Shown here piece after piece: positions 1 to 64,000 of a stretch of 64,000 bases of DNA. The position numbers and the translations under genes were made by a program. Each line of letters starts with the position of its first letter. Position 1 is the first letter of the stretch. The notes beneath the pieces were generated by a model. It was not told the origin of the DNA, made no database searches, and saw only the letters and a list, made by a program, of their open reading frames with translations. This DNA is from Verrucomicrobiaceae bacterium (GTDB lineage: Bacteria > Verrucomicrobiota > Verrucomicrobiia > Chthoniobacterales > JAATET01), in contig JAIYAZ010000135.1 of assembly GCA_027488755.1 (NCBI GenBank), forward strand, positions 1-64,000. Direction: 5' to 3'.

Positions 1-39
1 AACAGTATATTGGACAGAATGGGGTGATCGGGAAATAGG

Positions 40-1734
40 TTGAAAAGCTCCCAAGGGTTGGCGTATCTTTTTGCTAAGATTATGGAAAATGCTGATGGTC
101 GCAAGGGGGCAATGCTGCGAGCGGGGGAAGGATTGGGAGGAGCGGGAGGAGTTTTTTGGTCTTCGCTCTCTGGAGATCGAGGCAGGGAGAGTCGCCAGGA
201 GTCTTTTCTTGAGGTTGGAGCGGATGCAGTAGGGGGTGCCTTGGGGCAAGTGGGTGATTCGGACGGGTCGGCGGTGGTGCGTGAGGAGGAGGGGCGTTAT
301 GGTCGAGTTGAAGCCAAGGGCTCTGAGGGGAGCGAGATTGATAAGTCCAAGGTCGATGATTTCTGGGCGCAGGTGCGGGGGGTGTTCCTGGCGGCGGGTT
401 GGCCGGAGGAGGTGGCGGATCGGATGGTGCGGTGGGTGAAGCGGTTTCGCCGGGAATTGGGTGGGCGGAGGTATCGGGAGGCGGAGGTGGCGGATGTGGA
501 ACGTTACCTTGAGCGGGCGAGGGAGGCGGAGATTAACGAGCGCGCGGTGGTGCTGGGGGCGGAGGCGTTGCGGTTGTTTTACGCGGAGTTTTTCGGCGCG
601 GAGTGGGCGCGGGCGCGCAGGACTTTGGTGCCGGGGGCGGCGGTGGCGCGGCGGGTGGACGCAGAGGTGGCGGGGTCGGATGGGATGGAGGGGGATCGCG
701 GCGAGGGGGAGCGTCGGCAGGCGGAGAGGCTGGCGCGGCGGTATGCGGGGCGTTCGGATGGGGGGGAGGTGCCGGAACGGGTGCGGGGCTTTTTGGATGA
801 GGTGAGGGTGGCGCTACGAACGGGGCAATACGCGGCGAGGACGGAGGAGACGTATGTGAACTGGATCGAGCGGTTTCTGGTTTTTGCGGCGCCCGGGCGG
901 CGGGATTCGATCTGCGTGGAGATGGTGCAGGAGTTTCTGGAGTATCTGGCGGTGGTGCGGCGGGTGTCGGCGCGGACGCAAAATCAAGCGTTGAATGCGC
1001 TGGTGTATTTGTTCCGGGAGGTGCTGGACCGGGACCTGGGGGAGATCGGCGGGGTCACGCGGGCGGCGGAGCGTAAGCGGTTGCCGGTGGTGCTGACACG
1101 GGAGGAGGTGCGGGCGTTGGTGGGGGCAATCGCGGAGCCGTATGCGCTGATGGTGGAGTTTCTTTATGGGACGGGGCTGCGGCTAATGGAGGGGGTTCGG
1201 CTTCGGGTGAAGGATGTGGATTTCGCGGCGTCGCAGGTGGTGGTGCGGAACGGCAAGGGGGACAAGGACCGGGTGACGACGTTGCCGGTGAGTCTGGTGG
1301 AGCGGTTGCGGACGCACCTGGAGCGGGTGCGGGCGACGCATGAGGCGGACCTGGCGGCAGGGCGCGGGGAGGCGTGGCTGCCGGAGGCGCTGGCACGGAA
1401 GTGGCCGCAGGCGGCGCGGGACTGGAAGTGGCAGTATGTGTTTCCGTCGAGCCGGCTATCGGTGGATCGCGGAACGGGTCGGGTGCGGCGGCATCATGTA
1501 CATGAGAACGCGCTGCAGCGGGCGGTGACGGAGGGGGCGAAGCGGGCGGGGCTCACGAAGCGGGTGAGTTGCCACACGCTGCGGCATAGCTTTGCGACGC
1601 ATCTGCTGGAGGCGGGCTATGACATCCGGACGGTGCAGGAGCTGCTGGGGCACTCGGATGTGAGCACGACGATGATTTATACGCACGTGTTGAACAAGCC
1701 GGGGCTGGCGGTGCGGAGTCCGCTGGATGGGTGA
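40..1734 (+). CDS. Tyrosine recombinase, integron-integrase (IntI)-like, with long N-terminal extension
   Basis: C-terminal catalytic motifs ([54 protein letters not shown]) plus the IntI-specific insert [38 protein letters not shown] start at 40; 564 aa versus ~320-340 aa for typical IntI. Confidence 0.85.
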
Positions 1735-1998
1735 AGCGGAGCGGGGGACGCGGGGGAGGACGCAGGGGACGATAACTCGTGCTTGGAGAAGATCGTTACA
1801 TAGCGCCCGGAACTGCCGGCGGGGCGGCTCTTTTATGGCGCGAAAGTTCGAGATGCTACCGCCTTTGGTGAGACGTCGGAGTGTCCCATCCGCCTTGCAT
1901 TGACTGCGGGGGACTATGGCGCAGGGACGCGAATTTTGGCGAGGAGAAAAAGGGCGGAAAGGGGAGTGAAAAAGCGGACAGCGGAGGGCGGTTGGGGT

Positions 1999-2346
1999 TT
2001 AGTTAAGGGGGAAGGAGGCGAGTGCGGAGGTGCGGTCGTCGAAGATGGGGTAGGCGGTGGCGAAGCCGGCGAGGTCGAAGACGCGTTTGACTTCGCCCTG
2101 GAGGGAGCAGACGGCGAGGTGGCCGCCTTTGCGCGAGAGGGCGCGGCCGACCATGAAGAGTTCGCGGAAGCCGGCGGAGGCGGTGTATTCCAACCCGGCG
2201 AGGTCGACGAGGAGGTGGCGGGTGGTCTCGGTGTCGGTGATCTTTTTGAAGATGGCGTTGAGCTCCTGCCAGTTGTCGGGCTCGATGCGTCCCTGGATTT
2301 CGAGGATGGTGACGGGTCCTTCGTGGGAGGTGTGGTATTCGGCCAT
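1999..2346 (-). CDS. STAS-domain anti-sigma factor antagonist-like protein
   Basis: 115 aa, VTILEIQGRIEPDN...HLLVDLAGLEYTASAGFRELFMVGR pattern of STAS domain. Confidence 0.85.
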   Translation of the reverse strand: MAEYHTSHEGPVTILEIQGRIEPDNWQELNAIFKKITDTETTRHLLVDLAGLEYTASAGFRELFMVGRALSRKGGHLAVCSLQGEVKRVFDLAGFATAYPIFDDRTSALASFPLN

Positions 2347-2452
2347 GCGGGGGGAATAGGGGAAAATTGGAAATTCTGAAAGGCGGAAAGCGGAAAGGAT
2401 GAGGTGAGGCTGGGGGGTTGAGAAGGGGGCGGGGGGATGATTGGATGGGGGG

Positions 2453-3268
2453 ATGCGGAGGTGGCTGCGGCTTTATGGGACGGTGGTGGGTCTGGGGGTG
2501 CAGGGGGCGCTGGTGTATCGGTGGAATTTTTTTGCGCGGGCGGTGTTTGGGTTGCTGCCGCTGGCGGCAACGATCTGGGTGTGGCGGGAGATTTTTGCGG
2601 GGCGGGATGGCGCGGAGGTGGGGGGCTTTTCGTTTGGGGAGATGGTGTTTTATTTCGTAGCGGTGACGGTGGTGGAGAGTCTGGTGAGTCCGTCGAACGA
2701 TGAGTGGCAGATCGCGGGGGACATTCGGGAGGGGCGGATCAGCGCGTATTTGCTGCGGCCGGTGGATTATCTGACGTATCGGGCGGGGTTGTTTCTGAGC
2801 GCGCGGCTGGTGTTTGCGGGGATCTCGCTGGTGCCGTTGCTGGCGGTGGTGGCGTGGCTGCCGGGGGAGGCGCGGTGGCCAACGGATGCGGTGACGTGGG
2901 GAGTGTTTGCGGTGGCACTGGGGTTGGCGGCGGCGCTGCAGTTTTTGATCGCGTTTGTGATGGCGACGTTGGCGTTTTGGGTGCTGGAGATCTCGACGCT
3001 GGTGTTCATTCTTTACTCGTTTGAGTATTTTTTGAGCGGGCGGATTTTTCCGATCGAGGTGCTGCCGGAGGGGCTGCGCACGGTGCTGATGGCGACGCCG
3101 TTTCCGTATGAGCTGTATTTTCCCGTGGCGGTGGGAATGGGGCGCATGACGGGGGCGGAGATGTGGGCCGGGCTGGCAGTGCAGGCGGCGTGGGTGGGGG
3201 CGTTTTTCCTGCTGGCGAGATGGCTGTGGGCGCGTGGAGTGGTGAAGTATGGGGCCTTCGGCGGGTAG
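2453..3268 (+). CDS. ABC-2 type transporter permease (DUF990-like)
   Basis: Multi-TM protein; DIREGRISAYLLRPVDYLTYR typical of ABC-2 permeases; ORF opens at 2441, likely start ATG 2453. Confidence 0.75.
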   Translation: MRRWLRLYGTVVGLGVQGALVYRWNFFARAVFGLLPLAATIWVWREIFAGRDGAEVGGFSFGEMVFYFVAVTVVESLVSPSNDEWQIAGDIREGRISAYLLRPVDYLTYRAGLFLSARLVFAGISLVPLLAVVAWLPGEARWPTDAVTWGVFAVALGLAAALQFLIAFVMATLAFWVLEISTLVFILYSFEYFLSGRIFPIEVLPEGLRTVLMATPFPYELYFPVAVGMGRMTGAEMWAGLAVQAAWVGAFFLLARWLWARGVVKYGAFGG

Positions 3269-3306
3269 GCGGCGAAGGAAGATGAGAGTTGCTGGTTGTT
3301 GGGGCG

Positions 3307-5055
3307 TTACGGGGTGATGCGGGGGCCGGGAGATTGAGGGGAGCTCGTTGAGGAGATTGACGGAAACTGCGGAGGCAGGGGGTGGGGGTGGCCGGATCGG
3401 GTGGTGACACGGAGGCGGGGGTCGTCGTCGAAGCGAAGGGGTTGGTCGTCGATGAGGGCGAGGGCGGGAGTCGGCGTTTCGGGGGGCTGCCAGGTGAGGG
3501 CGAGGCGGTGGCCGGAGAGGTTGGTGAAGGCGAGGCGGGGGCGGTCGGCCTTGAGGTCGGCGCCGATGCGGGAGCGGGTGGTGAGGGCGGTGGCGAAGCG
3601 GTCGAGTTCGGCGGCGGGGCCGCCGCCGGCGAACGGGGCGACGGGGGAGGTTTCGAGGATCCAGGCGCCGCGGGCGGTGTCGGTGGCGTAGAGGTCGAGG
3701 CCGTTGCGGCGGTCGGGGGCGATCCATTTAGCGGGGGTGAGGGAGCGGAAGGCGAAGAGGACGGTGCCGCCGTGGGCGCAGATCCAGCCTTCGCGCTCGA
3801 TGCGGGCGAGGATGGCGCCGCGAGTGGTGAAGGGGGCGATGAGGCGGTGGAAGCCGTAGTCGGGGGGGACGCGGAAGACGCCGAGAACTGTGCCTTCGAA
3901 CTGGAGGGTTTGGGCGAAGGGGTTTTCGCCGTAGGCGAAGGCATTGGCGATCTTCTCACCGGGGCGGCGGCGGTTTTCCTGAAAGACGATGAAGACGCTT
4001 GCGGGGTGCGGGGAGAGCCAGCGGAGGAGGACGTTGCGGCTTTCCTTGAAGAGGTAGTTGTCGGGCGGGGTGCCGTCGGTTCGCTGGCTGGCGAGGCCGT
4101 AGCCGGCGGTGATCCAGGTCTGCTTGCGCACGAAGAGTTTTCGCGACGGGATGAGAATGCTTTCGTGGACGGTGCGGGGGACGGGGAGTCCGGCCTGCCA
4201 GGCGGTGAGGGTGGAGAGGGAGGCAAGCCAGGGGCTCGGGTAGGCGAACCAGAATCCCTGGGGGACCGTTTCGATGCGGGCGTCGCGGTCGCCGCCGAAG
4301 AGCATCCAGGCGATGGCGGTGGTGGCGCCGGGGGCGTCGGGCGAGACCTGCTGCGAGCCCCAGTATTTCGCGCGGCCGGCGGAGGAGATGAGATAGCCGC
4401 GGTGCCAGTGGGCGGCGGTCTCGGTGAGCATGGCCTCGAGGGCGGCGCGGGCGGGATCGCGGAGGGTGGGGTCGTCGGCGAAGTCGACGAGGAGGCGGAG
4501 CGCCATGAGGTCGGTGCCGGCGTAGAGCGGGGCGCCGTATTCGGGCGAGCCTTCGCGGAGGAGGGCGGGGAGGCGGCGGTGGAGGCGGGCCGCGCAGAGG
4601 GCGCGGATTTTCGGGGCCTCGTTGCCGGCGGCGTCGACGAGGTCGGGCCACGTGTCGGCGGCGATCCAGCCGGCGCCGTCTCGCATGAGTTCGTAGTTGA
4701 GGGAAACGCCGATGGGGCGGGTGAAGTCCCAGCGGGCGGCGTAGCCGCGGAACCTTTGTCGGAGGGGGGCAGGCCAGTGCGGGCGGGCGACGCGTTCGGC
4801 GTGGACGATGGCGTGGAGGTCGAAGGGGTCGAGGCGCGCGGTGAGCGCGTGGTCCATCAAACGGTCGGCGGCGGCGAGGGTGGCGGCGGGTTCACGCCCC
4901 GCGAGGAGGCGGGCGGCGAGGAGGGGCATGGCGTCCTTCGGGGAGTCGGGACGCTTGATTTCGGCCTGCGTGTAGCGGGCGACGAAGGGGGCGGCGCGCC
5001 CGGGGGCGAGCAGGAGGGCGCCGAGGAGGAGGGGGATGGCCCAGGGGGGAAGCAT
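3307..5055 (-). CDS. Secreted hypothetical protein, possible alginate lyase/heparinase-like fold
   Basis: ORF on minus strand; likely start ATG 5055 giving signal peptide MLPPWAIPLLLGALLLAPGRAAP; many aromatic residues (AHWHRGYLISSAGRAKYWGSQQV). Confidence 0.6.
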   Translation of the reverse strand: MLPPWAIPLLLGALLLAPGRAAPFVARYTQAEIKRPDSPKDAMPLLAARLLAGREPAATLAAADRLMDHALTARLDPFDLHAIVHAERVARPHWPAPLRQRFRGYAARWDFTRPIGVSLNYELMRDGAGWIAADTWPDLVDAAGNEAPKIRALCAARLHRRLPALLREGSPEYGAPLYAGTDLMALRLLVDFADDPTLRDPARAALEAMLTETAAHWHRGYLISSAGRAKYWGSQQVSPDAPGATTAIAWMLFGGDRDARIETVPQGFWFAYPSPWLASLSTLTAWQAGLPVPRTVHESILIPSRKLFVRKQTWITAGYGLASQRTDGTPPDNYLFKESRNVLLRWLSPHPASVFIVFQENRRRPGEKIANAFAYGENPFAQTLQFEGTVLGVFRVPPDYGFHRLIAPFTTRGAILARIEREGWICAHGGTVLFAFRSLTPAKWIAPDRRNGLDLYATDTARGAWILETSPVAPFAGGGPAAELDRFATALTTRSRIGADLKADRPRLAFTNLSGHRLALTWQPPETPTPALALIDDQPLRFDDDPRLRVTTRSGHPHPLPPQFPSISSTSSPQSPGPRITP

Positions 5056-5096
5056 GGGCGGGGGCGCGCGGGGTGCGCGGGTGGATTTGGGGTGGT

Positions 5097-6020
5097 TTAC
5101 GCGGCGGCGAGGGCGGCGCGCATGGCTTCGAGGGGGGCGGGGCGGTTGAACCAGAGTTCGAAGCTGAGGGCGCCCTGGTGGAGGAGCATGGAGAGGCCGT
5201 TGGCGGCGCGGGCGCCGGCGGAGCGGGCGTCGCGGAGGAGGCGGGTGTCGCCGTGAGCGTAGACGGTGTCGAGCACCATGAGGCTGGGGGTGAGGAGTTC
5301 GGCGGGGAGCGCGGCGGGGTCGGCGGGGTGCATGCCGATGGCGCTGGCGTTGACGACGAGGTCGATGTTTTCGAGCGCGGTGCGGAGGGCGGCGGGTTCG
5401 TGCGGGATGGCTTCGAGGCGGTCGGTGGGGCCGAGGAGGCGGTCGGAGCGGAAGGCGGGGGTGAGTTCGGCGGCGAGGGTGCGGGCTTTTTCGACGGTGC
5501 GGTTGACGAGGACGAGGCGTTCGCAGCGTTCGCGGGCGCATTGGACGGCGATGGCGCGGCCGGCGCCGCCGCCGGCTCCGAGGATGAGGATGCGGAGGTC
5601 GCGGAGGTCGACGGAGAATTCCTCGCGGATGGCGCGGGTGAAGCCGGGGCCGTCGGTGTTGAAGCCGAGGAGGCGGTCGCCCTGGACGACGACGGTGTTC
5701 ACGGCACCGGCCTGGCGGGCGTAGTCGTCGGCTTCGTCGACGGTGGCGAGGGCGGCGGGTTTGTGAGGGATGGTGACGTTGGTGCCGAGGAAGCCGGCGG
5801 CGGGGAGGGCGCGGAGGGTGGCGGGGACGTCGCCGGGGGGGACGTGGAGCTTGATGTATTGGGCGTCGATGCCGGCGGCGCGGAGGGCGGCGTTGTGGAA
5901 GGCGGGGGAGCGGGAGTGGGAGACGGGGTCTCCGATGACGGCGAGCCGCGCCGGGGGCGTGAGGGCGCGCAGGGTGGGCGCGCCGTCGGCGAGGTCGGCG
6001 GGGGTGTAGATGGGAGACAT
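5097..6020 (-). CDS. aroE: Shikimate dehydrogenase
   Basis: AVIGDPVSHSRSPAFHN, GTNVTIPHK, NTDGPGF, LGAGGGAGRA, VNASAIGM motifs. Confidence 0.96.
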   Translation of the reverse strand: MSPIYTPADLADGAPTLRALTPPARLAVIGDPVSHSRSPAFHNAALRAAGIDAQYIKLHVPPGDVPATLRALPAAGFLGTNVTIPHKPAALATVDEADDYARQAGAVNTVVVQGDRLLGFNTDGPGFTRAIREEFSVDLRDLRILILGAGGGAGRAIAVQCARERCERLVLVNRTVEKARTLAAELTPAFRSDRLLGPTDRLEAIPHEPAALRTALENIDLVVNASAIGMHPADPAALPAELLTPSLMVLDTVYAHGDTRLLRDARSAGARAANGLSMLLHQGALSFELWFNRPAPLEAMRAALAAA

Positions 6021-6060
6021 TTTTGGAAAGCGGAAAGGGGAAAGCGGAGAGCGGAAAGGA
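6021..6060. repeat. Dispersed polypurine intergenic repeat (GGAAAGCGGAAA type)
   Basis: tttttggaaagcggaaaggggaaagcggagagcggaaagga; similar tracts at 1939-1991, 2366-2403, 11607-11648, 14986-15035. Confidence 0.7.
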
Positions 6061-7380
6061 CTACGAGAATTGGGTGATGGTGGCGGTGAGGCGGGCGAGG
6101 ACGCGGTCTTTGCCGAGGACTTCGAGCATTTCGTAGAGGCCGGGGCCGACGGCGCGGCCGCTGACGGCGACGCGGGCGGGGTGGATGAATTCGCCGTTTT
6201 TCACGCCGAGGGTTTCGGCGAGCTTTTTCAACTCGGCTTCGAGGGTCGGGTGGGTCCAGTCGGTGAGGGTGGCGTAGTGGTCGCGGAGCTGGGCGAGGCG
6301 GTCGAGGGCGCCGGTTTTTTTGAGGGCTTTGTCCACGGCGGCGGGGTCGTAGGCGTAGGTCTCGGTGAAGAAGTAGCTGATCCAGTCGGGGACGTCGGAG
6401 AGGTGCTTGACCTTGGGTTTTACGATGGCGAGGACGGGGGCGAGGGCTTCGCGGGTGCCGTAGGGGACTCCGGCGCGGTCGAGGAAGGGGATGGTGAGGT
6501 CGGCGAAGCGCTCGAGGCTCATGTGGAGCAGGTGCTGGCCGTTGAGCCAAAAGCATTTGTCGAGGTCGAAGATGGCGCTGCGGCGGTTGATGGCTTCGAG
6601 CGTGAAGAGCTCCTGAATCTCGGGCACCGTGAGGAATTCGCGGTTGTCCTTGGGCGACCAGCCGAGGAGGGAGATGTAGTTGGCGACGGCTTCGGGGGCG
6701 TAACCGCCGTCGATGAAGTAGGTGATGCTGGAGCCGCCGTCGCGTTTGCTGAGCTTTTTGCCCTCGTGGTTGAGGATGAGGGGAATGTGGGCGAACTGCG
6801 GCGGGGTGGCGCCGAGGGCCTGGTAGAGTTCGACGTGCTTGGGCGTGTTGGAGAGGTGGTCCTCGCCGCGGATGACGTGGGTCATGCCCATCTCGATGTC
6901 GTCGACGACGTTGACGAAGTGAAAGATCCACGAGCCGTCGGGGCGGCGGATGGTCATGTCGGGGTGCGTGAGCGGGTTCGACATGTCGAAGGCGATTTTG
7001 CCGCAGACGATGTCCTCGACCTGCACGGTCTGGCGCGGGGAGCGGAAGCGGATGGCGCCGGCGTCGTCGTAGACGAGGCCCTTGGACTCGAGGGTGGCGA
7101 GGTGTTTTTCGTAGATGGCGTTGCGCTGGCTCTGGAAGTAGGGGCCGCGGTCGCCGCCGATCTGCGGGCCTTCGTCCCAGTCGAGGCCGAGCCAGCGGAG
7201 GCCCTGGTAGATGACGTCGTAGGCGGCGTCGGTGTTGCGGGCGGCGTCGGTGTCCTCGATGCGGAGGACGAAGGTGCCGCCGTGTTTGCGGGCGAAGAGC
7301 CAGTTGAAGAGGGCGGTGCGGGCGCCGCCGACGTGGAGGTAGCCGGTGGGCGAAGGGGCGAAGCGGGTGCGGACGGACAT
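6061..7380 (-). CDS. gltX: Glutamyl-tRNA synthetase
   Basis: MSVRTRFAPSPTGYLHVGGARTALFNWLFAR...FVLRIEDTD; KLSKRDG motif. Confidence 0.97.
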   Translation of the reverse strand: MSVRTRFAPSPTGYLHVGGARTALFNWLFARKHGGTFVLRIEDTDAARNTDAAYDVIYQGLRWLGLDWDEGPQIGGDRGPYFQSQRNAIYEKHLATLESKGLVYDDAGAIRFRSPRQTVQVEDIVCGKIAFDMSNPLTHPDMTIRRPDGSWIFHFVNVVDDIEMGMTHVIRGEDHLSNTPKHVELYQALGATPPQFAHIPLILNHEGKKLSKRDGGSSITYFIDGGYAPEAVANYISLLGWSPKDNREFLTVPEIQELFTLEAINRRSAIFDLDKCFWLNGQHLLHMSLERFADLTIPFLDRAGVPYGTREALAPVLAIVKPKVKHLSDVPDWISYFFTETYAYDPAAVDKALKKTGALDRLAQLRDHYATLTDWTHPTLEAELKKLAETLGVKNGEFIHPARVAVSGRAVGPGLYEMLEVLGKDRVLARLTATITQFS

Positions 7381-7394
7381 GGCGTTGGTCGAAC

Positions 7395-7485
7395 TAAACA
7401 GGATTATGCAGGATTTGGAGGATTAACAGGATGAAGGAAGGGGAGGGAATCCCGTTAATCCTGTAAATCCCCGAAATCCCGTTTA
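7395..7485. repeat. Imperfect inverted repeat between divergent gltX and yqeY (left arm 7395-7432, right arm 7449-7485)
   Basis: taaacaggattatgcaggatttggaggattaacaggat versus atcccgttaatcctgtaaatccccgaaatcccgttta (near reverse complement). Confidence 0.85.
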
Positions 7486-7496
7486 GGTTTTTCGGC

Positions 7497-7949
7497 ATGG
7501 CTCTCCAAACCCAGGTTGACTCGGACATCAAGGACGCGATGCGCGCGAAGGACGCGGCGAAGCTCGGCGTGTTGCGCATGCTGAAGACGGCGCTCATGAA
7601 CGCGGCGATTGAGAAGGGGGGCGCGGGGACGATTCTCGAGGACGCGGAGGCGACGGCGGTGATCCGCAAGGAGGTGAAGAAGCGGCAGGATTCCGTGGCG
7701 AGCTTCGAGGGCGCGGGGCGCGCGGAGCTGGCGGAGAAGGAGAAAGCCGAGATCGTGGTGCTGGAGACGTATCTGCCGCAGGCGCTTTCCGCGGAGGCGG
7801 TGACGGCGCTGGTGCGCGAGGCGATTGCCGAGGCGGGCGCGACGTCGAAGAAGGACATGGGCGCGGTGATGAAGATCGCGAACGCGAAGGCGGCGGGTCA
7901 GGTCGACGGCAAGACGCTGAGCGGCGAGGTGCAGAAACAGTTGCCGTAG
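7497..7949 (+). CDS. yqeY: GatB/YqeY domain-containing protein
   Basis: 150 aa, DIKDAMRAKDAAKLGVLRMLKTAL...LETYLPQALS...KKDMGAVMKIANAKAAGQVDGKTLS. Confidence 0.92.
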   Translation: MALQTQVDSDIKDAMRAKDAAKLGVLRMLKTALMNAAIEKGGAGTILEDAEATAVIRKEVKKRQDSVASFEGAGRAELAEKEKAEIVVLETYLPQALSAEAVTALVREAIAEAGATSKKDMGAVMKIANAKAAGQVDGKTLSGEVQKQLP

Positions 7950-7950
7950 G

Positions 7951-8658
7951 ATGGCGGAGGGACGGCAACCCACGCTGGGCGTGGTGCTGGTGGCGGCGGG
8001 CGCGAGCCGGCGGATGGGGTTTGACAAGATCCTCGCGCCGGTGGCGGGCGAGCCGTTGCTGCGGCATGCGCTGCGGGCGTGCGAACAGTGCGCGGCGGTG
8101 GGGCGGATCGTGATCGTGTGCGCGCGGGAGCGGGAGGCGGACGTGCGGGCGGCGACGACGGATGCGCGCAAGCTGGCGGCGGTGGTGCCGGGCGGCGCGG
8201 AGCGGCAGGAGTCGGTGGAGATCGGCGTGGCGGCGCTCGGGGACGCGGTGGATTTTGTGGCGGTGCATGATGCGGCGCGGCCGTTGCTGACGCCGGATTT
8301 TTTGGCGCGGTGTTTTGCGGCGGCGGTGGAGCATGGCGCGGCGACGGCGGCGGAGCGGGTGACGGACACGTTGCAGCGGGCGGATGGCGCGGGCTTTTGC
8401 GCGGAGGTCGTGGAGCGGGAGGGATTGTGGCGGATGCAGACGCCGCAGGTGTTTCGCCGCGCGGAGTTGGTGGCGGCGATGGCGGCGGTGCGGGCGGATG
8501 GCGTGAGCGTGACGGACGAGACGTCGGCGGTGCGGCGCGGCGGGGGGCGTGTGTTTCTGGTGGAGAATCCGGATTGGAACATTAAAGTGACCGTCCCCCG
8601 TGACGTGGCCGTGGTGGAATTCCTCCTCCGCGCGCGCGCGGCAGAGAGCTTGACGTGA
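7951..8658 (+). CDS. ispD: 2-C-methyl-D-erythritol 4-phosphate cytidylyltransferase
   Basis: VVLVAAGASRRMGFDKILAPVAGEPLLRHAL, VHDAARPLL, WRMQTPQVF, TDETSAV. Confidence 0.95.
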   Translation: MAEGRQPTLGVVLVAAGASRRMGFDKILAPVAGEPLLRHALRACEQCAAVGRIVIVCAREREADVRAATTDARKLAAVVPGGAERQESVEIGVAALGDAVDFVAVHDAARPLLTPDFLARCFAAAVEHGAATAAERVTDTLQRADGAGFCAEVVEREGLWRMQTPQVFRRAELVAAMAAVRADGVSVTDETSAVRRGGGRVFLVENPDWNIKVTVPRDVAVVEFLLRARAAESLT

Positions 8659-9917
8659 TTCAACAGACGAAACTTTCCAACGGCATTCGCGTGGTGACGT
8701 GCGAGATGCCGCATGCGCAATCGGCAACCTTCGGAATCTGGGCCGCGGTCGGCGGCCGGCATGAGCCCGCGCGGTTGACCGGGATTTCCCACTTCATCGA
8801 GCACATGCTCTTCAAGGGCACGCGCCGCCGCACGGCGCGGCAGATCGGGCAGGAGGTGGAGGCGGTGGGCGGCTACCTGAACGCGACGACGACGCATGAC
8901 CACACGGTGTATTACGGCGCGGCGCCGGCGGATCATTTCGACAAGCTGAGCGGCGTGCTGTGCGACATGGTGCTGGAGCCGCGGTTCGCGGCGGCGGACA
9001 TCCGGCGCGAGCGGGCGGTGATTGCGGAGGAGATCCAGATGTATCAGGACGAGCCTTCGGAGCTTGTGCAGGAGCTGCTGTGGGAGGACATCTGGCCGGG
9101 GCATGCGCTGGGGCGGCCGTTGACGGGTTCGCTGGAGAGCATTGAGGCGATCCAGCGCGACGCGATGCTGGAGTATCGCGCGGCGCATTATCACGGCGGC
9201 AACACGGTGGTGAGCGCGGCGGGCCGCATCCGGCACGAGGACGTGGTGGCGCGGGTCGAGCGGTTGCTGGGCGCGCTGCCGAAGGGGCGGCGCAGCCGGG
9301 TGGCGGCGGCGCCGGCGATTCCGGCGAAGCCGCGGATTCGCGTGGTGGAGCGGGAGACGCAGCAGGTGCACGTGGCGTTTGCTTTGCCGTGCTGCGATCT
9401 GCATTCCGAGGATCGTTACGCGACGGCGCTGCTGAACGTGCTGCTGGCGGGCAACGTGAGTTCGCGGCTGTTCCAGGAACTGCGCGAGAAGCGCGGGCTT
9501 TGTTACAACGTGAGCTCGAACGTGAGCCAGTATGAGGACGCGGGCGTGATCAATTTTTACGTCGGGCTGGACGCGAAGAATCTCGAGCGGGCGATGACGT
9601 TGCTCGCGCGGGAGCTGCGGCGGTTGCGTGAGGTGCCGGTGGGCGCGGCGGAGCTGAAGCGGGCGAAGGAGTATGCGATCGGCTCAAGCCGGATGTCGCT
9701 GGAGCGGACGGGCGCGCAGAATTCGCGCATCGGGTATTCCGCGTTGTTTTACGGCGGGGTGCGGGATGCCGAGGAATCCCACGCGCGGATTCGGGCGACG
9801 ACGGCCGCGGATTTGCAACGGGTCGCGCGGGCGGCGCTTCGGATGAATCGCGTGACGATGACGATCGTGGGCGCGGTGCCGGAGCGGGCGCCGGTGCGTC
9901 GGTGGTTGGTGGGGTGA
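8655..9917 (+). CDS. M16 family zinc peptidase (processing peptidase-like)
   Basis: HFIEHMLFKGT (HxxEH) and downstream E; GTG start overlaps the ispD stop (GTGA). Confidence 0.93.
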   Translation: MIQQTKLSNGIRVVTCEMPHAQSATFGIWAAVGGRHEPARLTGISHFIEHMLFKGTRRRTARQIGQEVEAVGGYLNATTTHDHTVYYGAAPADHFDKLSGVLCDMVLEPRFAAADIRRERAVIAEEIQMYQDEPSELVQELLWEDIWPGHALGRPLTGSLESIEAIQRDAMLEYRAAHYHGGNTVVSAAGRIRHEDVVARVERLLGALPKGRRSRVAAAPAIPAKPRIRVVERETQQVHVAFALPCCDLHSEDRYATALLNVLLAGNVSSRLFQELREKRGLCYNVSSNVSQYEDAGVINFYVGLDAKNLERAMTLLARELRRLREVPVGAAELKRAKEYAIGSSRMSLERTGAQNSRIGYSALFYGGVRDAEESHARIRATTAADLQRVARAALRMNRVTMTIVGAVPERAPVRRWLVG

Positions 9918-10069
9918 TGGTTGTTCGTTGTTGGTTGTTGGTTGATGGTGGCCGGATGAGGGTTCCGGAAGATCATGCGGCGACGGGGGTGCAGGCTCGG
10001 TTTGAGGCGGAGATGAGGGCGCTGCCGGGGTGGCGGGGGGATTTCGAGGCCCTGGAGGCGGCGCGGAAA

Positions 10070-10098
10070 ACGAAAACGGCGGCCGATGGGGCCGCCGT
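10070..10098 (-). terminator. Rho-independent terminator of the L,D-transpeptidase gene
   Basis: 9-bp stem acggcggcc/gggccgccgt with 5-nt loop at 10076-10098, followed on the minus strand by TTTTCGTTTT. Confidence 0.75.
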
Positions 10099-10134
10099 CT
10101 CGAAGGGGTTGGAGGAAGAGGATTCCGCCGCCGG

Positions 10135-10794
10135 TTAGAAGTTCCACATCTTGCCCTTGGCGTGGTCGGAGAAGACCTGCGGGCTGAGGAGGTAGGACAT
10201 GGGCGGGTCGGGGAGATGGCTGTCGTCGAGCCGGGGCAGGGACTTGCCGATGGTGGCGTCCCAGGGCTGGCTGGTGGCGATGTTGATGGGGGTGCCAACC
10301 TTGATGAGCTGGAAGGTTTTGCGGGCGGCATTGAGCGGCATGCGGACGCAGCCGTGCGTGGCGGGCGTGGCTTTCACGAAGCCCCAGTGGAGGCCGTAGG
10401 CGGGTTTGAACTCCATCCAGTAGCTCATGGGGTAACCGGCGCCGGGGCTGCTGACGCGGCGGCGGGTGGCCTGCTTGGAGTAGATGGTGAAGTTGCCGTG
10501 CGGGGTGGGCGAGGCGGCCTTGCCGACGCAGACGGGGGTGGCGAGGAGGACCTTGCCGCCTTCGACGACGTAGAGGCGCTGGGCGCCGGTGCTGAGGTAG
10601 AGTTTGACGGCGTTGGGGTTGCTCGCCGGGGTGACGGCGGGGTCGTAGCTGAAGGAGGTGCGGTGGCTGGTGGTGGGGGTGGTGGCGCAGGCGCCGAGGA
10701 AGAGGGCGATGGCGGCGAGGGCGGCACCGGTGAGGGCGCGGGCCGGAGCGGTTCGAGTGGGCATCATAGCGCGGGAAAGTGGGGGAAGTTTCAC
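10135..10794 (-). CDS. L,D-transpeptidase (YkuD domain) lipoprotein
   Basis: Lipobox LFLGACAT; catalytic HGCVRMP; start may be an internal Met (MMPTRTAP). Confidence 0.92.
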   Translation of the reverse strand: MKLPPLSRAMMPTRTAPARALTGAALAAIALFLGACATTPTTSHRTSFSYDPAVTPASNPNAVKLYLSTGAQRLYVVEGGKVLLATPVCVGKAASPTPHGNFTIYSKQATRRRVSSPGAGYPMSYWMEFKPAYGLHWGFVKATPATHGCVRMPLNAARKTFQLIKVGTPINIATSQPWDATIGKSLPRLDDSHLPDPPMSYLLSPQVFSDHAKGKMWNF

Positions 10795-10832
10795 GTCAAA
10801 TCAAGGGCGGATTCTGCGGGGGGCGGGGGGAA

Positions 10833-11606
10833 TCAGTTCCGGCGGGCGGGGAGGTGGGCGGTGCAGTATTCGTGGCCGTCGGTGCTGACGCGGAAGTCGA
10901 GTTCGGGGTTGGAGACCTCGGTGCGGCCGCAGACTTCGCAGCGGTGGAGGGTTTCGGTGGCGGGGACCTGGGCGACTTCGAAGCGGGCGCGGCGGGCGTT
11001 GATTTCGCGGCGTTGGGCGGCGTCGCGGAGGAGGGCCGGGCCGAAGAAGAGGGCGTAGTTGGCGAAGCAGACGAGGAGGGCGGCGCGGGTGCCCCAGTCG
11101 CCGGCGAGGAGGCTGAGGGAGAGGAGGACGGCGCTGACGAGGGCGATCCACTTGAGTTTGATGGGGAGGATGCCGAAGAGGAGCATCTGGAGGTTCGGCA
11201 GGAGGGTGCCGGCGGCGAAGAGGAGGGAGGAGTTGAGGGCGACGTTGGCGAGGGATTGGCCGAAGACGAGGGCGGCGGCGGTGCAGCCGAGGTAGCCGGT
11301 GACGTAGTAGAGGTTCAGCCGGAAGGTGCCCCAGGTGCTTTCGATCATTTCGCCGAGCTGCCAGGTGACGAGGAGGTAAAAGAGGACCCAGATGAGGCCG
11401 GAGACGGTGGGGATGAAGATCCAGCTGACGAGGCGCCAGACTTCGCCGGAGAGGATGGCCTGGCGGTCGAGGGTGAGGGCCTGGACGTAACCGGGGTTCG
11501 CCATGCCGAGGAGGAAAACGAGGGCGTTCAACGCGACGACGTAGCGGATGAGGCCGGGGACGGCGAAGCGGCTGAGGTGTTTTTCGAGGGTGGCGAGGAG
11601 CGACAT
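10833..11606 (-). CDS. Rhomboid-like membrane protein with C-terminal Cys/His motif; apparently lacks the catalytic GxSG
   Basis: VVALNALVFLLG...GEVWRLVSWIFIP...W.LGEMIESTWGTFRLNLYYVTGYLG; tail CEVCGRTE...EYCTAHL. Confidence 0.7.
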   Translation of the reverse strand: MSLLATLEKHLSRFAVPGLIRYVVALNALVFLLGMANPGYVQALTLDRQAILSGEVWRLVSWIFIPTVSGLIWVLFYLLVTWQLGEMIESTWGTFRLNLYYVTGYLGCTAAALVFGQSLANVALNSSLLFAAGTLLPNLQMLLFGILPIKLKWIALVSAVLLSLSLLAGDWGTRAALLVCFANYALFFGPALLRDAAQRREINARRARFEVAQVPATETLHRCEVCGRTEVSNPELDFRVSTDGHEYCTAHLPARRN

Positions 11607-11648
11607 TTTTGGGAAAGCGGGAAGCGGAAAGCGGAAAAGGAAGAGGGG
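11607..11648. repeat. Dispersed polypurine intergenic repeat (GGAAAGCGGAAA type)
   Basis: ttttgggaaagcgggaagcggaaagcggaaaaggaagagg; closely matches the copy at 6021-6060. Confidence 0.7.
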
Positions 11649-11651
11649 GGA

Positions 11652-11870
11652 CTAATCGGGGCGGAGGATTTCTTCGACTTCGAGCTTCTTCACGCGGAGG
11701 TGGCCGATTTTGAGGCGGCCGATGGCGAATCGGCCGACGGCGAGACTGCCAATGGCGACGGCGCCCACGGCGATCGCTCCGAGGGCGACCGCGCCGACGG
11801 TGGCCACCGCGACGACCGCGGCTCCGACGGTGACGGCTTCAGCTTTGTGGGCGACGCGGGGGGTGTTCAT
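11652..11870 (-). CDS. Small pentad-repeat protein ([VLIF]-A-[VIL]-G-x)n
   Basis: ATG at 11870 (CAT 11868-11870); 72 aa MNTPRVAHKAEAVTVGAAVVAVATVGAVALGAIAVGAVAIGSLAVGRFAIGRLKIGHLRVKKLEVEEILRPD; 5-residue periodicity. Confidence 0.7.
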   Translation of the reverse strand: MNTPRVAHKAEAVTVGAAVVAVATVGAVALGAIAVGAVAIGSLAVGRFAIGRLKIGHLRVKKLEVEEILRPD

Positions 11871-11919
11871 GGTTGGGGGTTGCGGGTTGATGGTTGTTGG
11901 TTCCTGACTTCCGGCTCCC

Positions 11920-12330
11920 TCAGGGTTGTTGGGCGGGGGGCGGGGTGGGTTTGAAGGCTTCGCCGAGGCTTTGGCCGGCGTCCTTGATGGCTTCGCCGAT
12001 GCCCTGGATGGCGGTTTGGGCGTCCTTGAGGGAGCGGACCATGCGGGCGGCGCGGTAGTCGGCGCGAAGGTTGGCGACGGTGGCGCGGAGGCCGGCGGCT
12101 TCGGCGGTTTTGCCCTGCGAGGTGAGTTTGTCGACGTGCTGGTCGAGTTTCGCGAGGTCGGCTTCGATGGCGGCCTGGGTGGTGTCGGTGGGCGCGGTTT
12201 TGTAGGTGGCGATTTGCTGGCGCAGGTCGTCCACTGTGCGCTGGGGGTTGTCGCAGGCGGCGAGGGTGAAGGCGAGGAGCAGGGCCACGGCGGTGGGGGC
12301 CCACCGCCCTCCACGGAGGACGGGGTTCAC
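11920..12330 (-). CDS. Hypothetical helical lipoprotein
   Basis: GTG start overlapping the pgi stop; lipobox AFTLAACDN; heptad-like helical body. Confidence 0.7.
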
Positions 12331-13910
12331 GCGGTGAAGGAGAAGGTGTCGGCGGCGGGCGTCGCGCCGGGGGTGGCGTGGTAGCCGGCGTGGTTCGCGG
12401 CAAGGTGGTGGGCGACGTGGAAGATGGTCTCGGGCTCCGCGCCGGTGGCGGCGGCGAGGGCGTCCGCGGTGAGCGCGGTGCCGGGGGCGGCCTGGAGGGC
12501 GGCGGCGACTTTGGCCTGGACGGCGAGGACGTCGGCGGCGGCCTTTTTGCCGGCCTCGACGCCGGGCTGGTGGTAGGCGTTGATGTTCACGAGCGAGCCG
12601 TAGAAGCCGACGGCGCGTTCGTAGAGGGCGATGAGGGCGCCGAGGTTGAAGGCGTCGACGGTGGGGATGGTGACGGTGATGGATTCGCGCCCGCCTTCGT
12701 GGAGGGCGCTGCGGGTGCCGCGGAGGAAGCCCTGGAGGTAGTCGCTGCTGGTGACGCCGGGTTCGACCGGGAGCTCGGGCGTCGTGCTGGCGCGGCTGAC
12801 TTCGATGAAGGTGACGAAGAAGTTGTTCACGCCGTCGCGGAGCTGCTGGACGTAGGCGTGCTGGTCGGTGGAGCCTTTGTTGCCGTAGACGGCGATGCCC
12901 TGGTTGACGACGTTGCCGGCGAGGTCGAGCTGCTTGCCGAGGGACTCCATGACGAGCTGCTGGAGGTAGCGGGAGAAGAGGAGGAGGCGGTCCTTGTAGG
13001 GGAGGACGACCATGTCCTTTTTGCCGCGGCCGTCGCCGGCGTGCCACCACATGAGGGCGAGCTGCATGGCGGCGTTTTTCGTGACGTCGGGCTCGCGCGT
13101 ATTGGCGTCCATCGCCTTCGCGCCGGCGAGGAGGGCGGGCATGTCGAGGCCCTGGAGGGCGAGGGGGACGAGGCCGACGGCGCTCATGACGGAGGTGCGG
13201 CCACCGATCCAGTCGAACATCGGGAAGCGGCGGAGCCAGCCTTCGCGGGTGGCGGTTCGGTCGAGTTCGCTGTCCACGCCGGTGACGGCGACGAACTGCG
13301 GGGCGAAGGGCACGCCGGCGCGGGTGAAGGCGTCCTGCGCGGCGAGCATGCCGTTGCGGGATTCCTTGGTGCCGCCGGATTTCGAGATGACGACGACGAG
13401 GGTGGTGGCGAGCTTTGCGCCGATCTGGTCGAACACCTTGTGGAAGCCGTCGGGGTCGGTGTTGTCGAAGAAGTGGAGGCGGAGGGGATTGGCCGGGCTC
13501 CAGAGGGCGTCGGAGAGGAATTCCGGCCCGAGGGCGGAGCCGCCGATGCCGATGGAGAGGACGTCGGTGAACCGCGCGCCGCCGGCGGCGGTGATGCTGC
13601 CGGCGTGGACGGCGGCGGCGAAGGCGAGGATGTCGTCGCGGGTTTTTTCGACGTCGGCGCGGAGTTCCGCGGTGGGGGCGAGGCTGGCGTCGCGGAGCCA
13701 GTAGTGGCCGACCATGCGGTTCTCGTCGGGGTTCGCGATGGCGCCAGCTTCGAGGTCCTTCATGGCGGCGAAGGCGGCGTCGACCTTCGGCTGCATGGTG
13801 GCGAAGAAGTCGGCGGGGAAGTTCATCCGGCTGATGTCGACGGCGAAGCCGAGGTCGTCGTAGCGGAGAAAGGTCTGCTGAAAACGGGTCCAGAGGGAGG
13901 TTGAAGCCAT
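12327..13910 (-). CDS. pgi: Glucose-6-phosphate isomerase
   Basis: [53 protein letters not shown]. Confidence 0.96.
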
Positions 13911-13939
13911 GGGGCTGAAGAAACTAGATTCGCCCCGGC

Positions 13940-14383
13940 ATGACAAACGCAAAACCCACCGGTGACGACCTCGTGACGGGCTCGGCGCGCTGCGCGACGC
14001 CCGGGGAGACGCAGGCGCTGGGGGCGTGGTTTGCGGCGCGGGTGCCGGCGGATGCAGTGTTGTCCTTGGAGGGGCCGCTGGGCGCGGGGAAGACGCAGTT
14101 TGTGAAGGGGTTCGTCGCGGCGCGGGGTCATGCCGGCGGGGTGAGCAGTCCGACGTTCACGCTGGTGCACGAATACGGCGCGGTGGCGCATTTCGACTGG
14201 TATCGGCTGGAGGCGCCGGGGGACGTGGCGGCGCTGGGCTGGGACGATTATCTGGACGGCGGCGGCACGCTGCTCGTGGAGTGGGGCGACCGGTTTCCGG
14301 AGCAATTGCCGGCGGGGGCGTGGCGGCTGCGGTTTGCGGTGGACGGCGAGGCGCGGGAGATCGCGTGGGGGAGGGTGCCGTGA
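13940..14383 (+). CDS. tsaE: tRNA threonylcarbamoyladenosine biosynthesis ATPase TsaE
   Basis: [16 protein letters not shown] (P-loop), [25 protein letters not shown]. Confidence 0.95.
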
Positions 14384-14985
14384 GGGTGCTGGCGTTTGAC
14401 GCGTCGACGGCGCGGGGGACGGTGGCGGTGGTGGACGGCGGGGACGTGGTGTGGGCGGAGCATTTTGATTCGCCGCGCGGGCGGGGCGGGGAGTTGTTTC
14501 CCGCGCTGGAGCGGGCGGTGCGGGCGGCGGGGACGTTTGACCGCGTGGTGGTGGGCATCGGGCCGGGGTCCTACAACGGCCTGCGGGCGGCGATTGCGGC
14601 GGCGGAGGCTTTGCACCTCGCGCGGGGCGTGGAGCGGGTGGGGGTGGTTTCCGCGCGGGCGCTGGCGGGGGAGACGGAGGATTTTTTTGCGCTGGGCGAC
14701 GCGCGCGGCGGGCGGCTGTGGCTGGCGCGGATCACGGCGGGGCGGGTGGCGGAGGATTTCGCGCTGGTGACGCCGGAGGAGGCGCGGGCGCGGGTGGAGG
14801 CGGAGCCGGGCGTGGCGCGGCTGGGAACGGCGGAACTTGCGGCGGTGCCGGGCGTGCGGGTGGCCACGGTGGACGGGGTGGGCCTGGCGCGGCTGGGGGC
14901 GCGGGAGGCGGCGGCAACGGGGGAGATTGCGCCGCTTTACCTGAAGCCGGCGCATATTACGACGCCTCGGGGGGCGGGGGGGTAG
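14380..14985 (+). CDS. tsaB: tRNA threonylcarbamoyladenosine biosynthesis protein TsaB
   Basis: [56 protein letters not shown] overlap with tsaE. Confidence 0.92.
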   Translation: MRVLAFDASTARGTVAVVDGGDVVWAEHFDSPRGRGGELFPALERAVRAAGTFDRVVVGIGPGSYNGLRAAIAAAEALHLARGVERVGVVSARALAGETEDFFALGDARGGRLWLARITAGRVAEDFALVTPEEARARVEAEPGVARLGTAELAAVPGVRVATVDGVGLARLGAREAAATGEIAPLYLKPAHITTPRGAGG

Positions 14986-15053
14986 AAAGCGGAAGGGGGA
15001 GAAATGCGGGGGGACGAGGAAAAGGGAGGCGGAAATGGGAGGGAAAAATACGA

Positions 15054-15085
15054 TTCACACGGAGGGCACAGAGGGCACGGAGAGG
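15054..15085. repeat. Short intergenic repeat of the form TTCACACGGAGGGCACAGAGGGCACGGAGAG
   Basis: Internal direct repetition of GAGGGCAC(A/G) in the tsaB-feoA intergenic region. Confidence 0.6.
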
Positions 15086-15193
15086 GAAAGGGAATGGGAG
15101 GACGCGGAAAATGGGGGTAAAGAACCGGGGAACCGGGAGGGGGCTGAGCTGAAGCGCGCCTCTGTTACTACCCCGTTTCCGGCGGGAAACCAT

Positions 15194-15227
15194 TCGACAA
15201 GGGGCGGGGATTGAGATTTAATCTCAA
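15194..15227 (+). promoter_or_regulatory. Candidate feoAB promoter with an overlapping palindromic operator
   Basis: -35 TCGACA (15194-15199), 17-nt spacer, -10 TTTAAT (15217-15222); palindrome TTGAGATT-t-AATCTCAA (15211-15227) spanning the -10. Confidence 0.65.
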
Positions 15228-15234
15228 ACAAGCC

Positions 15235-15480
15235 GTGAAATCTGAATCCACCGTTCGCACCCTTGATGATTTGTTGCCCGGGCAGGGGGGGACGGTGAAG
15301 GCGATTGATCATGAGGATTCCGTGGGGCGGCGGCTGCTGGCGATGGGGGTGATGCGGGGGTGCCGGCTGCGGGTGCTGCGGCGCGCGCCGCTGGGCGATC
15401 CGATCATGGTGGAGCTGCCGGGGTGCACGGTGGCCCTGCGGCGGCGCGACGCGCGGAGCGTTCACATCGAAGTCGAATGA
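15235..15480 (+). CDS. feoA: Ferrous iron transport protein A
   Basis: LDDLLPGQGGTVKAIDHEDSVGRRLLAMGVMRGCRLRVLRRAPLGDPIMVELPGCTVALRRRDARSVHIEV; start uncertain (TTG 15211 or GTG 15235). Confidence 0.92.
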   Translation: MKSESTVRTLDDLLPGQGGTVKAIDHEDSVGRRLLAMGVMRGCRLRVLRRAPLGDPIMVELPGCTVALRRRDARSVHIEVE

Positions 15481-17675
15481 ACGCATCTTCCGTGCTGGCC
15501 CGGGGCGCGACCGTGGCGCTGATTGGCAATCCGAATACGGGGAAGACGACGCTGTTCAACCGGCTGACGGGCGCGCGACAGCGGGTGGGAAATTACCCGG
15601 GCGTGACGGTGACGCGGAAGACGGGCGTGCTGTCGCTGGACGGCGGGGACGTGACGGTGGTGGATTTGCCGGGGGTGTATTCGCTGGCGGCGACGTCGCC
15701 GGATGAGCGCATCGCGATTGAGTCCCTGCAGGGCTGGGCTGAGACGGCACCGGACGTAATCGTGTGCGTGGTGGATGCGACGCATCTGCGGCGGAGTTTG
15801 TTTCTGGCGCGGCAGCTCGCGGACCTGGGGCGGCCGCTGGTGATTGCGCTGAATTTTTCGGATGAGCTGCGGGCGAAGGGCGTGACGATTGACGCGACGC
15901 GGCTGGCGGAGCGGCTGGGCGCGCCGGTGGTGGCGATCGCGGCGCGCCAGGGAGAGAACGTCGAGGGGCTGCGGCAGGCGATCGCGGAGGCGCTGGAGCG
16001 GCCGGCGGCGTCGGCGCGGCCGCAGTGGCCGGCGAGCGTGGGCGAGGCGGTGGAGCTGCTGCGCGGGGAGTTGGACCGGCGCGGGGGCGAGAGCCTGGAG
16101 GATGCGATTTTGCGGCGGTTGTTGTTTGAGGATGATCACGCGCTGCTGGCGCGGGTGGGCGTGGCGCGGCCGGAGTGCGCGCCGCTGCTGGACCGCGTGC
16201 GGCGGCCGATCCGCGCGGCGGGGATGCATCCGCTGGCGGCGGAGGCGCTGGTGCATTACCGGTTCATCGACGGGGTGCTGGAGGAGGTGGTCGGTCAAGG
16301 GCCCGCGGGGCGCGTGCCGGCGACGGAGCGGATCGACCGCGTGCTGACCCATCGGGCGAGCGGGTTGGCGATCTTTGCGGGGCTGATGTTTTTGGTGTTC
16401 CAGGCGATCTACACGTTTGCGACGCCGGCGATGGATTTGATCGAGGCGGCGACGGGCGCGGTGCGGGACTGGGTCGCGCCGCTGCTGGCGGGGACGCCGA
16501 TGTTTCAGTCGCTGGTGTGCGACGGGGTGATCGCGGGCGCGGGCGGGGTGGTGGTGTTTCTGCCGCAGATTTTCCTGCTGTTTTTCTTCATCGCGCTGCT
16601 GGAGGACACGGGTTACCTGGCGCGGACGGCGTTTCTGATGGACCGGCTGTTCGGCTGGTGCGGGCTGAACGGCAAGAGCTTCGTGCCGCTGCTGTCGAGC
16701 TACGCGTGCGCGGTGCCGGGCGTGCTGGCGACGCGGACGATCGAGGATCCGAAGGCGCGGTTGCTGACGATTCTGGTCGCGCCGCTGATGAGCTGCTCGG
16801 CGCGGCTGCCGGTGTATGTGCTGATGATCGGCGCGTTCATCGAGCCGGCGTATGGGGCGGCGGTGGCGGCGCTGACGTTGTTTGCGATGCACGTGATCGG
16901 GCTGGCGGTGGCGCTGCCGGCGGCGTGGTTTTTCAACCGGCGGGTGCTGAAGATTCGCGTGCAGCCGTTCCTGATCGAGCTGCCGCCGTATCGGTGGCCG
17001 CATCCGCGCGACGTGCTGTGGCGGATGTGGGAGGGCGGGCGCGAGTTCCTGCTGCGGGCGGGGACGGTGATCCTGGCGCTGAGCGTGATCGTGTGGGCGC
17101 TTCTGTATTTCCCGCGGTCGCCGCAGGTGGAGACGACGGCGCGGGCGGCGTTCGCGGCGGAGCAGGGGCTGGCCGCGGAGGCGCTGACAGCGCGGCTGGC
17201 GGCGGGCGACGAGGAGCTCCAGCGGGAGCTGGATCGCGACGTGTCGGCGGCCTACATCGAGCAGAGTTTCCTGGGCCGGGTGGGCAAGGCGGTGCAGCCG
17301 ATTTTTGCGCCCGCGGGGTTTGACTGGAAGATCACGGTCGGTGTGCTGGCGAGTTTCCCGGCGCGGGAGGTGATCGTGTCGACGCTGGGGATCATTTACC
17401 ACCTCGGCGACGAGGCCGATGAGGACAGCCTGCGCGGGGCGCTGGGGCGGGCGAAGTGGACGGAGGGGCCGTTGGCGGGGCAGGCGGTGTTCACGGTGGC
17501 GACGGCGTTGTCGGTGATGGTGTTCTTCGCGTTTTGCATGCAGTGCGGATCGACGCTGGCGGTGATCGCGCGCGAGGCGGGGCGGGGCTGGGCGGTGTTT
17601 TCGTTTGTGTACCTCACCGGGCTGGCGTGGCTGGCGGCGGTGCTCACGTTTCAAATCGCGGTCCGGCTGATATGA
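15477..17675 (+). CDS. feoB: Ferrous iron transporter B
   Basis: ALIGNPNTGKTTLFNRLTGARQRVGNYPGVTVTRKTG, VVDLPGVYSL, multi-TM; ATGA overlap with feoA. Confidence 0.97.
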   Translation: MNASSVLARGATVALIGNPNTGKTTLFNRLTGARQRVGNYPGVTVTRKTGVLSLDGGDVTVVDLPGVYSLAATSPDERIAIESLQGWAETAPDVIVCVVDATHLRRSLFLARQLADLGRPLVIALNFSDELRAKGVTIDATRLAERLGAPVVAIAARQGENVEGLRQAIAEALERPAASARPQWPASVGEAVELLRGELDRRGGESLEDAILRRLLFEDDHALLARVGVARPECAPLLDRVRRPIRAAGMHPLAAEALVHYRFIDGVLEEVVGQGPAGRVPATERIDRVLTHRASGLAIFAGLMFLVFQAIYTFATPAMDLIEAATGAVRDWVAPLLAGTPMFQSLVCDGVIAGAGGVVVFLPQIFLLFFFIALLEDTGYLARTAFLMDRLFGWCGLNGKSFVPLLSSYACAVPGVLATRTIEDPKARLLTILVAPLMSCSARLPVYVLMIGAFIEPAYGAAVAALTLFAMHVIGLAVALPAAWFFNRRVLKIRVQPFLIELPPYRWPHPRDVLWRMWEGGREFLLRAGTVILALSVIVWALLYFPRSPQVETTARAAFAAEQGLAAEALTARLAAGDEELQRELDRDVSAAYIEQSFLGRVGKAVQPIFAPAGFDWKITVGVLASFPAREVIVSTLGIIYHLGDEADEDSLRGALGRAKWTEGPLAGQAVFTVATALSVMVFFAFCMQCGSTLAVIAREAGRGWAVFSFVYLTGLAWLAAVLTFQIAVRLI

Positions 17676-17875
17676 ACGCGGCGGATCTTTTGCTGGTGGG
17701 CGGCGCTGTGGGGGCGGCGGGGTGGTTTGCGTGGCGCGCGCTGGTGGGCCGGCGGCGCAAGTCGGGGGGGTGCCACTCCGGCGGCGGGGACGGGGCGGTG
17801 AGCTCGTGCGCGGGCTGCCAGGCGACGCTGCACCGGAAGACGCCGGGCGCGGAGGCCGGGCGGGGGACGCGTTGA
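17672..17875 (+). CDS. FeoB-associated Cys-rich small membrane protein
   Basis: 67 aa, one TM then GGCHSGGGDGAVSSCAGCQATLH; ATGA overlap with feoB. Confidence 0.75.
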   Translation: MNAADLLLVGGAVGAAGWFAWRALVGRRRKSGGCHSGGGDGAVSSCAGCQATLHRKTPGAEAGRGTR

Positions 17876-17925
17876 TCCGGCATTGCGCCAGATAAAAGCT
17901 CGCTTAAGCTGCTCGTTCCCTCGTC

Positions 17926-19782
17926 ATGCCGCTGCTCGCCCGCCTCGTTGCCCTTTTTGCCGTCGCCGCCACCGCCGTGGCGCAGGATCTTCCGGTGGAC
18001 CCGGCCGCTCCGGTGGACAATCCCAAGCCGACGTGGGAGACGCAGAAACAGGCGCGGACGTGGCAGCTCGACATCCCGGCGCCGCGCGGGCTCATCACGG
18101 ACCGCAACGGGAAGCCGCTCGCGCAGACGCGGCTGAGCTACAATCTCGCGATCAGTTTTCCGACGCCGCTGGACATGAGCGACGAGCAGGTGCTGGCCTT
18201 TGCGCGGCAGCAGGTGACGATGGCGAAGGGGTTGCTCGGCCGCGAGATCGCGCTGAACGAAAAGTCCGTTCTCGACCACTACCGCAACCGCGGCGTGCTG
18301 CCCTACGACATCGCGGAGGACCTCAAGCCGCAGGAAATGGCGGTGCTGGAGAAGGGCGTGACCTCGACGCTGATCCTGCGCCAGACCTACGTGCGGTTCT
18401 ACCCGGAGAACGCGTTGGGCGGGCACATCATCGGCTACGTCGGGAGAGTGGCCCCGCTGTCGCTGCGGCCGATTGAGAACGGCGACGTGATTTTCCCGCA
18501 GACCGAGGGCCGCGAGGGGCTGGAGCAGATTTACGACACGGAGCTGCGGGGTCAGCCGGGCAAGATGCACGTGACCTTTAACGCGGAGGGGCGGAAGACC
18601 TCGGAGCGGATCGTGCGGCCGCCGGTGCCGGGGTTGAACGTGATCACGACGCTGGACCGCGACCTCCAGGCGATCTGCGAGGACGTGCTGGCGAAGAACG
18701 CGAAGCGCGGGGCGATCGTGCTGATCGATCCGAACACGGGCGAGATTCTCGCGCTGGCGTCGTGGCCGACGTTTGATCCGAACATGTTCGTGCCGTTTGT
18801 GGATGCGGCGCGGTTCAAGGCCGCGCAGGAGGATCCCGCCGTGCCGCTGCTGCCGCGGGCGTTTCGTTCGGCGTATCCGCCGGGCTCGACGTTCAAGACC
18901 TTCGTGGGGTTGGCGGGGCTGGAGGACGGGAAGATCAAGCCCGGGACGGAGTTCGGCTGCCCGACCTCGATTGCGGTGGGCAACTTTGTGTTTCGCAACT
19001 GGAAGAAGGTGGACGCGGGTTCGCTGAATTTCGTCCAGGCGCTGACGCAGTCGTGCAACACGTGGTTTTACCAGGCGGGGCTGAAGATGGGCTCGAAGCC
19101 GATCATTGAGTGGTCGACGAAGCTCGGGCTCGGGCAGCGCACGGGTCTGCCGCTGAAGGGCGAGGAGCGGGGCAACATCCCGAACGACGACTACATGCTG
19201 CGGGTGCACAAGCGGAAGATTCTGCAGGGCGACGTGGCGAACATGTCCATCGGGCAGGGCGACATTCTCATCACGCCGCTGCAAATGGCGCAGGCGCTGG
19301 GCGTGATCGCGAACGGCGGTCGGTTCCACCAGACGCGGCTGGTGATGCAGCTCCAGAGCCTGGATAACAAGGTCGTCGCGGCGTATCCGGACCGCGTGCG
19401 GGCGGAGTTGCCGATCCAGCCGGAGATCATGGATCAGCTCCGCAAGGCGCTGATTGGCGTGACGGAGAGCGGGAGCGGCACGGCGCATCGGGCGCAGGTG
19501 AAGGGGATTCACGTTGCGGGCAAGACGGGCACGGCGCAGTGGGGTCCGACCGAGCGGCAGCGGACGGCGGCGTGGTTCACGGGTTTTGCGCCGGCGGAGA
19601 ATCCGCGTTACGCCTTTGCGGCGGTTTACGAGGGCGAGCCGGGAGACAACGACGTGCACGGCGGTTCGCACGCGGCGCCGTTGATCGGCAAGGTGCTCAA
19701 GCAGGTGTTTGCGCCGACGAAGGCGGCCGAAGACGCGGAGAAAACGGACGAGGCGGAGCCGCCGGCGGACGAGTCGAACTGA
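17926..19782 (+). CDS. mrdA: Penicillin-binding protein 2 (transpeptidase)
   Basis: PPGSTFKTF (SxxK), SCN, GKTGTAQW; N-terminal PBP dimer domain (PRGLITDRNGKPLA). Confidence 0.92.
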   Translation: MPLLARLVALFAVAATAVAQDLPVDPAAPVDNPKPTWETQKQARTWQLDIPAPRGLITDRNGKPLAQTRLSYNLAISFPTPLDMSDEQVLAFARQQVTMAKGLLGREIALNEKSVLDHYRNRGVLPYDIAEDLKPQEMAVLEKGVTSTLILRQTYVRFYPENALGGHIIGYVGRVAPLSLRPIENGDVIFPQTEGREGLEQIYDTELRGQPGKMHVTFNAEGRKTSERIVRPPVPGLNVITTLDRDLQAICEDVLAKNAKRGAIVLIDPNTGEILALASWPTFDPNMFVPFVDAARFKAAQEDPAVPLLPRAFRSAYPPGSTFKTFVGLAGLEDGKIKPGTEFGCPTSIAVGNFVFRNWKKVDAGSLNFVQALTQSCNTWFYQAGLKMGSKPIIEWSTKLGLGQRTGLPLKGEERGNIPNDDYMLRVHKRKILQGDVANMSIGQGDILITPLQMAQALGVIANGGRFHQTRLVMQLQSLDNKVVAAYPDRVRAELPIQPEIMDQLRKALIGVTESGSGTAHRAQVKGIHVAGKTGTAQWGPTERQRTAAWFTGFAPAENPRYAFAAVYEGEPGDNDVHGGSHAAPLIGKVLKQVFAPTKAAEDAEKTDEAEPPADESN

Positions 19783-19837
19783 AGAAAGTCACAATTTGTG
19801 GCTTGAGATTGAATGGTTCGCTCTTTAATGGCGGGCC

Positions 19838-21106
19838 ATGCGTCGAGCGATTCCCGTCCTTTTTGGCGTCCTCCTTCTGGGCGGAAACATCCTGCGAGCG
19901 ATTCCGGCTTACGACCACGTGGTCGTGGTGGTCTGTGAGAACCACGGATATGCCGAAATCAAAAGAGCGAACGCCTCCTTCATTAATTCGGTGCTCCGAC
20001 CGCAGGCGGCCGATGTGCTGGCCTATGGCATCCAGCACCCCAGCCAGCCGAATTACTACTGGCTCTTTTCCGGCTCGAACCAGCGGATCACGACCGATAC
20101 TGCCCCGACCAAACCGCAGTTTACCGCTCCCAATCTCTATTCAAGGCTCCGGGAGGCGGGGTTGAACTTCCGAGGCTACGCGGGCGACTATCCCGGGCCG
20201 GCCCAACGCTACCAGAGCCAGGGAGATTACGCCGTCCGGCACCTGCCGTGGCTGGGATTCCAGAAGATCCCCGCGGGGGTGACGATCGATGCTAAGGATT
20301 TTCCCTCGAATGCCAAGGGGTTCAAGAAACTGCCCACGGTGAGCTTCGTGGTCCCCTCTCTGCTGCACGACATGCATGACTATGTCCCCGGTAAAGACGT
20401 GGAAAATGCCCAGGAATCGGCCCTCGCCATTTTTAACGGGGACAAATGGCTGCGCGAGAACCTCGCGGCCTACCTGAAGTGGGCCCGCAGTCACAACAGC
20501 CTCCTCATTCTCACGTTTGACGAGGATTCGACGGCCGACTGGGTCACGCCGCCGCTCACGTTCAAGAATCCCAGCGGATTTACCAGCCCGGATTTGGGGC
20601 CCGTGAATGGGTCGTCCTCCAACGGCACGCTGGTTTCCAGCGGCCCGAACCGGATCACCGTGCTCTTCGCCGGCGCGCATGTCCGGCCCGGGAAGTTCAA
20701 CAACGGCGGGGCGGGAATCACGAACGTGAACGTCCTGCGCACGATCGAGGCGTTTTATGATTTACGGCCCTGCGGCGGCCAGGCTCCGCTCGCCCGGAAG
20801 GCCGGAATCACGAACGGCCCCGTGCAGGGTATCTTCGCGTCGCCTAATCCGCGGGTGCGGGTAACCGGCCCGGTGCGCGAACTGGCCGGCGGGCGCGTGC
20901 AGCTTCGCGGCATGGCGGACGATACGGCGGGCCGACTGGCGGTGGTCAAGGTGAAGATCAACAACGGTCCTTACCAGAGTTTGAGCGGAACGGACCAATG
21001 GTCCTGCCGGCTCGTGCTGCGTCCGGGCATGAACCGGATTCGCTTTCAGGCCTTCGACCGGGACGGCACGGGGTCGGCGCTCGCGTCGGTCGATGTCGTG
21101 AGGTAG
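19838..21106 (+). CDS. Secreted phosphoesterase-family (PF04185-like) protein with C-terminal Ig/Big-like domain
   Basis: AYDHVVVVVCENHGYAEI, YAGDYPG, LLILTFDEDS; tail VRELAGGRVQLRGMADDTAGRLAVVKVKINNG. Confidence 0.75.
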   Translation: MRRAIPVLFGVLLLGGNILRAIPAYDHVVVVVCENHGYAEIKRANASFINSVLRPQAADVLAYGIQHPSQPNYYWLFSGSNQRITTDTAPTKPQFTAPNLYSRLREAGLNFRGYAGDYPGPAQRYQSQGDYAVRHLPWLGFQKIPAGVTIDAKDFPSNAKGFKKLPTVSFVVPSLLHDMHDYVPGKDVENAQESALAIFNGDKWLRENLAAYLKWARSHNSLLILTFDEDSTADWVTPPLTFKNPSGFTSPDLGPVNGSSSNGTLVSSGPNRITVLFAGAHVRPGKFNNGGAGITNVNVLRTIEAFYDLRPCGGQAPLARKAGITNGPVQGIFASPNPRVRVTGPVRELAGGRVQLRGMADDTAGRLAVVKVKINNGPYQSLSGTDQWSCRLVLRPGMNRIRFQAFDRDGTGSALASVDVVR

Positions 21107-22272
21107 CGGGATTTTCTCCCCGCGAGGCGGCGGACGCAGAACCACGCGAAGCCCGCCAGCAGGAGGAGGCCAAAGACGCCGGGCTCGGGCACGAGGTAGG
21201 GGGCGAGCACGGCGAGTTGCGGGGCGGTCGAGCCGTCGGTGAGCGGGTTCACGCTGAGGTGGTAGCGGTCGTTGTCGGTCGCGCCATCCCACCAGGGGCC
21301 GCCGGCCCAGAGCGCCCAGCCGAGCCAGACGTCGGCATTTTGCTCGATGTGGGTGACGCCGTTGAACATGGCCTGGACGCCGAGTTCGGAGGCGGGGGTG
21401 CCGATTTCGCCGAGGAAGCCGCGGAGGTTGTTGAGGCGGAGCCAGTCGGTGAAGGGGGCGAGTTTTTCGGCGGCGACGGTGGCGCTTTCGACGTTGCTGG
21501 ACTGGCCGGAGTAGTCGGTGGTGAAGTCCTCGCCGGGGGTGTTGGGGTCCTCGTCGTTGTTGACGTATTGGTGGACCTCGAAGGCGAGGTTGTTGCCGGG
21601 GTCGTGGATGTTGAGCAGGGCGGTGGCGTTCGGCGTGCCATACCAGCTTTGGAACCAGCTGTGGGCGCCGGAGAAGCCGTTGCCCTGGACGAGGGCGAGG
21701 TTGGTCGCGCCGGTGGCGCGGATGGCGGCGAGGGCGTCGTTCGTGGTGCTCACGACGGTCTCGGTGAGCATGGTGTGCGGCTCGTTCATGAGGCCGAAGA
21801 CGACGCGGTTGTTCGCCTTGAACTCGGTGGCGAGGCGGGTCCAGAGGTCGGAGAACTGCGACGAGGGCAGTTCGGGCGTGCCGAGGACACGGACTTCGGT
21901 GGGGGTGAGGAAGCGGGCGTAGTTGTGGACGTCGAGGATGACGTGGGCGCCGAGGCCGGTGGCGTAGTTGACGACGCTGCTGAGGCGGGCGAGTTCCGCG
22001 GCGTCGAGCGCGCCGCCGGGCATGGGCTGGAGGCGTTCCCAGCGGAAGGGGATACGGAAGGTGTTGAGGCCGACGCCGGTGAAATAGTCGAAATACGCGG
22101 GGTCGGCGTAGGTGTAGTCGGTGCCGGCGATGCCGGGGAGCTGGTTCAGCGAGGGGTCGGTGTCGCTGTAGTGGCCGAACTCGGCGGCGGAGAGATTGAC
22201 GCCGCGAAATTCCAGGGCCGCCGTCGCGTTCGCGACGGTGAGCGCAAGGAGGAGGGCGGCGAGCCGGGGCAT
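21046..22272 (-). CDS. Glycoside hydrolase family 5 (cellulase-like) with PEP-CTERM anchor
   Basis: FRGVNLS, NTFRIPFRWERLQP, VVFGLMNEPHTM (catalytic E), GFLGEIGTP (nucleophile E); VPEPGVFGLLLLAGFAWFCVRRLAGRK. Confidence 0.9.
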   Translation of the reverse strand: MPRLAALLLALTVANATAALEFRGVNLSAAEFGHYSDTDPSLNQLPGIAGTDYTYADPAYFDYFTGVGLNTFRIPFRWERLQPMPGGALDAAELARLSSVVNYATGLGAHVILDVHNYARFLTPTEVRVLGTPELPSSQFSDLWTRLATEFKANNRVVFGLMNEPHTMLTETVVSTTNDALAAIRATGATNLALVQGNGFSGAHSWFQSWYGTPNATALLNIHDPGNNLAFEVHQYVNNDEDPNTPGEDFTTDYSGQSSNVESATVAAEKLAPFTDWLRLNNLRGFLGEIGTPASELGVQAMFNGVTHIEQNADVWLGWALWAGGPWWDGATDNDRYHLSVNPLTDGSTAPQLAVLAPYLVPEPGVFGLLLLAGFAWFCVRRLAGRKSRYLTTSTDASADPVPSRSKA

Positions 22273-22339
22273 GACGCCCCAATATTCACCGCGCCCGCGC
22301 TCCGGGCAAGCGCGCCCAGAGCGGGAAGGCGGGACGGCG

Positions 22340-25108
<2,769 letters not shown>

Positions 25109-25223
25109 GGTGGGAAATAGGAAGCGGGTTTTATGCCGGGGCGGCAAGGGAAAATCGGGGCGGTGGGCGGTGGGGCGGGGCAATTGTTTGTCGGGGCGGG
25201 GGCCGGGTGGTAGAACGAGGGGC

Positions 25224-25784
25224 ATGAACACACGCGGCCTGCTTTTTTCGCTTCTGGTGGTTTTGGCCTTTGCCCCGGCGGGGTGGTCGGCGTCGTCGAA
25301 TGACGCGCGCAACACGGTGGTGGCGGAGATCGCGACGAACCGCGGGCCGTCCTCGGTGACGCTGGTGCGGAAGGGCGATGGCTTCGTGGGGCCGCGGGGC
25401 GAGTATTATCCGAGCTTCCCGTCGAAGAAGACGCTGGAGGCGGTGTATGGCGGCGGCTCGGGATCCTCGTCGCCGAAGCCGACGGCGACGCCGAAATCCA
25501 CGCCGAAGCCGGTGAGCGGAGAGATCACGGTGAAGGCGTTTGAGGGCGGCGTGCGGCTGCTGCGCGACGGGAAGTTTTACCGGGAGATCCGCACGGTGCG
25601 ACCGGACGTGCGCGGCTGGAAGCTGGTGCGGAGCAACTCGGAGATCGTGATCAAGTCGGGGATCGGCCGGGAGCCGGGCATCGTGGAGTTGTTCAACGTG
25701 AGTTCGGGCGAGCGGCTGGGGCGGGTGAAATCAACCGACGTGAAGGACGGGAAGCCGGCCTGGGCGAAGAACTTCGCAGAGTAG
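25224..25784 (+). CDS. Secreted hypothetical protein
   Basis: Signal peptide [23 protein letters not shown], Ser/Pro/Thr linker [16 protein letters not shown]; start ATG 25224. Confidence 0.65.
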
Positions 25785-25820
25785 TTCGCGCGGGTTGTTC
25801 GGACGATCGGCCGCCGCCGG

Positions 25821-28550
25821 CTAGAGCCAGCGGCGGATGCGGTCGGCGTGGCGGTTGTAGATGAAGCCGAGGGCGAGCAGCACGAGGCCGAGCACGAGGA
25901 AGCTGAGGATGCGGAAGAGCGTGTCGAGCTGCCAGACGTCGATGAGGAAGATGCGGCCGAGGGTGGCGCCGAGCACGGCGAGACCAAGTAGGCGGTAGAC
26001 GCGGTCGCGGAGGAGGAAGCCGGCGGTGATCATGACGAGGGTGAGCAGTGACCAGGAGACGGTGAGCAGGAAGCCGCCGGCGCTAGCGGCGACGAGGCGG
26101 TGGAGGAGAATCCAGCCGCCGAGCGTGGCGAGGACGGCGAGGCCGGGGGCCACGGTGGCTGCGCCGGTCGGCGTGGAGCGGGCGCGGAGGGTTTGGCCGG
26201 CGAGGGCGAGCGCGAGGAAACCGATGGCGTCGAGGGCGTGGGCGGGGGCATGGGGCAGACGCGCGAACCAGAGGACGGTCGCGAGGGTGGCGAGCAGGCC
26301 GGCGTGGACGAAGGTTTCGGTCGAGCGGTTGAGGCGGAGGACGAGGTAAAAGCCGAGGGCTGCGAGGGCGAAGGCGAGGAACCACGATTCGGCGGGGGCG
26401 TGGGCGAAGACAAGACCGGCGGCGAGGGCGAGCGTGACGCCGCGGAGGGTGGTTCGCAGGGTGGCGGTGGCGGTGGCCGGCAGCGCGGTGCGGGCGAGCA
26501 CGGGCGACTGGGCGAGGAGGAGGGCGAGCGTGCCGGCGGCGGGGGGCCAGGCGGAGTGGTTGGTGAGGCCGTGGGTGGTGACGATGAGGGCGGCCGCGGT
26601 GAACGGCAGGCTGTCGGCCGCGAGCACGCCGGCGCGGAGGCGTTGACCCACGAGAAGCGTGCCGAGGGCGACGGCGGCGAGGGTGAAGCCGAGCCAGTCG
26701 GCCGGCACGTGATCAAAGAGCCAGACGAGCGCGAGCGCGGTGGGGACGATGAGGTGGAGGGCCTGCCAGATGGGGCGGCCGGCGAGCGGGCGGAGCCAGG
26801 TTTGCCACAGGAGGACAAACGCGAGGCCGAACGCGAGGGACCAGGGGACGGCGGCGGGGTTGTTGTCGGAGATGAGGAAGATGGCGGCGAGTTCGAGCTG
26901 GCCGAGCAGGGCGAGGGGTTGGGCGGCGAAGGCGAGTTCGCGCCCGGGGCGGAGGCGGAAGGTGAGGGCGACGGCGAGGGCTAGTCCGGCGGTGCAAAGG
27001 CCGGTGGCGAGGTGGTTGCCCTGGGCGCAGGCGAGGGCGGCGGTGGTGGCGGCGAGCAGGAGGAGACCGAGGGCGCGCCAGTCGGTGCGGGGGTCCTGCG
27101 TCTGGCGTTTCAGCGTGAGGGCGGCCCCGGTGAGGATCGCGGCGACGGCGGCGGCGGTGAGGCGGTGATGCGGGGCGTTCGTCACGCAGGCCTGGGTGAC
27201 GGTAACGGTGGCGATGACGGCGGCGACGCCGGCGAAGAACCGCAGGATGGGGCCGTGGCGGTGGCGGCCGAGGGCCATGAGCGTGGCGGCGAGCGAGGCG
27301 AAGCTGACGGCGAGCTGCCAGCCGGAGAGTTTGATGAAGAGGCCGAGGGCGAGGAGGCCGAGGCCCTGGGCGAGCAGGGTGCCGTCGAAGGCGGGGTCCT
27401 CGGGCGAGCGGCGGGCGGCTAGGCGGGAGAGGACGAGCAGAACGCCGCCGTAGACGACGGTGACGAGCCAGAAGGTGTCGGGGTGGTTGGCCCAGATGGC
27501 GCTGCCGGCGAGGGCGTAGGCGGCGCCGTTGTTGAGGGTGAGGAGCAGCGGGCGGGAGGCGGGGTCGACGCCGCGCGGGGCGCGCACGAAGGCGGCGGCG
27601 GTGTGGACGAGCCAGTAGCCGAGGGGGAAGAGCACGGCGGGCCAGAAGGCGGCGGCGTCGGCGACGGGCAGGAGCGAGTGGGTTTGCTGGAAGCGCCAGA
27701 AGAGGAACGCGCCGTAGCTGCCGAGCAGGCTGAGGAATGAGAGGCCGGTCCAGCGGTGGCGGGCGATGAGGACGAGCGCGGTGGCGCTGATGACCAGGTT
27801 GCTGAAGAGCGAGAAGGGCGCGAGGCTGTTGATGGCCGCGGTGTAGAACGAGAGCGCGACGGTGGCGCCGGCGAGGGTCTGGGATTTCCGGCGATCGGCC
27901 CAGGCGGCGAAGCCGGTGCCAAGGGCGAGGAGCAGGCCGCCGCCGAGCACGGGGGATTCGATGATCCGCAGGGCCGGGACGAAATGGGCGGCGTAGGTCG
28001 CGTAGTAGGCGGCGGCGCAGCCTCCGGCGACGAGGACGCGGCCGTAGGTGCGGAGTTCCATCCGGCGGTGGGCGAGCCAGCGGCCGGTGAGAGCGAGGGC
28101 GGCGGCGGCGGCGTAGAGGAGGGCGAGTTTGCCGCCCGCGCCGAGGCGGTCGATGAATTCGTGGTAGGCGTAGTTGCCGAGAAAGACGAGGCCGGTGAGG
28201 AGGATGACGATGCCGAGGCGGACGAGCCAGACGCGGCCGAATTCCAGCTCGAGGGAGTCGGGGCGGGCGGCGGGCGCGGCCGCGGGAGCCGGGGTGGGCT
28301 CCGGCTCGGGGGCGGACGGGATCGGCGCGGCGGGGAGCGGCTCGACGGAGAGGATGCGGGTTGGGAGCGGCGGGGGCTCGGGGAGCGACGGGGGCGGGAG
28401 CGGGGCGGCGGGTTCCGGCGCGGCTTCGGCGGCCGCGAGCGGTGCGGCGGTGGCTTCGAGCGCGGAGATGCGGGCGTCGAGTTCCTGGAGTTCCGCGTGG
28501 AGGCGCTCCTGCTCGCGGCGGAGGGCGTCGATCTCGTCCGGTTGGTTCAT
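25821..28550 (-). CDS. DUF2339 multi-TM membrane protein
   Basis: 909 aa; N-terminal coiled coil, Pro-rich linker, then WLVRLGIVILLTGLVFLGNYAYHEFI and >20 TM-like segments. Confidence 0.85.
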   Translation of the reverse strand: MNQPDEIDALRREQERLHAELQELDARISALEATAAPLAAAEAAPEPAAPLPPPSLPEPPPLPTRILSVEPLPAAPIPSAPEPEPTPAPAAAPAARPDSLELEFGRVWLVRLGIVILLTGLVFLGNYAYHEFIDRLGAGGKLALLYAAAAALALTGRWLAHRRMELRTYGRVLVAGGCAAAYYATYAAHFVPALRIIESPVLGGGLLLALGTGFAAWADRRKSQTLAGATVALSFYTAAINSLAPFSLFSNLVISATALVLIARHRWTGLSFLSLLGSYGAFLFWRFQQTHSLLPVADAAAFWPAVLFPLGYWLVHTAAAFVRAPRGVDPASRPLLLTLNNGAAYALAGSAIWANHPDTFWLVTVVYGGVLLVLSRLAARRSPEDPAFDGTLLAQGLGLLALGLFIKLSGWQLAVSFASLAATLMALGRHRHGPILRFFAGVAAVIATVTVTQACVTNAPHHRLTAAAVAAILTGAALTLKRQTQDPRTDWRALGLLLLAATTAALACAQGNHLATGLCTAGLALAVALTFRLRPGRELAFAAQPLALLGQLELAAIFLISDNNPAAVPWSLAFGLAFVLLWQTWLRPLAGRPIWQALHLIVPTALALVWLFDHVPADWLGFTLAAVALGTLLVGQRLRAGVLAADSLPFTAAALIVTTHGLTNHSAWPPAAGTLALLLAQSPVLARTALPATATATLRTTLRGVTLALAAGLVFAHAPAESWFLAFALAALGFYLVLRLNRSTETFVHAGLLATLATVLWFARLPHAPAHALDAIGFLALALAGQTLRARSTPTGAATVAPGLAVLATLGGWILLHRLVAASAGGFLLTVSWSLLTLVMITAGFLLRDRVYRLLGLAVLGATLGRIFLIDVWQLDTLFRILSFLVLGLVLLALGFIYNRHADRIRRWL

Positions 28551-28613
28551 GGGGTGGGTATTAACCGGACCGGGGGGCGTTTATGAAATCGATAAAATAA
28601 CGCGGAACATTGA

Positions 28614-29183
28614 TCAGGTCGATGGGAGGTCGACGCGGGGATTTTCGGCGACGGCGGATTCCGCGGTGAAGAAGGCCATGGTGGGGAAGCTGAAGAGGCG
28701 GGCGATGAGGGAGCTGGGGAAGGTCTCGCAGGAATTGCGGTAGTCGCGGACGTTGCCGTTGTAGAAGCGGCGGGCCGCCTGGATGCGGTCCTCGGTGTTG
28801 ACGAGTTCGGCGTGGAGCTTCTGGAACTGGGTGTCGGCCTTGAGGTCGGGGTAGGCTTCGACGCGGGCGAGGAGGGTGCGGAGGCCGGCGGAGAGTTCGG
28901 CCTCGTCGGCGGACTGGGCGCTGACGGGGCCGTGGTTGGCGGCGCAGCGTTCGCGGAGGGCGGTGAGGTCGGCGAGGAGGGTGCGTTCGTGCGCGGCGTA
29001 ACCGCGGGCGACTTCGACGAGGCGGGGGATGAGGTCGTAGCGGCGTTTGAGTTCGGTGTCGATGTCGGCCCAGGATTCGCGGACGTGGTTGCGGAGGGCG
29101 ATGAGGCGGTTGTATTGGACGAGGCCGTAGAGGGCCGGGGCCATGCAGACGAAGAGGAGCGGGATGTAGATGAGGTTTTCCAT
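28614..29183 (-). CDS. LemA family protein
   Basis: YNRLIALRNHVRESWADIDTELKRRYDLIPRLVEVARGYAAHE...ARRFYNGNVRDYRNSCETFPSSLIA. Confidence 0.95.
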   Translation of the reverse strand: MENLIYIPLLFVCMAPALYGLVQYNRLIALRNHVRESWADIDTELKRRYDLIPRLVEVARGYAAHERTLLADLTALRERCAANHGPVSAQSADEAELSAGLRTLLARVEAYPDLKADTQFQKLHAELVNTEDRIQAARRFYNGNVRDYRNSCETFPSSLIARLFSFPTMAFFTAESAVAENPRVDLPST

Positions 29184-29189
29184 GGGGAA

Positions 29190-29894
29190 TCAGGCGAAGA
29201 GGTAGTTCGGGAAGCGTTCGCGGAGGTCGACGAGGAGGTCGAGTTCGGCGGCGAGGCGGTCGGGTGCGAGCACGCCGGGGGATACGATGGCGAGGAGGTC
29301 GTTGGACACCTGGAAGGCGGTGTCGGGCCGGCTGAGGAGGAATTCGATCATGAGGGCGTGGCAGACGTCGTAGGCGAAGCGTTTTTTGGCGGAGCGGACG
29401 CAGAAGCGGCGGGAGAATTCGTGGGATTCAAAGTCGATGTCGTCGTAGCCGGCGGCCTGGGCGATTTTGGAGAGGAGGCCTTCGGGGCTGACCTGGAGGG
29501 CGGGGAAGGCGCGGCCGAGGTTGAGGGTGAGGACGTGAAGGTGGTGGCGTTCGGTCTGCCGGTTGCCCTTTTCGTCGGTGGAGGTGGTTTCGTAGCGGAA
29601 GTCGAAGGCGGTGACGGGCTGGCCGCGCCAGGAGCCGGTGAGGATGTTATCGGCGGAGCGGTTGTCGCCGGTGTTGAGGCCGCGGAGGCTTTCGAAGCGG
29701 CGGGCGAATTCGGGGTTCCGGCCGGGGAGGAGGGTGAGTTGGTGGGATTCGGCGAAGGCGGCGAGCGCGGCGCGGCGGGCTTTTTCGGCGTGGCGGGCGA
29801 GGAAAACGATGGCGGCGACGGCGAGGATGCCGAGAGCGAAGAGCACCGGGAGCGGGAAGGGGTTCAGGGATTCGGGCGCCACGGACGGGAGCAT
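29190..29894 (-). CDS. Hypothetical membrane-anchored protein (DUF3137-like)
   Basis: N-terminal TM LPVLFALGILAVAAIVFLA; adjacent to lemA on the same strand; start ATG 29894. Confidence 0.6.
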   Translation of the reverse strand: MLPSVAPESLNPFPLPVLFALGILAVAAIVFLARHAEKARRAALAAFAESHQLTLLPGRNPEFARRFESLRGLNTGDNRSADNILTGSWRGQPVTAFDFRYETTSTDEKGNRQTERHHLHVLTLNLGRAFPALQVSPEGLLSKIAQAAGYDDIDFESHEFSRRFCVRSAKKRFAYDVCHALMIEFLLSRPDTAFQVSNDLLAIVSPGVLAPDRLAAELDLLVDLRERFPNYLFA

Positions 29895-29979
29895 GGCGGG
29901 AGGCCCGGCGGGTGGCGAGCCGGCAGTGGGGGAGCGTTTCGGGTTGCGGGGGGCGGGGCGAATCCGGTTTGGTGGCGGG

Positions 29980-30810
29980 ATGGCGCCGGTCGCGTATTTA
30001 GGTCCCGTTGGCACGTTCTCGCATCTTGTGGCGCGAAAGCGCTTTCGCGCGGAGGAGCGGCTGGTGGCGTGCCCGAGCATCGGGGCGATATTTGAGACGC
30101 TGCTGGCGGATGAGTCGGCGCGGGCGGTGGTGCCGATCGAGAACACGTCGGGCGGGACGATTTACGACACGGTGGATTTGCTCATCGAGAACGCGGGTCA
30201 GTTGTTTGTGACGGAGGAGCTGGCGCTGGACGTGCGGATTGCGCTGATCGGCCGGTCGGGCGGGCCGGTGCGGCGGGTGTTTTCGCATTTCGTGCAGATC
30301 CAGCATCATCGCGACTGGCTGCGGGCGCGTTATCCCGGGGTGGCGCTGGAGGCGGTGAGCAGCACGGCGGTGGCGGCGGAGCGGGCGGCGAAGACGAAGG
30401 GGGGCGCGGCGTTGTCGGCGCCGGGCGCGGCGGAGATTTACGGGCTGGACGTGCTGGCGCGGCCGGATCTGGGCGGCAAGGTGAACGTCACCCATTTCCT
30501 CGTGCTGGGCCGGCGGGAGCGGCGACCGGCGCGGCCGGCGGAGGCGCGGACGGCGCTGGCGGTGTCGTTTGGGAACGAGTGCGGGAGCCTGTATCGGTTT
30601 TTGGAGCCCTTTGCGAAGGCGCGGGTGAACATCAACCGGATCATCTCGCGGCCGTATCCCGGCTACGAGAACCGGGCGGTGTTTTTCATGGAGATCGACG
30701 GGGCGCCGGGGTGTCCGGCGTATGACTCGGTGATCGCGAAGGCGCGGCGGCGGAGCCTGACGTTTGCGGAGTTTGGCTCGTATCCGTGGAAGCGGCGGCT
30801 GCGGTCCTGA
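29980..30810 (+). CDS. pheA: Prephenate dehydratase
   Basis: MAPVAYLGPVGTFSHLVA, VVPIENTSGG, SSTAVAAE, NVTHFLVLG; ACT-domain tail without a chorismate mutase domain. Confidence 0.92.
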   Translation: MAPVAYLGPVGTFSHLVARKRFRAEERLVACPSIGAIFETLLADESARAVVPIENTSGGTIYDTVDLLIENAGQLFVTEELALDVRIALIGRSGGPVRRVFSHFVQIQHHRDWLRARYPGVALEAVSSTAVAAERAAKTKGGAALSAPGAAEIYGLDVLARPDLGGKVNVTHFLVLGRRERRPARPAEARTALAVSFGNECGSLYRFLEPFAKARVNINRIISRPYPGYENRAVFFMEIDGAPGCPAYDSVIAKARRRSLTFAEFGSYPWKRRLRS

Positions 30811-30896
30811 GGCCGGGGGGCGGAAGGGAATCGGCGGGGCGGGAGAGAAACCGCTGGCGCTGCCCCGATTTCGTGCTACTCTCTCCCTTCACCGCT

Positions 30897-31205
30897 ATGC
30901 AAAGAAAAAGTGCGTTTTCTCGTCGGCTGCCTGATTTGGTGACGGAGGAACTTGTGGCCGCTCTTTCGAAGAAGACGTCGTTTGAGTTCAAGCAGCTCTT
31001 CGATGTCGTTCACGAAAAACTCCGGGCCCGTAACGCCGCCAGTGGCGGGGAGGAGATGCTCCGGCTACGCGCCTACGAGAAGCTCCAGAATCTGGTTTCC
31101 CGCGGGATGGTCAAAAAGACCGGCAAGAAATACAAGGGACTCGCCTCGCTCTCGAAGGCGCTCACCCCGCCGGCTCCGCTCCCGGCGGCGACGCCGACCA
31201 AGTAA
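30897..31205 (+). CDS. Small basic hypothetical protein, possible winged-helix fold
   Basis: 102 aa MQRKSAFSRRLPDLVTEELVAALSKKTSFEFKQLFDVVHEKLRAR...YEKLQNLVSRGMVKKTGKKYKGLASL. Confidence 0.6.
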   Translation: MQRKSAFSRRLPDLVTEELVAALSKKTSFEFKQLFDVVHEKLRARNAASGGEEMLRLRAYEKLQNLVSRGMVKKTGKKYKGLASLSKALTPPAPLPAATPTK

Positions 31206-31259
31206 TTCCCGCTTCCGCGATTGCGGAACGCGCGCGGATTGGTTATACGGCCTGACTCA

Positions 31260-31634
31260 ATGCTTCAGGATTACCTGCCCATTTTGCTGCACGTGATGGT
31301 TGCGGTCGGTTTTGCGACCGTCACGCTGGGTCTCAATATCTTCCTCGGCCGCGTCGGTCGGCGCAGCTCAAACAAGGACGCTCCCTACGAGTGCGGCGTG
31401 ATTCCGAACCTCGATCCGCAGCCGCGGTTCAGCGTGAAGTTCTATCTCGTGGCGATGCTGTTCATCCTGTTCGATATCGAAATTGTCTTTATGTATCCTT
31501 GGGCGGTGGCGTTCACGCAGACGATTGCCACGCACGGTCAGTTGATCCTGGGCAGCATGTTGCTGTTCGTGGTGGTGCTGCTGTTTGGCTACATTTACGC
31601 GATCAAAAAGGGCGCGCTGGACTGGTCCCGCTAG
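31260..31634 (+). CDS. nuoA: NADH-quinone oxidoreductase subunit A (isolated from other nuo genes in this window)
   Basis: APYECGVIP, RFSVKFYLVAMLFILFDIEIVFMYPWAV. Confidence 0.93.
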   Translation: MLQDYLPILLHVMVAVGFATVTLGLNIFLGRVGRRSSNKDAPYECGVIPNLDPQPRFSVKFYLVAMLFILFDIEIVFMYPWAVAFTQTIATHGQLILGSMLLFVVVLLFGYIYAIKKGALDWSR

Positions 31635-31670
31635 GCCGTTGATCCGCCCGCGCCGTTTTCGTTTTTCGCG

Positions 31671-31988
31671 ATGATTCACCATCTCGTCCTGTTCAAGCTC
31701 AAGCCCGGGGTGGACGACGAAAAGGTGGAGTGGATGATGCGGCAGACGCGCATTCAGCTGCTGAAGATTCCGGAGGTGCGCAACGTGAAGTGCGGCAAGC
31801 CGGTGACACCGAATGCGGAGTGGCCGTTTTTTCTGTCGGTGGATGTCGAGAGCATGGAGAAGCTCGCGGTTTACCGGGACGACCCGAATCACGTGAAGTT
31901 CGTGGAGGAGGTCATTCGCCCGAACACGACGGAGCGGATCGCGATCGACTACGAGATGGATCCGGGCAAGGATGTGAGGTATTCCTGA
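31671..31988 (+). CDS. Dabb (stress-responsive A/B barrel) domain protein
   Basis: MIHHLVLFKLKPGVDDEKV...YRDDPNHVKFVEEVIRP. Confidence 0.85.
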   Translation: MIHHLVLFKLKPGVDDEKVEWMMRQTRIQLLKIPEVRNVKCGKPVTPNAEWPFFLSVDVESMEKLAVYRDDPNHVKFVEEVIRPNTTERIAIDYEMDPGKDVRYS

Positions 31989-33331
31989 AGCCGGTCGGCG
32001 GCGAAGGCGATTTCCTCGTCTGAGGTCGCGAAGGCGGGGGCCAGGGAGAGAACGTTGCCGGCGGGTCCGCCGGCGAGCAGCAGCAGGCCGTCGCGGAGGG
32101 CGGTCGTGACGATGCGGCCGGCGAGCGGGGCATTTGGGGCGCCGGTGGCGTCGATGAGTTCGAGCCCGTGCATGAGGCCGAGGCCGCGCACGTCGCCGAG
32201 GGCCGGGGCGCGCAACCGCTGGAGCCGGGAGGTCCAGGCGGCGCTGGTGGCGGCCACGGTGGCGGCGGTTTCCGGGCGGAGGTGTTCGTCGAGGGAGGCG
32301 AGGGCCATGGCGCAACCGACGGGGTGGCCGAGGTAGGTGCTGGTGTGGAGAGCTTCGCCGGTGCTTTCGGGCCAGGCGTCCATGATCTCGCGACGGCCGA
32401 CGCAGGCGGAGAGCGGGAAGCCGGAGGTGAGGCCCTTGCCGAGGCAGATGAGGTCGGGGATGACGCCGGAGTGTTCGCAGGCGAAGAGGCGGCCGGTGCG
32501 GTGGAAGCCGGTGTAGATTTCGTCGAGGATGAGGAGGACGCCGTGGGCGTCGGCGAGTTCCCGCAGGAGGGGGAGAAAGGCGGCGGGGGGGACGATGTCG
32601 CCGCCGCGGCCCTGGACGGGTTCGACGAGGATGGCGCCGATGGGGTGCTGGCGGATGGTGGCGTCGATTTCGCGGCGGAGGGTGTCCAGGCAGGCCGGGG
32701 AGCAGGCGGGGAACGGGGTGCCGAGGCGAGAGGCGTCGCGGCAGTCGAAGGGGCAGCGGCGGCAGGAGGGGTAGGGGAGGGTGACGGCGAAGGGGGCGAG
32801 CTGGGAGGCGAAGGGGGTTTGAAAATACGGGAGGCCGCCGGCGGCGAGAGCGCCGTGGCCGAGGCCGTGGTAGCCGCCGGTGAAGGAGATGATGCCGGGG
32901 CGGCCGCGGTGGAGAAGGGCGGTTTTGAGGGCGGCTTCTACGGCGTCGGAGCCGGAGCAGCCGAGGAGGGTGCGGGCTTCGCCGGCGCCCCAGCGTTCGA
33001 AGGTGATCGCGCTGAGGCGGCGGCACAGTTCAACTTTTTCCCGGGTGGGGTGGACGTCGCCCATGGCGTGGAGCAGGCGGTCGGCCTGGGCGTGGAGGGC
33101 GGCGCGGACGGGGGCGGGGCCGTGGCCGAGGCCGGAGACGGCGAAGGCGGAGGTGAGGTCGAGGAAGCGGTTGCCGTCGACGTCCCAGACGTTGGTGCCG
33201 GCGGCGCGTTCCCAGAAGACGGGGAAGTCGTTGCCGAGGTAGGTGACGTTGCGGGACTCGTGGCGCCGGAGTTCCGCGGCGAGGCGGCGGGACTCGGGTC
33301 CGGGGATGGCGGTCCGCAGTTCCGGGAGCAT
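31949..33331 (-). CDS. Class III (PLP-dependent) aminotransferase
   Basis: SGSDAVEAALKTA, GYHGLGHGAL, LILDEIYTGFHRTG, CLGKGLTSGFPLSA; ATGA overlap with the glgA-like gene. Confidence 0.88.
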   Translation of the reverse strand: MLPELRTAIPGPESRRLAAELRRHESRNVTYLGNDFPVFWERAAGTNVWDVDGNRFLDLTSAFAVSGLGHGPAPVRAALHAQADRLLHAMGDVHPTREKVELCRRLSAITFERWGAGEARTLLGCSGSDAVEAALKTALLHRGRPGIISFTGGYHGLGHGALAAGGLPYFQTPFASQLAPFAVTLPYPSCRRCPFDCRDASRLGTPFPACSPACLDTLRREIDATIRQHPIGAILVEPVQGRGGDIVPPAAFLPLLRELADAHGVLLILDEIYTGFHRTGRLFACEHSGVIPDLICLGKGLTSGFPLSACVGRREIMDAWPESTGEALHTSTYLGHPVGCAMALASLDEHLRPETAATVAATSAAWTSRLQRLRAPALGDVRGLGLMHGLELIDATGAPNAPLAGRIVTTALRDGLLLLAGGPAGNVLSLAPAFATSDEEIAFAADRLQEYLTSLPGSIS

Positions 33332-34752
33332 CAGGCCGCGCGGGCTTGGCTGGGGCGGGTGAGCAGGGCGGCGTAGAGTGCCTCGGTTTCGGCGGCGGTG
33401 GCGGCCCAGGAGAAGTCGGTGGTCATGGCCTGGTCGGCGAGGGCGGTCCAGGCGTTGGCCTCGGCGCGGAGGGTGTGGACGTGGCGGAGGGCGTCGACGA
33501 GGGCGTCGCCGGTGGGGAGGTAGAACGGGCGGAGGCAGCCGGCGGGGGCGAGGGCGTGGAGGCCGCCGCAGGCGAGGGCGACGGGGAGGGTGCCGTAGCG
33601 GAGGGCGCGGCGGAAGAGGGTGGCGTCGGGCGCGACGGGGGCGGGGAGGAGGAGGGCGTCGGAGCCGGCGAGGGCGAGGCGGAGGGTGGCTTCGTCGGCG
33701 TCGGGCAGCCAGACGAAGTGGCCGGCGTGTTTGCGGCGGGCGAATTCGAGGGCGGCGCGGTGGTCGTCGCCGGTGGGGCCGAGGAGGGCGAGGCGGGCGC
33801 CGGATTCCACGAGCCGGTCGAGGGCGGGGAGGAGCGGGCCGAGGCCGGGGTTCGTCATGGCCGCGGTGGGGGTGAGGAGGTGGAGGCGGCCGGGCTGGAG
33901 GCCGGCGCGGGTGAGCCAGGGCTTGAGGTTGCCGGATTTCGCGGCGGCGGTTTTGTAGCGTTTGGGGAGGGCTTTGTCGGTGGCGGGGTTCCAGTCCTCG
34001 AGGTCGAGGCCGTTGGCGATGCCTTCGAGTTTGGCGGATTGTTCGCGGAGGACGGGGTCGAGGCCGCAGCCGTGGAGGGGGGTGCGGGCTTCGGCGACGT
34101 AGCGGGGGCCGGGGAGGACGACGCGGTGGGCGGAGAGGATGCCGCCCTTGAGGAGGTTCATGCTGCCGAAGTATTCGAGCCCGCGGGGAGAGAACCATTC
34201 GCCGGGGAGGCAGGTGAGGCCGAAGTCGTAGCTCCAGAAGTTGCCCTGGTAGGCGAGGGTGTGGGCGGAGAGGACGGTGCGGTAGGGGAGGCGTTGCTCG
34301 GCGCAGAAGACGGGGACGAGGGCGGCCTGCCAGTTGTGGGCGTGGACGATTTCGGGGGCGGGGTCCATGCGGCGGGCGAGTTCGACGACGCCGCGGGAGA
34401 AAAAGATGAAGCGGGCGGCGTTGTCCTGGTAGTCGCCGTCCTCGGAGCCGTAGAGGCCGGAGCGGTCGAAGTATTCGTCGCGTTCGATGAAGAAGACCTG
34501 CACGCCCTCGGGGGTGCGGAGTTCGCGGATGGTGGCGGGCAGGCGGCCGGCGCCGACGGGGACGGTGAATTTCGCGCCGGTGCGGCGGGCCTTGGCGGCG
34601 CCGTTTTCGCGGGCGGTGCGGTAGAAGGGGACGGCGATGCTGACGTCGTGGCCGCGGGCGGCGAGGCCGGAGGCGAGGGCGCTCATGGCGGCGCCGAATT
34701 CTCCGGTTCCGGTGAAGGGCGCGAGCTCCGAGGCGGCGAGAAGAATCTTCAT
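33331..34752 (-). CDS. Starch/glycogen synthase-like GT5 protein with diverged active-site motifs
   Basis: MKILLAASELAPF...ALASGLAARGHDVSIAVPFY, EIVHAHNWQAALVPVF, NLLKGGILSA; lacks canonical KTGGL and EPCGL motifs. Confidence 0.8.
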   Translation of the reverse strand: MKILLAASELAPFTGTGEFGAAMSALASGLAARGHDVSIAVPFYRTARENGAAKARRTGAKFTVPVGAGRLPATIRELRTPEGVQVFFIERDEYFDRSGLYGSEDGDYQDNAARFIFFSRGVVELARRMDPAPEIVHAHNWQAALVPVFCAEQRLPYRTVLSAHTLAYQGNFWSYDFGLTCLPGEWFSPRGLEYFGSMNLLKGGILSAHRVVLPGPRYVAEARTPLHGCGLDPVLREQSAKLEGIANGLDLEDWNPATDKALPKRYKTAAAKSGNLKPWLTRAGLQPGRLHLLTPTAAMTNPGLGPLLPALDRLVESGARLALLGPTGDDHRAALEFARRKHAGHFVWLPDADEATLRLALAGSDALLLPAPVAPDATLFRRALRYGTLPVALACGGLHALAPAGCLRPFYLPTGDALVDALRHVHTLRAEANAWTALADQAMTTDFSWAATAAETEALYAALLTRPSQARAA

Positions 34753-34867
34753 GGATGCGGGGATGGTGATACCGGATTTTGCCCGGCGAGGCCAGCGTGG
34801 GCGTGCGGGAGGATTTGCGGTTGCAATCCGGGCGCGGGCCGATAGGCTGCCAATCCCGCGATACAAA

Positions 34868-34959
34868 GGAAGGGTGGCTGAGTCCGGTTTAAGGCACACG
34901 ACTCGAAATCGTGCGTAGGGTTAAACCTACCGTGGGTTCGAATCCCACCCCTTCCGCCA
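34868..34959 (+). tRNA. tRNA-Ser (anticodon CGA), CCA encoded
   Basis: Acceptor GGAAGGG/CCCTTCC, anticodon arm CACGA-CTCGAAA-TCGTG, long variable arm, T-arm GTGGGTTCGAATCCCAC, CCA at 34957-34959. Confidence 0.97.
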
Positions 34960-34969
34960 CGCGGTTTTC

Positions 34970-36340
34970 ATGGCGACGAGTTCCCGGTTTTGCCCCTTTC
35001 CTGAGGATTTTCTTTGGGGTTCGGCCACGGCAGCGTTCCAAGTTGAGGGAGCGGCGGCCATTGAAGGGCGTGGTCCCTCCACGTGGGACACATTTTGCCG
35101 GCGTCCGGGTGCGGTGCTGGATGACGCGAACGCCGATGTCGCGTGCGATCATTATCATCGCTACCGCGAGGATGTGGCGCTGATGCGGGATCTCGGGCTG
35201 AAGGCCTATCGGTTTTCGGTGTCGTGGTCGCGGGTGCTGCCGGAGGGCACGGGGAGCGTGAATGCGGCGGGTCTCGATTTTTACGAGCGGCTGGTGGATG
35301 AACTGCTTGCGGCGGGGATTCAACCGTGGCTGACGTTGTTCCACTGGGATCTGCCGCAGGCCTTGGAGGATCGCTTTGGCGGGTGGGAGTCGGCGGAGTG
35401 TGCGCGGGCGTTCGCGGATTATGCGGAGTTGGTGACGCGGCGGCTGGGCGATCGTCTGGCCGGGGTGTTCACGTTCAACGAATTCATGTGCTTCCTCGAC
35501 AAGGGGTATGGGTTTTCGGAGGAGGCGTTTGCTCCCGGCAAGCGGACGACGCGGCAGGTGCTGAACCAGGCCCGGCATCATGCCCTGCTGGCGCACGGGC
35601 TCGCGGTGCAGGCGGTGCGGGCGGCGGCGCCGAAGCCGCTGGCGGTCGGGCTGGCCGAGAACACTCCGCCGTGCATTCCGGTGATGGACACCCCGGAGCA
35701 CATCGCGGCGGCGCGGGCGGCCCTGCGGGAGCTGAGCGGGATGTTTTTAACGCCGATTTTCGAGGGGGCCTATCATCCGGTCTACCTTGCCCGGGAGGGG
35801 GCGGACGCGCCCCGGTTCTCGGAGGAGGAGATGCGGGTGATCGCGCAGCCGCTGGATTTTCTGGGCTTCAACCTTTATTCGGGCAGCTACATCCGCCACG
35901 ACGCGGAGCAGCCGGGCGGTTGGTCGGAGGTGCCGAGCGGGCCGGAGTTTCCGAGGATGCCGATCCCCTGGCTCAATCTCGGGCCGGCGGGTCTTTACTG
36001 GATGCCGCGACTGGCGACGGAGCTGTGGGGGCCGAAGGCGATTTACGTGACGGAGAACGGGACGCCGTATCCGGACCGGCCGGACGCGAACGGGGAGATT
36101 TGGGACACGGCGCGCGTGATGTTTCTCCAGCAGTATCTCATGCACGCGCACCGCGCGACGGCGGAGGGTTATCCGCTCAAGGGCTACTTTTTGTGGAGTC
36201 TGATGGACAACTTCGAGTGGGCGTTCGGCTACTCGAAGCGGTTCGGGATTTGTTACACCAATTTTGAAACGCTGGAGCGCACGCCGAAGTTGAGTGCGAA
36301 GTTTTACCGGGACGTGATTCGGCGCAACGCGCTGGGCTAG
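34970..36340 (+). CDS. Beta-glucosidase, glycoside hydrolase family 1
   Basis: FPEDFLWGSATAAFQVEGA, PWLTLFHWDLPQALED, YVTENGTPY (nucleophile), GYFLWSLMDNFEWAFGYSKRFGI; acid/base region reads TFNEF rather than NEP. Confidence 0.95.
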   Translation: MATSSRFCPFPEDFLWGSATAAFQVEGAAAIEGRGPSTWDTFCRRPGAVLDDANADVACDHYHRYREDVALMRDLGLKAYRFSVSWSRVLPEGTGSVNAAGLDFYERLVDELLAAGIQPWLTLFHWDLPQALEDRFGGWESAECARAFADYAELVTRRLGDRLAGVFTFNEFMCFLDKGYGFSEEAFAPGKRTTRQVLNQARHHALLAHGLAVQAVRAAAPKPLAVGLAENTPPCIPVMDTPEHIAAARAALRELSGMFLTPIFEGAYHPVYLAREGADAPRFSEEEMRVIAQPLDFLGFNLYSGSYIRHDAEQPGGWSEVPSGPEFPRMPIPWLNLGPAGLYWMPRLATELWGPKAIYVTENGTPYPDRPDANGEIWDTARVMFLQQYLMHAHRATAEGYPLKGYFLWSLMDNFEWAFGYSKRFGICYTNFETLERTPKLSAKFYRDVIRRNALG

Positions 36341-37653
36341 GCGGCGGTGTCCGTCGCGGGCAGGAGGGTGATCAGGACCTTGTCGACGCGGAGGCGGTCC
36401 ATGTCGATGATTTCGAAGCGGCAGCCGTGGGCGTCGAAGGTTTCGCCTTCCTTGGGGATGTGGCCGAGTTGGGAGCAGACGTAGCCGCCGAGGGTGGTGC
36501 AGCGGCGTTGCTCCGCTTCGGTGAGGACGAGGGCGGGCAGGATGTCGTGGAGTTCCTCGATGCCGACAAGGGCGTCGACGAGGAGGGAGCCGTCGGCGCG
36601 GCGGAGGTAGGAGGCCGGGGCGGTGCGACCGGGCTCGGGGAGTTCGCCGACGATGGCTTCGAGCAGGTCGTTGATGGTGACGAGGCCGCAGATGCCGCCG
36701 AATTCGTCGGTGACGAGGGCGAGGTGGCGGCCGTCGCGTTTGAAGGTCTCGAGGAGGTGGATGGCGGACTGGCTCTCGGGGACGAGGAGGGCGGGGGTGA
36801 CGAGGTCGCGGACTTGGACGGGGACGCCGGCGGCGAGGTGGGCGTAGATGCTTTTGACGGAGAGGATGCCGAGGACGTGGTCGGGGCGGTCCTCGTAGAC
36901 GGGGAAGTGAGTGTGATGGCTGACGACGATTTTGTGCCAGATGTCCTCGTGGGATTCCGCGACATCGATCCAGACGATGCGGGGGCGTTTGGTCATGAGG
37001 TCGCGGACGTGGAGGCGGTCGAGGCCGAGGACGCTCTCGACCATTTCGGTCTCGGCGCGGTGGAAGACGCCGGCGCGGAAGCCTTCGCGCACCAGGCCGG
37101 TGACCTCCTCGTCGGTGATGGGGGCGGCATTCTGCTCGCGCACGCGCAGGACGCGGAGGAGGACCTCGGTGGAGCCGCCGAGAATGCGGACGACGGGGGA
37201 GGCGATGCGCGAGAGCACGAGCATGGGCGGGGCGACGAGGCAGGCGATGGGCTCGGCGTGCTGGAGGGCGATGCGTTTGGGGACGAGTTCCCCGACGACG
37301 AGGGAGAAGTAGGTGATGCCGATGACGACGACGGCGAGGGCGAGGTGGGCGGCGTAGGGGCCGACGCCGGGGAGGGGGGAAAGGGCGGCGGCGATTTCGT
37401 CGGCGAGGGTGGCGCCGCCGAAGGCGCCGGCGAAGATGCCGATGAGGGTGATGCCGACCTGGACGGTGGAGAGGAAGCGGTTGGGGGTGGCGGTGAGCTC
37501 GAGGGCGCTGGCGGCGCCGGGGCGGCCGGAGTCGGCGAGGTTTCGCAGGCGGGCGGGCCGCGCGGAGACGAGGGCCATTTCGCTCATGGCAAAGACGCCG
37601 TTCGCGAGGAGCAGGAGCGCGATGATGAGAAGTTCGAGGACGATGATGTTCAT
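36337..37653 (-). CDS. Hemolysin/CorC family (CNNM + CBS + CorC_HlyC domains) protein
   Basis: Multi-TM N-terminus, AVVVIGITYFSLVVGELVPKRIALQHAEPIA, CBS pair with RDLMTKRPRIVWIDV, C-terminal CorC domain. Confidence 0.92.
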   Translation of the reverse strand: MNIIVLELLIIALLLLANGVFAMSEMALVSARPARLRNLADSGRPGAASALELTATPNRFLSTVQVGITLIGIFAGAFGGATLADEIAAALSPLPGVGPYAAHLALAVVVIGITYFSLVVGELVPKRIALQHAEPIACLVAPPMLVLSRIASPVVRILGGSTEVLLRVLRVREQNAAPITDEEVTGLVREGFRAGVFHRAETEMVESVLGLDRLHVRDLMTKRPRIVWIDVAESHEDIWHKIVVSHHTHFPVYEDRPDHVLGILSVKSIYAHLAAGVPVQVRDLVTPALLVPESQSAIHLLETFKRDGRHLALVTDEFGGICGLVTINDLLEAIVGELPEPGRTAPASYLRRADGSLLVDALVGIEELHDILPALVLTEAEQRRCTTLGGYVCSQLGHIPKEGETFDAHGCRFEIIDMDRLRVDKVLITLLPATDTAA

Positions 37654-37773
37654 GCGGACGCGGAGAGATTAGGGCGGGTTGGCGGGGGCGCAACCGGCGA
37701 ATCGCGGCGGGGGCTTTGGCGAAAATCGTCGCGGGCCCTTGCGCGCGGGCGAAATCTCGCAATAGTCCGCGCC

Positions 37774-38727
37774 ATGTCGACGACCCTCTCCCCGGAACAG
37801 CAGGAAGCTCTTTTCACCGTTTGCGTGAGCGCGGCGTTTGCCGATGGCGCGAAAAGCGAGGTGGAGCGGGCGGAGATCAAGCGGATCGCGGACGATTTGC
37901 TTTCGCCGGAGGTGGGCACGGCGGCGATCTACCAGCGGGTGCTGATGGGTCAGGTGGATCTGGCGGCGGTGGCGGCTCCGTTGGCGGCGCCGGGGTTGCG
38001 TGAGTTGGCCTACGAGATGGCGGTCGGCGTGTGTGACGCGGATGACGCGACGAGCGAGGCGGAGCGGGCGTTTTTGGGGCGGTTGGCCGGAGCGCTGGGG
38101 ATCGCGGCGGGTGCGGCGGCGGAGGTGGAGACGACGGCGGAGAGCATGGCGCTGGCTCCGGTGGCTGCGCCGGGGGAGGCGGCGGTCGCCCCGGTGATCG
38201 CGGAGGATGCGCGGGTGAAGGAGGCGGACGCGCTGACGTTGAAATACGCGATTCTGAACGGCGCGCTGGAGTTGCTGCCGGAGACGCTGGCGACGATGGC
38301 GATTGTGCCGTTGCAGATGCAGTTGGTGTATCGGGTGGGGCGGATTTACGGCGTGGCGCTGGACCGCGGGCACATCAAGGAGTTTCTCGCGGCGGCGGGG
38401 GTGGGGCTGACGTCGCAGGTGGTGGAGGGGTATGCGCGGAAGATTCTGGGTGGGCTGATGGGCCGTTCGTTGGGCAAGCTGGGCCGGGGCGCGGTGGATC
38501 AGGCGGCGAGTTCGGCGTTTTCGTTCGCCTCGACGTATGCGCTCGGGAAGCTGGCGCAGGTTTATTACGCGGGGGGACGGCGGCTTGACGGGGGCCAGAT
38601 GAAGGCGAATTTCCAGCCGCTGCTGGATCAGGCGAAGGCGCTGCACGGTCAGTATGCGCCGCGGATTCAGCAGGAGGCCGCGCAACTGGATTTGAAGAAG
38701 GTGCTGGCGTCCGTGCGCGGGGTGTAG
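37774..38727 (+). CDS. TerB-like / DUF697-like protein
   Basis: TerB-like helical N-terminus (FTVCVSAAFADGAKSEVERAEIKRIAD); C-terminal QMQLVYRVGRIYGVALDRGHIKEFLAAAGVG resembles DUF697. Confidence 0.7.
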   Translation: MSTTLSPEQQEALFTVCVSAAFADGAKSEVERAEIKRIADDLLSPEVGTAAIYQRVLMGQVDLAAVAAPLAAPGLRELAYEMAVGVCDADDATSEAERAFLGRLAGALGIAAGAAAEVETTAESMALAPVAAPGEAAVAPVIAEDARVKEADALTLKYAILNGALELLPETLATMAIVPLQMQLVYRVGRIYGVALDRGHIKEFLAAAGVGLTSQVVEGYARKILGGLMGRSLGKLGRGAVDQAASSAFSFASTYALGKLAQVYYAGGRRLDGGQMKANFQPLLDQAKALHGQYAPRIQQEAAQLDLKKVLASVRGV

Positions 38728-38751
38728 CCGGCGCGGCGCAGCGGGGTGGGA

Positions 38752-39822
38752 TCAGGTCGTGTAGGCTTCGCCGAGGCCGAGGCGGCCGAGTTCCTGCCGG
38801 TAGGCGATGGAGGTGCGGTCGGCGCGGATGTGGACTTCCTCGAGGAGGTCGATGGGGAGGTCCTCGGGGTATTGGGCCTGCACGATGGCGCGGTCCTCGT
38901 TGAAGATCGTGACGTTGTAGTCGATGAAGGGTTCGAGGGGCTGGTCGGTGTCGTAGTTGCGCAGAAGCGGGGCGAAGAGGCGGGTCTGGCGCGCGGAGAC
39001 GGGCGAGGCGCAGTCGAGGATGACGAGGTGGGCGCCGTCGGGGAGGTGGACCTTGAGGCGGGTGGCGAAGGGGAGGAAGCAGTCGAAGACGCGGAGGACG
39101 CCCTCTTCGGGCGGGGCTTCGGTGCCGTCCTGCCGAAGGTAGTTGCCGACGGTGCTGCGGTATTCGATGTGGAGGCCGTGGGGGGCGCGTTCGACGGGGT
39201 AGTTCGGGACGTAGGGGTTGTTGGGGTCGCCGAAGGTGTTCGCGTGGAGGAAGGCGAAGTGGGCGACGTCCATGAAACCTTCGAGCTGGCGGCCGGCGGA
39301 GCAGGCGATGTCGAGGGGGTCGGGGAGGGCCTGCTGGTAGGCGGGGTCGTCCCACTCGGGGAGCTCGGGGAAGGTGCCGGCGGGTTCGGCGGCGAGGCAG
39401 GTCCAGACGAGGCCGTAGGCTTCGCGGACGGGGTGGGTGGTGAGGCGGAGTTTGGGGGGGATGGCGGCGGAGGGGTGGGCGGGGATTTTGACGCATTGGC
39501 CGCAGGCGTCGTAGCGGAAGCCGTGGTAGGCGCAGACGAGGTCGCCGTTTTCGAGGGAGCCCATGCTAAGGGGGACGCCGCGGTGGAGGCAGAGGTCGTT
39601 GGCGCAGGTGAGGGTGTCGCTGGTGCGCCAGAGGACGAGGCGCTGGTCGAGGAGTTTGGCGGCGACGGGCTGGTCGGTGACGTCGCGGCTGAGGGCGACG
39701 GGATACCAGAAGTTGGCGAGGATGCGCCAGTCGCTCTCGGCGAAGGTGCAGCCGCGGGGAAGGGGACCCGTGACGGGCGGGGGAAGGGGGACGCCCGGGG
39801 CGGAGGCGGCGGGGGCGCTCAT
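38752..39822 (-). CDS. Rieske [2Fe-2S] non-haem oxygenase, pheophorbide a oxygenase/TIC55-like
   Basis: CLHRGVPLSMG...CAYHGFRYDACGQC (Rieske) and DVAHFAFLH (DxxHxxxxH iron site). Confidence 0.9.
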   Translation of the reverse strand: MSAPAASAPGVPLPPPVTGPLPRGCTFAESDWRILANFWYPVALSRDVTDQPVAAKLLDQRLVLWRTSDTLTCANDLCLHRGVPLSMGSLENGDLVCAYHGFRYDACGQCVKIPAHPSAAIPPKLRLTTHPVREAYGLVWTCLAAEPAGTFPELPEWDDPAYQQALPDPLDIACSAGRQLEGFMDVAHFAFLHANTFGDPNNPYVPNYPVERAPHGLHIEYRSTVGNYLRQDGTEAPPEEGVLRVFDCFLPFATRLKVHLPDGAHLVILDCASPVSARQTRLFAPLLRNYDTDQPLEPFIDYNVTIFNEDRAIVQAQYPEDLPIDLLEEVHIRADRTSIAYRQELGRLGLGEAYTT

Positions 39823-40844
39823 CAGGCGGTGAAGGTGCGGCCGAGGCCGAGGGCGGCGAGTTTTTGCCGGTAGGTGATGGAGCTGCGGTCGGCGCGGATG
39901 TGGACCTCCTCGTGGAGGTCGATGGGGAGTTCCTCCGGGTATTGTTGTTCGACGATGGCTTTGTCCTCGGCGAAGACCTGGTGGTTGAAGTCGAGGGTGG
40001 CCTGGAGCGGGGCGTCTTTGTCGAAGTTGCGGCAGATGGGGACGAAGACGCGGGCCTTGCGGGCGGAGACGGGGCAGGCGGCGTTGAGGATGTGGAGCTG
40101 GCCGTCGTTGGGGAAGAAAACGGTGAGCTTCGCGGTGAAGGGGAGGAAGACCTCGAAGAGACGACGCCACTCGAAGCCGGGGGGATTGAGGTGCTTGAGG
40201 TGGGTGGGGTAGTTGCTGACGGTGCTGCGGTAGTCGGCGCGGAAGCCGCGGGGGGTGTCCTCGACGGGGTAGGTGGGGACTTCGGGGTTCTGGCTTTCGC
40301 CAAAACTCTCGACGTGGACGAAGGCGAAGTGGCTGACGTCGAGGAATCCCTCGATCTGGCGGCCGGCGGAGGCGTCGAGTTCGACGCTGTCGGGGAGAAC
40401 CTGGAGGTAGCTGGGATCGTCCCAGCAGGCGAAGTCGGGCAGCTCGGGATCGCCACCTTCGCGAACCAGGCGAACCCAGACGAGGCCGTAGGCTTCAGTG
40501 ACGTCGTAGGTTTGGAGACGGAGCTTCGGGGGGATGGCGGCGGAGGGGTGGGCGGGGATTTTGACGCATTGGCCGCAGGCGTCGTAGCGGAAGCCGTGGT
40601 AGGCGCAGACGAGATCGCCGTTTTCGAGGGAGCCCATGCTGAGGGGGACGCCGCGGTGCAGGCAGAGGTCGCGGGCGGCGGTGAGGGTGTCGCCGGTGCG
40701 CCAGATGACGAGGCGCTCATCGAGCAGGGTGGCGGCGAATGGGCGGTCGGCGACTTCGCGGGAGAAGGCGACGGGATACCAGTAGGGGGCGAGGGCCCGC
40801 CAGTCGGACTCGAGGAAGGTGCAGTTCCGGGGGAGGGTCATCAT
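39822..40844 (-). CDS. Rieske [2Fe-2S] non-haem oxygenase, tandem paralog
   Basis: CLHRGVPLSMG...CAYHGFRYDACGQC and DVSHFAFVH; ATGA overlap with the downstream paralog. Confidence 0.9.
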   Translation of the reverse strand: MMTLPRNCTFLESDWRALAPYWYPVAFSREVADRPFAATLLDERLVIWRTGDTLTAARDLCLHRGVPLSMGSLENGDLVCAYHGFRYDACGQCVKIPAHPSAAIPPKLRLQTYDVTEAYGLVWVRLVREGGDPELPDFACWDDPSYLQVLPDSVELDASAGRQIEGFLDVSHFAFVHVESFGESQNPEVPTYPVEDTPRGFRADYRSTVSNYPTHLKHLNPPGFEWRRLFEVFLPFTAKLTVFFPNDGQLHILNAACPVSARKARVFVPICRNFDKDAPLQATLDFNHQVFAEDKAIVEQQYPEELPIDLHEEVHIRADRSSITYRQKLAALGLGRTFTA

Positions 40845-40949
40845 GGAGCGGGGTAGAAAATGGCAGGGGAGCGAAAAGCATGATCCATGCCTTGGGGGGA
40901 GCGAGAATCTGCTTTTCGCGGGCGGCGGGGCGGCTAGGATGCGCGGCCC

Positions 40950-41393
40950 ATGGATACGACCCTTGTCTTGTTAAAGCCCGATTGCGTGGCCGGCCGGAAG
41001 GTTGGCGAAGTTGTGAAGCGCTTCGAGGAGGCGGGATTTCAGATTCGCGGGGCGAAGATGTTCGCCGCGAGCGCGGAGTTGCTGAAGGGGCATTACGCGC
41101 ATTTGATTGATAAGCCGTTTTTCCCGGAGCTGGAGGTGTTCATGCAGAGCACGCCGGTGGTGGCGCTGGCGCTGGCCGGCGACAATGCGGTGGAGCGCGT
41201 GCGGACGATCATCGGGCCGACGGATTCGAAGAAGGCCGACAAGGGCACGGTGCGCGGCGACTTCGGCGTGGACGTGATGGTGAACATCGTGCACGCGTCG
41301 GACTCGAACGAGAACGCGGCGATCGAGCTGAAGCGGTTTTTTGCCCCGGGCGAGTTGTTCGACTACGCGATGGGCTACCGCACGAAGCCGTAG
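40950..41393 (+). CDS. ndk: Nucleoside diphosphate kinase
   Basis: MDTTLVLLKPDCVAGRKVGEV, IIGPTDSKKADKGTVRGDFG, NIVHASDSNENAAIELKRFF. Confidence 0.97.
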   Translation: MDTTLVLLKPDCVAGRKVGEVVKRFEEAGFQIRGAKMFAASAELLKGHYAHLIDKPFFPELEVFMQSTPVVALALAGDNAVERVRTIIGPTDSKKADKGTVRGDFGVDVMVNIVHASDSNENAAIELKRFFAPGELFDYAMGYRTKP

Positions 41394-41412
41394 GCGGGCG
41401 GAAGCGGCGACC

Positions 41413-42294
41413 TTACGGCGTCGGGCTGGGACCGGGTCCCGGTCCGGGGCCGGAGCCGGTGCGGCGGACGACGACCTGCACGGAGCCGCCGACGTTGCCG
41501 GCGTCGTCCACGGCGCGGAAGTAGAAGACGTTGCGGCCGGGTTTGAGGCTGGTGGCGGGGTAGTTCCAGTTGTAGGTGCCGTTAGCGCCGGAGTAGACGC
41601 CGTTGACGTTCGTCTTCGCGACCTCGACGCGGGAGATGGCGAGCGTGCCGCCCGCGGTGCCCTTGATCATGATGGTCGGGCGGGACGTGGTGATGAGGGT
41701 GGAGGCGGGCGTGACGGTGGGCGGGTAGATGAGCTGCGAGCCCTGAACGATGACCTTCGTGAAGCGGACGGAGGGTTCGATGCCGCCCTGCTGATTCGCG
41801 TAGGCGTAGAGCCGGAAGGTGATCTGACTGCTGATCGTGAGGCTGAGCGGGAAGAAGAGGCTGTTCTTGCCCGGCCAGGTGGTGGTGACCTGGGCTTCGC
41901 CGAGGTTGTTTTTGTAGCCGTCGAGGCTGGAGCGGAGGACGACGCCGCGGGGGGTGGAATTGCCGCCGCGGGAGGCGGTGAAGGAGAAGCCGCCGAGTTG
42001 GACGGTCTGGCCCTTGGGCGGGGTGAGGGAGAATTGCGCGAACTGGCTGCTGGAGACGGCCTGGCTGGCGTTTTTGGCGGTTTGTTTGAGGAGGATGAAG
42101 CCGTAGCTGCCGTTGTTGTTGCCGAGGCCAACGACGGCCTTGGAGCCGCCGTTGCCAAGGAAGCCGGAGCCTTCGTAACCGTCGGCGAGGGTGGGGGAGA
42201 GATTGCCGTTGAAGTAGTAACTCAACAGGTCGGCGGAGCGGGCCGAAATCGGGAGTAAAAGCGCCGCGAGGAGCGGCAGGACGGGCAGCCTCAT
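41413..42294 (-). CDS. Secreted hypothetical protein with C-terminal Ig-like domain and GPGPGP tail
   Basis: Signal peptide MRLPVLPLLAALLLPISARSA; NVFYFRAVDDAGNVGGSVQVVVRRTGSGPGPGPGPSPTP. Confidence 0.65.
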   Translation of the reverse strand: MRLPVLPLLAALLLPISARSADLLSYYFNGNLSPTLADGYEGSGFLGNGGSKAVVGLGNNNGSYGFILLKQTAKNASQAVSSSQFAQFSLTPPKGQTVQLGGFSFTASRGGNSTPRGVVLRSSLDGYKNNLGEAQVTTTWPGKNSLFFPLSLTISSQITFRLYAYANQQGGIEPSVRFTKVIVQGSQLIYPPTVTPASTLITTSRPTIMIKGTAGGTLAISRVEVAKTNVNGVYSGANGTYNWNYPATSLKPGRNVFYFRAVDDAGNVGGSVQVVVRRTGSGPGPGPGPSPTP

Positions 42295-42394
42295 GAAGGG
42301 TGATTCCTAAGCGGGGCGGGGCGGGGCGTCAATCCCGCGCGCGCGAAAATTTGCGTGCGAATTTGTTGGGGGGTTCTAGGTTGAGGTGGAGTTC

Positions 42395-43237
42395 ATGCCC
42401 CAGAACACGGTCAACCTTTGGTCGATGCTGTGCGGGGAGCTCGAGTCCTCGCGGGCGGCGGGTTCCACGGCGGCGGGGCATGTGGAGGCGGCGCGGAAAT
42501 TTGAGGCGACGGCGCGGGAGGTTTTTCGCGACCGGCCGGATCGGCTGCGGGACGCGCTTGAGATCGCGGGGGACGTTCAGCAGAGCGAGGGGGAGTTGAC
42601 GTCGGCGCGGCGGTGTTTTGAGGAGGCGCTGGCGGTGGGCGAGGCGGCCCCGGAGGCGCGGGGGCGGTTGGCGACAAAGCTGGCGATGCTGGAGGATGCG
42701 GCGGGGGAGCTGGCGGAGGCGCGGCGGCATTACGAGATGGCGCTGGAGGCGGCGGCGAAGGGGCATGACCGTTCGCAGCGGGCGACGCTGTGGAACAATC
42801 TGGCGGCGTTGCACCGGCAGGCGGGGGATTTGGCGGCGGCGGAGGCGGGTTACGAGCGGGCGTTGGCGGAATCGGCGGAGGTGCATGGGCCGGACCATCC
42901 GGAGGTGGCGTTGTTTGCGAACAATCTGGCGGTGGCCTGCACGGACCGGGGAAATCTGGTGAAGGCGGAGCATCTGCATTTGCGGGCGCTGCAGATTCGC
43001 GAGCGGACGTTTGGGGCGCATCATCCGGAGGTGGCGGCGTCACTGGCGAATCTGGCGGCGGTGTATCAGGCGCAGAATCTGCCGGGGAAGGCGGAGCGGT
43101 TTTACCAGAGCGCGCTGCACATTCTGACGGAGTTTCACGGCGCGAATGATCCGGAGGTGCGGCGCATTCGCGAGAACTACGAGAGCCTGCCGCAGGTGCG
43201 GGCGCGGGGGTTGTCGCGGACGCAGCGGCTGGGCTAG
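42395..43237 (+). CDS. Tetratricopeptide repeat protein
   Basis: Repeated NNLAALHRQAGDLAAAEAGYERALAE / ANLAAVYQAQNLPGKAERFYQSALHI units. Confidence 0.88.
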   Translation: MPQNTVNLWSMLCGELESSRAAGSTAAGHVEAARKFEATAREVFRDRPDRLRDALEIAGDVQQSEGELTSARRCFEEALAVGEAAPEARGRLATKLAMLEDAAGELAEARRHYEMALEAAAKGHDRSQRATLWNNLAALHRQAGDLAAAEAGYERALAESAEVHGPDHPEVALFANNLAVACTDRGNLVKAEHLHLRALQIRERTFGAHHPEVAASLANLAAVYQAQNLPGKAERFYQSALHILTEFHGANDPEVRRIRENYESLPQVRARGLSRTQRLG

Positions 43238-45300
43238 AGGGCGAGTTCGCCGGGGAGGCCGCCGGCGGGGGCGAAGGGGGCGAACTTGGCGTGGAGCTCG
43301 TGGAGCTTCGCGACGTAATACTCGATGTTTTCGTCGCGCGCGGCGGGGTTCCATAACGCGACGGGGCGGGCGGCCTCGTAGGCGACGACCTTCTTTTTCG
43401 TGCCGGTGATGTAGTAGCTGACGGTGTCGCCGGCCTGGTAGTCGCGGCCGCTGGCGAGGGCGAGTTCGAAGGCGGCGGAGCGGTTGCGGGAGGAGGCGGC
43501 GATTTTGCGTTGGTAGGCGGCGGGGCTGTCCTGGAGCGTTTCGGTTTTGGCGAGCTGCGTGATGGGCCAGCGGCGTTCGCGGATGGCGGCCTCGAAGTCC
43601 GAGTGGAGGGCGTGAACGGCGGCGGGTTCGTCGCGCAGGATGTGGCCGATGGCGCGGAGGAGGTAGTCGCGCAGGTAGGGTTCCATGCCGCGGGACTTGA
43701 GCGCGGCGCCCTTAAGCTTGATGCCGCCGTCGGCGGTGAGCAGGGCGTAGTTTTTCGCCTTGTAGCTGAGCATGGCGGGGTGGCGGGCGTCGAATTCGAC
43801 CTCGATGCCGGCGGGCAGGACGGTGCGGAGGCCGGATTCGAGCGCGTCGGCGGGGGTGTCCGCCGGGGGTTGGAAGTAGATGCCGTCAGTGTCGATTTCG
43901 ATGACGCGGGCACCGGCCTGCTGGAGCCAGGCGACCATGGCGCGGAGGATTTCGCGGCCGCGGGCGGTGACGGCGGCGGCGGCGTCGAAGTCGGCGAAGT
44001 GGCCCTGCGCGAAGCCGAGGTAGCCGTAGAAGCTGTTGATGAGGATTTTGAGGGCGTTTTGCTGGGCGGAGAAGTGGCGTTCCTCGGCGGGGGTGGCGGC
44101 GGCGCGCATGCGTTGCTTGGCCTCGTAGCGGAAGGCGCGGAGGCGGGTGAGGAGTCCGCCGAAGACACCGAGTGTGTCGCTGGCGGGGAGGAGCCCGAAG
44201 CTGAGCATGAGGGAGGGGTAGAGCGAGGTGATGTCGCAGTGCCAGACGTTGCGCGCGACGCCGGTGAAGAAGATGTCGGTGTAGCCGCCTTCGAAGGGCC
44301 GTGGCTCGGGCGGCTCGGGGATGCTGTGGGCGCAGCGGAGGTATTCGCGGAGGAAGAGGGAGTCGATCTTCGTGGCGTTGCCGCGGACGATGACGTCCTG
44401 GAAATTGTAGGGAAAAATCTGGGCCTGGACGAAGTCGGTGGCGGCGAGCGTCGCGGCGAGGGCGCGGGTGGCGGCGAGGGGCTGGTCGGCGGGCGCGCCG
44501 AAGTGGGCGGCGACGTCGGGCAGGTCGAAGCCTTCGAGTTCGCGGGTGCCGACGTCGTAGTATTGCGCGAGGACCCAGGTGTCGACGAAGTGGCGGCCGG
44601 GGACGGCGTAGCGGGGGTATTGGATGGTTTTTTCGGCGATTTGCAGGCGCGAGGAGCGGGAGGTGAGGGGAAGGCCGCCGCGTCCCCAGGTGAGGCGGAG
44701 GCGGTGGTGGCGGGCGCGGGCGGCGAGCGCAGGCAGGAGGTGGCGGAAGAGGTGGTGGGCTTCGATGAGGTCGGGGTCGCGGGTGGCGATGAGGTCCGCG
44801 AGTTCGACGAGGGCGGCGCGTTCCTCCGCGTCGGTGGTGATCGCAAAGGTGCGCTCCCAGCCGGTGGCGTCGCCGACGGCGAGGAGGCGGAGCCGGTCGC
44901 GCGTGGGGTCGGCATGGGGCGCGTCGGCGGGCGGGTCGAGTTCGGCGTGGAGTTGCAGGCGGCGCAGGTCGTCGAAGGTGAGTCCTTTGAAAAGGGTGCG
45001 GCCGGTGCGGGTGAGGAATTGCTGGACGGGGTCGCTGAAGAAGAAGGCGCGTTCGCCGCGGAGGCCGGCGAGATCCTTCCAGGTGGGGAATTCGCGGAGA
45101 GTGGAGAGGGGGTGCGGGCCGGCGAGCGTGGCGGGCGGCTCGGCGGTCCACGCAAAGGGCGCGAAGGAATGTTCCTCGACGCGGGTGGCGCCGAGGGCGT
45201 CACGGCGGAAGACGAGGGCGGTGTGGTCGCCGTCGAATTCCACGGCGACGATGCCGGTCTCGGGATTCGCGCCGAAAAGGGCCGGGTCGGAGAGGTCCAT
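43234..45300 (-). CDS. DNA polymerase, family B, probable exonuclease-deficient
   Basis: Motif A CDITSLYPSLML, motif B NALKILINSFYGYLG, motif C IEIDTDGIYF; expected exo I/II/III acidic residues not seen; likely start ATG 45300. Confidence 0.9.
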   Translation of the reverse strand: MDLSDPALFGANPETGIVAVEFDGDHTALVFRRDALGATRVEEHSFAPFAWTAEPPATLAGPHPLSTLREFPTWKDLAGLRGERAFFFSDPVQQFLTRTGRTLFKGLTFDDLRRLQLHAELDPPADAPHADPTRDRLRLLAVGDATGWERTFAITTDAEERAALVELADLIATRDPDLIEAHHLFRHLLPALAARARHHRLRLTWGRGGLPLTSRSSRLQIAEKTIQYPRYAVPGRHFVDTWVLAQYYDVGTRELEGFDLPDVAAHFGAPADQPLAATRALAATLAATDFVQAQIFPYNFQDVIVRGNATKIDSLFLREYLRCAHSIPEPPEPRPFEGGYTDIFFTGVARNVWHCDITSLYPSLMLSFGLLPASDTLGVFGGLLTRLRAFRYEAKQRMRAAATPAEERHFSAQQNALKILINSFYGYLGFAQGHFADFDAAAAVTARGREILRAMVAWLQQAGARVIEIDTDGIYFQPPADTPADALESGLRTVLPAGIEVEFDARHPAMLSYKAKNYALLTADGGIKLKGAALKSRGMEPYLRDYLLRAIGHILRDEPAAVHALHSDFEAAIRERRWPITQLAKTETLQDSPAAYQRKIAASSRNRSAAFELALASGRDYQAGDTVSYYITGTKKKVVAYEAARPVALWNPAARDENIEYYVAKLHELHAKFAPFAPAGGLPGELAL

Positions 45301-45370
45301 GGCGGCAGCGTAGCGCGGCGGGGTGTTTTTGGCGGGGGATTTTTCGCGGCGGGTGTGATAGAGGATCGGG

Positions 45371-46117
45371 ATGGGTCGTCGCAGGCAGTCGGTGCGGGAG
45401 TTTTTTCGCGCGTATCCGTTCGGGGTGTTGCTGCTGGCGACGCTGGTGATGATCGTGGGGGCGCCGCTGACGGCGGAGTTTGCGCGGCGGGTCGAGGGGG
45501 TGCAGGGGCCGGCGATGCTGGCGCCGCTGACGATTCTGCTGACGCTGGCGTCGGCGTTTGCGGTCTGGAATTTGGCGCGGCATCGCGCGGTGATGATCGT
45601 GGCGGCGGGGCTGGTGCTGACGATCATCGGGGCGAGCAGCGTGATCACGCATCATGCGCTGAACATGGCGCACGTGGTGGTGCAGACGTTGTTTTTGATT
45701 TACGTGACCGGGACGCTGGTGCGGACGGTGTTCCGCGCGCGGATCGTGGACGGCAACATCCTGTGCGGGGCAGCGTGCATTTATCTGCTGGTGGGCACGC
45801 TGTGGGGGTTTGGTTACACGATGCTGGAGCTGACGGTGCCGGACAGTTTCATGGTGGTCGAGCCCGGTCACACGGAGGCGGTGGACCTGCGGGAGGAGCC
45901 GGGTTGGTTGATTTACTTCAGCTTCACGACGCTGACGACGGTGGGCTTTGGCGACGTGCTGCCGACGAGTGCGAACGCGCGGAGCATGGCGGTGCTCGAG
46001 GCGGTGATCGGCCAGATTATGATCGTCGTGATGATGGCGAGACTCGTAGGTCTTCATGTGGCGCACGCGACTTCGCCGAACGCGCACACGAAATTTTCCG
46101 TATCGGAGGAGGAGTGA
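45371..46117 (+). CDS. Potassium-channel-like ion channel
   Basis: Multi-TM with selectivity filter TTLTTVGFGDVLP. Confidence 0.85.
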   Translation: MGRRRQSVREFFRAYPFGVLLLATLVMIVGAPLTAEFARRVEGVQGPAMLAPLTILLTLASAFAVWNLARHRAVMIVAAGLVLTIIGASSVITHHALNMAHVVVQTLFLIYVTGTLVRTVFRARIVDGNILCGAACIYLLVGTLWGFGYTMLELTVPDSFMVVEPGHTEAVDLREEPGWLIYFSFTTLTTVGFGDVLPTSANARSMAVLEAVIGQIMIVVMMARLVGLHVAHATSPNAHTKFSVSEEE

Positions 46118-46536
46118 TGAACATGAGGAATTTTGCGCGGGTGGTGTTTCTGCTGGTGGGCGTTCTTGGGCTCACGGCCGCGGGCTTTACGTTTGAGCGG
46201 GTGGACTACGGGGAGCCGGTGCGGTTTGCGAAGGGCAAGGAGCTGCGATTTCCGGACCTGCGGCTGCGCTATCTGGGGGCGCGCGAGATTCCCGCGGCGG
46301 GCAAGGTTCCGGGCGTGCGGATGGAGGACTTCGTGGTGACCGGCCGACGCGGCGCGCAGAAAATCACGTGGATGAACGGGCCGGGGAAGGCCGTGCCGGT
46401 GGTGTTTACGGTCGCGGCGGAAAACTACGTGCTCGAGCTCGGGCAAAGCGTCGGGCAGGCAAAGCCGCTGGCGGCGGATGAAGCGGTGGTGTGGCCGGAG
46501 AAGCGATACCGGGAGCTGCTGGCTGCGCCGCGCTAG
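46117..46536 (+). CDS. Hypothetical secreted/membrane protein
   Basis: MNMRNFARVVFLLVGVLGLTAAGFTFERVDYG; TGATG overlap with channel gene. Confidence 0.65.
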   Translation: MNMRNFARVVFLLVGVLGLTAAGFTFERVDYGEPVRFAKGKELRFPDLRLRYLGAREIPAAGKVPGVRMEDFVVTGRRGAQKITWMNGPGKAVPVVFTVAAENYVLELGQSVGQAKPLAADEAVVWPEKRYRELLAAPR

Positions 46537-48047
46537 GCGTGGCGCGTGTAGTGCCGCTCGATGGCGGCGACGAGGCCGGGGATGTCGTGGGTCTTCGCTT
46601 CGATGTCCACCTCAAGCCCGAGGGCGCGGACGGTTTTTGAGGTCACGGGGCCGATGCTGGCGATTTCGAGGCCGGCGGGGAGCGGGAGCTGGAGGGTGGC
46701 GAAGTTTTCCGCGGTGGAGGAGCTGGTGAAGGTGATCATGTCGGCGCCCTCGGCGCGGAAGCGGGCGATGCCGCCGGCGACGTCCTCGGTCTCGGGCACG
46801 GTGCGGTAGGCGATGGCTTCGTCGACGATGGCTCCGAGGCGGGTGAGCTCGGTGGCGAGGACTTCGCGGGCGCCCTCGGCGCGGGCGAGGAGGATTTTGA
46901 GATTATCGACGGTGGTTTCGCGCTGGAAGGTTTTGACGATTTCCTCGGCGACGTATTTTTCGGGCTGGAGGTCGACCTCGAAGCGGAAGCTGCGGACGCG
47001 TTCGGCGGTGGCGGGACCGATGGCGGCGATGCGGACGCCGCCGATGGAGCGGGCGTCCTTGAAGAGGGTATAAAACACCTCGAAGAACGCGTCGACGCCG
47101 TTCGGGCTGGTGAAGACGAGCCAGTCGTATTCGTGGGCGTCGCTGACGAGCTGGTAGAACTCGCGTTTTTTGGGGGAGGGCTCGATGCGGATGGTGGGGA
47201 GTTCGAAGGCGTCAGCCCCGAGGTCGCGCAGGCGGGTGAGGAGGGCGCCGGCCTGTTGGCGGGTGCGGGTGACGGCGATGCGCCGGCCGAAGAGCGGGCG
47301 GGATTCGAACCAGTTCAGCGCCTCGCGGCGGGTGACGACGTCGCCGAAGACGGCCACGGCGGGGGCCTTGAATCCGGCGGCGGCCACACGGGCGGCGATG
47401 TCGGCAAGGGTGCCGGTGAGGGTTTGCTGGCGGCCGGTGGTGGCCCAGCGCACGAGGGCGACCGGGGTGGCGGGCGGCATGCCGGCGGCCTGGAGCGAGG
47501 CGGTGATGGCGTCGAGGCGCTCGACGCCCATGAGCATGACCTTCGTGCCGGGGGCGCGGGCGATGGCGTCGTAGTCGAGGCGCGACTCGGTTTTGGTGGG
47601 GTCCTCGTGGCCGGTGAAGATCGTGAGCGTGGTGTTGTCGCCGCGGTGGGTGACGGGGATGCCCGCGTAGGCGGGGCCGGCGATGGCGGAGGAAATGCCG
47701 GGGACGATTTCAAAGCGGAGGCCAGCCTGGGCGAGGGCTTCGGCCTCTTCTCCGCCGCGGCCGAAGATGAAGGGGTCGCCGCCCTTGAGGCGCACGACGA
47801 CGCGGCCGGCGGCGGTTTTTTCGACGAGCAGGGCGTTGATGCCTTCCTGGCTGAGGGTGTGGGCGCCGGCTTTTTTGCCGACGTAGATGCGTTCGGCGGA
47901 GTCCGGGGCGTGGAGCAGGAGGGCGGGGTTGCTGAGGTAGTCGTAGACGACGACTTCGGCCTGGGCGAGGCAGTCGCGCCCGCGGAGGGTCAGGAGGCCG
48001 GGGTCGCCGGGGCCGGCGCCGACGAGGTAACAGATGCCATTACTCAT
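46533..48047 (-). CDS. cobA-hemD: Uroporphyrinogen-III C-methyltransferase / uroporphyrinogen-III synthase fusion
   Basis: YLVGAGPGDPGLLTLRG, VRLKGGDPFIFGRGGEEA, GIPVTHRGDN; C-terminal HemD domain (TSPNGVDAFF, ITFTSSSTAENF). Confidence 0.94.
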   Translation of the reverse strand: MSNGICYLVGAGPGDPGLLTLRGRDCLAQAEVVVYDYLSNPALLLHAPDSAERIYVGKKAGAHTLSQEGINALLVEKTAAGRVVVRLKGGDPFIFGRGGEEAEALAQAGLRFEIVPGISSAIAGPAYAGIPVTHRGDNTTLTIFTGHEDPTKTESRLDYDAIARAPGTKVMLMGVERLDAITASLQAAGMPPATPVALVRWATTGRQQTLTGTLADIAARVAAAGFKAPAVAVFGDVVTRREALNWFESRPLFGRRIAVTRTRQQAGALLTRLRDLGADAFELPTIRIEPSPKKREFYQLVSDAHEYDWLVFTSPNGVDAFFEVFYTLFKDARSIGGVRIAAIGPATAERVRSFRFEVDLQPEKYVAEEIVKTFQRETTVDNLKILLARAEGAREVLATELTRLGAIVDEAIAYRTVPETEDVAGGIARFRAEGADMITFTSSSTAENFATLQLPLPAGLEIASIGPVTSKTVRALGLEVDIEAKTHDIPGLVAAIERHYTRHA

Positions 48048-48156
48048 TGGACAGAGAGCGTAGCGGCTGGGGGCGGAGGTGCAAGGGGGCGCGCGGGGCA
48101 GGAAAGGGGGCGAGTGCCGTTGACAAAACGCCGGGCAGGTGGTGGAACTAGGGTCT

Positions 48157-48705
48157 ATGGACGACGCCTTGCCGCTCACGCCGGTCCTTCTCGGCGTCGT
48201 CGGGGCGCTTTTGCTGGTGGTTGGGCGGAGGATTTATTGGTTCTTCGTCGCGGCGGTGGGATTTTTCAGCGGATACGTCTTGGGGGATCAGTTGTTTCCC
48301 GAGTTGCCGGATCCGTGGCTGCTGCTGGCGTCGCTGGTGGTGGGCTTGCTGGGGGCGTTGATCGCGCGATTTTTGCAGCGGCTGGCGGTGATGCTTGCGG
48401 GGGGCGCGGTGGGCGGTTTGATTGCCTTTCGCCTTGCTCCGGAGGTGGGTTTGCACACGCCGGCGGGGATGGTGGTGGCCTGCGTGACGGGCGCGCTGCT
48501 GATTGCGGTGTTTGTGACGGTGTTGTTTGATCCGGCGCTGATCATCATGTCCTCGCTGGCCGGCGGGGTGATGATCGTGCAGGCGGTGGGGTTGGCCGCG
48601 GAGTTGATTTTTCCCGCGGTGCTGGTGCTCGCGGTGCTGGGAATTGCGTTCCAGTTCTGGATGATGCGGCACCATCGCACCGTGCCGCCGCCGCCCGCCG
48701 GCTAG
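48157..48705 (+). CDS. Multi-TM hypothetical protein (DUF4203/TMEM198-like)
   Basis: Seven hydrophobic segments; YWFFVAAVGFFSGYVLGDQ. Confidence 0.65.
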   Translation: MDDALPLTPVLLGVVGALLLVVGRRIYWFFVAAVGFFSGYVLGDQLFPELPDPWLLLASLVVGLLGALIARFLQRLAVMLAGGAVGGLIAFRLAPEVGLHTPAGMVVACVTGALLIAVFVTVLFDPALIIMSSLAGGVMIVQAVGLAAELIFPAVLVLAVLGIAFQFWMMRHHRTVPPPPAG

Positions 48706-49613
48706 CGCGCGGCCTGGAGGTGGCGGCTCACGCGTTTCGCGAGGGCCGGAGCGTTGGCGGGGAGATCCTGATCCGCCGCGGTGCGGATGCCGTCGTCGGC
48801 AAACCACGCGGCCCGCAGGTGCAGGGCGCCCGCGGGCGTGACCGTGGCCAGGGCTCCGAGCGGGAGGTGGCAGCCGCCGCCGAGGCCGGCGAGGACGGCG
48901 CGTTCGGTGTCGACGCAGAGCGCGGTGGGGGCGTCGTGCAGGGCGGAGAGGGTTTCGCAGGCGGCGTCGGGGCGTTCGCGGCATTGGACGGCCACGGCTC
49001 CCTGGCCCGGAGCGGGCAGCATGAAATCGAGGGGTTGGACCGAAAACGGCGCGAGGCCGAGGGGGACGCCGGCGCGTTCGAGGCGGTGAAGCCCGGCGGC
49101 GGCGAGGACGATGGCGGAGAGGGCGGGGTCCTCGGCGAGTTTGCGGATGCGGGTGGGCACGTTGCCACGCAGCACGACGACGTCGAGGTCGGGGCGCTGC
49201 CAGAGCAGGAAGCGCTTGCGGCGGAGGCTGCTGGTGGCCACGCGGGCGCCGGGGGCGAGGGCGGCGATGCCGCCGGGGGACCGGGCGATGAGCATGTCGG
49301 CCGGGTTTTCGCGGGGAAGGACGGCTCCGATGGTGAGGCCGGCGGGCTGGACGGTGGGGAGGTCCTTGAGGCTGTGAACGGCGGCGTCGATCTCACCGCG
49401 GAGGAGGGCCAGTTCGAGTTCCTTGGTGAAGAGGCCCTTGTCGAGGCTGCCAGGGGCGCTGAGGTCGATGTCGAGGCGGGCATCGCCGGTGGTGCGGATG
49501 ATGCGTTCCTCGACGGTGAGGCCGGGGTGGGCGTCGCGGAGGCGGGCGGCGACGTGGCGGGTCTGGGCGAGGGCAAGGTCGCTGCCGCGGGTGCCGAGGA
49601 CGAGAGGCTTCAC
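48702..49613 (-). CDS. hemC: Hydroxymethylbilane synthase
   Basis: LVLGTRGSDLALAQTRHVAARL, GLFTKELELALLRGEIDAAVHSLKDLPT, APGQGAVAVQCR, GGGCHLPLGA. Confidence 0.97.
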   Translation of the reverse strand: MKPLVLGTRGSDLALAQTRHVAARLRDAHPGLTVEERIIRTTGDARLDIDLSAPGSLDKGLFTKELELALLRGEIDAAVHSLKDLPTVQPAGLTIGAVLPRENPADMLIARSPGGIAALAPGARVATSSLRRKRFLLWQRPDLDVVVLRGNVPTRIRKLAEDPALSAIVLAAAGLHRLERAGVPLGLAPFSVQPLDFMLPAPGQGAVAVQCRERPDAACETLSALHDAPTALCVDTERAVLAGLGGGCHLPLGALATVTPAGALHLRAAWFADDGIRTAADQDLPANAPALAKRVSRHLQAAR

Positions 49614-50662
49614 GTGGGAAGGGCGGGAGTAAGGACGGAAGCGGGCGCGGGGGTGGGGTGGTGGTGTCGCATCCAGCGCACAAAGTCGGCGACGTGGGTG
49701 TCGATGATGCGCTCGCAGTGGTCGATCTCGCGCTGGCGCACGGCGAGGGAGCGGCGGGCGATGTCCTGGAGGGAGTCGATGTCGTAGAGGTAGACGCCGT
49801 CGATGGCGTTGACGGTGGGCTCGACGTCGCGGGGCACGGCGAGGTCGATGATGAACAGCGGGCGGCCGGCGCGGTGGCGCATCATGGGTTCCAGTTGGGC
49901 GCGGGTGACGACGGGGTGCGGCGCGGCGGTGGAGCTGACGAGGATGTCCACGTCGGGGAATTCGTTCTGCCAGTGGTCGAAGTGGATGGCCATGCCGCCG
50001 ATCTCGCCGGCGAGGGCGGCGGCGCGGTCGAAGGTGCGGTTCGAAACGATGACGGTTTTGACGCCGCGGGAGACGAGGCTGCGGGCGGTGCGTTCGCTGG
50101 TGTCGCCGGCACCGAGGACCATGACGCGGCGGTTCGCGAGATCGCCGAAGATTTTGCCGGCGAGTTCCACGGCCACAGCCCCGACCGAGGTGGCGCCGCG
50201 GGTGATCTGGGTGTCGGAGCGCACGGCTTTGGCGACGCGGAAGGCGCGCTGGAAGAGCTTGTTGAGGGTGCGGGCGGTGGCTCCGGCGTCGGCGGCGGAG
50301 GCGTAGGCCTGCTTGACCTGGCCGAGGATTTCCGTTTCGCCGAGCACCATGGAATCGAGGCCGCTGGCGACGCGGAAGAGGTGGCGGACGCTGCGCGGGG
50401 TGTCGTGGTGGTAAAGCGGGGCGTCGATGCCGGCGCGGTCGCTGAGGTAGGTGCGGATGCCGTGGAGGGCGCGCTCGGGGCAGATGCTCGCGGCGTAGAA
50501 TTCCACGCGGTTGCAGGTCGAGACGACGACCGCCTCGGTGAGCCCGTCGATGGCGCGCACGCGACGGAGAACATCGGTGAGCTCGTGCGTGGCGACGGCC
50601 AGGCGTTCGCGCACGTTCACGGGCGCGATGTGGTGGTTGATGCCGGCGCAGAGGATGTTCAT
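49610..50662 (-). CDS. hemA: Glutamyl-tRNA reductase
   Basis: GINHHIAPVNVRERLA, VVVSTCNRVEFYA, GLDSMVLGETEILGQVKQAY, LGAGDTSERTA. Confidence 0.97.
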   Translation of the reverse strand: MNILCAGINHHIAPVNVRERLAVATHELTDVLRRVRAIDGLTEAVVVSTCNRVEFYAASICPERALHGIRTYLSDRAGIDAPLYHHDTPRSVRHLFRVASGLDSMVLGETEILGQVKQAYASAADAGATARTLNKLFQRAFRVAKAVRSDTQITRGATSVGAVAVELAGKIFGDLANRRVMVLGAGDTSERTARSLVSRGVKTVIVSNRTFDRAAALAGEIGGMAIHFDHWQNEFPDVDILVSSTAAPHPVVTRAQLEPMMRHRAGRPLFIIDLAVPRDVEPTVNAIDGVYLYDIDSLQDIARRSLAVRQREIDHCERIIDTHVADFVRWMRHHHPTPAPASVLTPALPT

Positions 50663-51435
50663 TTCGGCAGCTGGCTCACGCTGGGCAGTGTGATGAGCGC
50701 AAAGAGAAATACGGCCACGGAAGCCACCACGATGCGCCCCGCGGAGACGAGCCGAAGCCGGGCGAGAATCAGCAGGGTGCCGTAGAGGGCCCAGATAAAG
50801 AGGGAAGCGGCGGTTTTCCAGCCCCGCACGTCGATCCCGGCGAGCATGCCGGCCGTGAAGGCGAGCGTGAGGAGGAGGAAGCCGGTGACGATGAGACGGA
50901 AATTCACGCGACCAAGCTCGGTGATGGGCGGGAGGTTGAGGAGCAGCTCGGAGAGGCGCCGCGCCTTGAGCTGGCGTTCCTGCACGAGATACATGACGCC
51001 GGCGATGGCGGCGAGGCCGAAGGCGCCGTAGGCGATGATCGAGACGGCGGCGTGGAACTCGACCCAGGGATTGTGCGAGATGCGTTTCGAAGCGGCGTCG
51101 ATCGGCGCGAGGAGGGCAAAGAGAAGGAGCGTGAGCACGAGGGGCGAGGTGAACGCGCCCATGAGGGAGAGCCGGTAGGTCGGGCCGACGAGCAGGTAGA
51201 TGAGCACGGTGGCCCAGCTTAGGAAGACGAGGACCTCGAAGAGGTTCGTGATCGGGCAGGCGCCCACGATCTGCCCGCGCTGGTAGAGGAAGGCGCTGGA
51301 GAACGCGAAGCCCAGCGCCATGGTGAGGAGGTTGAAGCGGGCGGGGCGGAACGTGCCGGAGCCGAGGGCAAACAGGGTGTGCCCGAAGCTGAGAAGGTAA
51401 CAAAATGCGGCGGCGACGAGCCAGTAGCGCTCCAT
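50659..51435 (-). CDS. Cytochrome c assembly protein (CcsA/HemX-like)
   Basis: Multi-TM, NPWVEFHAAVSIIAYGAFGLAAIAGVMYLVQERQLK; ATGA overlap with hemA. Confidence 0.9.
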   Translation of the reverse strand: MERYWLVAAAFCYLLSFGHTLFALGSGTFRPARFNLLTMALGFAFSSAFLYQRGQIVGACPITNLFEVLVFLSWATVLIYLLVGPTYRLSLMGAFTSPLVLTLLLFALLAPIDAASKRISHNPWVEFHAAVSIIAYGAFGLAAIAGVMYLVQERQLKARRLSELLLNLPPITELGRVNFRLIVTGFLLLTLAFTAGMLAGIDVRGWKTAASLFIWALYGTLLILARLRLVSAGRIVVASVAVFLFALITLPSVSQLPK

Positions 51436-51513
51436 GCGATTGGGGCCGGTGGCGGCGGTTTGGGCCACCTGGCAGGTTGCAACCCTAGCGGAGCGGTGCA
51501 CGTTACTCAAACG

Positions 51514-52263
51514 ATGAATGCACCGCCCGCCGTGGCCTCCCAGCCGCTTCCCCGCAAGCCGGTGATCATGCACCAGCGGTGGCGTCGGCTGCTTTTTCTG
51601 CACTGGAGCTGGGATGCCGACGCGGTGCAGGCGACGTTGCCAGCGGGGTTGACGGTCGAGACGTGGGAGGGGCGGGCCTGGCTGGGGGTGGTGCCGTTCT
51701 CCATGGAGGGGGTGCGCCCGCGCTTTTGCCCCGAGGTGCCGGGTCTCTCGAATTTTCTGGAGCTGAATGTGCGGACCTACGTGCGGGACGGGCAGGGCCG
51801 GCCCGGCGTGTGGTTTTACTCGCTCGATTGCGCGCAACCGGTGGCGGTGTGGGCGGCACGGACGTTTTTCCGGCTGCCGTATTTTCACGCCACGATGCGG
51901 GAGGAGGTGCGGGCGGACCGGATCCGCTATGCGAGCCGGCGGCGCGGGGATGCGGAGGAGTCGCGCTTCGAGTATGCGCCGCAGGGCGAGGCGCGGCCGG
52001 CGCGGGCGGGGTCCCTCGAGGAGTTTCTGGTGGAGCGCTACCGATTGTTTGCCGCCGGGCACGAGGGCCTGCTGAGCGGGCAGGTCTGGCACGCGCCCTA
52101 CGAGATCCAATCCGCGGAGGTGCGGGAGTGGAGCATTGAGCCGCTCCGCGAGGCGGGGTTCGCGATGGAGAATCATCCCCCCGAGCACGTGGCCTACGCG
52201 CCGGGGGTGGATGTGCGGATTTACGGGCTCGAGGAGGCGGCCGGCTACCAGCCGAGCACGTAG
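51514..52263 (+). CDS. DUF2071 (YqjF-like) protein
   Basis: MHQRWRRLLFLHWSWDADAVQATLPAGLTVETWEGRAWLGVVPFSMEGVRP...FLELNVRTYVRDGQGRPGVWFYSLD. Confidence 0.88.
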   Translation: MNAPPAVASQPLPRKPVIMHQRWRRLLFLHWSWDADAVQATLPAGLTVETWEGRAWLGVVPFSMEGVRPRFCPEVPGLSNFLELNVRTYVRDGQGRPGVWFYSLDCAQPVAVWAARTFFRLPYFHATMREEVRADRIRYASRRRGDAEESRFEYAPQGEARPARAGSLEEFLVERYRLFAAGHEGLLSGQVWHAPYEIQSAEVREWSIEPLREAGFAMENHPPEHVAYAPGVDVRIYGLEEAAGYQPST

Positions 52264-53219
52264 CCGAAGATGAGCGGGGCGACGATGGAGGCGTCGGACT
52301 CGATCACGTATTTGGGCGTGTCGATGCCGAGTTTGCCCCAGGTGATTTTTTCGTTCGGCACGGCGCCGGAGTAGCTGCCGTAGCTCGTGGTGGAGTCGCT
52401 GATCTGGCAGAAGTAGCCCCAGAGCGGGACGTGGTCGCGCTGGAGGTCCTGGTGGAGCATGGGCACGACGCAGATCGGAAAGTCGCCCGCGATGCCGCCG
52501 GCGATCTGGAAAAAGCCGAGGGAGTGTTTGGCGGTGACGGTGGTGTAATACTCGGCGAGGGCCTGCATGTATTCGATGCCGGTGCGAACGGTGTGGACGT
52601 TTTTGACGTCGCCGCTGATGCAGTGGCCGCAATACATGTTGCCGAGGGTGGAGTCCTCCCAGCCGGGGACGAAGATGGGGAGGTTTTTTTCGCAGGCGGC
52701 GAGGAGCCAGCTGTTCTTCGGGTCGATCTGGAAGGAGTCCTTGAGCTTCCCGCTGCGGAGAATCTTATACATGAACTCGTGGGGGAAGTAGCGTTCGCCG
52801 GCCTGGTCGGCGGCCATCCATTCCTCGAGCACGACGGACTCGATGCGGCGCATGGCCTCCATTTCGGGGATGCACGTGTCGGTGACGCGGTTCATGTGCC
52901 GGTCGAGCAGGGCCTGTTCGTCGGCGGGGGTGAGGTCGCGGTAATTTGGCACGCGCTCGTAGTAGTCGTGCGCGACGAGGTTGAAGACGTCCTCCTCGAG
53001 GTTGGCGCCGGTGCAGGTGATGGCGTGGACCTTGTCCTGCCGGATCATTTCGGCGAGGGAGAGGCCGAGTTCCGCGGTGCTCATCGCGCCGGCGATGGTC
53101 ATGAACATGTGCCCGCCGGATTCGAGGTGTTGGCGGTAGCCGACGGCGGCGTCCTTGAGGGCGGCGGCGTTGAAGTGGCGGTAGTGGTGGTTGATGAAGT
53201 CGGTGATGGGCGTCGCCAT
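52245..53219 (-). CDS. Deoxyhypusine synthase family protein
   Basis: AGAMSTAELGLSLAEMIRQDKVHAITCTGANLEED; SYSGAVPNEKITWGKLG contains the position of the DHS catalytic lysine. Confidence 0.9.
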   Translation of the reverse strand: MATPITDFINHHYRHFNAAALKDAAVGYRQHLESGGHMFMTIAGAMSTAELGLSLAEMIRQDKVHAITCTGANLEEDVFNLVAHDYYERVPNYRDLTPADEQALLDRHMNRVTDTCIPEMEAMRRIESVVLEEWMAADQAGERYFPHEFMYKILRSGKLKDSFQIDPKNSWLLAACEKNLPIFVPGWEDSTLGNMYCGHCISGDVKNVHTVRTGIEYMQALAEYYTTVTAKHSLGFFQIAGGIAGDFPICVVPMLHQDLQRDHVPLWGYFCQISDSTTSYGSYSGAVPNEKITWGKLGIDTPKYVIESDASIVAPLIFGYVLGW

Positions 53220-53268
53220 GGGTGCGGAAGCTCGGAAGGGTTGCGGGGCGGGGAGGGACGGGAGGGAA

Positions 53269-53787
53269 CTAGTCCATCGAGAACGGACTGTAGAGCGACT
53301 CCTCGTAGCCGGAGTCATACCAGTCGTCCACTTCGGGCTCGTTGTAGGCGAAGGGAGCCTCGTCCTGGTATTCCGGGGTGTTGAAATACTGGTCCTTCTG
53401 CACGCGCTGGGTGCGGGCGTTGGCGGCGGTGGGGTTGTAGCCGTAGAAGCCCTGGGTCTCGCTGAGGTAGTTCAGCAGCTGCGGGGTGGCGCCGGCCTGG
53501 CGCAGCGCGCTGAGCTGGGAGTAGGTGAAGTCGTATTTTTTCTCCGTGCTCTGGAGGTAGCTCACGATGATCTGGGTGGGCACTTTCTTCTGCACGAGGT
53601 TCGTGATGTCGGCGTAATCGAGCACGCGGCCGTTGTAGATCTTCGTGTAGGTGGAGGAGCCGACGTTGTGGGCGGCGACGGCGGCGGTGAGTTGCGGGTC
53701 GACCTGGGGTCCGGAGGAGCAGGCGGGGAGCAGGGCGGCCGCCACGAGGGCCGGGAGCAAAGCGAGGGAGCGGGGCAGACGGAGCAT
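53269..53787 (-). CDS. Hypothetical lipoprotein
   Basis: Lipobox AALLPACSSG; DYADITNLVQKKVPTQIIVSYL. Confidence 0.7.
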   Translation of the reverse strand: MLRLPRSLALLPALVAAALLPACSSGPQVDPQLTAAVAAHNVGSSTYTKIYNGRVLDYADITNLVQKKVPTQIIVSYLQSTEKKYDFTYSQLSALRQAGATPQLLNYLSETQGFYGYNPTAANARTQRVQKDQYFNTPEYQDEAPFAYNEPEVDDWYDSGYEESLYSPFSMD

Positions 53788-53867
53788 GGGGCTGTCTTAT
53801 GCCACGGCGGGGGAGGGGGCAACAAAAGATCGTTGCGCCGCGCGCCGTGCAAAATACCTTCAGCCCC

Positions 53868-54662
53868 ATGAAGATCGCTTCCCTTGGTGCCGGCCGGATG
53901 GCCGCCGCCCTCGTGCGTGGTTTGGTGGATGCCGGGGTGGCGCGGGGCGCGGATGTGCGCGTGGCCGATCCCGTGCCCGCCGCGCGGGAGCGGCTTGCCG
54001 CCGAACTGGGCGTGCAGGCCTGTGCGGACAACGCCGCGGCCGTGACCGGTGCCGATGTCGTGCTGCTGTGCGTGAAGCCCGGGGACGTGCCTGCCGCGCT
54101 GGCTTCCGCGGGCGGCGCGCTGAACGGGACGCTGCTCATTTCGATTGTGGCCGGCCTGTCGCTGGCACGGCTCACGGCCCTCGCGCCGGGGGCGCGCATC
54201 GTGCGCGCAATGCCGAACACCCCCGCTCAGGTCGGGGCCGGAGCCACGGCCTACGCGGGGGGCGACACGGCCAGCGCCGAAGACCTCGCGCTGGCGGGCC
54301 GCATTCTGGGCGCGGTCGGACTTGCCTTTGCCACGCCGGAGAAATCCCTCGACGCCGTCACCGGGCTCAGCGGGAGCGGGCCGGCCTACGTGTTTCTCGT
54401 GATCGAGGCGCTCTCGGACGGCGGCGTGGCGGCGGGCCTGCCGCGTCCGCTCGCCACGCAGCTTGCGGTGCAAACCGTCCTCGGCGCCGCCCGGCTCGCG
54501 GCGGAATCGGGCGAACACCCCGCGCTCCTGCGCGAAGCGGTCACCAGCCCGGGTGGCACCACCGCGGCCGCGCTGGGCGTGCTCGAAAGTTCCGCCGTCC
54601 GCGCGGCGTTCATCGACGCGGTCGCCGCCGCCGCCGAACGCAGCCGCGAGCTCGGCCAATGA
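53868..54662 (+). CDS. proC: Pyrroline-5-carboxylate reductase
   Basis: GAGRMAAALVRGL, VRAMPNTPAQVGAG, GLSGSGPAYVFLVIEALSDGGVAAGLPR, SPGGTTAAAL. Confidence 0.96.
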   Translation: MKIASLGAGRMAAALVRGLVDAGVARGADVRVADPVPAARERLAAELGVQACADNAAAVTGADVVLLCVKPGDVPAALASAGGALNGTLLISIVAGLSLARLTALAPGARIVRAMPNTPAQVGAGATAYAGGDTASAEDLALAGRILGAVGLAFATPEKSLDAVTGLSGSGPAYVFLVIEALSDGGVAAGLPRPLATQLAVQTVLGAARLAAESGEHPALLREAVTSPGGTTAAALGVLESSAVRAAFIDAVAAAAERSRELGQ

Positions 54663-55324
54663 GGCGCCTGCTCCCCGTCCTGCTGGCGCTGGCCGGCGCC
54701 GTGCCCACCGCCGCCCGCGCGGAGGACGCGCCCGACCCGGCGACCTACGTGCCGATTGAGGCCCGCGCCGCCGCGGCCGACGGCAACACCGCCTTTGAAA
54801 AGGGCGACTACGAGGCCGCGCGCAAGGCCTACCGCCGCGTGCTCGATATCTCGCCCGACAACCTCGTTGGCCTCGTCAATCTCGGGCTCGTCGAGTTCCG
54901 CGCGAGCAACGCCGCCGAGGCCGAGAAGCTCCTCAAGCGCGCCGTGCAGATCCGCCTGGAAACCGGGGCCGCGTGGCTCACCCTCGGCATGCTCTGCTAC
55001 GAGCAGGGCCGGCTCGACGAGGCCCACGCCGCGCTGGCGCAGGCCGTGCTTTACGATCCCGGTAACGCCCGCACGCACAACTTCCTCGGCGTCACCCTCG
55101 GGCGGAAGGGCTGGCTCGACGGCGCCGAGGCCGAGCTTCGGCGCGCCGTCGAGATTGATCCGAGCGCCCGCGATTCGCACTACAACCTCGCCGTGATCTA
55201 CCTTCAGCGAAAGCCGCCCGCCATCGAGCTCGCCCGCCGGCACTACTTCCGCGCCGTTGAGCTCGGCGCCTCGCCCGACCCCGCCATCGAAAAGACCCTC
55301 CGCGAAAACGCCCCGAAACCGTGA
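54659..55324 (+). CDS. Secreted tetratricopeptide repeat protein
   Basis: Signal peptide and TPR units (GNTAFEKGDYEAARKAYRRVLDISPDN); ATGA overlap with proC. Confidence 0.88.
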   Translation: MRRLLPVLLALAGAVPTAARAEDAPDPATYVPIEARAAAADGNTAFEKGDYEAARKAYRRVLDISPDNLVGLVNLGLVEFRASNAAEAEKLLKRAVQIRLETGAAWLTLGMLCYEQGRLDEAHAALAQAVLYDPGNARTHNFLGVTLGRKGWLDGAEAELRRAVEIDPSARDSHYNLAVIYLQRKPPAIELARRHYFRAVELGASPDPAIEKTLRENAPKP

Positions 55325-56157
55325 CCCGCCTCCCGCGCATTCTCCTCCTTCTTGCCGTCCTGTTTGTTCCCGGGCTCGCGCCCGGCGCCCCGGCCGTGCC
55401 GCCGATCTTTGGCCGTTGCGCGATCCTCTTCGACGCCAACACCGGCGAAGTCCTCTACAAAAAGAACGACAACCTGCGCATCCCCATTGCCAGCACGCAA
55501 AAGCTCCTCACCGCCCTGCTCGTCGCCCGCGCGGGCAACCTCGAGGGCTTTCTCACCGTGCCGCCCGAGGCCCCGCTCGCCGAGCCGACCAAGCTCGGGC
55601 TCAAGGCCGGCGATCGCTACCCGCGCCTCACCCTGCTCACAGCCCTGCTGGTCAAAAGCGCGAACGACACGGCCGTCTCGCTCGCCGTGGACAACGCCGG
55701 CAGCGTGCCCGCCTTTGCCGCCCGAATGAACGCGGAGGCCCGCCGCCTTGGAGCCCGCAACTCGAATTTCGTCAACCCGAACGGCCTCCCCAACCCCGCG
55801 CAATACTCCACCGCCCGCGACCTCGCCTGCATCGCGCGCGCCGCCTACCGCAACCCCGTGATCCGCGACATCGTCGACCGCAAGACCTACCTTTTCCCCT
55901 ACGCGAACGGTCGCACGACGCTGCTCACCAACACCAACCGCGTCCTGCGCACCTACTCGTTCTGCAATGGCATGAAGACCGGCTACACCGACCTCGCCGG
56001 CCATTGCCTCGTTGCGAGCGGCTCCTACGGCGGGCGCGACATGATCGCCGTCGTGCTCAAGAGCAACAAGGCCCAGGTATGGGATGACTGCGCGAAACTG
56101 CTCGCCTACGGCCTCGGCATCGACCGGGAGCAGTTCCGCGTGAAGGACGGCGGGTAA
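55321..56157 (+). CDS. D-alanyl-D-alanine carboxypeptidase (S11)
   Basis: IASTQKLLTAL (SxxK), KSANDTA (SxN), GMKTGYT (KTG); GTG start overlapping upstream stop. Confidence 0.94.
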   Translation: MTRLPRILLLLAVLFVPGLAPGAPAVPPIFGRCAILFDANTGEVLYKKNDNLRIPIASTQKLLTALLVARAGNLEGFLTVPPEAPLAEPTKLGLKAGDRYPRLTLLTALLVKSANDTAVSLAVDNAGSVPAFAARMNAEARRLGARNSNFVNPNGLPNPAQYSTARDLACIARAAYRNPVIRDIVDRKTYLFPYANGRTTLLTNTNRVLRTYSFCNGMKTGYTDLAGHCLVASGSYGGRDMIAVVLKSNKAQVWDDCAKLLAYGLGIDREQFRVKDGG

Positions 56158-56159
56158 CC

Positions 56160-58199
56160 ATGTCGCGCCACTACACGCTTCACTCCGCCGCTTCGCCGGT
56201 CGGGCGCATTGACTATGCGGCCGAGCTCAACGCGCAGCAGCTTGCCGCCGTGCAGGCTGCGCCCGGGCCGGCGCTCGTGATCGCCGGGGCGGGCAGCGGG
56301 AAGACGCGCACGCTCACCTACCGCGTGGCCTGGCTGCTCGAGCAGGGCGTGGCCCCGGCGTCCATCCTGCTGCTGACCTTCACCAACAAGGCCGCGCGCG
56401 AGATGCTCGAACGCGTTGCCGCCGTGGTGCCGGGCGGGGCGGACGAAATCTGGGGCGGCACGTTCCACTCGATCGGCAACCGCATCCTGCGTCGGCACCC
56501 GGAGGCGGTCGGGTTTCGCCCGGGCTTTTCCATCATGGACCGCGAGGACCAGGAGGACATGATCGAGGCCGTCGTCGCCCGCGAAGGGCTGCGCACGCCG
56601 GACCGCCGTTTTCCCAAGGGCGGCGTGCTCGCCGAGATCTTCGGGCTCGCGATCAATTGCGGGCAGACCATCCCGGCCATCCTCGCGGAGCGCTACCCGT
56701 ATTTTCTGCCCGTCGAGGAGCAGATCCACCGCGTGGCGATGACCTACGAGGGCCGCAAAAAGGAGGCGAACTCGATGGACTTCGACGACCTCCTCGCGAA
56801 GACGCTTGAGCTTTTCACCACGAACGCGGAGATCGCCGCGCGCTACCAGCGGCAGTTTCAGCACGTCCTCGTCGACGAATACCAGGACACGAACCGCCTG
56901 CAGGCCGAGCTGGTCGAAGCCATCGCCGCGCAGCACGGAAACGTGATGGTCGTGGGCGACGACGCGCAGTCGATCTACTCGTGGCGCGGGGCGAACTTCG
57001 AAAACATCCTGCGCTTTCCCGAGCGCCACCCCGACGCGGAGGTGCACAAGATCGAGACGAACTACCGCAGCGTGCCCGAGGTGCTTGAGCTGGCGAACGC
57101 GGCGATTCTCGGCAACGAGCGGCAGTTCCCGAAGGCGCTGCGGGCCGTGCGGCCGGCGAGCGGGTTGAAGCCCGCGCTCGTGCCGCTGGCGACGAACAAC
57201 GCTCAGGCGGCCTTTGTCGCGCAGCGGATTCTTGAGCTCAACGAGGAGGGCGTGGACTTCCGCGAGATCGCCGTGCTCTACCGCGCGCACTACCAGTCGC
57301 TCGAGGTGCAGCTGGAATTCACGCGGCGCGGCATTCCCTTCGCGATCACGAGCGGCCTGCGCTTCTTCGAGCAGGCGCACATCAAGGACGTGGCCGCGTT
57401 CATGAAATTCTCGGTGAACCCGCGCGACGAGGTCGCCTTCAAGCGCATGGTCAAACTTCTGCCCGGCATCGGCGCGAAGTCGGCCGAAACGCTGTGGAGC
57501 CTGGCGGCCAGCGGAAAGACCGAGGATCTGCGCCGCGCCAAGGTGCCCGCCAAGGCGCAGAAGGCGTGGGATCAACTCGTGCACACCCTCGCCGAGCTGC
57601 GGCCGGGAGAGGCTGCGCTGCCGCCCGCGGCGATGATCGAGAGCGTGCTCTTCGCGGTTTACGACGACTACATGCGCACGAAGTTTCCGAACTACGACGC
57701 GCGCCGCGAGGACCTCAACACACTCCAGAATTACGCGAAGCAGTTTGCCTCCACCGAGGAATTCCTCGCCCAGCTTGCGCTGCTCGGCGCGGTGGAAACC
57801 GGCGACGCGCTCGCCGCGGGCCGCGACGACGACGACAAGGTCACGCTCTCGAGTGTCCATCAGGCCAAGGGGCTTGAGTGGCGCGCGGTGTTTGTCGTGT
57901 GGCTGGCCGACGGCATGTTCCCCACCTCGCGCTCGCTTGAGCGGGACGAGGACGTCGAGGAGGAGCGGCGGCTGTTCTACGTGGCGGTCACCCGCTGCAA
58001 GGACGAGCTTTACCTCACCTATCCCGAACTGCGGCTCAACGCGGGCTACGGCGAGGCCTTCCAGCGGCCGTCGCGGTTTTTGAACGAGCTGCCCGAGGAG
58101 CTTTACGAGGCGTGGGAGGTGAGCGCGGGGCCGACGGAGTATTCGCCGCGCCCCGGGGGTTCCCCGCGCATCGAGGGCCAGGCCGACGAGCCGTGGTGA
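56160..58199 (+). CDS. UvrD/Rep/PcrA family ATP-dependent DNA helicase
   Basis: LVIAGAGSGKTRTLTYRVAWLL, LTFTNKAAREM, HVLVDEYQDTN, VVGDDAQSIYSWRGA, SVHQAKGLEWRAVFV. Confidence 0.96.
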   Translation: MSRHYTLHSAASPVGRIDYAAELNAQQLAAVQAAPGPALVIAGAGSGKTRTLTYRVAWLLEQGVAPASILLLTFTNKAAREMLERVAAVVPGGADEIWGGTFHSIGNRILRRHPEAVGFRPGFSIMDREDQEDMIEAVVAREGLRTPDRRFPKGGVLAEIFGLAINCGQTIPAILAERYPYFLPVEEQIHRVAMTYEGRKKEANSMDFDDLLAKTLELFTTNAEIAARYQRQFQHVLVDEYQDTNRLQAELVEAIAAQHGNVMVVGDDAQSIYSWRGANFENILRFPERHPDAEVHKIETNYRSVPEVLELANAAILGNERQFPKALRAVRPASGLKPALVPLATNNAQAAFVAQRILELNEEGVDFREIAVLYRAHYQSLEVQLEFTRRGIPFAITSGLRFFEQAHIKDVAAFMKFSVNPRDEVAFKRMVKLLPGIGAKSAETLWSLAASGKTEDLRRAKVPAKAQKAWDQLVHTLAELRPGEAALPPAAMIESVLFAVYDDYMRTKFPNYDARREDLNTLQNYAKQFASTEEFLAQLALLGAVETGDALAAGRDDDDKVTLSSVHQAKGLEWRAVFVVWLADGMFPTSRSLERDEDVEEERRLFYVAVTRCKDELYLTYPELRLNAGYGEAFQRPSRFLNELPEELYEAWEVSAGPTEYSPRPGGSPRIEGQADEPW

Positions 58200-58217
58200 G
58201 CGGCCGTCGCGTGCGGG

Positions 58218-60479
58218 TTACGGGAAATTGACGCGCACGGGGCGGCCGACCTGGAGTGCGCTGCCCAATTCGCGGCGGAGGTCCGCGGCGCTGATCTGGA
58301 TTTGCACGCGCGGGCGCTCGGCCTCGTTGCCGAGGGCGACGGCGCTCGCGCTTTCCGGGCCGGCCTCGGCCGCGGCGGCCCGCAGGGCGGTGACGACGCC
58401 GGTGAGCGGGCGCTCGGCTCCGTCGATGAGGATATCGGCGTTCTGACCGATCTTGAGGCGGGCAAAGACGTCGTCGGAAACAAAGGCTTCGACGTAGGGC
58501 TGGTCGCTGTTTACGACCGTGCAGAGCACGGAGCCGCGGGCGACTTCGCCGCCGCGGCCGACGCGGATGTCGCGCACGACGCCGGCGGAGGGGGCGCGCA
58601 CGGTGGCGCGGGCGGTGCGTTCGAAGAGCGAGCGCTCGGTGTCGACCCGGGTGAGGGCGACTTGGAGTTCGGCCTTAGCGGTGTCGAGGCGGAGGGCGGC
58701 CTCGGCAAGTTTGCCGGCGAGATCCTCGCGTTTTTCCCGGCCGTCGGTCTCGGCGAGGAAGTTGCCGCCGATGACGAGCGGGGCCCGGGTGCCGGGGGCC
58801 TCGGGGAAGGCCTTCGCGCGACCGGCGGCGGGGGCCTCGGGACCGAGGTTCGCGTAGAGGGATTCGAGGTAGCGGCGGGAATTTTCGAGCGTGGTGATCT
58901 CCTCGCGCTTGGCGACGAGCGCGGCCTCGGCCTCGCGGATGCCGCGGTCGCCGTCGCGGAGGTTTTCGATTTCGAAGAGGGCGGCGCCTGCGCTGACGGC
59001 TTCGCCGGACTGCGCGCTGAGCGTGGTGACGGTGCCGTCGAGCGGGGAGGTAAGGGTGAGGAGCGGGGCGTTGATGACGCCTTCGATGCTGCGGGGCCAG
59101 AGCAGGAAAGGGAGGACGAAGAGCGCGGCGAGCGCGGGCAGCACGGTCGCGGCGATGAGGACGGGGTGGCGGCCGACGATGGGCGGGAGGGGCAGGGCGC
59201 GGAGGCGGTCGCGGAGGACGCGGGCGGGGCTCGGCGGCGCGGGCAGCTCGACGTCGCGGGGCGAGGGGGCGGCGAGCTGGGTGCGGAGGGTGGCGAGTTC
59301 GCGGCCGGCGAGGTCGAGTTCCTCGCGGAGGTGGAGGCGTTCGTCGGCGGCGCGGCGGGCGGCTTCGCGGGAGGCGTCGAGGTCGGCTTCCAGCGCGGCG
59401 TTGCGGGTGCGGAGCAGGGCGAGGTTGTCGCGGAGGGTGACTTCGAGGGCCTGGAGGGTGTCGAGATCGGAGCGGGTGCGCTCGAGTTCGCGGAGCGTTT
59501 GCTGGTGGTCGCTGAGTTCGGCCTGAAGGGCGCGGAGCTGGTGCTCGTTGGCGGCGACGTTGGCGAGGGCGCTGGTGGCGGACTGGCGGGCGTCGTCGCG
59601 TTCGCGTTCCAGGGCGTCGACGGTGCGGCGGAGGGCGGCGCTTTCGGCGGCTTCGGCGCGGAGGGCTTCGCGGGATTGGGCGAGATCGGCCTGGGTTTCC
59701 TCGCGACGTGTGAGTTCGTCGCGGTGCTCGGCTTCGCGGCGGGCGAGCTGGCGCTGGAGGTCGGCGGCGGTTTCGGCCCGGGCGGCGGCGTCGTCGCGCT
59801 GGGCGGTGAGCTCGCGCATGAGGCCGGCGAGGCGGTCGAGCTCGATGCGTTTGGCGTCGATCTCGGCGGTGAGGGCGCCGATACGGGCGACCTCGGCGGC
59901 GGTGCGGGTGAGTTCGACGGTGAGGGTTTCCTCCCGGTGGCGGGCGGTGGCGAGTTCGGTCTCGAGTTCGCTCAGGCGGGCGTGGGAGCGTTCGAGTTCC
60001 GACTGCGCGCGGGTGGCGGCGGTCTCGTGCTCGGTGAGCTGGCGGGTGACTTCGTCGAGCCGGGTTTGGAGGGTGGATTCGGCGGCGACGAGGCGGTCGA
60101 TGCGTTCCTCGAGTTGCTGTTCGCGCAGACGGGAGGCGGCCTCGCGGTTGCGGGCGGCGATCAATTCCGTGGCGTAGGGGCCATGGGTGGCCCGGTAAAT
60201 CCCGGCCTGGGCGGCGGGCGGGGGTTCCAGGTCGGGCGCGGAGAGGGGGACGGCGTCGGCGGAAGCCGGCGGCGCGGGGGGCGGGGTCGGGTCGGACGGG
60301 CTTTCGGTGCGCGCGGCGTGGACCTCTTTTTCCAGGAGGCTGACGGTGGGTTTGTGGCCGAGACGGCGCACGGACTCGAGGGCGTCCATGAACTCGGTGA
60401 TGCTGAGCTTCGGACTGCTGACGGGGGCGGGACGCGGGGACGAACGGATGCCTTCGGGAAGGGGCGAAGAGGATTTCAT
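58218..60479 (-). CDS. HlyD/Alg44-like membrane fusion protein with ~400 aa N-terminal coiled coil
   Basis: Long heptad-rich N-terminus, single TM LIAATVLPALAALFVLPFLLW, then INAPLLTLTSPLDGTVTTLSAQSGEAVSAGAALFEIEN and RATVRAPSAGVVRDIRVGRGGEVARG; start ATG 60479 likely. Confidence 0.82.
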   Translation of the reverse strand: MKSSSPLPEGIRSSPRPAPVSSPKLSITEFMDALESVRRLGHKPTVSLLEKEVHAARTESPSDPTPPPAPPASADAVPLSAPDLEPPPAAQAGIYRATHGPYATELIAARNREAASRLREQQLEERIDRLVAAESTLQTRLDEVTRQLTEHETAATRAQSELERSHARLSELETELATARHREETLTVELTRTAAEVARIGALTAEIDAKRIELDRLAGLMRELTAQRDDAAARAETAADLQRQLARREAEHRDELTRREETQADLAQSREALRAEAAESAALRRTVDALERERDDARQSATSALANVAANEHQLRALQAELSDHQQTLRELERTRSDLDTLQALEVTLRDNLALLRTRNAALEADLDASREAARRAADERLHLREELDLAGRELATLRTQLAAPSPRDVELPAPPSPARVLRDRLRALPLPPIVGRHPVLIAATVLPALAALFVLPFLLWPRSIEGVINAPLLTLTSPLDGTVTTLSAQSGEAVSAGAALFEIENLRDGDRGIREAEAALVAKREEITTLENSRRYLESLYANLGPEAPAAGRAKAFPEAPGTRAPLVIGGNFLAETDGREKREDLAGKLAEAALRLDTAKAELQVALTRVDTERSLFERTARATVRAPSAGVVRDIRVGRGGEVARGSVLCTVVNSDQPYVEAFVSDDVFARLKIGQNADILIDGAERPLTGVVTALRAAAAEAGPESASAVALGNEAERPRVQIQISAADLRRELGSALQVGRPVRVNFP

Positions 60480-60561
60480 GAAAGCACCGTTGTGTCTTTC
60501 ATGTGGCAAAAAAGCGACAGACGCAAGGGGAAGTTTTCGCCTTGCGAGAATTTTTTGGGGC

Positions 60562-60594
60562 AAAAAGCGTCGGGCCGGCGCGTGGGCCGGCCCG
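60562..60594 (-). terminator. Rho-independent terminator downstream of the glutaredoxin gene
   Basis: 9-bp stem cgggccggc/gccggcccg (60571-60594), U-tract on minus strand (CTTTTTG). Confidence 0.75.
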
Positions 60595-60642
60595 GATCGG
60601 GTTGCAGGCGGCCTTTGGAGAGGTCGCCGGAAAGGGGTGGGA

Positions 60643-60981
60643 TTAGAGCTTCATGCGCACGGCCATTGCGGCGTGCTCTTCGTCGGTGCAGGCGGCATTG
60701 AGTGGGACGTTGGTGGTTTTGTCGGTGTTGCCGACGAGGCTCTGGGAGAGCATCCACTGTTCGAGCTCCTCGCCGCTGATGTCGGCGAGCATGGTGCCGT
60801 TGACCTCCACGCAGGGGGAAAGGGGCTGGCCGCTGCGCTGTTCCATTTCCCAACGGAAGGCGGGGTTTTTGATGATGTCCTTCTCCTCGTAGGGCAGGTC
60901 GTATTTCGCGAGCACGGCGCGCACGCCATTGCTCCAGCCGCATTGAGTCTTGAGGTAGGCGGTGATCGTGGGCTTGGACAT
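60643..60981 (-). CDS. Glutaredoxin-like protein with CGWS active site
   Basis: TAYLKTQCGWSNGVRAVLAKYDLPYEEKDI...PCVEVNGTMLADISGEELEQWM. Confidence 0.88.
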   Translation of the reverse strand: MSKPTITAYLKTQCGWSNGVRAVLAKYDLPYEEKDIIKNPAFRWEMEQRSGQPLSPCVEVNGTMLADISGEELEQWMLSQSLVGNTDKTTNVPLNAACTDEEHAAMAVRMKL

Positions 60982-61032
60982 AAGGGGGATATTAGCACAG
61001 GGGCGGACGGGGGGCCAAAGGGGATTTTGCCC

Positions 61033-61068
61033 CAAAAAGAAAGCGCCGGCGGTTTCCCGCCGGCGCTT
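61033..61068 (-). terminator. Rho-independent terminator of rpsA
   Basis: 12-bp perfect stem aagcgccggcgg/ccgccggcgctt with TTTC loop (61041-61068), then CTTTTTGGGG on the minus strand. Confidence 0.9.
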
Positions 61069-61095
61069 CGTGAGAGGTTGGAAGGAGGAGAAGGG

Positions 61096-62790
61096 TTACT
61101 TCTTCTTCTTGCTTTCGCCGGGGCGGTATTCCTCCTGGGCGAACTGGAAGGCCTGCGCGAGGCCGACCATGTCTTCGCCGGGTCGAACGCTGTTCTCGAA
61201 GGCTTCGCTTTCCTTCTTGAGGTCTTCCATGGAGTAGTTCGCGGCCTTGATCGAGAGACCGATGCGGCGCTCGGCCTTGTCGATCTTGATGACGCGGGCT
61301 TCGACTTCCTGGCCGACCTTGAGGGCGTCCTTGACCTTCTCGACGTGGTCTTCGCTGATCTGCGAGATGTGGACGAGGCCGTCGATTTCGCCGTCGAGCT
61401 GGATGAAGGCGCCGAAGTTGGCGAGCTTGCTGACCTGGCCCTTGACGAGGTCGCCGATTTTGAAGCGGGTTTCGATGTCCTTCCAGGGGTCGTTCTCGAG
61501 CTGCTTGACGCCGAGGCTGATGCGCTGGTTGGCCTTGTCGATGTCGATAACCACGGCTTCGACGTCGTCGCCCTTCTTGAGCATTTCGCTCGGGTGGTTG
61601 ATCTTGCGGGTCCAGCTCAGGTCGGAGACGTGGACCATGCCGTCGATGCCTTCTTCGAGTTCGACGAAGGCGCCGTAGGCGGTCATGTTGCGGACCTTGC
61701 CGCTGACCTGCTTGCCGATCATGTAGCGCTGCTCGATCTCATCCCACGGATTGGCTTCGAGCTGGCGGACGCCGAGCGAGATTTTCTGCTCGTCCTTGTT
61801 GACGCCGAGAACCACGGCTTCGATTTCCTGGCCGAGGGTGAGGACGTCGGACGGGCGGGCGATGCGCTTGGTCCAGCTGAGTTCGGAGACGTGGATGAGG
61901 CCTTCGACGCCGCGCTCGATTTCGACGAACGCGCCGTAGGGCATGAGGTTCGTGACCTTGCCGCGGACGGTCTGGCCGACGGGGAAGCGCTCCTCGATCT
62001 TGTCCCACGGGTTGTCCTGCATCTGCTTGAGGCCGAGGGAGACGCGCTCCTTGTCCTTGTTGATGTCGAGGATGACGACGTCGAGCTGGTCGCCGATTTT
62101 GACCATTTCGCTCGGGTGATTGAGGCGGGCCCACGACATGTCGGTGATGTGGAGGAGGCCGTCGATGCCGTCGAGATCGATGAAGGCACCGAAGTCGGTG
62201 ATGTTCTTCACGGCGCCGGAGACCTTGTCGCCGATCTTGACGCTGCCGAGGAAGGACGAGCGCTTCGCGGCGCGTTCGGCTTCGATGATTTCGCGGCGGC
62301 TGAGGACGACGTTTTTGCGGTCGTCGTTGATCTTTACGATCTTGAAGTCGTAGGTGTTGCCGACGAACTGGGTGAGGTCGCGCGGCGGGATGATGTCGAT
62401 CTGCGAGGCGGGCAGGAAGGATTCGACGCCGACGTTGACGGTGAGGCCGCCCTTGACCACGGCTTTGACCTTGCCCTTGATGAGGCCGCCTTCCTTGAAC
62501 ACGGCGACGATTTTCTCCCAGTTCTGGCGCTGGGCGGCCTTTTCCTTCGAGAGGACGACCATGCCCTCGTCGTTTTCGAGGCGGACGAGGAGGACTTCGA
62601 CTTCGTCGCCGACTTCGACTTCCTCGGGATCTTCAAACTCGTCGGCGCGGACGACGCCTTCGGATTTGTAACCGATATCGATGAGAAATTCGCGGGAACG
62701 GATTTCGAGGACATGTCCCTTGACGATGCTGCCCTCGCGGTAGTTTTTCGTGGATTTGGCGAGGAGTTCCGCCAGATTGGCTTCGGCCAT
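61096..62790 (-). CDS. rpsA: 30S ribosomal protein S1
   Basis: Six S1 repeats (GKVTNLMPYGAFVEIERGVEGLIHVSELSW etc.); start ATG 62790. Confidence 0.97.
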   Translation of the reverse strand: MAEANLAELLAKSTKNYREGSIVKGHVLEIRSREFLIDIGYKSEGVVRADEFEDPEEVEVGDEVEVLLVRLENDEGMVVLSKEKAAQRQNWEKIVAVFKEGGLIKGKVKAVVKGGLTVNVGVESFLPASQIDIIPPRDLTQFVGNTYDFKIVKINDDRKNVVLSRREIIEAERAAKRSSFLGSVKIGDKVSGAVKNITDFGAFIDLDGIDGLLHITDMSWARLNHPSEMVKIGDQLDVVILDINKDKERVSLGLKQMQDNPWDKIEERFPVGQTVRGKVTNLMPYGAFVEIERGVEGLIHVSELSWTKRIARPSDVLTLGQEIEAVVLGVNKDEQKISLGVRQLEANPWDEIEQRYMIGKQVSGKVRNMTAYGAFVELEEGIDGMVHVSDLSWTRKINHPSEMLKKGDDVEAVVIDIDKANQRISLGVKQLENDPWKDIETRFKIGDLVKGQVSKLANFGAFIQLDGEIDGLVHISQISEDHVEKVKDALKVGQEVEARVIKIDKAERRIGLSIKAANYSMEDLKKESEAFENSVRPGEDMVGLAQAFQFAQEEYRPGESKKKK

Positions 62791-62893
62791 AAAGGTGGCT
62801 TTGGTTGGTTGAGGTTTAGGTTCGATGCCGCACGACCTTGTCAGGAAGCCACCCGGCACTCGGCGGGGTGGAGGTTGCGGTAAAGAGTTTGGC

Positions 62894-62921
62894 AGAATAC
62901 AAACTGTCCGGGGGCTGGCAA
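62894..62921 (-). promoter_or_regulatory. Candidate sigma70-like promoter of rpsA
   Basis: Minus strand TTGCCA (62916-62921) - 16 nt - TATTCT (62894-62899), upstream of rpsA. Confidence 0.5.
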
Positions 62922-62944
62922 GGACTTTGTTGCCCGCGGGGCGG

Positions 62945-63304
62945 TCACGCAAGGTAGGTGTCGGCGTGGTCGTAGGGCGGGGCGCAGCAGCAGAGAAACA
63001 CGAGATCGGTCGTGGCGGTGATCTCGTGCCACGCGCCGGGCGGAATGAGAATGGCGTCTCCGGGGCCGACCGGTCGGGTCGCGCCGTCGATCTCCATGGT
63101 GCCGGTTCCTTCGAGGAGAAAGTAGATTTCCTCGGCAAGCCGGTGGTAGTGCCGCTGCGTCGCGGTGCCGGCGGGCACGCGGGCCTCGGCGAGGCTTTGG
63201 TTCTGCACGGGGGCGTTGGTGCGGTCGAGGAGGCTGCGGATGGTCGAGCCGTCCTTGGTGGTAAAGGGTTTTTGGCTGGAAAGGTTCTGGATGGTCATGG
63301 ACAT
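62945..63304 (-). CDS. Cupin domain protein
   Basis: RHYHRLAEEIYFLLEGTGTMEIDG, GPGDAILIPPGAWHEI. Confidence 0.92.
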   Translation of the reverse strand: MSMTIQNLSSQKPFTTKDGSTIRSLLDRTNAPVQNQSLAEARVPAGTATQRHYHRLAEEIYFLLEGTGTMEIDGATRPVGPGDAILIPPGAWHEITATTDLVFLCCCAPPYDHADTYLA

Positions 63305-63313
63305 TGCCGACCT

Positions 63314-64000
63314 ATGAAATTTTTCGCGGGTTGCACAGCGCTGATCACCGGGGCCTCTTCCGGGCTGGGGGCGGAGTTTGCCCGCCAGCTCGCCCCGCAG
63401 GCGCAGTCGCTTGTGCTGGTGGCCCGTCGGCACGACCGCCTTGAGGCCCTCCGGGCCGAGCTCTCCGGGGCCTATCCCGGTCTGGCCGTATTTACCTACG
63501 TCCTTGATCTCGCGGATGCCGAGGCGCGTCTGGGCTTCGTGCGTTGGCTCAACGAGCAGGGCATCGTCGTGGATTTTCTCGTGAACAACGCGGGCCTTGG
63601 TGACCACGGCCCGTTTGAAAGCAGTGAGTGGGACCGGGTGCGCGCCATGCTCGACGTGAACGTTGCGGCCCTCACCCACCTCACGCACGCGCTCCTGCCC
63701 ATGCTGCACGGGGCGGGCCGCGCGGCCATTCTCAACGTGAGCTCGGTCGCCAGCTTTTTCCCGCTGCCGAATCTGGCCGTCTACGCGGCGACGAAGGCCT
63801 ACGTGACGAGTTTCTCCGAGGCGCTGCGCATGGAACTGCGCGACACGGGCGTCTCGGTCACGGCGTTGTGCCCGGGGCCGGTGCACACCGAGTTTTTTGA
63901 CGTGGCCACCCGGCCCGGCGATGAGGGCAATGCCGCGCACTACGAGACCATGCCCGCGTTTCGGGTGACCCCCGAAGAGGCGGTGGCCGAGGGATTGGCC
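63314..64000 (+). CDS. Short-chain dehydrogenase/reductase (truncated by window end)
   Basis: ALITGASSGLGAEFARQLA, LVNNAGLGD, YAATKAYVTSFSEAL, CPGPVHTEF; no stop before position 64000, so absent from the supplied ORF track. Confidence 0.93.
   Translation, partial: MKFFAGCTALITGASSGLGAEFARQLAPQAQSLVLVARRHDRLEALRAELSGAYPGLAVFTYVLDLADAEARLGFVRWLNEQGIVVDFLVNNAGLGDHGPFESSEWDRVRAMLDVNVAALTHLTHALLPMLHGAGRAAILNVSSVASFFPLPNLAVYAATKAYVTSFSEALRMELRDTGVSVTALCPGPVHTEFFDVATRPGDEGNAAHYETMPAFRVTPEEAVAEGLA

Follow-up and report, generated by a model that had tools for sequence, protein, structure and literature searches.

A G3-type family B DNA polymerase of a Verrucomicrobiaceae bacterium with a degraded proofreading site

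The window analyzed here is a stretch of 64,000 nucleotides from a Verrucomicrobiaceae bacterium (assembly GCA_027488755.1, contig JAIYAZ010000135.1, positions 1 to 64,000 of the forward strand). Its minus strand carries an uninterrupted reading frame of 688 codons (43234-45300) for a family B DNA polymerase, polB (Table 1). The gene converges with a TPR-repeat gene, as the initial annotation had described, and diverges from an ion-channel gene. A longer frame of 804 amino acids with a GTG start was rejected for polB, because it overruns the ion-channel gene. Two further observations concern the surrounding DNA. Antisense to polB runs an open frame of 1008 codons (43510-46536, plus strand), for which high GC content, and not a gene, is the likeliest explanation. 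At 38752-40844, two adjacent minus-strand frames resemble tandem duplicates of a Rieske-type oxygenase and have CLHRGVPLSMGSLENGDLVCAYHGFRYDACGQC in common.

Table 1 Features of the polB locus, in window coordinates
Feature	Position	Strand	Remarks
polB, G3-type family B DNA polymerase	43234..45300	-	688 aa + stop; ATG 45300-45298, stop 43236-43234
N-terminal domain, residues 1-108	44977..45300	-	AlphaFold model and alignment
polB segment containing Exo I, Exo II and Exo III remnant	44431..44976	-	alignment and model
Exo I strand LQLHAEL, residues 115-121	44938..44958	-	Asp replaced by H118; Glu kept as E120
LRLLAVGDATG, residues 137-147	44860..44892	-	strand after Exo I
Exo II region DPDLIEAHHLFRHLLPAL, residues 175-192	44725..44778	-	Asn replaced by H183, Asp by L188
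Exo III remnant PLAATRALAATLAATDF, residues 274-290	44431..44481	-	Tyr and Asp gone; 27-residue deletion directly before
Motif A VWHCDITSLYPS, residues 352-363	44212..44247	-	intact (alignment)
Motif B KILINSFYGYLG, residues 418-429	44014..44049	-	intact (alignment)
Motif C VIEIDTDGIYF, residues 466-476	43873..43905	-	both Asp kept, with the G3-marking Glu
KxY motif SYKAKNYAL, residues 512-520	43741..43767	-	intact (alignment)
C-terminal tail, ends PGELAL	43237..43284	-	putative weakened beta-clamp-binding tail
TPR-repeat gene, convergent with polB	42386..43237	+	3' ends overlap by 4 bases; context, outside the mechanism
Gap between divergent polB and ion-channel starts	45301..45370	.	70 bases; without a LexA-type site
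Ion-channel gene (Ion_trans_2), divergent from polB	45371..46117	+	context only

The polymerase site of the window protein is complete. Motifs A (core CDITSLYPS, residues 355-363), B, C (core EIDTDGIYF, residues 468-476) and KxY are all intact, which identifies the protein as a family B polymerase and bears out the initial annotation on this point. The catalytic aspartates of motifs A and C are kept in all 96 aligned family proteins. A Pfam scan of the window protein returned DNA_pol_B (97.5 bits) and no exonuclease domain; the domain was detected in an exo-intact relative at 47.7 bits. Judged by its motifs, the window protein is very probably an active polymerase. Its C-terminal tail ends in PGELAL; tails of relatives end in QGSLF, QGDLF or QTSLAL, and those of genus-mates in QGLLL, QTSLAL and QGALL. 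PGELAL is possibly a weakened version of a beta-clamp-binding motif.

The exonuclease site was read from an alignment that sets E. coli Pol II beside 96 family proteins, namely the window protein and 95 relatives. The collection behind it comprises 80 loci of public genomes, together with the matches that 42 out of 97 near genomes gave. Canonical relatives present DIET at Exo I, HNxFxFD at Exo II and YxxxD at Exo III; SIDIET, GWNVVQFD and YNLKD of the E. coli enzyme stand in register with these. Where the canonical site has D, E, N, D, Y and D, the window protein has H, E, H and L, after which Exo III is absent. LQLHAEL aligns with LQLDIET of the relatives, Exo II is HHLFRHLL in place of the canonical motif, and, compared with the Chthoniobacter-like protein L002, 27 residues are deleted between HFG and TRAL. 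Of the four exonuclease carboxylates one is left (E120), and neither the Asn of Exo II nor the Tyr of Exo III has been kept. A lysine that is conserved between these two motifs (GLKxVA) is P261 in the window protein, and six out of the seven exo-lost lineages described below have it altered; it may match the catalytic lysine of phi29-type polymerases.

The AlphaFold model of the window protein (mean pLDDT 93.7, compared with 93.4 for the exo-intact L002) has pLDDT blocks of 81-98 across the exonuclease domain. It places a strand at residues 114-122 (Exo I), followed by one at 136-144 (LRLLAVGDATG). The Exo III helix, residues 299-328 in L002, is shortened to 274-293, and the helix preceding it is absent. 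Fold matches in the PDB are complete family B polymerases. Archaeal members of the family, Deep Vent among them, are the best solved relatives, by fold over the whole length (TM about 0.7-0.8) and by sequence over the polymerase part only. The model predicts that the exonuclease domain is kept as a fold.

Alignment and model together revise the initial annotation in part. It had taken LRLLAVGDATG for Exo I, which is one strand too late, and had considered both Exo I acids gone; the Asp is indeed replaced, yet the Glu is kept. Exo II had been read correctly as lost. The loss of Exo III stands, and substitution as its sole cause does not, as the deletion removes this motif. The alignment with E. 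coli Pol II and the bacterial PolB homologs leaves one of the four carboxylates in the exonuclease site, and the predicted strands and shortened helix agree with it. The overall claim that proofreading residues have been lost holds, with three of four carboxylates gone, in a loss that the genus shares and that recurs in about seven lineages.

The distribution of this loss argues against chance. DENDYD occupies the six exonuclease positions in 67 of the 95 relatives, and one further relative differs solely at the Asn. The four carboxylates and the Tyr are present in all seven distant references (E. coli Pol II and two PolBs each from Deinococcus plasmids, Salinibacter phages and cyanobacterial plasmids); the intact site is thus taken as ancestral, and changes are counted as losses. 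Three genus-mate genomes carry polB, at 65-71% identity to the window protein. In all three, His again replaces the Exo I Asp, the Asp of Exo II is gone and the deletion at Exo III recurs. The exonuclease loss is neither an error nor the mark of a pseudogene.

A tree was built from the polymerase part only, with the exonuclease columns excluded. It requires seven changes between intact and lost sites, six of them forced by well-supported branches; the bootstrap range is 6-7 changes, a single origin occurs in 0% of bootstrap trees, and a quick tree with far outgroups likewise gives seven. The exo-lost lineages are the window genus, the LR76 group (L003, L004, L086), L009, L007/L102, the L107-L110/L008 group, L056, and 12 Lentisphaeria that form one clade and whose titles in several cases point to a gut sample. 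The tree shows independent losses of predicted proofreading in about seven lineages. A convergence test, which retained columns kept in at least 93% of intact members and changed in at least three exo-lost lineages, returned columns in or adjoining the exonuclease site and none in the polymerase part proper: the D, E and T of Exo I, a position after it, the F of Exo II, the Lys, and a stretch that leads up to Exo III and continues into it. Positions 348-356 in the reference, which carry a polymerase label in this test, are Exo III residues.

Other peculiarities were seen among these relatives. Some polB frames are broken (L088 of genome G077 has an internal TAA; in L104/L023 and in L106 the frame is split), which may reflect outright gene decay, or misassembly, in some genomes. 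In all 12 exo-lost Lentisphaeria (L064-L066, L068, L071-L075, L078-L080), polB lies directly after, or overlaps, a same-strand gene resembling IMP cyclohydrolase (PF07826; 177 bits in L072), a pairing not seen among exo-intact relatives. The polymerases of these 12 are without the C-terminal tail that bears the presumed beta-clamp motif. The idea that the exo-lost PolB replaces Y-family polymerases in gut Lentisphaeria found no support, as an IMS polymerase is kept in 11 of 12 such genomes. On two conjugative cyanobacterial plasmids (L115, L116), a PolB of ~600 amino acids adjoins plasmid-borne dnaN and dnaX, which suggests a plasmid replisome.

Substitution rates separate the two halves of the protein. 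The exonuclease/polymerase divergence ratio is 1.56 both in the window genus and in the Lentisphaeria clade; three intact clades give 0.83-0.94, and the L107-L110 group, at 1.08, is intermediate. Against the genus-mates, NG86 dN/dS for the whole gene is 0.25-0.31; the polymerase part gives 0.21-0.24 and the exonuclease part about 0.32-0.38. These values are approximate because synonymous sites are near saturation. By these estimates polB is shown to be under purifying selection, with a relaxation of constraint that is confined to the exonuclease domain. The alignment, the loss shared within the genus, its recurrence, the relaxed constraint and the structure model all point the same way: the window PolB almost certainly lacks 3'-5' proofreading activity.

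To which group of bacterial family B polymerases does the protein belong? The mark of G3 is a motif C Glu, and polymerases of Salinibacter and Nostoc phages are among its members (Kazlauskas 2020, PMC7544198). All 96 family proteins have this Glu (E-x-DTD; VIEIDTDG in the window protein), as do the relatives from Deinococcus, phages and cyanobacteria; E. coli Pol II has a Tyr at the position. The best phage matches of the window protein are from Salinibacter phages (34% identity over 98%), followed by Nostoc phages. Motif C, the N-terminal, exonuclease and polymerase domains and the phage relatives assign the window protein to G3 (Pol epsilon N-like). A 2026 survey (Timinskas, PMC12926913) describes the exonuclease sites of G1 and G3 as conserved and G2 (PolB2) as the inactivated group. 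The conserved site is a descriptive, not a defining, feature of G3; in the window protein it reads HE, HL and deleted. The protein carries the motif C of G3 but has lost the exonuclease site, and we therefore file it as a variant of G3.

Identity with E. coli Pol II (G1) is ruled out, with AHH in place of the GWN of its Exo II and Leu in place of the Asp. Both proteins have the same fold, and Pol II is likewise an accessory family B polymerase in bacteria, but it is SOS-induced and has an intact DIET, GWNVVQFD and YNLKD and a motif C of YGDTDS. Archaeal PolB2 and the bacterial G2 mutasome resemble the window protein in keeping an inactive exonuclease domain as a fold (PMC11791011), and differ in motif C and in their neighbors. 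In a control PolB2 from a Halorussus vallis plasmid (L117), motif C is VVHGIVDS, with one Asp and a His, as opposed to the EIDTDG with both Asp of the window protein. Directly upstream of the control PolB2 lie a Rad51-like gene and a 96-aa gene; this archaeal PolB2 operon (L117:1069-4152) agrees with the published order iRadA-PPB2-PolB2 (PMC11791011). At the window polB, no iRadA or PPB2 neighbors were found, the neighbors being the TPR and ion-channel genes, and the window genome has one Rad51-like match, which is RecA-sized. Without the G2 motif C and without mutasome neighbors, the window protein is best described as a G3 polymerase that lost proofreading independently.

The genome (3.48 Mb, 99.8% complete) contains one PolB, a separate DnaE1 and a DinB. 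In the exo-lost genomes checked, no second, intact PolB was found; a second PolB match in G115, an exo-intact genome, is a piece of the same gene. An ordinary cassette of SRAP, lexA, imuA, imuB and dnaE2 lies elsewhere in the genome (contig C97, about 7400-14070, L125), with ImuA and SRAP scoring below the curated cut-offs. At the lexA start of this cassette (L125:2277) is a perfect palindrome, CCGAATATATGTTCGG, which, judging from this one site, is probably the LexA operator of the lineage. No site of this type with up to two mismatches was found between 40751 and 46947 of the window, and such matches across the window are at chance level (47 observed, 48.9 expected). Neither an operon partner nor a conserved neighbor of polB was found across the family. 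The initial annotation saw no obvious SOS partner at polB, and we concur: the gene has no LexA-type site and adjoins no mutasome genes. With neither an operator near it nor a conserved neighbor, polB is not tied by position or operator to known mutagenesis machinery.

We propose, with moderate confidence, that polB encodes a stand-alone G3 polymerase with a working polymerase and lost proofreading, used for short accessory synthesis or extension at damaged or stalled sites. Eukaryotic Pol epsilon has a catalytic half that is a relative of this enzyme. The exonuclease fold has probably survived for its part in holding the enzyme together and guiding the template. A mismatched 3' end could not be removed by the window PolB and would be extended, instead of leaving the enzyme idling. 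The most likely job would be short synthesis at damaged or stalled sites, such as gap filling and extension past lesions, in the manner of PolB2 and Pol zeta; the enzyme would not be the replicative one. Archaeal PolB2, which is exo-dead, works as an extender (PMC8764526; PMC11791011). Eukaryotic Pol zeta is likewise a family B extender with an inactive exonuclease, but it is multisubunit and of another clade, and serves as an analogy only. Bacterial Pol I enzymes without proofreading and APEX/PolA2 are also accessory polymerases with a lost DEDDy site, but belong to family A (PMC12926913).

A translesion or mismatch-extension role in particular has roughly an even chance of being correct, as it draws on the analogy with PolB2 and Pol zeta. 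Counting against it, polB is without a LexA-type site, though one precedes lexA-imuA-imuB-dnaE2, and without an operon partner conserved in the family; counting against a full loss of proofreading, one Exo I Glu remains. Loss of proofreading also need not mean a translesion role: according to the 2026 survey, the proofreading site is substituted in roughly half of the Pol I enzymes of bacteria (PMC12926913). Extended to the G3 polymerases of Verrucomicrobia and Lentisphaerae, our proposal would be that about seven conversions produced stand-alone non-proofreading extenders, without mutasome partners and outside LexA control, a generalization that we offer tentatively and as somewhat doubtful.

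The main rival holds that selection was simply relaxed: the patches synthesized would be so short that proofreading became dispensable, and the site would have decayed by drift, without a specialized function. It is a credible account, if not a probable one. The repetition of the loss in unrelated clades, the lack of an SOS box and of an operon partner at polB, the faster divergence of the exonuclease domain after the loss and the substituted DEDDy site in about half of PolA1 enzymes (PMC12926913) all agree with it. However, the gene is under purifying selection, even in its exonuclease domain (dN/dS about 0.32-0.38), and recurrent losses with the polymerase columns unchanged fit a selected loss as well as drift.

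Alternatively, a separate DnaQ-like exonuclease could provide proofreading in trans, and the holoenzyme would then still proofread. Bacterial Pol III, which works in this manner, is a precedent. At the loci analyzed, however, no exonuclease gene adjoins polB and no neighbor is conserved family-wide, and we consider this very improbable. Even less probable is an exonuclease that remains active through the remaining Glu and substitute carboxylates of an unrecognized kind. E120 is left and the domain is predicted to fold, but the Asp residues of Exo I, II and III and the Tyr are gone, Exo III is deleted and the Lys has become P261. Single changes at such positions abolish the exonuclease activity of other family B enzymes. 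Least probable of all, to the point of being ruled out, is membership of the known exo-dead PolB2/G2 mutasome, with which the protein has exonuclease loss and a bacterial chromosomal location in common, but from which its motif C, its neighbors and its nesting among exo-intact G3 proteins in the tree set it apart.

The stand-alone G3 polymerase proposed here bears on a group that is the second largest of the bacterial family B polymerases and has no characterized member, and to which the current survey ascribes high accuracy and a conserved exonuclease (PMC12926913). That proofreading was lost repeatedly while the polymerase site was kept is an argument that mismatched ends are tolerated or needed in the job of the enzyme, in these bacteria at least. 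Natural pairs of exo-intact and exo-lost orthologs, such as the window protein and the Chthoniobacter-like L002 at 59% identity, offer a means to probe what proofreading does. If the proposal is true, the G3 extenders would be bacterial counterparts of PolB2 and Pol zeta.
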